DNA from: an uncultured delta proteobacterium
GTDB lineage: Bacteria; Desulfobacterota; WTBG01; CAIYCZ01; CAIRTM01
DNA length: 47,637 nt
Reading direction: 5' to 3'
NCBI GenBank assembly: GCA_903881505.1
Contig: CAIRTM010000060.1
Location: 1-47,637, forward strand
Position numbers and translations under genes: made by a program. Below, in pieces: positions 1-47,637 of this stretch; within the stretch, counting starts at the first letter, position 1; each line of letters begins with the position of its first letter. A model generated the notes under the pieces. The model did not search any database, was not told the DNA's origin, and saw nothing but the letters and a program-made list of their open reading frames with translations.

Positions 1-1
1 A

Positions 2-670
2 CTGTTCGGATGCGAGAGACCCCTGCTGCGGGTCAGCGGCCTGCCCGAGGAGGACTGGAACAAAAAGTGGAAATCATTTTTTCAGCCGATCAGCGTCACC
101 GAGCGCCTGGTGATCAAGCCCTCGTGGTGCGACTATCATGCCCGGCCGGGCGAAGTGATCGTCGAGCTTGACCCCGGCATGGCCTTCGGCACAGGCACGC
201 ACCCCTCAACCCGCATGTGCCTGAGCGCCATTGACGAGCTTGTGCAGACTCTCCCGCCCGGAGCGCGCATGCTTGATGTGGGAACCGGCTCGGGCATCCT
301 GGCGATTGCGGCCGCGAAACTTGGCCTGAGCGGCATCGTCGCAACCGATATCGACCATGCGGCCCTGCGGTGCGCGCACAGGAATGCTGAAAACAACCTG
401 GTCGCGGACCGGATCGCTTTCAGCACGGATCCGCTCGGAAAGGTTGCGGGCGTTTTTGCATTGGTTGCTGCCAATATCCTGCCGCACATTCTGATTGATT
501 TGAGAAACGCGCTTGTGGAACATGCGGCTGAAAAGGGCTATGTCGTCCTGTCGGGGATTCTGACTGACAAAGTCCCGGCTGTTCAGGCGGCGTTTGAAGA
601 AAAGCTGAGTTTTGTGCGCCGGTTCGACGATGAGGAATGGAGCTGCCTGGTATTCGGCAAGAGCGCATAG
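2..670 (+). CDS. prmA: Ribosomal protein L11 methyltransferase PrmA (5' truncated by window edge)
   Basis: The reading frame is open from base 2, so the N-terminus lies outside the window; 222 residues are visible. PrmA is a cytosolic SAM-dependent enzyme that trimethylates lysines and the N-terminus of ribosomal protein L11. The visible part starts just before the typical linker (EDWNKKWKSFFQPI, then LVIKPSW). It continues with the family signature LDPGMAFGTGTHPST, the SAM-binding glycine loop LDVGTGSGILAIAA, and an AANILPHIL motif equivalent to the usual N-[IV]-L catalytic region. A GTG at 110 is only an internal valine, because the homologous sequence continues upstream of it. The gene is followed by a 364-base gap holding a REP-like palindrome pair. 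Confidence 0.95.
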   Translation: MFGCERPLLRVSGLPEEDWNKKWKSFFQPISVTERLVIKPSWCDYHARPGEVIVELDPGMAFGTGTHPSTRMCLSAIDELVQTLPPGARMLDVGTGSGILAIAAAKLGLSGIVATDIDHAALRCAHRNAENNLVADRIAFSTDPLGKVAGVFALVAANILPHILIDLRNALVEHAAEKGYVVLSGILTDKVPAVQAAFEEKLSFVRRFDDEEWSCLVFGKSA

Positions 671-763
671 CAGGCTGTTGAACAGGCCCTTCATCCGAAG
701 CAGGCCCCCAGCGCCCGTCGTTCCAGGGAATTTTCCTTTTTATTGCAGCCCTTGTAAAAATAA

Positions 764-802
764 AACCCGTTCATGGTGAGTTTGTCGAACCATGAACGGG
801 TT
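764..802. repeat. REP-like perfect palindrome
   Basis: Arms AACCCGTTCATGGT (764-777) and ACCATGAACGGGTT (789-802) pair perfectly over 14 bp around an 11-base loop GAGTTTGTCGA. The loop core GAGTTTGTC resembles the GAGCCTGTC core of extragenic palindromes that I recall as recurring in many bacterial genomes. It lies between prmA and hndA. It could act as a transcript-stabilising hairpin or a weak terminator, but no T-run follows it. Confidence 0.75.
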
Positions 803-822
803 GCACACCGGTTACGCAGCTT

Positions 823-853
823 GTTCGTCCTTAGACAGGCTCAGGGAGAACGG
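823..853. repeat. Second, degenerate REP-like element in opposite orientation
   Basis: The stretch reads GTTCGTCC, then TTAGACAGGCTCA, then GGGAGAAC. The outer arms pair imperfectly. The core GACAGGCTC is the reverse complement of GAGCCTGTC, which differs from the first element's loop core GAGTTTGTC at two positions. The two elements therefore form an inverted pair about 20 bases apart, as in composite REP (BIME-like) units. Confidence 0.6.
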
Positions 854-948
854 TCAATGTTTTCAGGCTACAGTATTTTGAAAATTTCTCTATCGCGCGC
901 TGATTCAATTTTTGAACATTTATTAACAGCCGTCCGAGTGCTTTTTGC

Positions 949-978
949 TTGTAATTACCCCCGCAGCAGCGGTATACT
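949..978 (+). promoter_or_regulatory. Possible sigma-70-type promoter for hndABCD
   Basis: TTGTAA (949-954), an 18-base spacer and TATACT (973-978) lie about 57 bases before the hndA start, in an AT-richer stretch. The -10 box is good and the -35 box is weak. The match is by eye only. Confidence 0.4.
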
Positions 979-1034
979 GTTTATCCCCTGAGTAATTCCT
1001 AAAGTACGCAGTTACCAATGGAGGTTTTCCCTCG

Positions 1035-1505
1035 ATGGAAGCAGTCAGCCTGGAGCGCGCCGAATCGATCGTCGCGAAATGGAAGAACAAAAAAGGCAAC
1101 CTGATCATGATCCTGCATGATGTGCAGGACGCCTTCGGCTACATCCCCGAGCATGTCGCCCGCCGCATTTCACGCCTGCTCGACATACCGCTGGCGCGCA
1201 TTTATGAAGTACTCACCTTCTACCACTATTTCAAGCTCAACCAGCCCGGCAAATATAAAATTGCGGTCTGCATGGGAACGGCCTGCTACCTGAAGGGCAG
1301 CCCGGAAATACTGGAGGAGTTGAAAACAATTCTGCATGTCGAAGAGGGCGCTACGACCTCTGACGGTCTTTTCTATATCGAATGCGTGCGCTGCCTGGGC
1401 TGCTGCGGGCTGGCCCCGGTCATGGCGGTTAACGGCACAATTTACGGCAACCTGAAAAAGGGCGATGTGGTTGACATTATCTCCCGGTATTCGAAGGAAG
1501 GGTGA
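1035..1505 (+). CDS. hndA: NADH-linked [FeFe]-hydrogenase subunit, NuoE-like [2Fe-2S] protein (HndA/HydC type)
   Basis: This 156-residue protein is the NuoE/24-kDa-type [2Fe-2S] subunit of a soluble NAD-linked hydrogenase. It has a helical N-terminal half followed by a thioredoxin-like ferredoxin domain. The four expected ligands are C79 and C84 (CMGTAC, spacing x4) and C120 and C124 (CLGCC, spacing x3). The start is ATG 1035 with TGGAGG 10 bases upstream. The next gene starts within a few bases of the stop, so the four genes form an operon. In this family the subunit relays electrons with the flavin subunit HndC. The neighbours HndB, HndC and HndD identify it as a hydrogenase part, not complex I. 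Confidence 0.93.
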   Translation: MEAVSLERAESIVAKWKNKKGNLIMILHDVQDAFGYIPEHVARRISRLLDIPLARIYEVLTFYHYFKLNQPGKYKIAVCMGTACYLKGSPEILEELKTILHVEEGATTSDGLFYIECVRCLGCCGLAPVMAVNGTIYGNLKKGDVVDIISRYSKEG

Positions 1506-1510
1506 TCGGC

Positions 1511-1873
1511 ATGGCGGCACTCACTGGCAATGATTTTGATGCGATCAAGGCGAAAGTCCAGGGCGGCGCAAAAAACTGGATCAAGGTCGGCATGAGCACC
1601 TGCGGGATCGCCGCGGGCGCCGGCAAAACATACCGCGTTCTCGAGGATGAGCTCAGCAAACAGGGCCACCCGGTCAGCCTGCTCACCTGCGGCTGCCTCG
1701 GCATGTGCTACGCTGAGCCGCTGGTCGAGGTGTGCATCGAGGGCCTGCCCCGGGTCGTGTACTGCAGGGTGAGCGAGGAGTGCGCCCGGGAGATCGTGCG
1801 CGGGCATGTCATGGGCAGGAAACTGCTGCAGGACTACATACTGGCCATGCATTACGAGGAAGCATTTTCATGA
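1511..1873 (+). CDS. hndB: Thioredoxin-like [2Fe-2S] ferredoxin subunit of the hydrogenase (HndB type)
   Basis: This small protein (120 residues from ATG 1511) has the thioredoxin-like [2Fe-2S] ferredoxin pattern. There is one cysteine in TCGIAAGA (C31) and three in TCGCLGMC (C60, C62, C66). HndB of the Hnd hydrogenases has this layout. The ATG at 1511 is preferred because GGAAGGG (1496-1502) lies 8 bases before it; an in-frame GTG at 1502 is the alternative. The gene overlaps the start of hndC by ATGA (1870-1873), implying translational coupling. It may supply the [2Fe-2S] site that the N-terminal domain of HndC has lost. Confidence 0.88.
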   Translation: MAALTGNDFDAIKAKVQGGAKNWIKVGMSTCGIAAGAGKTYRVLEDELSKQGHPVSLLTCGCLGMCYAEPLVEVCIEGLPRVVYCRVSEECAREIVRGHVMGRKLLQDYILAMHYEEAFS

Positions 1874-3612
1874 GCGAGAAAACCGTACTGTTACAGGATA
1901 CCACTGCCGGCAGCACGACCGGAACCAGCGATTTTTTCGGTGTGTTCAAGGCTGCGCTGCGCGAGAGCGACCTGGCCGATAACGTGCGCCTGGTGCGTGT
2001 GGCCGACATGGGCGTGTACAACCAGGGCGTGGTCATGACGATCCTGCCCGAGAATATTACCTACGCCAATGTCGAAGCCCATGACATCAAGCGTATCATC
2101 GGGGTAACCCTGAAGCACGGCAACCCCGTGAAGGATCTTTTGTACCAGCCCAAATTCCGCCAGATGCGCCTTGTGCTCAAGAACTGCGGCCGGCTGGATC
2201 CGGGAAGCATCGATGACTATATCGCCGCGGACGGTTACCGCGCCCTGCTGAAAGCCGTTGAACAGAAGACACCGGATGAGGTCATTGCCGAACTGAAAGC
2301 CAGCGGCCTGCGGGGCCGCGGGGGCGGCGGCTACTCAACCGGCCTGAAGTGGCAGTTCACGCGCGAGGCCGCGGGCGAACTGAAATATGTCATCTGCAAT
2401 GCCGATGAGGGCGATCCCGGCGCCTACATGGACCGCAGCGTTCTGGAAGGAAATCCGCACTCTGTCATTGAGGGCATGCTGCTGGCAGGCTATGCCATCG
2501 GATCATCGCAGGGTTTCTTCTATATTCGGGCCGAATACCCGCTTGCGATCGAGCGTGTGCAGAAAGCGCTCGACCAGGCCCGGGAGCGGGGCCTGCTGGG
2601 CAATCATATACTCGGCTCGGACTTTTCCATGGACATCGAGATCCGCCTTGGAGCCGGCGCATTCGTCTGTGGAGAGGAAACCGCGCTGATCGCCTCGATC
2701 GAAGGCAAGCGGGGCACACCCGTGCCGCGTCCTCCGTACCCTTCCGTGCGGGGCCTGTGGGGCATGCCCACCTGCATCAACAATGTTGAAACGCTTGCCA
2801 ACGTGGCCCCCATCCTTCTGCACGGCGCCGACTGGTTTGCGGGCATCGGCACGCAGACCTCCAAGGGCACGAAAGTGTTCGCCCTGACCGGCAAGGTGCG
2901 CAATTCCGGCCTGGTGGAAGTGCCCATGGGCACGACCCTGCGCGAGATCGTATTCGATATCGGCGGCGGCATCGCCTCAGGCCGGGCGTTCAAGGCCGTA
3001 CAGACCGGCGGTCCTTCCGGCGGCGTTATCCCGGAGAAATATCTGGATACGCCCGTGGATTACGACAACCTGCAGAAACTGGGCTCGATCATGGGTTCCG
3101 GCGGCATGATCGTCATGGATGAATGCGACTGCATGGTTGATATCGCCAAATTCTATATCAAGTTCTGCGTTGATGAATCCTGCGGCAAGTGCGCCCCCTG
3201 CCGTATCGGCGGCTATCAGATTCTGAATATTCTGGAGGGCATCACGCAGGGCCGCGGAACGCTGCAGGATCTCGACCGTTTGATACTGATCGCGCGGGCC
3301 ATGAAAATGGGGTCTCTGTGCGGCCTGGGACAGACCGCGGCAAACCCGGTTATTTCAACGCTGGCCTATTTCGAGGATGAGTACCGCGAGCATATCGTCA
3401 ACCGCCGCTGTCCGGCGCGCAAATGCAGGGCCCTGCTCGAGTTCAACATTATCCGTCACCTGTGCAAAAAATGCGGCCTGTGCGCCAGGGCCTGTCCGGA
3501 AAAAGCGATCACCGGGGACCGCGAACACGGCTACAGCATCGATACCGAAAAGTGCATACACTGCGGCGTGTGTTTTGATGTCTGCAAATTCAGCGCTGTT
3601 GAGAGGATTTGA
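1870..3612 (+). CDS. hndC: NADH-oxidising flavoprotein subunit of the [FeFe]-hydrogenase (HndC/NuoF-like)
   Basis: A 580-residue NuoF-type subunit that should bind FMN and NAD(H) and a [4Fe-4S] cluster. An N-terminal thioredoxin-like domain (about 1-95) precedes the NuoF core, with the nucleotide-binding GRGGGGYSTGLKW, NADEGDPGAYMDRS and an SLBB region. The NuoF cluster motif CGKCAPCR follows, and the C-terminus carries two ferredoxin-type [4Fe-4S] motifs (CKKCGLCARACP and CIHCGVCFDVC). The N-terminal domain has no cysteine: the usual cluster motif is replaced by ADMGVYNQG (45-53). The start ATG 1870 overlaps the hndB stop. The frame stays open upstream to 1732, but that part overlaps hndB and looks like a shadow. 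Confidence 0.94.
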   Translation: MSEKTVLLQDTTAGSTTGTSDFFGVFKAALRESDLADNVRLVRVADMGVYNQGVVMTILPENITYANVEAHDIKRIIGVTLKHGNPVKDLLYQPKFRQMRLVLKNCGRLDPGSIDDYIAADGYRALLKAVEQKTPDEVIAELKASGLRGRGGGGYSTGLKWQFTREAAGELKYVICNADEGDPGAYMDRSVLEGNPHSVIEGMLLAGYAIGSSQGFFYIRAEYPLAIERVQKALDQARERGLLGNHILGSDFSMDIEIRLGAGAFVCGEETALIASIEGKRGTPVPRPPYPSVRGLWGMPTCINNVETLANVAPILLHGADWFAGIGTQTSKGTKVFALTGKVRNSGLVEVPMGTTLREIVFDIGGGIASGRAFKAVQTGGPSGGVIPEKYLDTPVDYDNLQKLGSIMGSGGMIVMDECDCMVDIAKFYIKFCVDESCGKCAPCRIGGYQILNILEGITQGRGTLQDLDRLILIARAMKMGSLCGLGQTAANPVISTLAYFEDEYREHIVNRRCPARKCRALLEFNIIRHLCKKCGLCARACPEKAITGDREHGYSIDTEKCIHCGVCFDVCKFSAVERI

Positions 3613-3614
3613 GT

Positions 3615-5354
3615 ATGATACAGGCAACGATCAACCAGAAGCCGGTCACGGTGCCGGAGGGCACCTCGATCCTGCAGGCCGCCCGCCAGGTGCAGGTGAA
3701 AATTCCGACATTGTGCCATCACCCCGACCTGCCGCCCACGGCCGCCTGCGGTATCTGCATCGTGCGTATCGAGGGTACCAAAAAGATGCTGCGGGCCTGC
3801 TGCACGCCGATTGAAAACGGCATGAAAATCATCACGCATGATCCTGAGATTGTCGAGGTGCGCCGCACCGTGCTGGAGCTGATCCTGTCAAACCACCCCA
3901 ATGACTGCCTCAAGTGCGGCCGCAACCAGAGCTGCGAGCTGCAGAACCTGGCCGCTGACTTCGGCATCCGCGAAGAGCTGTTCACAAAGTTCATCGGCGG
4001 CATCCCCAAGGATGATTCCACCAACGCCTTTGTTATCGAGCCGGACAAATGCATTCACTGCGGCCGCTGCATTGAAATCTGCCAGGAGATTCAGGGGGTC
4101 TGGGCGCTTTCTTTCCTCGGCCGGGGATTCAATTCGCGCTTTGCGCCCGCGGCCGGACAGAAAGTGGGCGATTCGCCCTGTGTTGTGTGCGGCCAGTGCG
4201 CCTCGCACTGTCCCACGGGCGCCATTTTTGAAAAAGATGATACGCTCAAGGTCTGGCAGGAGCTGCAGAACCCCGACACGTTCTGTGTGGTGCAGATAGC
4301 GCCGGTCGTGCGCGTTGCCATCGGCGAGGCCTTCGGCATGCCGCCGGGAACCAATGCCACGGGCAAGCTCTACACGGTGCTGCGCCGGCTCGGTTTCAAT
4401 GCCGTGTTCGACACGTCGTTCGCCGCTGACGTGACCATCAACGAGGAGGCCACCGAGTTTGTCGAGCGTTTCGTGAACGGCAAGGGGCCGCTGCCGCTCA
4501 TTACCAGCTGCTGTCCGTCCTGGGTCATCTACCTTGAAAAACAGGTGCCCGATATGGTCGACTATTTTTCGTCCTGTAAATCGCCCCAGCAGATCAGCGG
4601 CCTGCTTACCAAGACCTATTATGCCGAAAAAATGGGCATTGACCCATCCAAAATCGTGGTCGTGTCCATCATGCCCTGCACGTCCAAGAAGACAGAGCTG
4701 ACCCGCACCGAGGAAATGTTCGCCTCCGGCTACCAGGATGTCGACTATTCCCTGACCACCCGGGAGCTGGCGCGCATGATCAAGCAGACCGGCAAGGATT
4801 TCGTGAATCTTCCCGACAGCGAGCCCGACCATATGCTTGGCGATTATACGGGCGCGGGCGTTATTTTCGGCACCACCGGCGGCGTCATGGAAGCCGCCCT
4901 GCGCAGCGCCTATTCGTTCATCACGGGCGAAAAACTGGGCGCGCTTGAATTCGAGGACATCCGCGGTCTGAAAGGCGTCAAGGAGCTGAGCGTTGAGATC
5001 GCCGGCCGCAGGGTCAATGTCGCCGTGGCGCACGGCCTGGGCAATGTGATGAGCGTGCTCAACCGGGTGCGCGAGGCACGGGCCAAGGGCGAGCCCTCGC
5101 CCTATGATTTTATCGAGGTCATGGCCTGCCCCGGCGGCTGCGCCGGTGGCGGCGGGCAGCCGTACGGCGTAACCGATGACATCCGCGCAAAACGTGCCCA
5201 GGGCCTGTATCAGGATGACCGCGACAAACAGTTCCGCCTTTCGCACGAAAACCCGTATGTACAGAAGCTCTATGCCGAATTTCTGGGTGAACCCCTGAGC
5301 CACAAGGCGCATGAGCTGCTGCATACCCATTATGTGAAGCGCATGCCCGGATAG
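3615..5354 (+). CDS. hndD: Catalytic [FeFe]-hydrogenase subunit (HndD/HydA type)
   Basis: This 579-residue subunit reversibly makes H2 at the H-cluster. In order it has a [2Fe-2S] ferredoxin domain (C34, C45, C48, C62), a His-Cys3 [4Fe-4S] motif (H94, C98, C101, C107) and two [4Fe-4S] motifs (C146-C156 and C189-C199). The H-cluster domain carries all three signatures: TSCCPSW (297-303), MPCTSKK (353-359) and MACPGGCAGGGGQP (503-516). A small-subunit-like C-terminus follows. All H-cluster cysteines are present, so it should be active. The start ATG 3615 has GAGAGGA seven bases upstream. With HndA-C it matches the NAD-linked, probably electron-bifurcating, Hnd complex. Maturases HydE, HydF and HydG are not in the window. 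Confidence 0.96.
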   Translation: MIQATINQKPVTVPEGTSILQAARQVQVKIPTLCHHPDLPPTAACGICIVRIEGTKKMLRACCTPIENGMKIITHDPEIVEVRRTVLELILSNHPNDCLKCGRNQSCELQNLAADFGIREELFTKFIGGIPKDDSTNAFVIEPDKCIHCGRCIEICQEIQGVWALSFLGRGFNSRFAPAAGQKVGDSPCVVCGQCASHCPTGAIFEKDDTLKVWQELQNPDTFCVVQIAPVVRVAIGEAFGMPPGTNATGKLYTVLRRLGFNAVFDTSFAADVTINEEATEFVERFVNGKGPLPLITSCCPSWVIYLEKQVPDMVDYFSSCKSPQQISGLLTKTYYAEKMGIDPSKIVVVSIMPCTSKKTELTRTEEMFASGYQDVDYSLTTRELARMIKQTGKDFVNLPDSEPDHMLGDYTGAGVIFGTTGGVMEAALRSAYSFITGEKLGALEFEDIRGLKGVKELSVEIAGRRVNVAVAHGLGNVMSVLNRVREARAKGEPSPYDFIEVMACPGGCAGGGGQPYGVTDDIRAKRAQGLYQDDRDKQFRLSHENPYVQKLYAEFLGEPLSHKAHELLHTHYVKRMPG

Positions 5355-5385
5355 TTCCAGATGCGCGGGGGCACCGGTCCAGTGA

Positions 5386-6015
<630 letters not shown>

Positions 6016-6018
6016 AAC

Positions 6019-6110
6019 GGAGAGATGGCCGAGTTGGCTGAAGGTGCACGACTGGAAATCGTGTGTACGTCAAAAGCGTACCGAGGGTTCGAATCCCTCT
6101 CTCTCCGCCA
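6019..6110 (+). tRNA. tRNA-Ser (anticodon GGA)
   Basis: A 92-base class II tRNA. The acceptor GGAGAGA (6019-6025) pairs with TCTCTCC (6100-6106). The D arm carries GCCGAGTTGG. The anticodon stem CACGA/TCGTG holds loop CTGGAAA with anticodon GGA. The long variable arm GTACG/CGTAC marks serine. The T arm is GAGGG-TTCGAAT-CCCTC. Discriminator G and an encoded CCA close the gene. It lies between tadA and the SRP RNA. Confidence 0.97.
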
Positions 6111-6162
6111 CGTTTTTTGCAAAAGCAAGCATACGCATTCGGCCCGTTCTGCAGCAGATGAT

Positions 6163-6262
6163 GAGCCGGATCCCAAACAACAGATGACGTGTGAACCCCG
6201 CCAGGTCCGGAAGGAAGCAACGGTAACAGGGATTTTGTGTGTTTGGTGTATCCGGCTCTTTT
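6163..6262 (+). ncRNA. ffs: Signal recognition particle RNA, small bacterial (4.5S) type
   Basis: About 100 bases. The closing stem GAGCCGGAT (6163-6171) pairs with ATCCGGCTC (6250-6258) and is followed by TTTT. The apical domain carries the conserved Ffh-binding core GTCCGGAAGGAAGCA with its GGAA tetraloop and the asymmetric internal loop. Location between tadA and dnaX is the classic one for this RNA. No Alu domain is present, so it is the short form. The ends are estimated from the closing stem. Confidence 0.95.
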
Positions 6263-6312
6263 ACGCTGCACATTTCGGATGTGCCGACTGAACTCAGGAA
6301 AGTGTTTCCATC

Positions 6313-7935
6313 ATGAGCTATCAGGTTCTGGCGCGCAAATGCCGGCCGCAGACGTTTGCGGACGTGGTCGGCCAGGAACATGTGACCCGCACGCTGAGCA
6401 ACGCCATCAGCGCAGGGCGCATAGCGCATGCCTACCTGTTTGCGGGCGAGCGCGGGGTCGGCAAAACATCGATCGCGCGTATTCTGGCCAAGGCGCTCAA
6501 CTGCCGCAGCGCTTCGGGCCCGGTGCCCGAGCCGTGCGGGCGCTGCGACTCCTGTACGGAGATTACACAGGGCGCGTCGATGGACGTCCATGAGATCGAC
6601 GGCGCTTCAAATACCGGTGTTGACGACGTGCGCGTTCTGCGCGAAAACGCCCGCTACATGCCGGTGCGCGACCGCTATAAGATATATATAATCGATGAAG
6701 TGCACATGCTCTCCAAAAACGCGTTTAACGCGCTTTTGAAAATTTTGGAAGAGCCGCCCGGCCATGTGCTGTTCATGTTTGCAACCACAGAGCCGCGCGA
6801 TATTCCGGATACGATCCTGTCGCGCTGCATCCGTTTCGATTTCCGGCGCATCGCCGCTCAGGCGATCATCAGCCATCTTTCGACGATAGCGGCTGCGGAA
6901 GGCGTTCAGGTTTCGCTCGCTGCGCTGGGCCTGATTGCGCGCGAGTCCGGTGGAAGCATGCGCGACGCCCAGACGCTGTTCGAGCGCGCCATCGCTTACT
7001 GCGGCAATCCCGTGCAGGACCAGGACCTGCGCGAAATGCTGGGCCATATCGACCGCGGCCTGCTTTACGCGGTGCTCGATCCCCTGATTTCCGGCGATGC
7101 TCCGGCCTGCATCGCGGCCCTGGCAGCCGGCTGCGATCACGGGGTTGACCCGCAGCAATACTATTATAGCCTGCTGGAGATGCTGCGTGACATGCTGCTG
7201 CACAAAACCGGCAGCCAGGAAAAAGTTGTCGATGCGGCCGAGGATGACCGTGAACGGCTGAAGTCGCTCGCCGGGCGCATCAGCGCCGAAGAACTGTTGC
7301 GCTGTTTCCGTGTTTTTTTCAATGCTGAAAACGATATCATGCGCTCAAGCTGCCCGCGCATCGCGCTTGAGCTGTGCCTGCTGGAGATGATTACTTTGAA
7401 GCAGGCAGCGCCGCTTGAAGACTTGGTCGATCGCGTCAGGGAACTGGCCGCCGGCGCTCACCGCGCAGCGGCGGCTGATGTTCCGGTGCGCTCTGTGCGG
7501 GAGTCTGCTGCACGGCCCCGGCCCGCGCAAACGGATGCGACCGGGAGCGCGCCCGTTCCACCAGTTGCCGGAGCATACGGACAGGCCGCTGACTTTATCG
7601 ATTTTGTGCGCAGCCGCAAGTACATAGCGGCGGTTACCCATCTTGAGCAGGGCATGCTTGAGCTCGACGGCGACCTTCTGCTGGTCACGGTGCCGCAGTT
7701 TCATGCTGAATGGCTGCGCTCGCAGAACGCACAGGCGCGTCTTAATGAGCTGGCAGGTGAGTTTTTCGGACGCCCGGTGCGGCTTAAGGTAGCAGAGACA
7801 GTAAAAAAGGCCTCTGCCGATGAAGCCGCTGCCCGGCGCCGTGCAGCCGAAAACAGCGCGCTGCACAATCCGCTCGTTCAGCGCGTGGTGGAGACGTTTC
7901 AGGGTAAGGTGGTTGAGGTAAAGACGAACCTGTAG
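6313..7935 (+). CDS. dnaX: DNA polymerase III subunits gamma/tau
   Basis: A 540-residue clamp-loader ATPase. The AAA+ module shows Walker A GERGVGKT (45-52), the four zinc-ligand cysteines C64, C75, C78 and C81, the Walker B/DExx motif IIDEVHML (126-133) and the SRC sensor motif in DTILSRCIRF. Domain III and a less conserved C-terminal part (from about 400) follow. I see no obvious slippery A-run for a programmed gamma frameshift, but this was not searched exhaustively. ATG 6313 is preceded by AGGAAAG. It heads the dnaX-ybaB-recR cluster. Confidence 0.95.
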   Translation: MSYQVLARKCRPQTFADVVGQEHVTRTLSNAISAGRIAHAYLFAGERGVGKTSIARILAKALNCRSASGPVPEPCGRCDSCTEITQGASMDVHEIDGASNTGVDDVRVLRENARYMPVRDRYKIYIIDEVHMLSKNAFNALLKILEEPPGHVLFMFATTEPRDIPDTILSRCIRFDFRRIAAQAIISHLSTIAAAEGVQVSLAALGLIARESGGSMRDAQTLFERAIAYCGNPVQDQDLREMLGHIDRGLLYAVLDPLISGDAPACIAALAAGCDHGVDPQQYYYSLLEMLRDMLLHKTGSQEKVVDAAEDDRERLKSLAGRISAEELLRCFRVFFNAENDIMRSSCPRIALELCLLEMITLKQAAPLEDLVDRVRELAAGAHRAAAADVPVRSVRESAARPRPAQTDATGSAPVPPVAGAYGQAADFIDFVRSRKYIAAVTHLEQGMLELDGDLLLVTVPQFHAEWLRSQNAQARLNELAGEFFGRPVRLKVAETVKKASADEAAARRRAAENSALHNPLVQRVVETFQGKVVEVKTNL

Positions 7936-8011
7936 CCGGCGGCGGCATACCCGGCTGCCTGAGCAGGATGGACCATGTGCGGCTGCGCCCGCACGGGGAG
8001 ATGCCGAGGTT

Positions 8012-8323
8012 ATGGATTTAACCGCCATGATGAAACAGGCCCGCAGGCTGCAGGAACAGGTGCAGAGCCTGCAGGAGGAGCTTGCCCGAAAAACGGTTGA
8101 GGCCGCGGCCGGGGCCGGCATGGTGCATGCGGTTGCCAACGGACGCCAGGAAATTGTGTCGGTGCGGATCGCGCCCGAGGTCGTCTCGGAGCATGACGTT
8201 GCCATGCTTGAGGATCTGGTCTGCGCGGCCGTCAATGAAGCCCTGCGCTCGGCGCGAGCGCTTATGCAGGAAGAAATGACTAAAATAACCGGCGGGATCC
8301 GTATCCCCGGCATTAACGCCTGA
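8012..8323 (+). CDS. ybaB: Nucleoid-associated protein, YbaB/EbfC family
   Basis: A 103-residue protein with the family's N-terminal helix (MKQARRLQEQVQSLQEEL), central strands (GMVHAVANGRQEIVSVRI) and C-terminal helix. YbaB dimers bind and bridge DNA. It sits between dnaX and recR, its near-universal place, 76 bases after dnaX and 10 bases before recR, and is probably co-transcribed with both. Confidence 0.94.
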   Translation: MDLTAMMKQARRLQEQVQSLQEELARKTVEAAAGAGMVHAVANGRQEIVSVRIAPEVVSEHDVAMLEDLVCAAVNEALRSARALMQEEMTKITGGIRIPGINA

Positions 8324-8333
8324 GCGCGCAGCT

Positions 8334-12503
<4,170 letters not shown>

Positions 12504-12521
12504 AGAGCAATACCGGATTGG

Positions 12522-12568
12522 TGTGCGGCATCGATCGGTCATCGGGTTGTGACTGACGATGCCGCACA
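12522..12568. repeat. Long near-perfect hairpin between the PFOR gene and hflK
   Basis: TGTGCGGCATCG (12522-12533) pairs perfectly with CGATGCCGCACA (12557-12568). Inside, after a single bulged A, TCGGTCA pairs with TGACTGA with one wobble, leaving an eight-base loop. The 19-bp stem has no T-run after it and ends 14 bases before the -35 box of the hflK promoter. It may be a REP-type element, a transcript-end stabiliser or a protein-binding site. Confidence 0.7.
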
Positions 12569-12582
12569 GCTGTTATATCTGC

Positions 12583-12611
12583 TTGACATTTCTTTGGAAA
12601 AAAAATAAAAT
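12583..12611 (+). promoter_or_regulatory. Strong sigma-70-type promoter for hflKC
   Basis: TTGACA (12583-12588), a 17-base spacer and TAAAAT (12606-12611) lie in a very A/T-rich stretch about 50 bases before the hflK start. The -35 box and spacing are consensus. Confidence 0.75.
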
Positions 12612-12662
12612 TTTTTGTTTTTGCGGTATCGTTTTAGTTCAGTATAGAGGGTGAGCGGTATA

Positions 12663-13700
12663 ATGACCTGGGACAGTGACAACCGGGAAAATCCCTGGCG
12701 GCGAAAGGACGCCACGCCTGATCCCGAGGAGGTTCTGCGGCGCTTCAAGAGCCTCCTGGGCGGCAGCGGCATGTCGCTGGGCGCTATTGTGGTTGCGGCG
12801 GCAGTCGTGTTGGGATTGTATTCATCCCTGTATATCATCCGGCCGGGCGAGGTGGGTGTTATCCAGCGTTTCGGTCGTTTCGTTACAATGGCTGAGGCTG
12901 GTCTGCATCTTAAAATCCCCTTCGGCATTGACCGGCTTACTAAGGTAGAGCGCGATAAGGTGCTTGAGGAGGAGTTCGGGCTTGCTTCTCCGGCGCTTGC
13001 CGGCCGCGGTCAGTTTATGCCGGCACCCGGCGGGCTGAGCGAGTCGCTGATGCTGACCGGTGATTTGAACTGCGCGATCGTTCCCTGGGTTGTCCAGTAC
13101 ACCCGGTCGGACCCGTACCGCTACCTGTTCAAGGTGCGAAATCCGCGCGAGACCCTGCGCTATCTTTCCGAAGCGATCATGAGCCGGGTGGTAGGCGACC
13201 GCAGCATCAATGAGGTGATAACCGAGCGCCTGATAAGCGATATTGCCAGCGAGGCAAAACGCGAACTGCAGAAGGCGCTTGACGAGGCCGAGACCGGCAT
13301 ACACGTGGTCAACCTTGCGCTGAAAAAGACAACTGTGCCCGAGCCGGTGCAGCCGTCTTTTAATGAGGTCAACCAGTCTCTGCAGGAAAAGGAAAAAATG
13401 ATTTACCAGGCACGCGAAGCCTATAACAAGGTTATACCCGAGGCGCGCGGAGAGGCCGAGCGTATGGTGCGGGACGCCGAGGGATACGCTCTGGAGCGGG
13501 TCAATCGGGCCAAGGGGGATGCCAACCGTTTCAGCGCGTTGCTGGAGGAGTACACCAAGGCACGCGATGTGACCAGGCGGCGGCTGTATCTGGAGGCAAT
13601 GGGGCAGGTTTTGCCGAACCTGGGGACAACGCATATCATCGATCCCGAGCAGAGGGGGCTGCTGCCGCTGCTGGATCTGACCGGGAAGAAAGGTCAGTAG
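12663..13700 (+). CDS. hflK: Membrane protease modulator HflK (SPFH/band 7)
   Basis: 345 residues from ATG 12663, with GAGGGTGAG upstream; an in-frame GTG at 12651 is the alternative. A charged N-terminus (DNRENPWRRKD) is typical of HflK. It precedes one membrane segment (about 38-59) and an SPFH domain beginning with the RPGEVGVIQRFGRFV region. A long coiled-coil tail (EKEKMIYQAREAYNKVIPEA onward) follows. HflK and HflC form a large cage around FtsH in the inner membrane and modulate its proteolysis. It is shorter than the E. coli protein. The hflC start follows two bases after the stop. Confidence 0.93.
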   Translation: MTWDSDNRENPWRRKDATPDPEEVLRRFKSLLGGSGMSLGAIVVAAAVVLGLYSSLYIIRPGEVGVIQRFGRFVTMAEAGLHLKIPFGIDRLTKVERDKVLEEEFGLASPALAGRGQFMPAPGGLSESLMLTGDLNCAIVPWVVQYTRSDPYRYLFKVRNPRETLRYLSEAIMSRVVGDRSINEVITERLISDIASEAKRELQKALDEAETGIHVVNLALKKTTVPEPVQPSFNEVNQSLQEKEKMIYQAREAYNKVIPEARGEAERMVRDAEGYALERVNRAKGDANRFSALLEEYTKARDVTRRRLYLEAMGQVLPNLGTTHIIDPEQRGLLPLLDLTGKKGQ

Positions 13701-13702
13701 CC

Positions 13703-14644
13703 ATGGGCAAAGTCGGTTCTGCTATCGGGTTGCTGGTACTTGTCGTTCTGGTTATATGTTCAAACTCTTTTTACACGGTTGACGAGACTAAACAGGCCAT
13801 TATTCTGCAGTTCGGCAAGCCAGTCGGCGTTGAAACGGACCCCGGCCTGAAACTAAAGATGCCTTTTATACAGAACGTGGAGTTTTTTCCCAGAAACCTG
13901 CTGGAGTGGGACGGAGATCCCGGTCAGATTACGACCCGCGACAAAACTTTTATCTTGATTGATTCGTTCGCCCGCTGGCGGATCATTGATCCGCTTACCT
14001 ATTACAAGACCGTCCGCAACGAAATTGCCGCCCGCGAGCGTCTCGGCGCGATTGTTGAGTCCGTTACCAATGATTTCATAACATCCAACAACCTGATCGA
14101 GGTGGTGCGCTCCTACAACCGGATCATGAAGGCAGAGGAACTGGTTTCGGAAGGCATGATTGAACAGACTGTGCAGCCTGCCGAAGTGAATTTGGGCAGA
14201 GAGCAGATGTCAAAGGCGATCCTTGAGCAGGTGCGCTCAAAGATGACTCCGTTTGGCATCGACGTTATCGATTTCCGGATAAAGCATGTCAACTATGTCG
14301 AGGACGTGCGCAAAAATGTTTACGAGCGCATGATCGCGGAGCGCAAGCAGATTTCTCAGCAGTTCCGTTCCGAGGGCATGGGCGAGAGCAAGCGCATTGA
14401 GGGCGAGCAGCAGAAGGAACTTCGGCGCATCAAGTCCGAGGCGTACCGCATGGTTGAGGAAATCAAGGGCAAGGCGGATGCCGAGGCCACGCGGATCTAC
14501 GCCGAGGCGTTCAACCGCGATCCCGAATTTTACTCGTTCATTACGACGCTTGACCTGTATAAAAAGTCCATGGATGATAAGACAAACATTATCATGACGA
14601 CAGACAGTGAGCTGTTCAGATACATGAAGGATTTTAATAACTGA
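13703..14644 (+). CDS. hflC: Membrane protease modulator HflC (SPFH/band 7)
   Basis: 313 residues, the usual HflC size. One N-terminal membrane segment (about 5-22) precedes the SPFH signature [18 protein letters not shown]. The conserved [15 protein letters not shown] and a coiled-coil region rich in E, K and R follow. It pairs with HflK in the FtsH-associated complex. The two-base gap after hflK implies translational coupling. A candidate terminator hairpin follows 30 bases after the stop. Confidence 0.94.
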
Positions 14645-14673
14645 GGGCGCGCCTGCAATGGCTGCGCAGAGAA

Positions 14674-14696
14674 ACTGCCGCGAGCAGTGTTTTTTT
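14674..14696 (+). terminator. Candidate intrinsic terminator between hflC and rpmA
   Basis: ACTGC (14674-14678) and GCAGT (14684-14688) form a 5-bp stem with loop CGCGA, followed by GTTTTTTT. The T-run is good and the stem is short. If it works it separates hflKC from rpmA, leaving only about 30 bases for an rpmA promoter, so it may instead be leaky. Confidence 0.5.
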
Positions 14697-14726
14697 GATT
14701 TGAAAGGTGTATGGGAGGAAACAAAC

Positions 14727-14987
14727 ATGGCACATAAGAAAGCCGGTGGAAGTTCAAAAAACGGACGCGACAGCGCCGGACAGCGGCGCGGCGTGAAGCG
14801 CTTCGGCGGACAGACGGTTAAGGCCGGAAACATCCTGGTGCGGCAGCTGGGCACCACGATTCACCCCGGGGAAAACGTCGGCATGGGCAGGGACTTTACC
14901 CTGTTTGCAAAAATTGACGGTGTTGTCACCTTTGAGCGCTACGGTAAAACCCGTAAAAAAGTCAGCATCGCCCCTGTCGGCGCATAG
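14727..14987 (+). CDS. rpmA: 50S ribosomal protein L27
   Basis: 86 residues starting [16 protein letters not shown], the canonical L27 N-terminus that reaches the peptidyl-transferase centre; there is no cleavable N-terminal extension as in Firmicutes. The conserved [26 protein letters not shown] and G-V-V-x-F follow. ATG 14727 has a strong GGGAGGAA seven bases upstream; the frame is open to 14658 but that part is not L27-like. The usual partner rplU is not upstream, where hflC lies instead, and obgE is not downstream. Confidence 0.97.
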
Positions 14988-15001
14988 ACGGTATTCCTGC
15001 C

Positions 15002-16150
15002 GTGCCGACCCGCGAGATACGCAAGCAGCTTCTGGCAAAGGTTCACCGCGTGGTGATCAAGCTGGGAAGCTATGTGCTGACGACCCCGGCAGGCAGGCTG
15101 GATCGAAAGGTGTTCACCGATGTAGCGCAGACTGTTGTGCGGCTGCGCGCGCGCGGCATTGACTGTATCCTGGTGTCATCCGGGGCGATTGCCTCGGGCA
15201 TAGGCCGCCTGGGCTTAAAGGCACGGCCGCGGCACATTGAACAGGAGCAGGCCGCAGCCGCAATCGGTCAGATACGCCTGATGGGGCTCTACGACAGGCT
15301 GTTCACCAAATACAGCATGCCGGTGGCGCAGATTCTGCTCACCCATGGAGATGTGCGCGACCGAAGGCGGTTTTTGAGCGCGCGCCAGACGCTCAACAGC
15401 GTTCTGACATACGGGGCGGTGCCGATCATTAATGAAAACGATACAACCGTTGTCGACGAAATCAGGTTTGGCGATAACGATTACCTTTCCTCGCTTGTGA
15501 CCAATCTTGCACAGGCTGACCTGCTGGTTATTTTGACCGATATCGACGGTTTTTATGACAGCGATCCACGGGTTAACCCTGAAGCGCGCTTAATCGGCCT
15601 TCTCGACGATATTAATGAAGATATTGAAAAATGCGCGTGCGGCCCAGCGGGCAAGGTCGGCCGTGGCGGCATGGCAACCAAACTCAAGGCCGCCAAGACT
15701 GCCGCGAGTTTCGGCATACCGACCGTCATTGCCAACGGGAAAAAGCCGGGCACACTGCGGGCTGTTTTTGATGGTGAGCCGGTTGGTACGCTGATTCTTC
15801 CTAAAAAAAACAAGCTGACCGGCAGAAAACACTGGATTGCCTATACGCTCAAGCCGCAGGGGGCGCTTGTGCTTGATGACGGCGCCCGGGATGCCCTTGA
15901 ACAGCGGCTGCGCAGTCTGCTGCCAAGCGGTATCGTGTCGGTGGAGGGTGATTTTGACGCCGGTGAATGTGTGAGTTGCCGGGACGGTTCCGGACGCGAA
16001 TTCGCCCGTGGGTTGACCGCCTACAGTTCCGAGGCTGTTAATAAAATCAAGGGCCTTAAAACCGAGCAGATCAGCACCGCGCTTGGCCGCCCTGTCAATC
16101 GCGAGGTGATTCATCGTGATGATCTGGTTGTTTTCTCAGCGTTGAAATAG
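15002..16150 (+). CDS. proB: Glutamate 5-kinase
   Basis: 382 residues. ProB phosphorylates glutamate in the first step of proline synthesis. The amino-acid-kinase fold shows VIKLGSYVLT, SSGAIASGIGRLG, PIINENDT, RFGDNDYLSSLV and ILTDIDGFYDSDPR. A C-terminal PUA domain (from about 280) is present. The start appears to be GTG 15002, 14 bases after rpmA, without a clear ribosome site, so coupling to rpmA translation is possible. In many genomes obgE lies between rpmA and proB, and here it does not. proA and proC are about 19 kb away. Confidence 0.95.
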   Translation: MPTREIRKQLLAKVHRVVIKLGSYVLTTPAGRLDRKVFTDVAQTVVRLRARGIDCILVSSGAIASGIGRLGLKARPRHIEQEQAAAAIGQIRLMGLYDRLFTKYSMPVAQILLTHGDVRDRRRFLSARQTLNSVLTYGAVPIINENDTTVVDEIRFGDNDYLSSLVTNLAQADLLVILTDIDGFYDSDPRVNPEARLIGLLDDINEDIEKCACGPAGKVGRGGMATKLKAAKTAASFGIPTVIANGKKPGTLRAVFDGEPVGTLILPKKNKLTGRKHWIAYTLKPQGALVLDDGARDALEQRLRSLLPSGIVSVEGDFDAGECVSCRDGSGREFARGLTAYSSEAVNKIKGLKTEQISTALGRPVNREVIHRDDLVVFSALK

Positions 16151-16155
16151 AAACC

Positions 16156-16815
16156 GTGAAAACTGAAACTGGTGCCCGTCAGAGGATCGGCCTGTTCGGC
16201 GGAACGTTTAACCCCGTTCATATCGGACATTTGCGCTGCGCAGAGGAAATCCGCGAGCAGTTTGCGCTGCACCGCGTCGTATTTGTGCCGTCGTTCATGC
16301 CGCCGCACAAAAAGGAACCGGGCGTTGAGCCGCAGCACCGCTGCGCCATGGCGCGTCTGGCAATCGCCGGCAACCCCTGCTTTGAGCTGTCCGACATCGA
16401 ACTTCAGCGAGAGGGCAATTCCTATTCCTGCGACACCATCAGTCATTTCCGCAGGGAATCAGCCCCGGGCAGCGAGCTTTTTTTCATTATCGGCAGCGAC
16501 GCCTTCAGCGAGGTGCATACCTGGCGGAGATATCCTGAATTCTTCGAGCACTGCGGCTTCATTGTGATGAGCCGCGCCGGATCATGCGCTGCCCCGCCGC
16601 TTAATCTGCCCGGCAGCGCAGCCCGGATATTCACGCGCCTGGATGAAGATACCTATGAGCATCAATGCGGCACCAGGATTTTTTTTGCCCGGGTAAGCGC
16701 GCTTGAAATATCATCAACCGATATACGCGCACGGGCTGCCTGCGGCCGGACGATATCCTATCTTGTCACGCCGTCCGTTGAGCGCTATATTCGTGAAAAA
16801 GGCCTGTACAGGTAA
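16156..16815 (+). CDS. nadD: Nicotinate-nucleotide adenylyltransferase
   Basis: 219 residues from GTG 16156. NadD makes deamido-NAD from nicotinate mononucleotide and ATP. The nucleotidyltransferase motif GGTFNPVHIGH (15-25) is intact, FVPSFMPPHKK binds substrate, and the C-terminal ISSTDIRAR motif is present. It starts five bases after proB and is followed by rsfS, the common proB-nadD-rsfS order. Confidence 0.96.
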   Translation: MKTETGARQRIGLFGGTFNPVHIGHLRCAEEIREQFALHRVVFVPSFMPPHKKEPGVEPQHRCAMARLAIAGNPCFELSDIELQREGNSYSCDTISHFRRESAPGSELFFIIGSDAFSEVHTWRRYPEFFEHCGFIVMSRAGSCAAPPLNLPGSAARIFTRLDEDTYEHQCGTRIFFARVSALEISSTDIRARAACGRTISYLVTPSVERYIREKGLYR

Positions 16816-16836
16816 CCGTCATAGAGGAGGACCCGC

Positions 16837-17187
16837 TTGAATTCTCTTGAAAAGTCCGAAGCCTGCGCCCGGCTTGCGCTGGAGCACAAGGCCCTTGATG
16901 TGGTGATTCTTGAACTCATCGGGACGACATCGCTGACGGATTATTTCCTGGTGTGCGGCGGCACGTCGGAGCGGCACACACAGGCCATGGCCGATCATAT
17001 CGAGTACAGCCTCAAGCAGCGCGGCATCGTAGCGCGCGGTGTCGAGGGCCGCACCAGGGGACGATGGATTTTGATGGATTACGGGGACGTGATCGTGCAT
17101 ATTTTTCAGGAGGCTGAGCGGGCATTCTATGATCTTGAAGCGCTCTGGGCTGACTGCCCCCGCATTCCGGTCACTGACGCTCCCTGA
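16837..17187 (+). CDS. rsfS: Ribosome silencing factor RsfS (YbeB/DUF143)
   Basis: 116 residues. RsfS binds ribosomal protein L14 and blocks subunit joining under starvation. Family marks are ALDVVILELIGTTSLTDYFLV, a histidine-containing turn, EGRTRGRWILMDYGDVIVHIF and FYDLEALW. The start is TTG 16837, chosen because GAGGAGG (16824-16830) sits six bases before it and the protein then has its normal N-terminal helix. Its 3' end overlaps the probable comF start by 59 bases. Confidence 0.95.
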   Translation: MNSLEKSEACARLALEHKALDVVILELIGTTSLTDYFLVCGGTSERHTQAMADHIEYSLKQRGIVARGVEGRTRGRWILMDYGDVIVHIFQEAERAFYDLEALWADCPRIPVTDAP

Positions 17188-17956
17188 CAGCATCGGACGG
17201 CTGCTTCGCAGCGCGACGTACCTCTTTGCGCAGGTGTTTGATGTGATGCTGCCGCGCGTCTGCATGCTGTGCGGTGACCCGCTGCCGGGCCCCGGGGCCC
17301 TGTGCCGTGATTGTTACGGGCGTTTTGAGACTATCCCGGGACCGGTATGTACCTGCTGCGGAGCTGTTTTCCCTTCTCCGCAGGGCAGTGACCATCTGTG
17401 CGGTGAATGCATCGCACGGCCTGCGCATTATGACTGTGCCCGCTCCGCGGGCGTATATGCCGGTGAGCTGCGCCGGGCGATACAGCAGTTTAAGTTCAGA
17501 CGCGGCAGCATGCTTGCCGGCCCTCTTGCGGAGTTTGCCGCGAATCTGACCGGGCTCGGCCGGAATGGCCGCTATGACGCGCTTGTGCCGGTGCCGCTGC
17601 ACACGCAGCGCCTGCGCAGCAGGGGCTATAACCAGTCGCTACTGCTGGCGCAGGGCCTGGGTCGGCTGTGGAGCGTTCCGGTTGAGCGGGACTTTCTGCT
17701 TCGCATCTCCTGGCGGGTGCCGCAGGCCAGCCTGAGCAGGCAGCAGCGGCGCAGGGCCGTGGCGGGGGCCTTTGCGTGCCGCGACCGCCGTCATGCAGGT
17801 GCCCGTCTGCTGCTCGTTGACGATGTCTTTACCAGCGGTGCGACGGTGAATGAATGTGCCCGCACACTGAAACGCTGCGGCGCTGCCGCGGTCGATGTGC
17901 TGACGGTTGCGCGAACCTTGAAGGATCATCCTGAATGTCAGTTATTGAGCGCTTGA
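17129..17956 (+). CDS. comF: ComF-family phosphoribosyltransferase-like protein
   Basis: Up to 275 residues. An N-terminal zinc-ribbon region carries CMLCG, CRDC, CTCC and CGEC pairs. The PRTase domain follows, with the PRPP-binding loop LLLVDDVFTSGATVNEC near residue 230. ComF proteins are linked to DNA uptake in competent bacteria, but the family is widespread and the exact reaction is not known. The start is uncertain: ATG 17129 overlaps rsfS. Later in-frame starts at 17234 (GTG) and 17246 (ATG) would remove the helix that normally precedes the zinc ribbon. The 3' end overlaps the next gene by 22 bases. Confidence 0.88.
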   Translation: MILKRSGLTAPAFRSLTLPDSIGRLLRSATYLFAQVFDVMLPRVCMLCGDPLPGPGALCRDCYGRFETIPGPVCTCCGAVFPSPQGSDHLCGECIARPAHYDCARSAGVYAGELRRAIQQFKFRRGSMLAGPLAEFAANLTGLGRNGRYDALVPVPLHTQRLRSRGYNQSLLLAQGLGRLWSVPVERDFLLRISWRVPQASLSRQQRRRAVAGAFACRDRRHAGARLLLVDDVFTSGATVNECARTLKRCGAAAVDVLTVARTLKDHPECQLLSA

Positions 17957-18912
17957 CAGCAGCAGTTGAAAATGAAATGGAGCAGGTTGAAAAGCTGCTG
18001 TTCAGTACGGTTGCCAGCGAGGTCGAGGTACTTCGCTCCATCTGCGCCCACATCCTCGGCAGCGGCGGAAAGCGCCTGCGGCCTCTGCTGTTGCTCATCT
18101 CGGCGCGCGTGTGCGACTATCAGGGCCGTGCTCAGATTCCGATTGCGTGCGCCCTTGAGTACCTGCATACCGCCACATTGCTGCATGATGACGTTATCGA
18201 TCATGCCGATATCCGGCGGGGAGCGTCGGCGGCCCATGTGCTGTGGGGTAATCAGGCTACGATTCTGGCGGGGGACTATCTGTTCGCCAAGGCCCTGTGG
18301 CTGGCCGGTTCGGCAGAGGACCTGCGGGTGATACGGGTGTTGGCCGACATTTCAACCTGCCTGTCCGAGGCTGAGCTCTTTCAAATCGCTCGCTGCGGTG
18401 ATTTGAGCCTTTCAGAGCAGGATTACTTCCATATCATCCGCAATAAAACCGCGAGCCTGATCGGTGGCGCGGCCGTGCTTGGCGGCATGGTCAGTAATGC
18501 CTCCCCCGAAGAGCTCAACGCGCTGCACGCCTACGGCATGAGCCTGGGCATGGCCTTCCAGATTGTTGATGATGTGCTGGATTACCGTTCCAACCAGCAG
18601 GAGTTCGGCAAAACCATCGGCAAGGATATTTGCGAGGGCAGCCTGACGCTGCCGGTCATTCACGCGCTTGCAAGCTGCGCTTCCGGCGAGCGTGAGCGCC
18701 TCTGCACGCTGCTGCAGGACAGCTCCCTGCGCACCCGGCATCTGGATGAGATTCTTGCGATCGTTGACCGCTGCGGCGGCACGCGCCATGCGCTGGACGC
18801 TGCCGATCGTTTTGCGCGCGAGGCAATTGATGCGCTCGGCGTTTTTGCCGGACGTCAGCACGCCGGGCTTCTGGCCGAGCTGGCGCGGTATGTCGTGCGG
18901 CGCCGTTCGTAG
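17935..18912 (+). CDS. Trans-polyprenyl diphosphate synthase (octaprenyl/heptaprenyl type)
   Basis: 325 residues from ATG 17935, overlapping comF and preceded by AAGGA. Both aspartate-rich motifs are present: DDVID (85-89) within LLHDDVIDHADIRRG, and DDVLD (212-216). The substrate-binding GSGGKRLRP (42-50) is also there. Long-chain members make quinone side chains. Product length cannot be read reliably, but bulky aromatic residues are absent just before the first motif (ALEYLHTATL), which favours a long-chain product. It ends the + strand run that began with rpmA. Confidence 0.9.
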   Translation: MSVIERLTAAVENEMEQVEKLLFSTVASEVEVLRSICAHILGSGGKRLRPLLLLISARVCDYQGRAQIPIACALEYLHTATLLHDDVIDHADIRRGASAAHVLWGNQATILAGDYLFAKALWLAGSAEDLRVIRVLADISTCLSEAELFQIARCGDLSLSEQDYFHIIRNKTASLIGGAAVLGGMVSNASPEELNALHAYGMSLGMAFQIVDDVLDYRSNQQEFGKTIGKDICEGSLTLPVIHALASCASGERERLCTLLQDSSLRTRHLDEILAIVDRCGGTRHALDAADRFAREAIDALGVFAGRQHAGLLAELARYVVRRRS

Positions 18913-18928
18913 CGCGTAAGGACTGCCG

Positions 18929-19297
18929 TTACTGGATCCGCACCTTGCGCTCAATGCTGAACGGCAGGTAGTAGGTGTAGCCGCCCGGAAAGGCAAGTTC
19001 TGTCTCCCAGTACAGATTGACGGTAAGAAACTGATCCCGCAGCTCAATCTCGATATCTTCATCATAGAGCTCGATGTTGTGCTCCTCCGCTTTTTGCAGG
19101 ATTTCAAGGCGTATATTTTCCGGTGATGGCGCGCCATGGGTGTTCCAGTACCCGAGGCTTGTGTTGACGGCCTCTCGGAATCCTGCGGCATCCCAGGACG
19201 CATATCCCCATTTGAATCCGGCATAGATGCCGGCAGCCACAATGGCAATAATAACGATTAAAATGAATTTGGATTCGCCTTGCGTACTTTTCAGCAT
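18929..19297 (-). CDS. Small single-pass membrane protein, function unknown
   Basis: 122 residues read from 19297 down. A short polar N-terminus (MLKSTQGESK) precedes one membrane helix (about 11-30). A soluble domain of about 90 residues follows, rich in acidic residues and ending in alternating beta-like stretches (QFLTVNLYWETELAFPGGY). No catalytic motif is visible. Size and layout recall DUF4845-like proteins, but I do not claim that family. It converges with the polyprenyl synthase gene, 16 bases away. Confidence 0.7.
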   Translation of the reverse strand: MLKSTQGESKFILIVIIAIVAAGIYAGFKWGYASWDAAGFREAVNTSLGYWNTHGAPSPENIRLEILQKAEEHNIELYDEDIEIELRDQFLTVNLYWETELAFPGGYTYYLPFSIERKVRIQ

Positions 19298-19436
19298 GTC
19301 GATGCCCCCTGCGAAGGATTACATGTTGTTCGATTGAGCATTTTTTTACTATGAGCCATTCATGGCCATGCCTGCCGTGTCATCTCAAGCGCTTTGACTG
19401 TGCGCAGGCCAGGGCACTGGGAAAATACTGACGGAC

Positions 19437-19521
19437 TGTCATTTTCGGGCGCAGCGGGAATTCCTGCGGCTGCTCTGGTTTTGTTTAAGATTTCCCCGGC
19501 GCTTCGCTTGCTCGAAATGGC
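19437..19521. repeat. Degenerate inverted-repeat (REP/MITE-like) element
   Basis: The left arm begins TGTCATTTTCGGGCGCAGCG (19437) and continues GGAATTC. The right arm runs from AAGATTTCCCC (19487) to CGAAATGGCA (19521). The reverse complement of the right arm begins TGCCATTTCGAGCAAGCG, so the arms share TG-CATTT-CG-GC and G-AGCG with mismatches and a small insertion. It lies between two minus-strand genes. The pattern is reminiscent of extragenic palindromes seen in many genomes. Confidence 0.5.
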
Positions 19522-19549
19522 AATCTGGCTGCGTTAGCATGGCAATGCT

Positions 19550-19999
19550 TTAAAATAACCGCCGGCTGTCAAGCAGAAACGTAACAGGCCCGTCGTTTGC
19601 CAGATTAACATCCATCATCTCGCGGAACGACCCGGTGTGAACAGCCAGGCCCTCCGAGCGCAGCCTCCCAACAAAACGTTCATACCAGAAGCGTGCCTGC
19701 TCAGGCCGGGCGGCATCGGCAAACGATGGCCGGCGCCCCTTGCGGCAGTCGCCGTAGAGGGTGAACTGGGATACAACCAGCACGCTGCCGGCGACATCCT
19801 GCAGGCACAGGTTCATTTTACCGGATTGATCCTCGAAAGCGCGCAGGCCGGCGATCTTGGAAGTCAGATACAGCATATCCTGCTCAGTATCATCTGCTGC
19901 AATGCCGAGGAACACCAGCAGCCCGCGGCCGATGGCACCGGTAACGCATCCCTGAACGCTGACCGAGGCCTGATGCACACGCTGCAGCACTGCCCGCAT
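19550..19999 (-). CDS. dtd: D-aminoacyl-tRNA deacylase
   Basis: 149 residues, the normal length. Dtd cleaves D-amino acids and glycine from mischarged tRNAs. The N-terminus [15 protein letters not shown] is characteristic. The catalytic motifs SQFTLYGD and NDGPVTF (with the cross-subunit Gly-cisPro) are intact. It starts at 19999 and is divergent from dapB. Confidence 0.97.
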
Positions 20000-20030
20000 G
20001 ATTCTCTCCGGTGCAGTCCCATGCGCGCTG

Positions 20031-20059
20031 TTGACATGGGTGCGGTTTAAAGATATAAG
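20031..20059 (+). promoter_or_regulatory. Sigma-70-type promoter for dapB
   Basis: TTGACA (20031-20036), a 17-base spacer and TATAAG (20054-20059) stand about 130 bases before dapB in the divergent dtd/dapB gap. The -35 box and spacing are consensus and the -10 box has one mismatch. Confidence 0.6.
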
Positions 20060-20187
20060 GAATAACCACGCCTATTAAGGCAAATTTTTTTGATTATGTA
20101 AAGTGGGCAATTTTCCGTTTTTCAATTTCGTCCGGCCGGCCGCGAAACAGTCCGCACACGGCCGGGCTTGCACGACAGGAGCAGGTC

Positions 20188-21000
20188 ATGGAAGAAACAC
20201 TCGCGTGTGCGGTGGTGGGCGCAACCGGACGCATGGGGCAGCATGTCTGCCGGCTGCTGAGCCGGGCTGATGACTGCATGATCGCCGGTGCAACTGAACT
20301 GCCGGGCAGCACTCACATCGGCCGTTCTCTTGCCGAGGTTATCGGTCTTCCGGGAGAACAGGCCCCGGTAGCCGCATGCCTTGAGGATCTGCCGGTCCCG
20401 TTTGACGTGATTATCGATTTTACATTTCCCGAAGTTTCGATGCTGACGGTTGAGTTTGCGCGCTCGCGCGGTGTGCGGGCCGTAATCGGCACGACCGGTT
20501 TCAGCCCTGAGCAGATGCGCCATATCCGCGAATCGGCGCGCGATTTTGCCTGTGTGTGCGCACCCAACATGAGCATGGGCGTCAACACCCTTTTCAAACT
20601 CGTCCGGGATGTGGCGCTTATCCTGCGCGAGGGCTATGACGGCGAGGTGCTGGAGATTCATCACCGCCAGAAAAAGGACGCTCCCAGCGGAACCGCAGTG
20701 CGCATAGGACAGATCCTGGCCGAAGCCTGGGGCCGCGACTATCAGCAGGCGGCCGTGTTTGAGCGCAGCGGCATTACCGGCGGGCGGACCCGGGATGAAA
20801 TCGGCATGCAGACTCTGCGGGCCGGCGATGTGGTCGGAGAGCACACTGTGCTGTTCGGCGGAACCGGTGAGCGCCTTGAGCTTATCCACCGCGCCCAGAG
20901 CCGAGACTGCTTTGCGCAGGGGGCCCTGCAGGCGGCCCGCTGGCTGAGAACCAGAAGCGCAGGGCTTTATGATATGCAGGACGTACTGGGGCTGCGCTGA
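20188..21000 (+). CDS. dapB: 4-hydroxy-tetrahydrodipicolinate reductase
   Basis: 270 residues. DapB performs the NAD(P)H-dependent reduction in lysine and diaminopimelate synthesis. The nucleotide-binding VVGATGRMG, IDFTFPE, IGTTGFS, APNMSMGVN, the catalytic EIHHRQKKDAPSGTA (His and Lys) and GEHTVLFGGTGERLEL are all present. ATG 20188 has AGGAG about 10 bases upstream. The neighbouring dapA is not in the window. Confidence 0.96.
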   Translation: MEETLACAVVGATGRMGQHVCRLLSRADDCMIAGATELPGSTHIGRSLAEVIGLPGEQAPVAACLEDLPVPFDVIIDFTFPEVSMLTVEFARSRGVRAVIGTTGFSPEQMRHIRESARDFACVCAPNMSMGVNTLFKLVRDVALILREGYDGEVLEIHHRQKKDAPSGTAVRIGQILAEAWGRDYQQAAVFERSGITGGRTRDEIGMQTLRAGDVVGEHTVLFGGTGERLELIHRAQSRDCFAQGALQAARWLRTRSAGLYDMQDVLGLR

Positions 21001-21029
21001 CCGGGCCGCAGGACACGACAGGAGCCGCA

Positions 21030-21308
21030 ATGGCATTTTTGATCCGGGTTGCGCTGGCGGTGCTGGCGCTGTATCTGCTTTGGAGAGTCTGCGGTCGCCT
21101 GCTGCGGTCTCCGGGTGTGAACGGGGGCGGCCGTCCGGTCGATCCCGGGTCGCGGTCGGTTGATGAACTGGTACAGGATCCGTTCTGCAAACTGTATGTG
21201 CCCCGCCGCGAGGCGGTTGTCCTCAGGGAAGGCGGAGCAGACGTATTTTTTTGCAGTGCTGCATGCCGTGATAGCTATGTGCAGCGCGGCGGTCGGCATG
21301 CGGAATGA
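21030..21308 (+). CDS. Small membrane-anchored metal-binding-type protein (PP0621/YHS-like)
   Basis: 92 residues. One N-terminal membrane helix (about 3-19) and a Gly/Arg/Pro-rich linker precede a short treble-clef-like module. That module has C53 in DPFCKLYVP, and C75 and C79 in FFCSAACRDSY. This resembles the PP0621/YHS (TRASH) group, whose function is not established; metal binding is inferred from the cysteines. It starts 29 bases after dapB and ends 62 bases before the sigma factor gene, so the three are probably co-transcribed. Confidence 0.75.
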   Translation: MAFLIRVALAVLALYLLWRVCGRLLRSPGVNGGGRPVDPGSRSVDELVQDPFCKLYVPRREAVVLREGGADVFFCSAACRDSYVQRGGRHAE

Positions 21309-21370
21309 TTACGGCCGGATGCGTCATCAGGGTGCATCAGCCGGCTTGAAGCGAACCACCGGACGATCCT

Positions 21371-22696
21371 ATGAGGGACGAATCGGTACACAGCCATGAT
21401 TTTTCTCCGTCAGAAAGCCTGCCGGACAATGGCCCGGGCGCATCACGCGCGCGCGGGCACTCCCGGCATAACGGCGACACTGATCCCCTTGAAATTTATC
21501 TCGGCGAAATAAAAAAAAATCCGATTCTGACGCGCTCCGAAGAACAGCGCTGGGCCAGGCAGCTGTACAATGCCCGCCGGAGCAAGGTTGCCCTGCTCAG
21601 GGACGCGGTTGAAACGGTTGTTGCGCTGCAGGGCTGTCGTCCGGGAGATGTGCGGCTTTTCAGCCAGGATTCACTCTATGAATCTGTGCATCTGGACGAG
21701 GCCCTGAAGATGCACAAGCGGATCAGGCGTCTGGAGCATCTGCGCGAAAATGCCGCTCGGGTCACCGATCGTAAAAGGTACACCCGGGCCCTGCTGAAAC
21801 GCGATCAGGACTTCGGCGATTATCTCTCCAGGGTACACATCAACGACCTGCAGGGATGGGAGGTCTGTCTGCAGGAGCAGCTCGGCAGGTTTTCGGGTTC
21901 CGGCCGGGGCAGGACATTGCTGCGGCGCCTGCATGAGATCTGGCGTCAGCTGTCTGAAGTTGAGCCCCGGCTGCGCGAAGCACGCCAAGCGCTCATTAAC
22001 GGTAATTTGCGTCTGGTGGTGAGTATCTGCCGTCACTATAAAACCCGTGCGGCATCATTTCGCGATCTGGTGCAGGAAGGCAATCTCGGTTTGATCAGGG
22101 CGGTTGAAAAGTTCGACTGCCGCAAGGGTTTCCGCCTGAACACCTATGCCTCCTGGTGGATACGGGAGAGCATCAACCGGGCGATCGAGGAAAAAAGCCG
22201 GATTATCCGCATACCGGTGTATGTCAATGAGAAATATTATAAAATACGGAAAGCCACGGTGCAGGCCCTGCAGGATGAGGGGCATGAGTTGACCGTTGCC
22301 GATCTTGCCCGGCATATACGGATCCCGGCCCGTGAGATCGGCAGAATTTTAACCGCATTCAAGGAGCCGGTATCGCTGGACAGCTCGCCGGTCGGGGACA
22401 TTGATCCTCTGGAAAATTACCTGTCCGACGGCAAGCCCTCTGCGCTTGAGGTGATCTGCAGTGAGACGGTCAGGGAAAAGGCCTCGGCAATTATTGATAC
22501 GCTCCAGCCGCGCGAAGCAGCGATTTTAAAAATGCGCTTCGGCCTTGCAGATGAGGGCGAGAAAACGCTCGAAGAAGTAGGGGAGATGTTTCGTGTATCG
22601 CGCGAGAGGGTGCGGCAGCTTGAGAGCAAGGCCCTGCGCAAGCTTCGCCGCAACAATGAGCTGCGCACGCTTTTGTCGCTGCTTGCCAAGTCCTGA
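21371..22696 (+). CDS. RNA polymerase sigma factor, RpoD/RpoS family
   Basis: 441 residues with all parts of a sigma-70 group 1/2 factor except a long region 1.1. Region 1.2 ([20 protein letters not shown], about 37-56) is followed by a non-conserved insert of about 120 residues. Region 2 runs from about 207 ([17 protein letters not shown], then [34 protein letters not shown]). Region 3 follows, and region 4 has the helix-turn-helix [20 protein letters not shown]. The short N-terminus suggests an alternative, RpoS-like factor, but housekeeping RpoD cannot be excluded without the rest of the genome. No clear Shine-Dalgarno sequence precedes ATG 21371. Confidence 0.9.
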
Positions 22697-22805
22697 TAGA
22701 GAGTATTACGCCGGGTGACTGATGAGGGGTGTTTGCGCTTCACCCGGGCGTTTTCCAGCCGGCTTGTGCAGTGGAAAAAACGGTTCGGGACTGATGTCAG
22801 GAGCG

Positions 22806-24353
22806 CTATTGTATCTTCAGATTGCGAACCGCATCCTGTACTTTTCCTAGTATTCCCCGGCCCGCAGGCCGTTGCAGCGCCGGACGCACCGGGACAACGC
22901 ACGCCGGTTCGGCCTGCATCCCCCGTTGTCTTGACGGGCCCCGGGTGCTGCCGCCGACGATGTTTTGCAGTATTTGGACCATGCGGTTGAGTTCACGGGC
23001 GCTTTCGGCTATACGGTCGGTTGAGGCGGCGAGCTGGCTTGTGCTGGAAGCGTTGGATTGGGTGCTTGCTTCCATGTGCGATGCTGCCGTGCTGATATGA
23101 TGGATTCCCTGGGCCTGGGCGTCGTTGAGCTCTGCCACGTTTGTCATCAGAGCATCAACCTTGCCGATGCCGGTGATGATATCGCGGGTGGCCTTGCCGA
23201 CTTCCTGTGAAACGGTAACACCGTTCGTGGCGCTTTTTTGCGCGTCTTCGATCAGGGCCGCAGTACTGCGGGACGCCTCGGCGCTTCGGCGCGCCAGGTT
23301 GCGCACCTCTTCGGCCACAACGGCAAACCCGCGTCCGGCCTCGCCCGCGCGGGCAGCCTCCACGGCCGCGTTCAGGGCAAGCAGATTCGTCTGGAAGGCG
23401 ATTTCGTCGATCGTTTTCATTATCTTTACGGTTTCCTCAGAGGAAGCCTTGATTTTCATGATTGCGGCATGCATGCGCGCGAGGGCCTCGGTACTTTTTT
23501 CGGCCGAATGGCGTGTATGGCCGAGCATATCGTTGACCTGACGGGCATTTTCGGACGTGTTCTGTGACGTTGCTGCCAGCTCCTTGAGCTGTGCGGAAAC
23601 CTCCTCAAGGCTTGAGGCGTGCTCTTCGGTTGAGCTGGCGATTTGATGCGAGGCATCCGCCAGGCTGTTGACCACGGTGATCGTTGTGTCTGAACTGCGG
23701 TCCAGGCCTTCGATAACGCTGCGCAGTGGCCGCACAACCGCGCGCGGCAGCAGCAGCATAATCAAAATGGCAATGACAATCGTGATTGCGGTAAACATGC
23801 CGACGCGCCAATTGGTGTTGTTGTAGGTCCGTACATAATACGCATCCGCTTCGCGTATCTGCCCTTCAAAACAGGTCTGCAGTTCTTTGAGTGCCGCAAT
23901 CGCAGCAGTAAGCGGCCCCTGAATGCGGCTGTCAATAATAGATAGCGCGGGATTCTCGGGTTGTGCCGCGGGTTTTTTCAGCGCAGCAAGCAGCGCGGCA
24001 CGCTGCCTGCGCACCTCGTCTGCAAGCTGCCGGACGCGGGCGCTGTCCTGCAGGGTAATCAGGCCTGCGGGGCCGAATGCTTCAGTGAAAAGGCGGTCTT
24101 CTTCTGCAAGAGTCTGGGCGGCGTACGTACCGCCCGCCTCTCCGGGCGCCAGCTGTACGGACGCAATAGCCGCGTACAGGCAGGTTTTATAGTCCAGGGT
24201 CAGGCTGAAGGCGCGCCAGCCTTTGAGCTGCTGGTCGTGGGCGCGTCGGTAGTGGGTTGACTGACGCAGGGTAATTGAGGTGAGAATGCAAATTGCGAGA
24301 AACAACAGCAGCATGCGAAGGTTCAGCTTTGCGGTAAAACCCATTGATGCCAT
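22806..24353 (-). CDS. Methyl-accepting chemotaxis protein
   Basis: About 515 residues read from ATG 24353, which has GGGAGC upstream; an in-frame extension to 24407 is less likely. A membrane helix (12-29), a mostly helical periplasmic domain (30-183) and a second helix (184-202) are followed by the cytoplasmic signalling domain. Its hairpin tip [19 protein letters not shown] and [16 protein letters not shown] is intact. The linker after the second helix holds [14 protein letters not shown] but then passes straight into the coiled coil, so a full HAMP domain appears missing. No C-terminal CheR-binding pentapeptide is visible. No che genes are near. Confidence 0.93.
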
Positions 24354-24755
24354 GGCATGTGCTCCCGTAAAAAAAATGATCCGGGTCGTCAGTATCTCTT
24401 GCCGCACCGTTCGTGCGCTTGCCGTGTTCCAACCTCATATAGTATATCGAGCGGAAATACGAAAAAATCAAGAGTTTTGTTTATTGCGCATTCTGTTTTT
24501 CTATTATATATGATACTCAATCAATAAAACAAATAAAATAATTCTAAAAACGCAAAATTGTCCCGCTATGAATGTTAAACAGTATGAATGAGCGTTTAAT
24601 GACGTGACCCTGCCCCGCGCGAGTAGCGAGCAGCCGCGCAGGTCTTGCTGCATCAGCAAAAGATGTGCGGTGTGGCTCGCGGACCGGGGAAGATACAAAG
24701 CGTCGGCGTCGCTGCTTCCGATACTTCTGCGGCGGGCCGCTGGTGTTCATTGGCG
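24354..24755. other. AT-rich divergent intergenic region upstream of the chemoreceptor
   Basis: No gene is evident. On the minus strand TATACT (24441-24446) with TTGATT (24466-24471) at a long 19-base spacing is a weak promoter candidate for the chemoreceptor. An A/T-rich block follows at about 24470-24550. The stretch 24606-24644 forms an imperfect GC-rich hairpin whose outer arms are GACCCTGC and GCAGGTC. Short frames across it look non-coding. Confidence 0.4.
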
Positions 24756-24784
24756 TTGACAGGCACCGGTCGCTTGTCTATACT
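24756..24784 (+). promoter_or_regulatory. Sigma-70-type promoter for the phosphodiesterase gene
   Basis: TTGACA (24756-24761), a 17-base spacer and TATACT (24779-24784) stand 57 bases before ATG 24842. Both boxes and the spacing are near consensus. Confidence 0.75.
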
Positions 24785-24841
24785 GCGCGGAACAATAGAT
24801 ACAGGCCGGATAATCACGCCGTTTCCTGGAGGATCGGGCAG

Positions 24842-25336
24842 ATGCATAGACACCTTGTGGGCATTATAGCCGACACCCACGACAACCGTGTCGCCATTCA
24901 AAAAGCGGTAGCGCTGTTCAATGCCAGGGGAACCGGTCTTGTCATCCACGCCGGCGATATGATCTCGCCGTTTTGTATCCTTGATTTCGCAGCCCTTGCC
25001 TGTCCCATGCAGCTTGTATTCGGCAACAACGACGGGGAGCGGGTGGGTCTGCACAATGCCTTTCAGTCAAAGGGACCGATTCAAAACGGCCCGCGGGTGT
25101 TTGACTATGAAGGCAGGCGCTTTCTTTTGATGCATGAGGACGGCTGCGTTGATGCACTGGCCGGCCTGAGCGATATTGATGTCGTGGTATACGGTCATAC
25201 GCATGTTCCGGATATGCGCCCCGGCCCCCCGCTGATGATCAATCCCGGCGAGGCCGGAGGATGGCTGAAGCAGCGCTCTACGGTCGCTGTGCTTGACGTG
25301 AACACCATGCAGGCCGAGCTGGTTGACCTTGCCTGA
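24842..25336 (+). CDS. Metallophosphoesterase, YfcE/MJ0936 family
   Basis: 164 residues from ATG 24842, with GGAGGAT upstream; the open frame reaches 24665 but that part spans the promoter. The calcineurin-like metal-binding motifs appear in order: D-x-H (IIADTHD), GD (HAGDMI), GNND in place of the usual GN[HD]D, H in LMHED, and GHTH. The family hydrolyses small phosphodiesters in the cytosol; the natural substrate is unknown. The next gene starts 23 bases downstream. Confidence 0.9.
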   Translation: MHRHLVGIIADTHDNRVAIQKAVALFNARGTGLVIHAGDMISPFCILDFAALACPMQLVFGNNDGERVGLHNAFQSKGPIQNGPRVFDYEGRRFLLMHEDGCVDALAGLSDIDVVVYGHTHVPDMRPGPPLMINPGEAGGWLKQRSTVAVLDVNTMQAELVDLA

Positions 25337-25359
25337 ACGGCTGCGCGCCAGGAGAAAGT

Positions 25360-25971
25360 ATGAACGGACGGGCGAACAGGGGGAACTGTTGCAGGAAACT
25401 GCCGATTAAAAGGAATGCGCGCCGGCTTGCGGTGCTGACCGGCCTGGTGCTGCTGTGCTCCATCATGCTGCGCGTCAGCGCCGCCTGCGCCGCTGATGAG
25501 CATGCCCTGGTTTTACCCTCTCCGGCGGCAGCCGCAGAGCGTGCCTACCTGGGTATCAGCTCGGAAACATTTTCGCTTGCGGGGATACAGGCCGACATCG
25601 TCATCGTTGAGCTTTTTACACTATACTGCGCCCTGTGCGCACGCGAGGCTCCTGCTGTTGCCGAGCTTTTCGATCTGGCCCAGAAGCAGTCGACGCCGCA
25701 GCGACGGATCAGGATGCTGGCTATCGGAACAGGCAGTTCGCCTGAGGATGCCGCCCGCTTCCAGCAGCAGCACAGGGTGCCGTTTCCCGTGGTTCCCGAT
25801 CAGAAAGCAAATTTTGCGCGCGCCTTCAAGATGGCGGTTACCCCGGGATTCATAGCTTTCAGGAGGCAGCCGGACGGCTCGATGACCATCCTGCACACGC
25901 GCTCAGGCGTGCTCGGTCCTGCAGAGCGTTTTCTTGAAACGGTGCTGAAGGCTGCGGCCGCCAACCCCTGA
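25360..25971 (+). CDS. Exported thioredoxin-fold protein (TlpA/AhpC-TSA-like)
   Basis: 203 residues. A basic N-terminus and hydrophobic stretch (about 20-45) form a Sec signal or anchor. A thioredoxin fold follows with a CxxC at C90-C93 (CALC, in FTLYCALCAREAP) and the conserved cis-proline region VTPGFIAF. It therefore probably acts as a periplasmic thiol-disulfide protein. The residues around CALC are unusual: family members usually carry W before the first cysteine and P in the third position. ATG 25360 has AGGAG upstream. It follows the phosphodiesterase and converges with the M16 pair. Confidence 0.8.
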   Translation: MNGRANRGNCCRKLPIKRNARRLAVLTGLVLLCSIMLRVSAACAADEHALVLPSPAAAAERAYLGISSETFSLAGIQADIVIVELFTLYCALCAREAPAVAELFDLAQKQSTPQRRIRMLAIGTGSSPEDAARFQQQHRVPFPVVPDQKANFARAFKMAVTPGFIAFRRQPDGSMTILHTRSGVLGPAERFLETVLKAAAANP

Positions 25972-25989
25972 GCACCGCCTGCATCTTCC

Positions 25990-27426
25990 TCACGGCAGCG
26001 TTACGGTTTCATATGCGGGCAGTGCGGCGCTTTTGTTTTTCACGGCTGCAATCGTATCGGGATGGGCGCTCAGTGCCCAGGTGATCATGCCTTTTTTCAG
26101 GTACTTGTTGACAACCCTGACGATATCTTTGGCCGATACGCGCCCGGCCATGTCCGCGTCGGTCAGAAATCTGCGGCTGTCGCCATGCGTATTGTAGGCC
26201 GTCGCCATGCTGAGGGCTACGGCGGCATTGTCCTGAATGCCTGAAAAATATTCCGTCGAAAACGATTTTTTGTAGAATCCAAGGGCCATGTCGATGTCTA
26301 TATAGGCTCCCGGGAGTTCTTTCTGGCTGTAGGGTGAAACACATTTGCCCTTTGCGGCGACATCAATTGCAGCGTTTATCAGTTCGATGGCCTTCAGGGG
26401 ATCGCTGGTCCGGTACGCCGACAGGCTGGCGTAGTTGGCTTTTTTATTAAACATTCCCGCCCAGGCGGAATATACCAGCGCGTTTCTGGTGCGCAGCAGA
26501 TCATTCATGATGTCGGAGATCACCCGGACGGCCAGCTCAAGCGCGTAGTAATCGGCATGCTCCGGGGATACCGCCGCAAGGTTGCCCCGCAGGTAGGCCG
26601 CATCGGGGCTGAGCCGGTCTGTGCTGTCCAGAAGCAGACGCGCCCGGCCGCTGTTTTTAAAACGTGCGGGCGCAGCCGGAGCAGCGTCCCCCTCCGGCAG
26701 CGTCCCGATGGTTGCATTTAAGCGTTCCTGCAGGGCCTCCAGATTAAAATTGCCCGAGGCAAAAACCGTCAGGCGCTGCGCTACCATCGTGCGCCGGTAG
26801 AATTCCTGCACATCCCCGATGGTGAGGCCGGTCAGCGTTGCAGGCGTCTGCAGAAAGGCCTGATAGGGATGACCCGCAAAGAATGCCTGATTGGCGGCGC
26901 GCGAGACGCGGGCATATCCGTCCGTCATTTCCGAGCGGTATGCATTGACCGCATTGGTGACCATCTCACGGAACAGTCCCTGCGGGAACGTCGGCTGCCG
27001 CAGGAGATCGAGAAACAGATCAAACGTTTCGGCAAAGTAGGTGTCGATGGTCTGCATCTGGATTGTTGCGAAATCGAGGTCGCAGCGCGTCTGTATCGAG
27101 CTGGATGTGCGCTTGAGCATGTCTCGCCGCGCGGTATCCGGATAGCGCTCGGAGGCCGAGCACATCAGCTGCAGGGCGATCGCATCGAGGCCGGCTTTGC
27201 GGGGATCGACAGCGCCGGCGCCGCCGCTGATATTGAGTACAATCGAGTGCATGCGGTTCAGGGGGTTCTGGCGCACAACAACCTTGATGCCGTTGCGCAG
27301 CTTGAATTCATGGAATGTCTGCAGCTGTTCGGCAAGGGGCGGGGTGGTGTGCGTGCAGGCGATTAGGAACAGGAGTGCCGCGCAGCAGGCGGCCCTGATG
27401 AGTGTGTGCGTGATCGGTGCGTGCAT
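25990..27426 (-). CDS. M16-family peptidase-like lipoprotein, catalytic site lost
   Basis: 478 residues read from 27426. The N-terminus is a lipoprotein signal with lipobox LIAC (C24). The M16 fold is clear (FKLRNGIKVVVRQNP, then a second homologous half), but the zinc motif HxxEH is absent. At the matching place the sequence is GLDAIALQLM, with A82, L85 and Q86 replacing the two histidines and the glutamate. It is therefore a probable non-catalytic partner. It follows the active M16 gene by 27 bases in the same operon. Paired active/inactive M16 subunits are known from mitochondrial processing peptidase and some bacterial heterodimers. Confidence 0.88.
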   Translation of the reverse strand: MHAPITHTLIRAACCAALLFLIACTHTTPPLAEQLQTFHEFKLRNGIKVVVRQNPLNRMHSIVLNISGGAGAVDPRKAGLDAIALQLMCSASERYPDTARRDMLKRTSSSIQTRCDLDFATIQMQTIDTYFAETFDLFLDLLRQPTFPQGLFREMVTNAVNAYRSEMTDGYARVSRAANQAFFAGHPYQAFLQTPATLTGLTIGDVQEFYRRTMVAQRLTVFASGNFNLEALQERLNATIGTLPEGDAAPAAPARFKNSGRARLLLDSTDRLSPDAAYLRGNLAAVSPEHADYYALELAVRVISDIMNDLLRTRNALVYSAWAGMFNKKANYASLSAYRTSDPLKAIELINAAIDVAAKGKCVSPYSQKELPGAYIDIDMALGFYKKSFSTEYFSGIQDNAAVALSMATAYNTHGDSRRFLTDADMAGRVSAKDIVRVVNKYLKKGMITWALSAHPDTIAAVKNKSAALPAYETVTLP

Positions 27427-27453
27427 GGGAATCCTTTCACTGGGTGTGAAGCA

Positions 27454-28875
27454 TTACGGCTGACGGCCCTGCGTGCGCTGCATGATATGCTGGCGAGCTT
27501 CATCCTCGGCATGCAGCCACACGGAGGTTAGAAACGGCGCACCGAGCAGGTAGCGGCGCATGAAGGCGCAGACATCCCCCGCTGTCACCGCGCGGATTGC
27601 TTCAACATAGCCGGTATAGTAGCCGGTTGACGTTGAGGCCCACCAGAACGAAAGGTCGCTGATGAATCGTGCCGGGATATCGCGCGCGATAATTTCCTGG
27701 TTTTCTATTTCGCGCCGAGCTGACGCAAGCTCATCCGGGGAAAAATAGTCTCCGGCGCACATGGCTTCCAGCTCGTGCAGAACCGCAGCGCGCAGGCGCA
27801 CGATGCTGTCCCACAGGGTTTCCTGCTCGGATACGGTGAGTTTGAATGAAAAATACGTTATGCCGCCGTCGCGCTGTGTATAGTAGCCGGCCGCGATGTG
27901 GCGGGTGCCGCCGTGCAATTCCGGTACGGATTTTTCAATGGCGGTTTTGAAACGGCCGCCGGGGCTGCTTACCATCTGGGTCCAGATATCGGCAGCATAG
28001 GTTGACGCGCTGTCGGCAGCGGTGTCGGGACCGCGAAAGGCCAGCTGCACTTCCGCCAAACCCTGCGCGGGCGAATTGTCAACCACAACCCAGAGCTGCC
28101 CCGGAAGGGGCTTGTGCGGCTCAATGGAAGGAAAGCCGGCGCCGGGCTGCCATCGGCCGAACAGTTCATGTACAAGGCGCAGGGTTTCCTGCGTGTCGAT
28201 ATCGCCTGCCACGAACAGGGCGGCGTTATTGGGGACATAGTAGGTCTGCTGGATGAAGCGCAGCTGCTCGACCGTTGCGGAACGGATGACCTGCAGGTCG
28301 CCCCCGACATCCCGCCGGAACCAGTAGTCGGGGTAGAGTGCCATCCTCTGGGCCTGCTCGAGCCGATACTCAGGCTGCGCCTGTGCGCCGGCGATTTCAT
28401 TGGCGACAACCTGCCGCTCGCGTTCCAGTTCGTCCGGCCGCAACAGAGGGCTTTGCAGTGCCGCTGCCCAGAACGCAAGCCCTTCGGCAAGCTGGTCAGA
28501 GGGAATCGTGAAAAAATAGGTCACGTATTCGGTGCTGGTGCCGCCGTTCCAGTTGGCGACCCCGAGGCGTTTCATGGCGGCCATGAACTCTTCCTGGCTT
28601 GGATAGCGCTCATTGCCCTTGAACAGCATATGTTCATAGAGGTGGCACAGGCCGTTAAGCTCCGCGGTCTCGACGATGGCGCCTGCACGGAACGTTATCC
28701 TGATGGTTACCAGGGGAACCTGGCTGTCGCGGACCAGGAAGACCTCAAGTCCGTTCGGGAGCACATGGGATTCAAGGCCAGATGCCCTCACGGGCGCGCC
28801 TGACAGGAAAAGCATCAGCAGGGCCGCCGCTGTGATGGCTGTTCGGCGGCTGAACATACGGTATCTGTCTGCCAT
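27454..28875 (-). CDS. Zinc-dependent M16 peptidase, exported
   Basis: 473 residues read from 28875. A signal peptide (about 8-31) precedes the M16 domain. The inverted zinc motif HLYEH (H78, E81, H82) is intact, and E160 in RQVVANEIAG is a plausible third ligand 78 residues later. The region after, with the NVAALFVAGD-like stretch NNAALFVAGDID, is typical. It should degrade or process peptides in the periplasm. It is the first gene of the two-gene M16 operon; the divergent neighbour is a Yip1 gene. Confidence 0.93.
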   Translation of the reverse strand: MADRYRMFSRRTAITAAALLMLFLSGAPVRASGLESHVLPNGLEVFLVRDSQVPLVTIRITFRAGAIVETAELNGLCHLYEHMLFKGNERYPSQEEFMAAMKRLGVANWNGGTSTEYVTYFFTIPSDQLAEGLAFWAAALQSPLLRPDELERERQVVANEIAGAQAQPEYRLEQAQRMALYPDYWFRRDVGGDLQVIRSATVEQLRFIQQTYYVPNNAALFVAGDIDTQETLRLVHELFGRWQPGAGFPSIEPHKPLPGQLWVVVDNSPAQGLAEVQLAFRGPDTAADSASTYAADIWTQMVSSPGGRFKTAIEKSVPELHGGTRHIAAGYYTQRDGGITYFSFKLTVSEQETLWDSIVRLRAAVLHELEAMCAGDYFSPDELASARREIENQEIIARDIPARFISDLSFWWASTSTGYYTGYVEAIRAVTAGDVCAFMRRYLLGAPFLTSVWLHAEDEARQHIMQRTQGRQP

Positions 28876-28949
28876 GGTGTGTGTCCTGTCGGTTACTGAG
28901 GCTGATAGGTGCGGCGCTGCAGCGCCCTCAGGCCTTCTGTATAAAAATT

Positions 28950-28977
28950 AGTATCATAACCCGTGGGCATCAATCAA
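28950..28977 (-). promoter_or_regulatory. Possible promoter for the M16 operon
   Basis: On the minus strand TTGATT (28977-28972), a 16-base spacer and GATACT (28955-28950) lie about 75 bases before the first M16 gene. The match is moderate. Confidence 0.4.
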
Positions 28978-29018
28978 CATGTTTGCCTGTATGCAATCCC
29001 CTCAAGGCGTATTACAAC

Positions 29019-29047
29019 TTGTGCGATTCACTGAAGATTGTTATTAT
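29019..29047 (+). promoter_or_regulatory. Possible promoter for the Yip1-family gene
   Basis: TTGTGC (29019-29024), a 17-base spacer and TATTAT (29042-29047) lie about 78 bases before ATG 29125. Spacing is good and both boxes are imperfect. Confidence 0.4.
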
Positions 29048-29124
29048 AGTGATATGATCGTCGGGTGAGTCCCGGAGTATGCACTGCCGGCATACAGTGA
29101 TGCAGGCGCGGAGACAACAGCAGC

Positions 29125-29709
29125 ATGGAAGAGCCTCAAACAATTCGGTTTGTTCCGGCGCGGTTTCTGGAGAGTTTCATCGCGGTCGCGCGCGCGCTGC
29201 TGCGGCAGCCCGGGCGGTTTTTTGAACAGCTGCGACCCAGCGGATCCCTGGCTGGGCCGCTTGTTTTTTTGTTCGTGTGCCTGTTTGTAGCCTCATTGTT
29301 TGTGGCCAATATTATCGGAGCGGAACTGCCGCTGTTTGCCGCGTTTTTTGTTTCCTGGTCTGTCGCCATGGTGCTGGGCACCATGGGTTCACATGCCATG
29401 CTGGCATCGCCGCTGTTTAATGCCCGGCTGCCCTATGAGGCTACGCTGAGCGTTATCGCTTACGCGAACATTGTTGTGCTGGTAGCCTGGATTCCGCTGC
29501 TGGGCATTATTGCAAATATGTACGGACTCTACCTGATGTATCTCGGCTTTAAAACCATTCACCGGCTGCCTGCGCAGCGCGCGGGAGTTGCGGTCTTTTT
29601 GACGGTGCTGCAGGTCGAATTCATCAGGCTTATAATGATACGTATGACCGCTCCGCAGTGGCTTGACAGCCTGATACAGACCATCGAGTCCGGCAGTATG
29701 CCCGCATAG
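29125..29709 (+). CDS. Yip1-domain integral membrane protein
   Basis: 194 residues with about five hydrophobic segments. The cytosolic N-terminus leads into RQPGRFFEQLRPSGSLAGPL, a typical Yip1/YIP1-like opening in which the F-x-x-L-P/R-x-G-S motif precedes the first helix. The family is broadly distributed, with no defined role in bacteria. It stands alone on the + strand between divergent M16 genes and a convergent flippase-like gene. The gap to the latter holds two hairpins, CCATGCC-AGG-GGCATGG (29767-29783) and one around 29792-29821, that could end both transcripts. Confidence 0.85.
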   Translation: MEEPQTIRFVPARFLESFIAVARALLRQPGRFFEQLRPSGSLAGPLVFLFVCLFVASLFVANIIGAELPLFAAFFVSWSVAMVLGTMGSHAMLASPLFNARLPYEATLSVIAYANIVVLVAWIPLLGIIANMYGLYLMYLGFKTIHRLPAQRAGVAVFLTVLQVEFIRLIMIRMTAPQWLDSLIQTIESGSMPA

Positions 29710-29892
29710 GCAATACCTTTAATCTCTCCGGTCCGGGTTTCAGGATACTTCTTCGTTTACTGCAGGCCATGCCAGGGGCATGGGCACTGGCGGGAACGGC
29801 ACGTTGCTGCGCCGTTTCCGGGGACTTTGAACGGTATTCGGGCAATGCGGGCTCCCAGGACGAAGGGGCGGGTTTTTGGATGCCGGTTGCGG

Positions 29893-30882
29893 TTAAGCGG
29901 TTTCATTCTCATTGTCATCATGCTGTATGATGCCGGGCAGAGATATTTTTTGAAACGGCAGCATGGCCAGCCCCAGTACGACGACCGGAATCATTTGAAA
30001 AAAATGCAGCAGAATCGCGTAGGAAAGGGCATCCGCCTGCGAAACCCCGAAGGCGACCAGGCCGATTTTGCAGGCCATGTGGTAGGTGCCGATAAAACCG
30101 GGGGCGGCCGGCAGCATAACGCCCAGTGCGATGATAACCGTAACGGCAAAGCCGTTGATGATTGACAGTTTAAATCCGAATCCCAGAAAAAGCACGTAGG
30201 CCGAAAGGCCCAGTACTGCCCAGATCAGCACTGACAGCAAGAGTACGTACAGTGTCTTGCCGATATCAGGCAGAATCTGAAGGCCGTCGATAAATGAGTG
30301 CGCGAGCCGGTTGAGCGGCCCGGCAAATTTAGGCGGAAGCACGCGCAGCAGCGAATCGATTCTTTTGATGGAGAATTCCCTCTTGATTGCCAGGATTATC
30401 AGCATGATGAAAAGCGATACCGATATGGCCAGCATGGTGATGCCGGCCTTTACCACCTCGGGTGGCAGCGAAACCTTGATGATGACGATAAACATGAACA
30501 GCATCAGGGTCAGCAGATCAAACACACGCTCGACTATGATGGTGGCCATTGATGCCGACATCTTAATGCCGCTTCGTTTTTTGACCAGATAAGGCCGGGC
30601 GAATTCACCCAGACGGGCCGGCAGCAAGCCGACCGCCATAAATCCGATTGATCCGAGGATAAAAAGGGTTTTCTGGTCATAGTGCACCAGGGTTTCGAGA
30701 ATCTTGCCCCAGCGGTAGCAGCGCAGGTAATGACCGAGTACGACGACACCGATCACTGGAATGATGTAGAAATAGTTTACGGAAGCAATGCTCGCGGTCA
30801 GGGCGCTGAAATCGATCCCGCGAAATGCAAAGTAAATACAGACGCCGCTGATCAGTATGCCGAAGATAATGTTTTTTTTCAT
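29893..30882 (-). CDS. Flippase-like integral membrane protein (UPF0104, lysylphosphatidylglycerol synthase TM family)
   Basis: 329 residues from ATG 30882, where MKKNIIFGIL opens the first membrane helix; an upstream in-frame start at 30969 would add a non-hydrophobic tail. It has about eight membrane helices. Family marks are LRCYRWGKILE, LLPARLGEFARPYLV and VIVERVFDLLTLM, and the C-terminal part contains MLPAAPGFIGTYHM. Such proteins often flip or modify lipid-linked substrates; the substrate here is unknown. Confidence 0.9.
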   Translation of the reverse strand: MKKNIIFGILISGVCIYFAFRGIDFSALTASIASVNYFYIIPVIGVVVLGHYLRCYRWGKILETLVHYDQKTLFILGSIGFMAVGLLPARLGEFARPYLVKKRSGIKMSASMATIIVERVFDLLTLMLFMFIVIIKVSLPPEVVKAGITMLAISVSLFIMLIILAIKREFSIKRIDSLLRVLPPKFAGPLNRLAHSFIDGLQILPDIGKTLYVLLLSVLIWAVLGLSAYVLFLGFGFKLSIINGFAVTVIIALGVMLPAAPGFIGTYHMACKIGLVAFGVSQADALSYAILLHFFQMIPVVVLGLAMLPFQKISLPGIIQHDDNENETA

Positions 30883-31185
30883 AGGCAGCCCTGTCCTGCG
30901 CTGGCATGCGCAGGCGCTGATCCGGTTGTGAGCCGCTGAAACCTGCGCGGGCTGCTGTTTTGGGGACACATGCTGGGATAGCGCCTTCTGAGCAGGGGGT
31001 CGGCAGTAATTTTAATCAAGGTATGGCCGCGAATTTCCGAAAAGCACATAATGACCGGAGACATTCATGCTTTTTGGGCACTCCGGCGTATGCATGTACC
31101 TCGTTGTGCGGATATAGAACTATAATAAAAATGCTTTTTTTGCAACTTTTTATCCAGGTCTTGTAAAATAGTTTATAAAAAACGC
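30883..31185. other. Intergenic region between the flippase-like gene and pilB
   Basis: I see no gene or RNA with recognisable structure in this stretch. The part nearest pilB (31110-31185) is strongly A/T-rich and precedes the pilB promoter. Confidence 0.5.
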
Positions 31186-31213
31186 TTTACAAACAATCAG
31201 GCCATACTACAAT
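31186..31213 (+). promoter_or_regulatory. Promoter candidate for pilB-pilC
   Basis: TTTACA (31186-31191), a 16-base spacer and TACAAT (31208-31213) stand 78 bases before the pilB start. No sigma-54 type TGG...TTGC element was seen. Confidence 0.5.
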
Positions 31214-31291
31214 TAAATTTGTTTTCCACACAGTGGTGGCGTAACACTCTTGAGCGCATGTCAGCATGTGCCGTGGTAGGTGGGAAGGGTA

Positions 31292-32998
31292 ATGGCGGAA
31301 AAAATCGGCGAGCTGCTTGTTGCCAACAATATCATTACTGCCGATCAGCTTGTGGCTGCGCTGAAGGATCAGAAGGAGCGCGGCGGCAGGATCGGCACTG
31401 CCCTGACCCGCCTGAATTACGTCACGGAAAGCGAACTGCTGCAGTTTTTGAGCGAGCAGTACAGCGTTCCTTCCATCAAGCTGTCCGAATTTACGATCGA
31501 CCCCGATGTGCTGAAAATCATCCCCGATGAAGTCGCCTCGAAATACCATGTCATGCCGCTTTCGGTTAAAAATTCAAATCTGATCGTGGCCATGAGCGAT
31601 CCCACCAATATCTTTGCGCTCGACGATATCAAGTTCCTGACCGGGTACCGGGTTGAGCCCCTTATCGCGGCTGAAGGAGCGATTTTAAGCGCCATCGATA
31701 CCTATTATAAAACAACCACGGCGGGGCTGGGAAACCTGCTGGATGAGTTTAACGTTGAAGATGTCGATCTCGTCGATGACACCAGTGAAATTGACCTGAG
31801 CTCACTTGAGCGGGCGAGCGAGGACGCGCCCGTGGTGAAGCTGGTCAATGCAATCCTCACGGATGCGGTCAATAAAAACGCCAGCGATATTCATGTCGAG
31901 GTTTATGAAAAAACGTTTCGCGTACGATTCCGCATCGACGGCAGTCTGTATGAGCTGATGCGGCCGCCTATCAGCATGAAGAACGCTATCGTCTCACGCC
32001 TTAAAATCATGGCCCGCCTCGATATCGCTGAACGACGGCTGCCGCAGGACGGCCGCATCAAGCTGAAAATGGGCAAGGGCAAGGAAATGGATTACCGTGT
32101 CTCGGTGCTGCCCACGCTTTTCGGTGAAAAAGTGGTGCTGCGCCTGCTTGACAAGTCCAATCTGCAGCTTGACATGACAAAGCTCGGATTCGACCCGGAC
32201 CAGCTGGTGGATTTTCAGCACGCCATTCACATGCCCTACGGCATGGTGCTCGTTACCGGCCCCACGGGCAGCGGCAAGACAACCACGCTGTATTCGGCAC
32301 TGTCGGAGCTGAACAAAATAACAGAGAATATCTCAACCGCCGAGGACCCGGTCGAGTTCAACCTGGAAGGTATCAACCAGGTACAGATGCATGAAGAAAT
32401 CGGCCTTACGTTTGCGAATTCCCTGCGCTCCTTTTTGCGCCAGGATCCCGATATTATTCTGGTCGGCGAAATCCGCGATTTTGAAACCGCTGAAATCGCA
32501 ATCAAAGCCGCGCTGACCGGACACCTTGTTTTGAGCACGCTGCACACCAATGACGCGCCCAGCACGATTAACCGGCTGCTGAACATGGGGGTGGAGCCTT
32601 TTCTGGTTTCCTCATCGCTGAACCTGGTCGTCGCCCAGCGTCTTGCCCGCCGCGTATGCGGCAACTGCCGCGCGCCGATTGAGCTTACCCGCGAGCAGCT
32701 CGAAAAACTGGGCACCATACCGGCGACTGTTCCGGATCCGGTCACTCTCGGCAAGGGCAAAGGGTGCGATATCTGCAGCAATACCGGCTATAAGGGCCGC
32801 ATCGCACTCTATGAGGTCATGCCGATGAAGGATTCCCTGAAAGAGCTCGTTTTGCAGGGAGCCTCGGCCATGGAGATAAAGCGCGAAGCCGTGCAGAGCG
32901 GCATGAAAACACTGCGACGAAGCGGTATCAACAAACTGCTTGAGGGTACGACAACGATTGAAGAAGTCTTAAAAACAACGGTCCACGATGACAAATAA
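31292..32998 (+). CDS. pilB: Type IV pilus assembly ATPase PilB (GspE family)
   Basis: 568 residues from ATG 31292, with GGGAAGGG just upstream; an in-frame GTG at 31280 is the alternative. The N-terminal MshEN domain (EKIGELLVANNIITADQL) precedes the ATPase. Walker A is GPTGSGKTTTLYS (about 322-334). The Asp box (DPVEFNLEGINQV) and Walker B (PDIILVGEIRD) follow. The four zinc cysteines are CGNC (near 455) and CDIC (near 492). It powers pilus extension from the inner-membrane face. pilT does not separate it from pilC, and pilins are not in the window. Confidence 0.95.
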   Translation: MAEKIGELLVANNIITADQLVAALKDQKERGGRIGTALTRLNYVTESELLQFLSEQYSVPSIKLSEFTIDPDVLKIIPDEVASKYHVMPLSVKNSNLIVAMSDPTNIFALDDIKFLTGYRVEPLIAAEGAILSAIDTYYKTTTAGLGNLLDEFNVEDVDLVDDTSEIDLSSLERASEDAPVVKLVNAILTDAVNKNASDIHVEVYEKTFRVRFRIDGSLYELMRPPISMKNAIVSRLKIMARLDIAERRLPQDGRIKLKMGKGKEMDYRVSVLPTLFGEKVVLRLLDKSNLQLDMTKLGFDPDQLVDFQHAIHMPYGMVLVTGPTGSGKTTTLYSALSELNKITENISTAEDPVEFNLEGINQVQMHEEIGLTFANSLRSFLRQDPDIILVGEIRDFETAEIAIKAALTGHLVLSTLHTNDAPSTINRLLNMGVEPFLVSSSLNLVVAQRLARRVCGNCRAPIELTREQLEKLGTIPATVPDPVTLGKGKGCDICSNTGYKGRIALYEVMPMKDSLKELVLQGASAMEIKREAVQSGMKTLRRSGINKLLEGTTTIEEVLKTTVHDDK

Positions 32999-33080
32999 CG
33001 TGCTGCGTGCGGGCCCGTAAAGAGCAGCGCTGCAGTATAGGCAAACCAGAGCGCCTCAGCGCGCCACGGGGGTAACGGAT

Positions 33081-34289
33081 ATGCCGCTGTATGTATGGAA
33101 GGGCATCAACCAGAAGGGCAAAAAGCAGAAGGGCGAGATCGAGGCCAAGGACTTACCGGCAGCGCAGCTGCTTCTGAAGCGGCAGAACCTCACCTCCGTT
33201 ACCGTGAAGCTGAAGCCCAAGGATATTTTAGAGAATGTCGCCTTCCTGCAGGCTAAAGTCAAAGCCAAGGACCTGATTCTTTTTACGCGCCAGTTTTCGA
33301 CCATGATCGACGCCGGCCTGCCGCTCATGCAGGGGCTTGAAATTCTGGCAGAACAGTGTGAAAATCCGACATTCAAGAAAATTCTGAAGCAGATAAAAAA
33401 TGATGTTGAGGGCGGCTCGACATTTTCAGATTCCCTGCAGAAGCACCCGAAAGTGTACGACAAGCTCTACTGCAATCTGGTTGCGGCCGGTGAACTCGGC
33501 GGTATTCTGGACACGATTCTCCAGCGCCTGGCCGCCTATATTGAAAAGAACGCCAAGCTGGTCTCCAAGGTCAAGGGCGCCATGGTCTATCCCACGGTTG
33601 TCGCCGTGATTGCCGTCGTGGTTGTGCTGGTCATGCTCATCTTCGTCATCCCCGTATTCGCGGAGATGTTTGAGTCCTTCGGCGGCGAGCTTCCCGGTCT
33701 TACCCAGATGGTTATGAATATGAGTACGTTTCTGCGCCAGCACTGGTGGAAAATCGGGCTCGTAGCCGGAGCGCTCGGCTATATTTTTGTAAGGCTAAAA
33801 AAAACCGAGCGGGGCGAATATCTGTGGGACCGGTTTATGCTGCGTGTGCCGGTAATCGGATCGCTGCTCAGAAGGGTGGCGGTAGCAAAGTTTACCCGCA
33901 CGCTGGGCACGATGCTTTCAAGCGGTGTGCCCATTCTGGACGGCCTTGATATTGTGGCCAAGACCGCGGGCAACCGTATCGTCGAAGATGCCATCAATGA
34001 AACAAGGCTCAGTATCAGCGAGGGTAAAAATATTGCCGAGCCCATGATGGAAAGCGGCGTGTTCCCGCCGATGGTGTGCCAGATGATAGCCGTGGGTGAA
34101 TCAACAGGCGCGCTTGACGCCATGCTCGGCAAGATAGCTGATTTTTACGAGGAGGAAGTCGATCAGGCGGTTGAAACCCTTACATCGATGATTGAGCCTT
34201 TGATGATGGTCGTTCTCGGCGGCACGGTCGGCACCATGCTGATTGCCATGTACCTGCCGATCTTTAAGATCGCGGGCGCCATTGAATAA
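33081..34289 (+). CDS. pilC: Type IV pilus inner-membrane platform protein PilC
   Basis: 402 residues, typical for the family. The N-terminal MPLYVWKGINQKGKKQKGEI is followed by two T2SSF domains, each beginning with an LILFTRQFSTMIDAGLPLMQG-like segment (the second is FTRTLGTMLSSGVPILDG). About three membrane helices are present. PilC is the platform on which PilB acts. It lies 82 bases after pilB and 22 bases before proC. Confidence 0.95.
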   Translation: MPLYVWKGINQKGKKQKGEIEAKDLPAAQLLLKRQNLTSVTVKLKPKDILENVAFLQAKVKAKDLILFTRQFSTMIDAGLPLMQGLEILAEQCENPTFKKILKQIKNDVEGGSTFSDSLQKHPKVYDKLYCNLVAAGELGGILDTILQRLAAYIEKNAKLVSKVKGAMVYPTVVAVIAVVVVLVMLIFVIPVFAEMFESFGGELPGLTQMVMNMSTFLRQHWWKIGLVAGALGYIFVRLKKTERGEYLWDRFMLRVPVIGSLLRRVAVAKFTRTLGTMLSSGVPILDGLDIVAKTAGNRIVEDAINETRLSISEGKNIAEPMMESGVFPPMVCQMIAVGESTGALDAMLGKIADFYEEEVDQAVETLTSMIEPLMMVVLGGTVGTMLIAMYLPIFKIAGAIE

Positions 34290-34311
34290 TAGCAGGAGGT
34301 GCGGCGCAACC

Positions 34312-35151
34312 ATGCGCCGGCTCACAGGATCGGGTATGCAGGCAGCGGATATACGGCTGGGAATAATCGGCGGGGGCATGATGGCGTACAGCATTGTGCG
34401 CGGCCTTCTTGCGGCGCGGCTGCTTTCGCCGGAACGGATAGTCGTGTCGGATGTGAGCGCTGAGAGGCGTGCCCTGTTTGAAAAGAGCTGCGGCATTGCG
34501 GCGGCATCCGATAACCTGCAGGCCGTGCGGCGGTCAAACGTTGTACTTCTGGCAATAAAACCGCAGGGCATGGCCGGCCTTCTGGCCGAGATCCGGCCTG
34601 CGGCCGCTTCTGACACGCTCTATCTTTCCATCGCGGCCGGTATTACCACCGCAGCCCTGTATGCCGGGCTTGGCAGCGCGGGCCGCATTGTCCGTATCAT
34701 GCCCAATACGGCGGCGCAGGTTCGGGCAAGCGCGACCGCCATCTGCCGGGGGCCCAACGCGACGGATGACGACCTGGCGATCGCACGGGACCTGTTCAAC
34801 GCGCTGGGGACAACCGTTGCGGTTGATGAGACCCTGATGGACGCGGTGACCGGCCTGAGCGGCAGCGGTCCGGCATACGTCTATCTTATTATCGAGGCGC
34901 TGGCAGATGCCGGCGTTCGCAACGGCCTTGCACGCGCAACCGCGCTGCAGCTTGCGGCTCAAACCTGTGCGGGCGCAGCCAGGATGGTGCTTGAAGCCGG
35001 CGAACATCCCGGCGCTCTCAAGGACCAGGTGTGCTCTCCTGGAGGCACCACAATCAACGGCCTGTACCGGCTCGAGAAAAGCGGCGTGCGCGCTGCCTTG
35101 ATCGACGCGGTCAGCGCCGCCGTCGCGCGCTCAAAAGAGCTGGGCGGCTGA
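34312..35151 (+). CDS. proC: Pyrroline-5-carboxylate reductase
   Basis: 279 residues from ATG 34312, with AGGAGGT 11 bases upstream; the frame is open into pilC but ATG 34312 fits. Marks are the Rossmann motif GIIGGGMMAYSIVRGLL, RIMPNTAAQVRASATA, and the C-terminal domain GLSGSGPAYVYLIIEALADA plus VCSPGGTTINGL. ProC performs the last step of proline synthesis. Twenty-two bases separate it from pilC, so it probably shares that transcript. It converges with proA. Confidence 0.95.
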   Translation: MRRLTGSGMQAADIRLGIIGGGMMAYSIVRGLLAARLLSPERIVVSDVSAERRALFEKSCGIAAASDNLQAVRRSNVVLLAIKPQGMAGLLAEIRPAAASDTLYLSIAAGITTAALYAGLGSAGRIVRIMPNTAAQVRASATAICRGPNATDDDLAIARDLFNALGTTVAVDETLMDAVTGLSGSGPAYVYLIIEALADAGVRNGLARATALQLAAQTCAGAARMVLEAGEHPGALKDQVCSPGGTTINGLYRLEKSGVRAALIDAVSAAVARSKELGG

Positions 35152-35186
35152 CTCCCCTTCCTTTTTGTGCAGTCGTGCGTGTGCAT

Positions 35187-36479
35187 TCAGACCGGGCAGG
35201 CACGCTTCAGAGGGCGGTGCGTAAATTTTTTCGTGGCGCCGTATTCGGCAACAATGTGCCCCTGGCCTATTAATTTCCACTTATAGATCAGCAGGCCCTC
35301 AAGCCCCACAGGCCCTCGCGCGTGGATTTTGCTGGTGCTGATGCCGACTTCGGCGCCGAGCCCGTAGCGGAAGCCGTCCGAAAAACGCGTGCTGCAGTTC
35401 CAGAACACATTGCCCGAGTCAACCAGGTTCATGAAGCGGCGCGCGTGTCCGGCCTCTGCCGTAATGATGGCATCGGTATGGCCCGAGCCGTAGGTGTTGA
35501 TATGGTCGATGGCCTCATCTAGGCTGTCAACGATCTTGATGGAAAGAATCGCATCAAGATATTCGGTCTTCCAGTCATCGTCGGTTGCCGGCCGGACCGG
35601 AATAACGGCGGCGGTCCGGCTGCAGCCGCGAAGCTCGACCCCGTGTGCGGCCAGAGCGGCAGCCAGGGCCGGCAGAAAGCGTCCGGCTATGCGGCTGTGC
35701 ACCAGCAGGGTTTCAGCCGCATTGCACACGGCAACATACTGGGTTTTGGAGTCGACCGTTACCTGCACGGCCATGTCAGGGTCGGCTGCGTCATCAACGT
35801 AGACATGGCAGATGCCGTCCGCATGGCCCAGTACGGGTATGCTGGAGTTGTTCATGATAAATTGAACAAATTCATTGGATCCGCGGGGAATAATTAAATC
35901 GATCAACTGGTCCAGCGCGAGCATTTCGCCAACATCTGCGCGGCTTTCAAGCAGCTGAATCCAGCCGTCGGGGATGCCGTTTTCTGCGGTTGCGGCCGCG
36001 ATACTGTCGGCAAGCGCGCGGTTGGTATGCAATGCCTCGCTGCCGCCCTTGAGAAGGACGCTGTTGCCGCTTTTCAGGCACAGGCAGGAGATCTGCACAA
36101 GCGCGTCCGGGCGCGATTCAAAAATCACGCCGATCACGCCGATCGGGCAGCTGACTTTGTACAGTTCAAGGCCCTGATCGAGCTCGGTCGCGCTCAGGGT
36201 CGAGCCGACCGGGTCAGGCAGGCTGATCAGGCTTTCAATGCCGGCAATGGCGCCGTCGATTTTCGCGCGGTCAAAAGCCAGCCGCTTGAGCAGCGGTGCG
36301 CCGAGGTTTTCAGCCTGCGCGCGCTTAAGGTCCTTTGCGTTGGCGGCAATGATTGTATCGGCCTGCTGCCTGAGCCCATCGGCAACGGCGCGCAGGGCCC
36401 TGTTTTTAAGGCCGGTATCTGCAGCGGCCAGGAGGAGTGAGCTTTGTTTGGCGCGCCGGGCGCGTTCTGTGATGGTCAT
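35187..36479 (-). CDS. proA: Glutamate-5-semialdehyde (gamma-glutamyl phosphate) dehydrogenase
   Basis: 430 residues from ATG 36479; an in-frame extension to 36665 is not family-like. ProA reduces gamma-glutamyl phosphate. Marks include GVIGVIFESRPDALVQI, LLKGGSEALHTN, LIIPRGSNEFVQFIM and the catalytic-cysteine region YVAVCNAAETLLVH. It converges with proC, 35 bases apart, and is 19 kb from proB, with which it is adjacent in many bacteria. No clear Shine-Dalgarno sequence precedes the start. Confidence 0.95.
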   Translation of the reverse strand: MTITERARRAKQSSLLLAAADTGLKNRALRAVADGLRQQADTIIAANAKDLKRAQAENLGAPLLKRLAFDRAKIDGAIAGIESLISLPDPVGSTLSATELDQGLELYKVSCPIGVIGVIFESRPDALVQISCLCLKSGNSVLLKGGSEALHTNRALADSIAAATAENGIPDGWIQLLESRADVGEMLALDQLIDLIIPRGSNEFVQFIMNNSSIPVLGHADGICHVYVDDAADPDMAVQVTVDSKTQYVAVCNAAETLLVHSRIAGRFLPALAAALAAHGVELRGCSRTAAVIPVRPATDDDWKTEYLDAILSIKIVDSLDEAIDHINTYGSGHTDAIITAEAGHARRFMNLVDSGNVFWNCSTRFSDGFRYGLGAEVGISTSKIHARGPVGLEGLLIYKWKLIGQGHIVAEYGATKKFTHRPLKRACPV

Positions 36480-36684
36480 TGCATATCCGTGAAATGTGAG
36501 TTGTCCGCCAGCGGCCAGGGGTTTTCCATGCAGTTCCTGCGCTGATCGCAGCGTGTATCGTTGTTCTGTGAAAAAGTATAACAGAACCCGCGGATGCGTC
36601 CAAGCGAAAATCATCCTCGCTGCCGGTTTCAAGCCGCGCAGGGCAGGGGCTTTCATTGTTGACATGCCGCACGGCCTGGATTAG

Positions 36685-36729
36685 TATTGGCAGCCAGTGC
36701 GGATGGTACACATCATTAACCTGCCAATA
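36685..36729. promoter_or_regulatory. Nine-base inverted repeat before a small membrane protein gene
   Basis: TATTGGCAG (36685-36693) and CTGCCAATA (36721-36729) are perfect inverted repeats 27 bases apart, ending 14 bases before ATG 36744. They could be a paired operator or a leader hairpin close to the ribosome-binding region. Confidence 0.4.
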
Positions 36730-36743
36730 ATGAAAGCACTGCC

Positions 36744-37070
36744 ATGGTTGAGAGAACCTTGATTTTCATTATTGCCGTGGTTTTTTTCGGCGCCAGCTGG
36801 TGGTGGTCCAACCGGCAGCATGCCACGGAGGATTTTTATGCAGCCCAGCTGCGCTCGCGCGATGCGGTGATAGGTCAGCTGTGCGCGTTGGCCCTTCCGC
36901 AGGTTCAGGGCAAGACCCCTGAGCAGGTTCAGGCTCTTTTTGCGAAACTCTACCCTGCATATGAGGCGCGCCTTGAAGAAAACGCTGTCTATGCGGGGGA
37001 TCTCGGGGTTCGTTTTTCTGAAGAAGCAACCGCTGCGGGCCTGTTCCTGCCCTGGGGCACGATCAAATAG
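36744..37070 (+). CDS. Small single-pass membrane protein, function unknown
   Basis: 108 residues. The N-terminus is a membrane helix (about 5-22, ending in WWWS). It is followed by a helical, probably periplasmic part with an Ala/Glu-rich stretch and a C-terminal LFLPWGTIK. No known motif is visible. The start lacks a clear Shine-Dalgarno sequence. It stands between divergent proA and an EamA gene 133 bases downstream. Confidence 0.6.
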   Translation: MVERTLIFIIAVVFFGASWWWSNRQHATEDFYAAQLRSRDAVIGQLCALALPQVQGKTPEQVQALFAKLYPAYEARLEENAVYAGDLGVRFSEEATAAGLFLPWGTIK

Positions 37071-37203
37071 CAACCGGCGCAGCGGCCCGCATGTTTCGTC
37101 CGCAGACTGTTGTTGCAAGCCCTCCGATGGCGCCGATTGCGGTGGTGGCCCCCCTCCCGGCGCGGACCTTCCGGCACAGAAAACATTTTTTTGAGGTACG
37201 CTT

Positions 37204-38070
37204 TTGAATATTGCCAATCGACATGTGCGCGGCGCACTGCTGATTACGGCCGCCATGTTTGTTTTTTCAAGCATCGGCCCGTTCGTGCGCACGATCGCGC
37301 TGCCGGTTTCCGTGATCATCTGTATCACCTCAGGCATGTCGGCGCTGTTTCTGCTGGCCTGGTTTGTTTGCAGGGGCGGGCTCGGCCAGCTTGATATACG
37401 GGGCCATCGCCGCTGGCTGCTGGTTTCGGCCGCGTGTATCTTCGGCAACGTCTTCTGCTATTACCATGCCTACCGCATGACCACCATGGCCAATGCGGTC
37501 ATCACCCACTATACCGCCCCGGTTTTCGCGGCCCTGCTTGCACCGCTTATGCTGCGGGAACAATGGGAGCGCGTTACCGGCATTGCCCTGCTGATATCGA
37601 TGGCCGGCCTGCTGCTGCTGGCCGGCGATGTCTCGCTCGGCCGGCCGCACATGGCCGGAACCGCATTGGGCATGGTGTCCGGTCTTTTTTACGGCATTTC
37701 CATTGTCGTGGGAAAACGACTGGTGAGCCGGTACCGGCCTCCGGTGATCATGTTCTACCAGTGCATGCTTGTTTCCGGTTTGGCGCTGCCGCTGGCAGCG
37801 CCCGGCCCCTGGGCCATGACAGCGGGCACACTGACGGTATTGTGCGCTTACGCTGTTGTTGTGGGTCTGCTGGCCGCAGGACTGTACCTGCAGGGACTGC
37901 GCCACGTGGAAGCGCAGCATGCCGGAATACTCGCCTACTCCGAACTCCTGTTCGTGGTGCTGCTGGGTGTACTGCTGGGCGAAACGCCCGGTGTGCGGGT
38001 TGTCGCCGGCGGGCTCCTGATCGCGCTTAGCGGGTGGGTTGTCCTGCTCGCGGAAAGCCGCCGCTCGTAG
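37204..38070 (+). CDS. EamA-family (DMT) transporter
   Basis: 288 residues with about ten membrane helices in two EamA repeats. A recognisable feature is the second repeat opening GTALGMVSGLFYGISIVVGKRL, and E-L-L-F-V-V-L near the end of the last helices is typical. The start is TTG 37204 with GAGGT seven bases upstream. Substrates of the family are varied (amino acids, nucleotide sugars, metabolites), so the cargo is unknown. Confidence 0.88.
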   Translation: MNIANRHVRGALLITAAMFVFSSIGPFVRTIALPVSVIICITSGMSALFLLAWFVCRGGLGQLDIRGHRRWLLVSAACIFGNVFCYYHAYRMTTMANAVITHYTAPVFAALLAPLMLREQWERVTGIALLISMAGLLLLAGDVSLGRPHMAGTALGMVSGLFYGISIVVGKRLVSRYRPPVIMFYQCMLVSGLALPLAAPGPWAMTAGTLTVLCAYAVVVGLLAAGLYLQGLRHVEAQHAGILAYSELLFVVLLGVLLGETPGVRVVAGGLLIALSGWVVLLAESRRS

Positions 38071-38114
38071 CAGTTTGCCGTAGTATACCGAATGGCAGTT
38101 CTAGCTCTGTTTTT

Positions 38115-38906
38115 CTAAACGAGAGGCTGTTGCCTGCCCGGCCCGGCTTGCCCGGCGCGCGAAACGGCAGCTTTAATGCGTGTCGCCAAACGAGCCAGCT
38201 TACCCGCGATGCCCCTGCGGTGCCAGGTGCCGGCCCAGTAATGCACCGCATAGGATTCATCCGGAAAACGATGGTTCCTTATCATCTGGCGATAGCAGCG
38301 TTTTTCTGCCGCCGTCAACGACAGCCGGCGGTTTTGCATGTCAACCAGCGGGCAGAAAACCGAATCCGCAACAACCATGATATCGTGTCCGGGATATGAG
38401 TTGAGCGCCCGGTCGAGCATGACCGGTCCGGTTGTCTCGATCACCGAATTTTCACCTGCGCTGTCGATCAAAACGGCTATGACATGTTCCCAGAAGGGGT
38501 GCCCGGGAGACGACAGCATCACAGCGTTGCAGGCGAGCCGGGCGCGGCCGTACAATTGTTCGGCATGCAGCCGGGGTTCACAACCGATGATGCATTGCGG
38601 GCTGCCGTGCAGCAGGCTGTCCAGGGGGCGCAGGCATTCAGTATCAAGATCGGCGTACAGGCCGCCATAGTGATGCAGCATCAGATACCTGGCAACATCT
38701 GCGCGGTTGACATTGCTGCCGTAGGAGTCATAGAGATCTAAAAGTCCGGGATACCGGTCACGGACAAGGAAGCGGCAGTCCTGATCCGTCCAGAGATGGT
38801 GACGCCAGCCCGGGTTCAAACTCAGCCATGAAGCAGCATATTTTTGGAATTGTTCAGGAATGTCGGCGGTTTTCCAGGTTTGATGAAGTATCGCGGGAAT
38901 GCTCAT
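38115..38906 (-). CDS. Sugar transferase with DXD motif (Och1/capsule-type glycosyltransferase)
   Basis: 263 residues from ATG 38906, with AAGGA upstream (a TTG three codons earlier is less likely). The opening IPAILHQTW and NPGWRHHLWTDQD, followed by RADVARYLMLHHYGG and the metal-binding DLD (86-88) in LYADLDTE, define the glycosyltransferase sugar-binding DXD family. A later NAVMLSSPGHPFW motif is also characteristic. It probably transfers a sugar to an envelope glycan; donor and acceptor are unknown. It stands alone between the convergent EamA gene and fmt. Confidence 0.9.
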   Translation of the reverse strand: MSIPAILHQTWKTADIPEQFQKYAASWLSLNPGWRHHLWTDQDCRFLVRDRYPGLLDLYDSYGSNVNRADVARYLMLHHYGGLYADLDTECLRPLDSLLHGSPQCIIGCEPRLHAEQLYGRARLACNAVMLSSPGHPFWEHVIAVLIDSAGENSVIETTGPVMLDRALNSYPGHDIMVVADSVFCPLVDMQNRRLSLTAAEKRCYRQMIRNHRFPDESYAVHYWAGTWHRRGIAGKLARLATRIKAAVSRAGQAGPGRQQPLV

Positions 38907-38970
38907 ATGCCGCAAAATCCTTGCATCAGCTTAAAAGCAGGGCGGAAGAATTTTTATGCCGGCTCCGGAC

Positions 38971-39927
38971 TTACGAGTTCCGGTCCGCGCCCAGCACGGC
39001 TCCGGTTTGCACGCCGGTACCCTTTAAAAAATCACCGGCGTTCATCCGCTTTTTGCCCTCAAGCTGCAGCTCAAGGATCATCAGGGCGCCGCTGCCGGCA
39101 GCAACCTCGATACCGTGCTCGCCGGTCCGCAGGACTGTTCCCGGCGCCGCCGGCCGCGTGCATGCATTCCGCACGCAGGCGCGGTGTATTTTCAGGATGC
39201 GCCCCGCAAGCAGCGTGAAGCAGCCCGGCCAGGGCGTCATGCCGCGCAACCGGTTATAAATACAGGCGGCCGGAAGGGACCATTCAATCAGCCCGTCGCT
39301 TTTACGCAGCATCGGCGCATATGTCGCCAGCTCGTGCTGCTGCGCCAACGGCTGCCATTCCGGGCGGCCGGCAAGGCCAAGCGCCTGCACCAGAAGCCTG
39401 CCGCCAAGCTGCGCCAGCCGGTCATGCAGGGTCGCGGCCGTGTCTTCCGGCAGAATGGATTCAGCCTGCTGCAGCACAATCGGCCCGCTGTCCATTGCAG
39501 GCTCAACCTGCATAATGGTCACACCCGTCGTTGTTTCGCCATTGATAATCGCCCAGTTGATGGGGGCTGCGCCCCGATAGGCCGGCAGCAGCGAGGAGTG
39601 CACATTGATAAAACCAAGGCGCGGGACATCCAGCAGGGCGCGGGGAAATATCTGGCCGTAGGCGGCAACAACGGCCAGGTCGGGCGCATGCGCCCGGAGC
39701 TGCTCAAAAAAATCGGCCGAGCGCACCTTGTCAGGCTGCAGAACCGGCAGACCTGCTCGCAGGGCAGCTTCCTTGACCGGTGAAATCTGCACATGCCGGC
39801 CGCGTCCGACCCTGCGATCAGGCTGTGTTACGACCGCAACCGGCCTCTGGCCGCACTCAAGAAGGGCCTGCAGCGACGGCAGGGCGAAGCGGGGGGTTCC
39901 GAAAAAAGCGATCCGCATATCAGGCAT
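38971..39927 (-). CDS. fmt: Methionyl-tRNA formyltransferase
   Basis: 318 residues from ATG 39927 (MPDMRIAFFGTP); an extension to 40119 has no family resemblance. Fmt formylates the initiator Met-tRNA. The formyltransferase core INVHSSLLPAYRGAAPINWA contains the conserved Asn/His, and MDSGPIVLQQ the conserved Asp. The C-terminal OB-like domain (LRGMTPWPGCFT) is present. Its usual partner def is not adjacent. Confidence 0.95.
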   Translation of the reverse strand: MPDMRIAFFGTPRFALPSLQALLECGQRPVAVVTQPDRRVGRGRHVQISPVKEAALRAGLPVLQPDKVRSADFFEQLRAHAPDLAVVAAYGQIFPRALLDVPRLGFINVHSSLLPAYRGAAPINWAIINGETTTGVTIMQVEPAMDSGPIVLQQAESILPEDTAATLHDRLAQLGGRLLVQALGLAGRPEWQPLAQQHELATYAPMLRKSDGLIEWSLPAACIYNRLRGMTPWPGCFTLLAGRILKIHRACVRNACTRPAAPGTVLRTGEHGIEVAAGSGALMILELQLEGKKRMNAGDFLKGTGVQTGAVLGADRNS

Positions 39928-40311
39928 GCTGGTGTCTGCCCTGTAAACATCCGCTACTAAAAACCAGGATGCGCGCATCGCGTGCGCGTCCGTACTGCAG
40001 CCATTGTGCCCCATTATAACGCCGCTGTCAATGCGTCCCACGGCTGCCGGACATGCAGCGTGCTGTCCCGGTTTGCTGTTCCCGCTCATCACCGGGGCCA
40101 TCAGATCCGCTGCTTGCAAGGCGGCACTGTATAAGAGGTTATTTTAGATTGCGGGGTGAGGGCATTTGTGATAAAAATCCACAAAATATGCCGTCCGCTC
40201 GACGCATACCGGCACCCGGACCAATCATTTCAGCCGCATTTTTTTGCATACCGTACGCTGGCTACGAGGGCATGCCGGCCGATTGCATCGCTTTTCAGCA
40301 GGGGTTCTGTG
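39928..40311. other. Divergent intergenic region between fmt and selA
   Basis: No gene is evident; the open frame entering selA from 40156 is not SelA-like. On the minus strand TATAAT (40018-40013) is a possible fmt -10 box without a good -35 box at standard spacing. No convincing selA promoter was seen. Confidence 0.4.
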
Positions 40312-41715
40312 ATGAACGAAGCTCTTTTGCGCGCTCTTCCTTCAGTGGATGAAATGCTGCGCCAGCCGTGGATGCAGGATGTGATCAGGGCTGCGGGCCG
40401 CAGTCTGGCCGTGCGCGCCGTGCAGCACGTGATTGCCGCGCGCCGCGCCGTTTTGCTGGCGCAGGGTTCATCAGGGAATTCTACGGCCGGCATCGTAGGG
40501 GAGCTGGACTGCGCCGCTGTCATGGCCGCAGTTGAGCAGCTCAGCGCAGCCTCGCTGCGGCCGCTGATTAATGCGACCGGCATTATCGTGCACACCAATC
40601 TGGGCCGGGCCCCTTTGTGCGAAACAGCGCTTGATGCCGTGGTGTGCACGGCCCGGGGATACAGCAACCTTGAATTCGACAGCGAGCGGGGATCGCGCGG
40701 GCATCGCATCGCCCATATAGCCGACTGCGTGCGGCAGCTGTGCGGAGCCGAGGCGGCTTTTGCCGTCAACAATAATGCGGCCGCGGTTCTGCTGTGCCTG
40801 AGCGCGCTGGCACACGGCCGCGATGTTATCGTGTCGCGGGGCGAACTGGTTGAAATCGGCGGCAGCTTCCGCATCCCTGATATCATGCAGCAAAGCGGCG
40901 CCCGCCTCATTGAAGTAGGCACCACAAACCGTACGCACCTGCGGGATTACCGCCGCGCCATCAGCGCAAGCAGCGCGCTGATTTTCAAGGCGCATACCAG
41001 TAATTACCGTATTGTAGGCTTTACCGCCGGTGTTGCGCTGGAGGAACTCGTTGCGCTGGGGCGTGAGAACGGCATTCCGGTCGCCTACGACATGGGCAGC
41101 GGATGTATGGCCGGCGCGGGCATCGCAGCCCTGCGTGATGAGCCCACGGTGCAGGACGCGCTCGCCGCCGGCGCGGACCTGGTGATGTTCAGCGCCGACA
41201 AGCTGCTGGGCGGACCGCAGGCAGGCCTGATAGCGGGCCGGCGCGAGTGTGTCGCGGCGCTTGAAAACCACCCGCTTGCGCGCGCGCTGCGGCTTGACAA
41301 GATGGCCCTGGCGGCGCTCGAGCAGACGCTGCGCATGTACGTGTATACGCCTGAGCGCCTTGATGAAGTGCCGGTCGTGCGCATGCTGAGGGCCGCTCCG
41401 GAGGACCTGCGCCGCCGTGCGCGCAGTTTCGTGCGGCGCCTGAAGGCCGCGCTGCCCGCCTGCGGCGCGCGGGCCGTGCAGGATGTCTCGCAGGTCGGCG
41501 GCGGAGCCTGCCCGTTGCGCGAACTGCCGACCTGGGCGGTTGAGCTGGATAGCGTTGACATGGGCGCGCCTGAGCTTGAGCGCCGTCTGCGGCAGGGGCG
41601 GCCGGCGGTTGTGGCGCGCATCAAAAACGACCGCATCCTGCTTGACATGCGCACGGTCGCACCCCATGAAACCGCGCAGCTGTTGAAGGCGGTGCGCGCG
41701 GCGCTTGCTTTATGA
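40312..41715 (+). CDS. selA: L-seryl-tRNA(Sec) selenium transferase
   Basis: 467 residues from ATG 40312, with AGGGG seven bases upstream. SelA converts Ser-tRNA(Sec) to Sec-tRNA(Sec). The N-terminal LPSVDEMLRQPWM, NATGIIVHTNLGRAPL, YSNLEFDSERGSRGHR, GELVEIGGSFRIPDIM, EVGTTNRT and the PLP-binding lysine K297 in FSADKLLGGPQAG are intact. It shows that the organism encodes selenocysteine. selB, selD and tRNA-Sec are not in the window. The rluD start overlaps the stop (ATGA). Confidence 0.96.
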   Translation: MNEALLRALPSVDEMLRQPWMQDVIRAAGRSLAVRAVQHVIAARRAVLLAQGSSGNSTAGIVGELDCAAVMAAVEQLSAASLRPLINATGIIVHTNLGRAPLCETALDAVVCTARGYSNLEFDSERGSRGHRIAHIADCVRQLCGAEAAFAVNNNAAAVLLCLSALAHGRDVIVSRGELVEIGGSFRIPDIMQQSGARLIEVGTTNRTHLRDYRRAISASSALIFKAHTSNYRIVGFTAGVALEELVALGRENGIPVAYDMGSGCMAGAGIAALRDEPTVQDALAAGADLVMFSADKLLGGPQAGLIAGRRECVAALENHPLARALRLDKMALAALEQTLRMYVYTPERLDEVPVVRMLRAAPEDLRRRARSFVRRLKAALPACGARAVQDVSQVGGGACPLRELPTWAVELDSVDMGAPELERRLRQGRPAVVARIKNDRILLDMRTVAPHETAQLLKAVRAALAL

Positions 41716-42662
41716 ATACCGTCGAGTTCACCGCAGAAGGATCCCTCATCAACCTGCGGCTTGACCTTGCCATTGCCGCGGCTGTTTCCGATACCAGCCG
41801 TTCGCGCGCGCAGCAGGCGATCCGGGAGGGCCGCGTCCTGGTCAACGGCGCCGCCGCCCGGGCATCCTGCCGCCTCCAGGCCGGCGACCGTGTACGTATG
41901 AGCCTGCCTGATCCGGTTTCGCTTGAAGCACAGCCCGAACATATTCCCCTTGATATCATGTACGAGGATTCCAGTCTTATCGTCATCAACAAGCCGGCCC
42001 ACCTCGTGGTGCATCCGGCCTGCGGGAACCAGACAGGCACGCTGGTCAACGCGCTCCTGTTTCACTGCCGCGATCTTGCCGGCATCGGCGGCGTGCAGCG
42101 GCCGGGCATCGTGCACCGCCTTGACAAGGACACCTCGGGCGTCATGGTGGTCGCCAAAAACGAACGGGCCCACGCCGGACTGAGCGCTCAGTTCAAGGTG
42201 CACAGCGTGGTGCGGCGCTATCAGGCGCTGGTGTACGGCGCGGTGGCCGAGGACAGCGGGCGCATAGAAACACTGATCGGCCGCGATCGCACGGACCGCA
42301 AGAAGATGTCGGCCTGCCCCCGCAGAGGCCGGCCCGCTGTTACGCACTGGCGCTGTCTTGAGCGTTTTGACGATTACAGCCTGCTGGAAGCCGAGCTTGA
42401 AACCGGGCGTACGCATCAGGTTCGCGTGCACCTGGCATCCATCGGGCACAGCGTGCTGGGAGATGCTGCCTACGGCAACCCGCGCAGGCTGCGCGCGATC
42501 AGGAACAAGCTCCTGCAGGACACGCTGAAGGCTTTGAAGCGCCATCTGCTGCATGCCGGGTTTCTGCAGTTTTCGCATCCCGCTACGCAGGATGTGCTCT
42601 CCTTTACGGCGCCGCTGCCGGATGAGTTCGCGGCTGTGCTTGCGCTGCTGCGGGGGCCGTGA
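41712..42662 (+). CDS. rluD: Ribosomal large-subunit pseudouridine synthase, RluD family
   Basis: 316 residues. An N-terminal S4 domain (LDLAIAAAVSDTSRSRAQQAIREG) precedes the catalytic domain with GIVHRLDKDTSGVMVVAK, whose aspartate (RLD, near residue 138) is catalytic. RTHQVRVHLASIGHSVLGD completes the family marks. The RluC/RluD/RluA class acts on 23S rRNA; assignment to RluD rests on overall layout. It overlaps selA by four bases and coaE by one. Confidence 0.93.
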   Translation: MNTVEFTAEGSLINLRLDLAIAAAVSDTSRSRAQQAIREGRVLVNGAAARASCRLQAGDRVRMSLPDPVSLEAQPEHIPLDIMYEDSSLIVINKPAHLVVHPACGNQTGTLVNALLFHCRDLAGIGGVQRPGIVHRLDKDTSGVMVVAKNERAHAGLSAQFKVHSVVRRYQALVYGAVAEDSGRIETLIGRDRTDRKKMSACPRRGRPAVTHWRCLERFDDYSLLEAELETGRTHQVRVHLASIGHSVLGDAAYGNPRRLRAIRNKLLQDTLKALKRHLLHAGFLQFSHPATQDVLSFTAPLPDEFAAVLALLRGP

Positions 42663-43264
42663 TGGTAACAGCTGGCCTGAGCGGCGGGATAGCCAGCGGC
42701 AAAACCACGGTCGCGCATCTGTTCGCCGAGCTGGGCGCAACGGTTATCGATGCCGATCAAATCGCCCGCGAAGTGGTTGAGCCGGGCCGTGAGGGGCTTG
42801 CGCGCATTGCAGCCTGCTTCGGCCCTGAGATGCTGAACGGGCAGGGCAGGCTCGACCGCGCCCGCCTGGGCGCGCTCGTGTTCGGCGATCCGGGACGGCT
42901 GCAGGAACTCAATGGGCTCCTGCACCCGCTGATCGCCGGGGAGATCCGGGAACGGCTTGCGCGCCTGCGCCTAGCGGGCTTTGACGGTGTCGCCGTCGTC
43001 GATGTGCCGCTGCTTTTTGAATGCGGCTGGGAGGAAATGTTTGACCGCACGATCGTCGTCTACTGCGATCCGGACATGCAGTGCCTGCGCCTGATGCGGC
43101 GCAGCGGCCTTGACCGCGCGCAGGCCGATGCCCGGATCGCGGCCCAGATGCCGCTGCAGGAGAAAAAGGCGGCGGCTGATTTCGTCATTGATAATCAGGG
43201 TGCGCCGCAGAGCCTGCGGCCGGCGGTTGCCGCCGTGTACGCGCAGCTTGTGGCCCTGCGATAG
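42662..43264 (+). CDS. coaE: Dephospho-CoA kinase
   Basis: 200 residues from ATG 42662, overlapping the rluD stop. CoaE phosphorylates dephospho-CoA, the last step of CoA synthesis. The P-loop LSGGIASGKTTV, the IDADQIAREVVEPG motif, LNGLLHPLI and the VVDVPLLFECGWE region are present. It ends the selA-rluD-coaE operon and precedes a 514-base gap before rho. Confidence 0.95.
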   Translation: MVTAGLSGGIASGKTTVAHLFAELGATVIDADQIAREVVEPGREGLARIAACFGPEMLNGQGRLDRARLGALVFGDPGRLQELNGLLHPLIAGEIRERLARLRLAGFDGVAVVDVPLLFECGWEEMFDRTIVVYCDPDMQCLRLMRRSGLDRAQADARIAAQMPLQEKKAAADFVIDNQGAPQSLRPAVAAVYAQLVALR

Positions 43265-43303
43265 CGGCGTTTACCGCCGGTGTGCCTGCGAAGGCTGCAC
43301 GGC

Positions 43304-43333
43304 AAAAACAGGGCAAAAAACAAAGCAAAAAAA
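43304..43333 (+). promoter_or_regulatory. Three phased A-tracts upstream of the rho promoter
   Basis: Runs of five, six and seven A (43304-43308, 43315-43320, 43327-43333) have centres about 11-12 bases apart, near one helical turn, directly upstream of the -35 box. This is typical of UP elements or intrinsically bent DNA that raise promoter strength. Confidence 0.7.
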
Positions 43334-43334
43334 C

Positions 43335-43362
43335 TTGACAAGACAGAATCAGGGACTATAAT
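43335..43362 (+). promoter_or_regulatory. Consensus sigma-70 promoter for rho
   Basis: TTGACA (43335-43340) and TATAAT (43357-43362) both match consensus exactly, with a 16-base spacer. The transcript would start near 43369, giving a leader of about 410 bases before the rho start. Confidence 0.85.
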
Positions 43363-43778
43363 GTAGTCATTGCAGTAACAGCACATACCCTTCCCCGTAC
43401 TTCTAAGACGTTAGAAACCAGTGTGTGCATGTTCTTTCCCGTGTAGTATATCTCACATGTGAAAAACGCCCGTATGCAGATAACACAAGGGTAGATTGTC
43501 CGGGGGAATTTTGCGCGGCGCCGATACTGCGGACGCTGCATGGACGCTTCTGGGGCTTAGGGCCGCTAACCGTTCAAATCACGTAACGCTCATTGCCGGA
43601 ATTCATTTCTGTTGATCAGCTCGCATATAACGATACGCTCAACCTGACGATAGCGCTATTCCATTACAGCCATGCACACCCCGTGCTGAAGAATGTCCTT
43701 CGCCTGTTCGCGCGGGCAGCCTGTCATGGGGTCTGAATACAAAAGCGTTCACTGCCACAACCCGGGAGACACTGTCCA
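43363..43778 (+). promoter_or_regulatory. Long untranslated leader of rho
   Basis: About 410 bases without a gene. A short inverted repeat TTCTAA-GACG-TTAGAA (43401-43416) and a palindrome TCACATGTGA (43453-43462) lie near its start. The later half (about 43570-43700) has visibly more C than G, as Rho-loading (rut) sites do. E. coli rho is controlled by Rho-dependent attenuation in its leader, and the layout here suggests the same. No convincing leader peptide is visible. Confidence 0.5.
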
Positions 43779-45026
43779 ATGAATCTGAAAGAACTCAAGT
43801 GCAAAAAAATCAATGAACTCATGGAAACAGCCAAGCAGATGGGCATCGAGGACTACAGCAGCCTGCGCAAGCAGGACCTGATTTTCGCGCTGCTGCAGTC
43901 GGAAATCGAAAAAAACGGCCTGATTTACGGTGAGGGCGTTATCGAGATTCTGCCCGACGGCTTCGGATTCCTGCGCGCCCCGGACTACAACTACCTTCCG
44001 GGCCCGGATGATATTTATGTGTCTCCCTCGCAGATCCGGCGCTTCAACCTCAGGGTCGGCGATACGGTTTCAGGCCAGATCCGGCCGCCCAAGGATTCCG
44101 AGCGCTATTTTGCCCTGCTCAAGGTCGAGACCATCAACCTTGAAAGCCCTGAAAAAGCGCGCGACAAGGTGTTGTTCGACAACCTGACGCCGCTCTATCC
44201 CATGCGCAAGCTCGAACTTGAGACCGTGAGCGACAATCTTTCGGCCCGCGTCATGGACCTGCTCAGCCCCATCGGCATGGGCCAGCGCGGCATTATCGTG
44301 TCCCCGCCGCGCACCGGTAAAACCATGCTGATGCAGTGCATCGCCAACTCGATCACCGCCAACCATCCGGATGTTGTGCTGATGGTGCTGCTCATCGACG
44401 AGCGTCCCGAGGAGGTGACCGACATGCAGCGCTCGGTCAAGGGCGAAGTCATCAGCTCGACTTTTGACGAGCCGGCCCAGCGCCATGTGCAGGTGGCCGA
44501 AATGGTCATTGAAAAGGCCAAGCGCCTGGTCGAGCATAAAAAAGACGTCGTCATTCTGCTCGACAGCATCACGCGCCTGGCCCGGGCCTACAACACGGTC
44601 GTGCCGCCCAGCGGCAAGGTGCTCTCCGGCGGCGTGGATTCAAATGCGCTGCACAAGCCCAAGCGCTTTTTCGGCGCGGCCCGCAACATCGAGGAGGGCG
44701 GCAGCCTTACCATCATTGCCACGGCCCTGATCGATACGGGCAGCCGCATGGACGAAGTGATCTTCGAGGAATTCAAGGGGACCGGCAACATGGAAATCTA
44801 CCTTGACCGCAAGCTTGCCGACCGCAGGGTGTTCCCGGCAATCGACATCAACCGCTCCGGCACCCGCAAGGAGGAGCTGCTGATGCGCGACGACGTACTC
44901 AAGCGCATCTGGCTGCTGCGCAAAGTGCTGCAGCCGCTCAACACGGTCGACGCCATGGAATTTTTACTGGAAAAAATGAACGAGACCAAAGATAATGACG
45001 ATTTTTTATGCTCAATGAACAGGTAA
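43779..45026 (+). CDS. rho: Transcription termination factor Rho
   Basis: 415 residues. The N-terminal helix bundle [20 protein letters not shown] and the RNA-binding OB domain ([29 protein letters not shown]) precede the RecA-type ATPase. Walker A is SPPRTGKT (K181, matching E. coli numbering) and Walker B lies in [16 protein letters not shown]. The R loop and Q/R motifs ([13 protein letters not shown]) follow. No N-terminal insertion is present. It shares the coaE-rho-rpmE-prfA-prmC order. Confidence 0.98.
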
Positions 45027-45046
45027 TTTTTTAAGGAGTACGCGCG

Positions 45047-45253
45047 ATGAAAGAAGGCATTCACCCGAAATACGAAACGGCAACGGTACGCTGCGCCTGC
45101 GGGAACACGTTTGAAACCCGCTCGACCCGCCCGGAAATCAAGGTGGAAATCTGCTCCGGCTGCCACGGATTTTTCACCGGCAAGCAGAAGCTGGTCGACT
45201 CGGCCGGCCGCGTTGAAAAGTTCCAGAAAAAATACGCTGCCGCCAAAAAGTAA
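45047..45253 (+). CDS. rpmE: 50S ribosomal protein L31 (zinc-binding form)
   Basis: 68 residues. The sequence [19 protein letters not shown] and [18 protein letters not shown] is typical. Zinc ligands C16, C18, C36 and C39 are all present, so this is the zinc (C+) form. AAGGAG precedes ATG 45047, and rho ends 20 bases before. It is followed by a candidate terminator hairpin. Confidence 0.97.
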
Positions 45254-45262
45254 TTTTTTCAG

Positions 45263-45307
45263 CCCGTCCGCCTGCCCGTTCCGCACGTCAGCCGCGGGAC
45301 GGGTTTT
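45263..45307 (+). terminator. Candidate terminator after rpmE
   Basis: CCCGTCC (45263-45269) pairs with GGACGGG (45297-45303) across a 27-base loop, followed by TTTTCC and, further on, TTTTT. The loop is long, so termination may be weak. prfA begins 22 bases later. Confidence 0.4.
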
Positions 45308-45329
45308 CCTGTTTTTCACGGCCTGATGT

Positions 45330-46397
45330 ATGTTTGAGAAACTTGAAGAAGTAGTTAAGCGCTACCGTGAGCTTGATCTGCGCCTGAGCGATCCGCAGGT
45401 TTTCAGCGACCGGCAGGCCTATCAGGGCCTGACCTCGGAGCGCGCGAAGCTGGAGCCGATCGTCGAGGGCTACCAGCGTTACTGCAAGGCCCGCCAGGAC
45501 CTGCAGGACAACCGCGCGCTGCTGAGCGACAGCGACCCCGATATCCGCGACATGGCCCAGGCCGAAATCGGCGCAATGGAAGAAACGCTTGAGCGCCTTC
45601 AGCGGGAACTGCGCGTGATGCTGCTGCCGCGCGATCCGCGCGATGAGAAAAATGTGATCCTGGAAATCCGGGGCGGCACCGGCGGCGAGGAGGCCGCGCT
45701 GTTCGCCTATGACCTGTTCCGCATGTACTGTAAATACGCCGAGAGCCGCAGCTGGAAGGTCGAGATCCTGAGCCAGAACCAGACCGGGCTCAAGGGGCTC
45801 AAGGAGGTCATCGCGCTGATCAGCGGGCGGGGCGCCTACAGCCAGCTCAGATATGAAAGCGGGGTGCACCGGGTGCAGCGCGTGCCTGAAACCGAAACCC
45901 AGGGCCGCGTGCACACCTCGGCCGTTACGGTCGCGGTGCTGCCCGAGGCCGATGATGTCGATATTGACATCAACCCGGCAGACCTGAAATTCGACGTCTA
46001 CCGCTCCTCCGGACCCGGCGGCCAGAGCGTCAACACCACGGATTCGGCCGTGCGCGTAACGCACATTCCTACCGGCATGGTGGTCAGCAACCAGGATGAA
46101 AAATCGCAGCACAAGAACAAGGCCAAGGCCCTTAAAATTTTGAAATCGCGCCTGCTGGACATCGCCGTGCAGAAGCAGCAGGATGAAATATCGCGCCAGC
46201 GCAAAAGCATGGTCGGCAGCGGCGACCGCAGCGAGCGCATCCGTACCTACAACTTCCCCCAGGGCCGCGTCAGCGACCACCGCATCAATTTGACGCTGTA
46301 CAGAATCGACAGCATCATGCTGGGCGATCTGCAGGAAATCATCGATCAGCTCATTACCCATTACCAGGCCGAGGCGCTGCAGTCCGCGGATGTGTAG
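45330..46397 (+). CDS. prfA: Peptide chain release factor 1
   Basis: 355 residues, the normal RF-1 length. The conserved GGTGGEEAALFAYDLFRMY, RVQRVPETETQGRVHTSA (codon-recognition neighbourhood PET), and the catalytic GGQ (230-232) in SSGPGGQSVNTTDSAVRV are all present. It reads UAA and UAG. The PrmC methylase that modifies the GGQ glutamine is the next gene. The start lacks a strong Shine-Dalgarno sequence. Confidence 0.97.
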   Translation: MFEKLEEVVKRYRELDLRLSDPQVFSDRQAYQGLTSERAKLEPIVEGYQRYCKARQDLQDNRALLSDSDPDIRDMAQAEIGAMEETLERLQRELRVMLLPRDPRDEKNVILEIRGGTGGEEAALFAYDLFRMYCKYAESRSWKVEILSQNQTGLKGLKEVIALISGRGAYSQLRYESGVHRVQRVPETETQGRVHTSAVTVAVLPEADDVDIDINPADLKFDVYRSSGPGGQSVNTTDSAVRVTHIPTGMVVSNQDEKSQHKNKAKALKILKSRLLDIAVQKQQDEISRQRKSMVGSGDRSERIRTYNFPQGRVSDHRINLTLYRIDSIMLGDLQEIIDQLITHYQAEALQSADV

Positions 46398-46439
46398 GCC
46401 GCGGGATCTGCTCCCCCCGGGTTTTCCCGGTCACTGCCA

Positions 46440-47306
46440 TTGACGCTTTCTGAACTGCTCACCGAGGCGCAGCAATGCCTGCGCGACAAGGGTATCGGAT
46501 CGGCGCGGCTCGATGCCGAGCTGCTGCTGGGCCATTGCCTGGGGCTTGACCGCGCCGGCCTGTACTGCGCCGCGGAGCGGCCGGTTTCCGGGCAAAAAGC
46601 CGCAGAATTTTTTGAGCTCGTCCAGCGGCGCGCTGCGTTTGAGCCTGTTGCCTACATCACGGGCAGGCGCGATTTCTGGACGCTTGAGCTTGCGCTCGGC
46701 AGAGGCGTGCTGATTCCGCGCCCTGAAACGGAAGTGCTGGTCGAGCGCGCGCTCATATTTCTCAAGAGCCTTGACTGTGAGCGCCCGCGCGTGCTCGATA
46801 TCGGCACGGGCAGCGGCGCGATCGCCCTTGCCCTGGCAGCCGAGATGGCGCCGCTTGATATCGTCGCGCTGGATGCAAGCGCGCAGGCTGCTGCCTGCGC
46901 GCGCGGCAATGCCGAGCGGCTGGGGCTCTCCGGGGTGCAGGCAGTGCAGGGCCGGTTTCCGGAGGATTGCTCGCGTGATGACGGCAGCTATGACCTGATT
47001 GTTTCAAATCCGCCCTATATCGCAACTGCCGACATCGATGGCCTGGCGCCCGATATTCGGGACTTTGAGCCGCGCGAAGCGCTTGACGGCGGGCCGGATG
47101 GTCTTGGCGCATACCGCAGCTGGATTCCGCACTGCGCTGAGTTGCTGCGTCAGGGCGGCTGCCTCATGCTTGAAATCGGCCATGATCAGGCCGCAGCGGT
47201 TGCCGGGATGCTTGCGGAGGCAGGATGCTGCGGCGATATTGATGTAGCGCGCGACCTGGCCGGCCGCGACCGTGTCGTCATATGGCGCAGGGGACAGGCA
47301 GTGTAG
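46440..47306 (+). CDS. prmC: Release factor glutamine methyltransferase PrmC (HemK)
   Basis: 288 residues from the likely TTG start 46440 (MTLSELLTEAQQCL), 42 bases after prfA. PrmC methylates the GGQ glutamine of release factors. Marks are LIPRPETEVLVERAL, the SAM loop LDIGTGSGAIALALA, and the active-site NPPY (N190-Y193) in VSNPPYIATADI. No upstream ATG in this frame gives a longer family-like N-terminus, and no strong ribosome site is visible. Confidence 0.95.
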   Translation: MTLSELLTEAQQCLRDKGIGSARLDAELLLGHCLGLDRAGLYCAAERPVSGQKAAEFFELVQRRAAFEPVAYITGRRDFWTLELALGRGVLIPRPETEVLVERALIFLKSLDCERPRVLDIGTGSGAIALALAAEMAPLDIVALDASAQAAACARGNAERLGLSGVQAVQGRFPEDCSRDDGSYDLIVSNPPYIATADIDGLAPDIRDFEPREALDGGPDGLGAYRSWIPHCAELLRQGGCLMLEIGHDQAAAVAGMLAEAGCCGDIDVARDLAGRDRVVIWRRGQAV

Positions 47307-47314
47307 CCTGCAAT

Positions 47315-47412
47315 CGAAATCGGTATCGGGGGCGTTACCGGTTTCGACATCAGATGAAACGGCACGTCGCCTGAATGCGCGCTATCGATTTCGATAGCGA
47401 TCCCGATCCCGA
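47315..47412. repeat. ATCG-rich low-complexity inverted repeat between prmC and the terminator
   Basis: ATCGAAATCGGTATCGGG (near 47313-47330) is matched in inverted form by the right block. That block holds the perfect hairpin GCTATCGA-TT-TCGATAGC (47381-47398) and a CGATCCCGATCCCGAT tail. Such ATCG-type repeats occur in intergenic spaces of many genomes; whether it has copies elsewhere here is unknown. Confidence 0.55.
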
Positions 47413-47413
47413 T

Positions 47414-47445
47414 AAAAAAAGCCCCTGAATATTCAGGGGCTTTTT
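47414..47445. terminator. Bidirectional intrinsic terminator
   Basis: A 20-base perfect palindrome (47421-47440, stem GCCCCTGA/TCAGGGGC around ATAT) is flanked by seven A on the left and five T on the right. It can therefore end transcription from prmC on the + strand and from the minus-strand gene beyond it. Confidence 0.9.
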
Positions 47446-47475
47446 GCTGCGTTCAGATAAGTTTACGGCCGGGGA

Positions 47476-47637
47476 TCAATAATAGCCGTCATCCAGCCAG
47501 TATTCCGGGCCTGATTTGATGCTGAAGGCCGGGTCGACATCGATCTCGACAATTTCGCCGGTGCTTTTCTGTACGTACACCTTGCCGCCTTGCTGGCGCC
47601 CGCTTTGAATGCTCAGGCTGGAGGCAATACCCTCTCC
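47476..47637 (-). CDS. C-terminal part of an unrecognised protein (cut by window edge)
   Basis: On the minus strand the last 53 codons of a gene read to a TGA at 47478-47476 and remain open to the window end. The tail contains GGKVYVQKSTGEIVEIDVDP and ends in PEYWLDDGYY. It is rich in acidic residues and predicted beta strands. The reading frame lies immediately behind the bidirectional terminator, which supports a real gene end. I do not recognise the family. Confidence 0.6.
   Translation of the reverse strand, partial: GEGIASSLSIQSGRQQGGKVYVQKSTGEIVEIDVDPAFSIKSGPEYWLDDGYY

What the first reader, a model, noticed from the sequence alone, without database searches (positions are those of the whole stretch)
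43304..43778. rho is driven by an exactly consensus promoter with phased A-tracts and a 410-base leader
Both hexamers match sigma-70 consensus. Three A-tracts spaced about one helical turn apart sit just upstream. The leader is long, C-richer than G-rich in its later half, and carries two small palindromes. E. coli rho is autoregulated by Rho-dependent attenuation in a leader, so a similar but independently built control is plausible. The very strong promoter would make such feedback necessary.
Basis: partly seen in the sequence, partly recalled or inferred. Interest (0 to 1): 0.5.

Follow-up and report, generated by a model that had tools for sequence, protein, structure and literature searches.

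The report
Long C-rich leader before rho
A very strong promoter starts a predicted 410-base untranslated stretch before the gene for the transcription-stopping protein Rho; many related bacteria keep this layout and a short C-rich sign near its start, which fits Rho switching its own gene down, as it does in E. coli.

Summary
TTGACA-16-TATAAT lies at 43335-43362, with no separate promoter-like site between it and the rho ATG. The A-tracts are 11.5 and 12.5 bp apart, only loosely phased. The predicted leader is 410 nt; of 17 other exact-consensus promoters in the genome, 15 have an ORF or tRNA within 139 nt.

Relatives keep the layout: gaps of 300 nt or more before rho in 69 of 105 loci against 16 of 200 control genes; TTGACA-type promoters in 33 of 105, 0.8 expected. 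The first 120 nt have C>G in 62 of 68 leaders against 13 of 31 controls. A motif CC[TC][GT]CC recurs near the 5' end; hold-out 10 of 22, 1.9 expected, and weighting by family keeps the excess. The E. coli rho leader, known to be Rho-attenuated, has similar composition.

Against: the window's own leader sequence is not convincingly similar to its relatives', and nothing was measured.

Best reading: Rho-dependent attenuation of rho, a known kind, with a short 5' motif I saw described nowhere. Conserved structure, leader peptide, boxA and ribosome-site pairing found no general support.

The parts
43304..43333 (+). three A-tracts just upstream of the -35 box (43304-43308, 43315-43320, 43327-43333), possible UP element
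   Evidence: centres 11.5 and 12.5 bp apart; the -60..-36 stretch of 65 promoter-anchored rho leaders averages 41% A, but its A+T exceeds that of the leader in only 39 of 65
43335..43340 (+). -35 box TTGACA
   Evidence: 12/12 with the -10 box
43357..43362 (+). -10 box TATAAT (spacer 16)
43369..43778 (+). predicted 410-nt rho leader RNA
   Evidence: start site predicted, not measured
43389..43394 (+). 5' C-rich motif CCTTCC (within ACCCTTCCCCGTA), counterpart by position of the motif CC[TC][GT]CC of relatives
   Evidence: the window's copy lacks the GGR that often follows in relatives
43560..43700 (+). C-over-G stretch of the later leader, candidate Rho loading zone
   Evidence: C 29.8%, G 19.1%; 2% of same-size windows (both strands) of the 47.6-kb window reach this skew
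43764..43769 (+). rho ribosome binding site GGGAGA
   Evidence: read, 9 nt before the ATG
43779..45026 (+). rho, transcription termination factor, 415 aa
   Evidence: TIGR00767
42659..43264 (+). coaE, upstream neighbour on the same strand; 514-nt gap to rho

Best explanation
Autogenous Rho-dependent attenuation. A very strong housekeeping promoter transcribes rho through a long, poorly structured leader without an evident reading frame and, in parts, richer in C than G. Rho loads on exposed pyrimidine-C sites (first near the 5' end, where the C-rich motif lies, and again in the later C-rich stretch) and, when plentiful, stops RNA polymerase before or within rho. When Rho is scarce or busy, polymerase passes and more Rho is made. 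Shown: promoter match, predicted leader length, composition, recurrence of layout and 5' motif in relatives. Inferred: start site, Rho binding, premature termination, feedback.
For: Within the genome: 18 exact-consensus promoters; rho has 416 nt between -10 box and ATG. Of the other 17, 15 have a first ORF of 80 aa or more within 26-139 nt (some of these ORF calls are weak; two of the 15, L206 and L263, have tRNA genes first), one has only a weak ORF at 265 nt (L257) and one sits at a contig end (L260). Phylum: 105 rho upstream regions; gap of 300 nt or more in 69 of 105 against 16 of 200 control genes with a same-strand upstream neighbour, and 14.8% of all 284 control genes; best promoter 11/12 or better in 18 of 105 (0.46 expected), perfect TTGACA with 10/12 or better in 33 of 105 (0.8 expected), at a median of 308 nt before the ATG. 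First 120 nt C>G in 62 of 68, mean C 23.7%, G 17.5%, YC 14.3, GR 9.2 per 100, against 13 of 31 control leaders. In the class the whole leader has C>G in 11 of 11 and the first 120 nt in 9 of 11. Positive control: E. coli K-12, last 255 nt before rho, C 24.7%, G 17.3%, YC 14.1, GR 7.8; its attenuation is in print (PMC6582626 section 9; PMC12121999 passages: 12-fold more polymerase within rho in a rho mutant). Motif CC[TC][GT]CC in the first 90 nt: 26 of 63 against 7.5 +- 2.4; hold-out 10 of 22 against 1.9, 0 of 200 shuffles. With each family weighted once: 10.5 of 30 families (3.0 expected), and in 11 hold-out families unseen before 3.8 (0.7 expected), 0 of 300 shuffles each. In pooled leader alignments the 5' 100 nt are the most conserved (0.427, then 0.338, 0.282 invariant). 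No intrinsic-terminator-like site on the + strand in 43363-43778; no excess structure in the window's leader and no excess of upstream ORFs over 63 leaders.
Against: No expression, binding or termination data. The window's leader is not convincingly similar to relatives': 14 to 29 of 100 shuffles reach the score against L003, L004, L006, L007 and L008, 95 against L009; L119 (4 of 100) and L010 (2 of 100) are the best of ten comparisons; a profile of three sister leaders hits only L009 at E 2.4, not the window. The window's whole-leader skew is unremarkable and its middle, about 43443-43560, is G-rich. Against the 12 control leaders of 140 nt or more the C>G difference is weaker (62 of 68 vs 7 of 12, p 0.009) and the motif difference not significant (p 0.10). 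Many of the 105 loci have no promoter of 10/12 or better (67 of 105) and 36 of 105 have gaps under 300 nt. Hold-out C>G is only 16 of 22, 13 of 16 for leaders of 127 nt or more. Five of the ten hold-out motif hits come from one family (f32); without it 5 of 17, 1.3 expected, 2 of 300 shuffles. C>G before rho is also common in other phyla, so it is not specific. The conservation gradient fails in some groups (L013 reverses it, f1 is flat).
Confidence: 0.6

Rival explanations
1. The 5' motif CC[TC][GT]CC-n-GGR is a site for another factor: an RNA hairpin or sequence bound by a protein other than Rho, or, since it lies in the first tens of bases after the start and is partly dyad-symmetric, a DNA operator for a repressor.
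For: GGR follows the motif in 40 of 64 loci that have the motif within 100 nt of a TTGAC (17.7 +- 2.9 expected, 0 of 300 shuffles; related loci not collapsed), which plain C-richness does not explain. Outward pairing around CC/GG is slightly better with its own flank than with swapped flanks if one bulge is allowed (2.09 vs 1.72 +- 0.17, 9 of 500 swaps reach it, 43 loci).
Against: Without a bulge the pairing is not better than swaps (448 of 500 reach it). The window lacks the GGR half, and most of its class have only a C-rich hexamer. No Rfam family matches the window's leader; among 20 other rho loci the only matches up to E 1 are six sub-threshold ones in one stretch of L033 downstream of rho.
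Confidence: 0.17
2. The long leader serves something else: mRNA stability, small-RNA control, or it is merely a long untranslated region with no feedback.
For: The leader's primary sequence is not conserved in the window's genome; the SraL small RNA acts on the Salmonella rho leader (PMC6582626 passage).
Against: Layout, skew and motif recur across the phylum, and SraL is itself described as protecting rho from attenuation.
Confidence: 0.18
3. The promoter does not make a 410-nt leader: rho is transcribed from a start near its ATG or by read-through from coaE, and the 43335 promoter drives a separate small RNA.
For: No start site is mapped; some relatives have gaps of only 11-83 nt and may rely on read-through.
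Against: No separate promoter-like site of 9/12 or better between 43363 and 43779, and no intrinsic terminator in the leader.
Confidence: 0.05

Closest known systems
Escherichia coli rhoL-rho leader (autogenous Rho-dependent attenuation)
   Same: Leader before rho with C over G and a YC-rich first 120 nt (E. coli YC 15.0, GR 5.0 per 100; window 13.3 and 3.3); feedback documented in print.
   Different: E. coli rho follows trxA and an annotated rhoL leader peptide; here coaE lies upstream, leaders are often longer (median 308 nt from -10 box to ATG over 33 loci), ORFs are not enriched in them, and a 5' CC[TC][GT]CC motif recurs. E. coli has one such hexamer, 63 nt before the ATG.
Bacillus subtilis rho autoregulation
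   Same: rho said to be regulated by Rho-dependent attenuation (PMC12350095 passages).
   Different: Other phylum; leader sequences were not compared here. That paper found no Rut peak at rho with B. subtilis Rho and two with E. coli Rho.

Membership tests
Rho-dependent autogenous attenuation of rho | long untranslated leader transcribed with rho | tested here: inconclusive
   Promoter and spacing predict 410 nt and the layout recurs; the transcript was not seen.
Rho-dependent autogenous attenuation of rho | rut-like C>G, YC-rich, weakly structured RNA | tested here: met
   Met in parts of the leader: first 120 nt C 25.8%, G 18.3%, YC 13.3 vs GR 3.3; 43560-43700 C 29.8%, G 19.1%; folding z +0.57. 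The whole-leader skew is ordinary and the middle is G-rich.
Rho-dependent autogenous attenuation of rho | premature termination in leader or early rho that depends on Rho | not testable with these tools
   needs term-seq or Rho inhibition
Rho-dependent autogenous attenuation of rho | absence of an intrinsic terminator in the leader | tested here: met
   No + strand terminator-like site between 43363 and 43778.
E. coli type rhoL leader peptide | conserved small ORF in the leader | tested here: not met
   Longest ATG ORFs are no longer than in shuffles: median 20 aa in 63 leaders, on average 63% of shuffles reach the observed length. Conservation of a peptide was not tested by alignment.
structured cis-regulatory RNA (riboswitch, ribosomal-protein leader) | conserved secondary structure or an Rfam match | tested here: not met
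   No Rfam match in the window's leader nor in 20 other rho loci apart from sub-threshold ones downstream of rho in L033; mean folding z -0.46 over 63 leaders, 6 below -2; RNAalifold gives no structure for the first part of nine leaders of the same order.
boxA antitermination | boxA TGCTCTTTAACA (recalled) in the leader | tested here: not met
   10/12 or better in 7 of 144 regions; shuffles 1.95, reversed-box control 6; best in the window 8/12.

The most novel reading that the evidence does not exclude
Rho leaders of this phylum carry a specific, so far undescribed 5' element (CC[TC][GT]CC, often followed by GGR) in the first tens of bases of the transcript. It would be a dedicated high-affinity loading or sensing site by which Rho gauges its own free level at once after promoter escape, paired with a near-consensus promoter as a high-throughput thermostat.
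Probability: 0.3. Interest if true: 0.55.

Novelty: new variant of a known kind. Interest (0 to 1): 0.42.

Why it matters
Rho feedback is documented in few model bacteria. A widespread, easily recognised leader with a short recurrent 5' motif would give a natural set of rho regulators to compare, a defined RNA for Rho-binding assays, and a way to see rut sites by evolution. For the window itself the finding is a sound annotation of an expected kind of control.

Tried and rejected
Conserved fold: not supported (6 of 63 leaders do fold better than shuffles by z below -2). Leader peptide: not supported. Pairing of the 5' part with the rho ribosome binding site: own duplex -10.8, shuffled leader -10.8 (own better in 28 of 61), swapped partners -10.2, so no more than composition gives. 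boxA: seen in L008 (11/12), L006 and L005 (10/12), but over 144 regions no more frequent than the reversed control. A CTCTCCTGT block shared with E. coli: chance. Direct blastn of the leader: 0 of 97 other genomes. rho in plasmids gave rho genes of 60-80% identity only, and in viral contigs three relatives; neither bears on the leader. Hairpin around the motif: marginal. MAFFT of the motif stretches gave an ungapped alignment, so no covariance model was built.

Motif choice: CC[TC][GT]CC was chosen by eye on the first set; searches are the out-of-sample tests, and the hold-out genomes share the phylum and a few families with the first set. C[TC]C[TAG]CC (9 of 11 class leaders, window not among them, 1.2 expected) was also chosen by eye and has no hold-out.

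Rows dropped and caveats: the 105 regions are 106 less one exact duplicate; near-duplicates remain. Fifteen of them are named contigs, of which L045 and L051 are by title Myxococcota and Nitrospina; of the 80 named loci, 15 went into that set and 43 (L045 in both) into, the rest were not used. Of 75 promoter-anchored loci I left out 12 whose promoter call was in or near the upstream gene or doubtful, and set 5 anchors by hand (L003, L005, L009, L011, L119; two of these are among the 12), giving 68; L005 is anchored at its contig end. One search dropped 5 near-duplicates, giving 63. Control gaps and rho gaps used slightly different ORF rules; rho gaps without an upstream ORF were capped at 700, and two (L005, L010) end at a contig edge. 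In the hold-out 6 of 22 leaders are shorter than 127 nt, so their '120 nt' reach into rho. In one search L135 was left out for its run of N; it was kept. In some searches minus-strand loci were not yet turned; redone. Searches stopped on script errors.

Full report
What is there. The window is contig C60 of an uncultured genome. A same-phylum genome, G087, carries a contig of the same length, and an identical rho upstream stretch, as a named record titled Syntrophobacterales (L035, L140), and the closest named Rho proteins are of sulfate reducers and their kin, so I take the phylum to be Desulfobacterota; this is an inference. The gene order is fmt (minus), selA, an RluA/RluD-type pseudouridine synthase, coaE, a 514-nt gap, rho, rpmE, prfA, prmC. 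In the gap lie TTGACA (43335-43340) and TATAAT (43357-43362) with a 16-nt spacer. It is one of 18 exact-consensus sites in 3.16 Mb, against none for the pattern read backwards. I looked downstream of the 17 others: 15 have a first ORF of 80 aa or more within 26-139 nt (some ORF calls weak; L206 and L263 have tRNA genes first), L257 reaches only a weak ORF at 265 nt, and L260 sits at a contig end; rho's distance is 416 nt. So the promoter is not unique in the genome, but its long leader stands out.

The A-tracts are real, with centre spacings of 11.5 and 12.5 bp; this is loose phasing. An A-rich stretch upstream of -35 is common in relatives (mean 41% A over 65), but its A+T exceeds that of the leader in only 39 of 65. 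The palindromes are ordinary short ones and the leader does not fold better than shuffles (z +0.57).

Conservation of layout. DNA search with the leader finds none of 97 other genomes, so I compared position and composition. Of 105 rho upstream regions, 69 have 300 nt or more to the upstream ORF, against 16 of 200 control genes with a same-strand upstream neighbour and 14.8% of all 284 (20 control stretches of 20 kb). Promoter matches of 11/12 or better occur in 18 of 105 (0.46 expected in shuffles), and perfect TTGACA with 10/12 or better in 33 of 105 (0.8 expected); 67 of 105 have no match of 10/12 or better. In a hold-out of 40 further loci, 22 have a promoter of 9/12 or better (4.3 expected), 13 of 10/12 or better (0.9 expected), and 21 have gaps of 300 nt or more. 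The layout is thus a frequent trait of rho in this phylum, not an accident of one genome.

Sequence. Leaders of L004, L006 and L008 (same family) and of L005 and L007 (same order) are plainly homologous among themselves (z 12 to 16 and 24). The window's leader is not convincingly so: its best pairwise scores are reached by 2 of 100 (L010) and 4 of 100 (L119) shuffles in ten comparisons, the others by more, and a profile of the three sister leaders does not hit it. What it shares is a C-rich hexamer near the 5' end. C[TC]C[TAG]CC occurs in 9 of 11 class leaders (1.2 expected); the window and L008 are the two without it, and with CC[TC][GT]CC as an alternative the count is 10 of 11 with the window (1.7 expected). 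Over the phylum CC[TC][GT]CC lies in the first 90 nt in 26 of 63 (7.5 +- 2.4 expected) and in 3 of 31 control leaders; in the hold-out in 10 of 22 (1.9 expected; 0 of 200 shuffles). Five of those ten are from one family, f32; without it 5 of 17 (1.3 expected, 2 of 300 shuffles). With families weighted equally the counts are 10.5 of 30 (3.0 expected) in the first set, 4.8 of 14 (1.2) in the hold-out and 3.8 of 11 (0.7) in hold-out families unseen before, 0 of 300 shuffles each. GGR follows the motif in 40 of 64 (17.7 expected). Pairing of flanks gives only marginal support for a hairpin. In nine alignable groups the pooled first 100 nt are most conserved (42.7% invariant columns, then 33.8% and 28.2%), although L013 reverses this and f1 is flat; pooled C positions are more often invariant than G (58.8% vs 49.1%; A 56.2%, T 52.6%).

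Composition. The first 120 nt have more C than G in 62 of 68 leaders, 16 of 22 in the hold-out (13 of 16 where the leader is at least 127 nt), and 13 of 31 control leaders. Only 12 controls have leaders of 140 nt or more; against these the difference is weaker (p 0.009), and that of the motif not significant (p 0.10). The E. coli K-12 leader, a documented case, gives C 22.5%, G 15.0%, YC 15.0 and GR 5.0 per 100 in the first 120 of its last 255 nt, near the window's C 25.8%, G 18.3%, YC 13.3 and GR 3.3. In the window the skew lies at the 5' end and in the later 140 nt; the middle is G-rich. C over G in the last 300 nt is also common before rho elsewhere (13 of 17 gammaproteobacteria, 7 of 8 alphaproteobacteria, 10 of 13 Acidobacteria), so it is not specific.

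Mechanism. The anatomy fits Rho-dependent attenuation: strong promoter, long weakly structured RNA with C-over-G stretches, no enriched ORFs and no intrinsic terminator, then rho. That Rho controls its own leader in E. coli and other bacteria is in print (PMC6582626 section 9, read; passages of PMC12350095, and PMC12121999). I put 0.6 on it. The chief rival is that the 5' motif serves another RNA- or DNA-binding factor, because GGR after the motif is not explained by C-richness.

Novelty. The control is of a known kind. The 5' motif matches no Rfam family in the leaders tested, and I saw no description of it in the listings; the library holds only openly licensed papers, so this is no proof of absence. 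Hence new variant of a known kind, with modest interest.

Noticed in passing
L120 (G000:C15:37615-38646): The genome has a second, short Rho-like gene (44% identical to rho over residues 53-400, one in-frame TAG), read by the ORF listing as two ORFs of 110 and 267 aa; a similar one is in G001 (44%), and matches of 46-49% lie in G002, G007 and G008. The curated model 'paralog_Rho2, short form' hits the window's rho below its cut-off; the paralog itself was not scanned.
   Followed up: partly
L007, about 310 to 260 nt before rho: The leader of G010 (671 nt from -10 box to ATG) contains a palindromic stretch (GCTCAGGGCGGTGAGCCTGTCGAACCGC) that looks like a dispersed repeat (recalled, not searched); it may be one reason why this leader is longer than its relatives'.
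   Followed up: no
L008 and L006, 121-129 nt before rho: boxA-like TGCTCTTTAGCAA and TGCTCTTTATAAA in two sister genera; not enriched over the phylum.
   Followed up: yes
L032, L129, L158, about 254 to 393 nt before rho: GAGAC...GTCTC arms enclose the CCTTCC motif, a possible longer hairpin in one lineage.
   Followed up: no
window 6019-6260: A tRNA gene and a bacterial small SRP RNA lie side by side.
   Followed up: no
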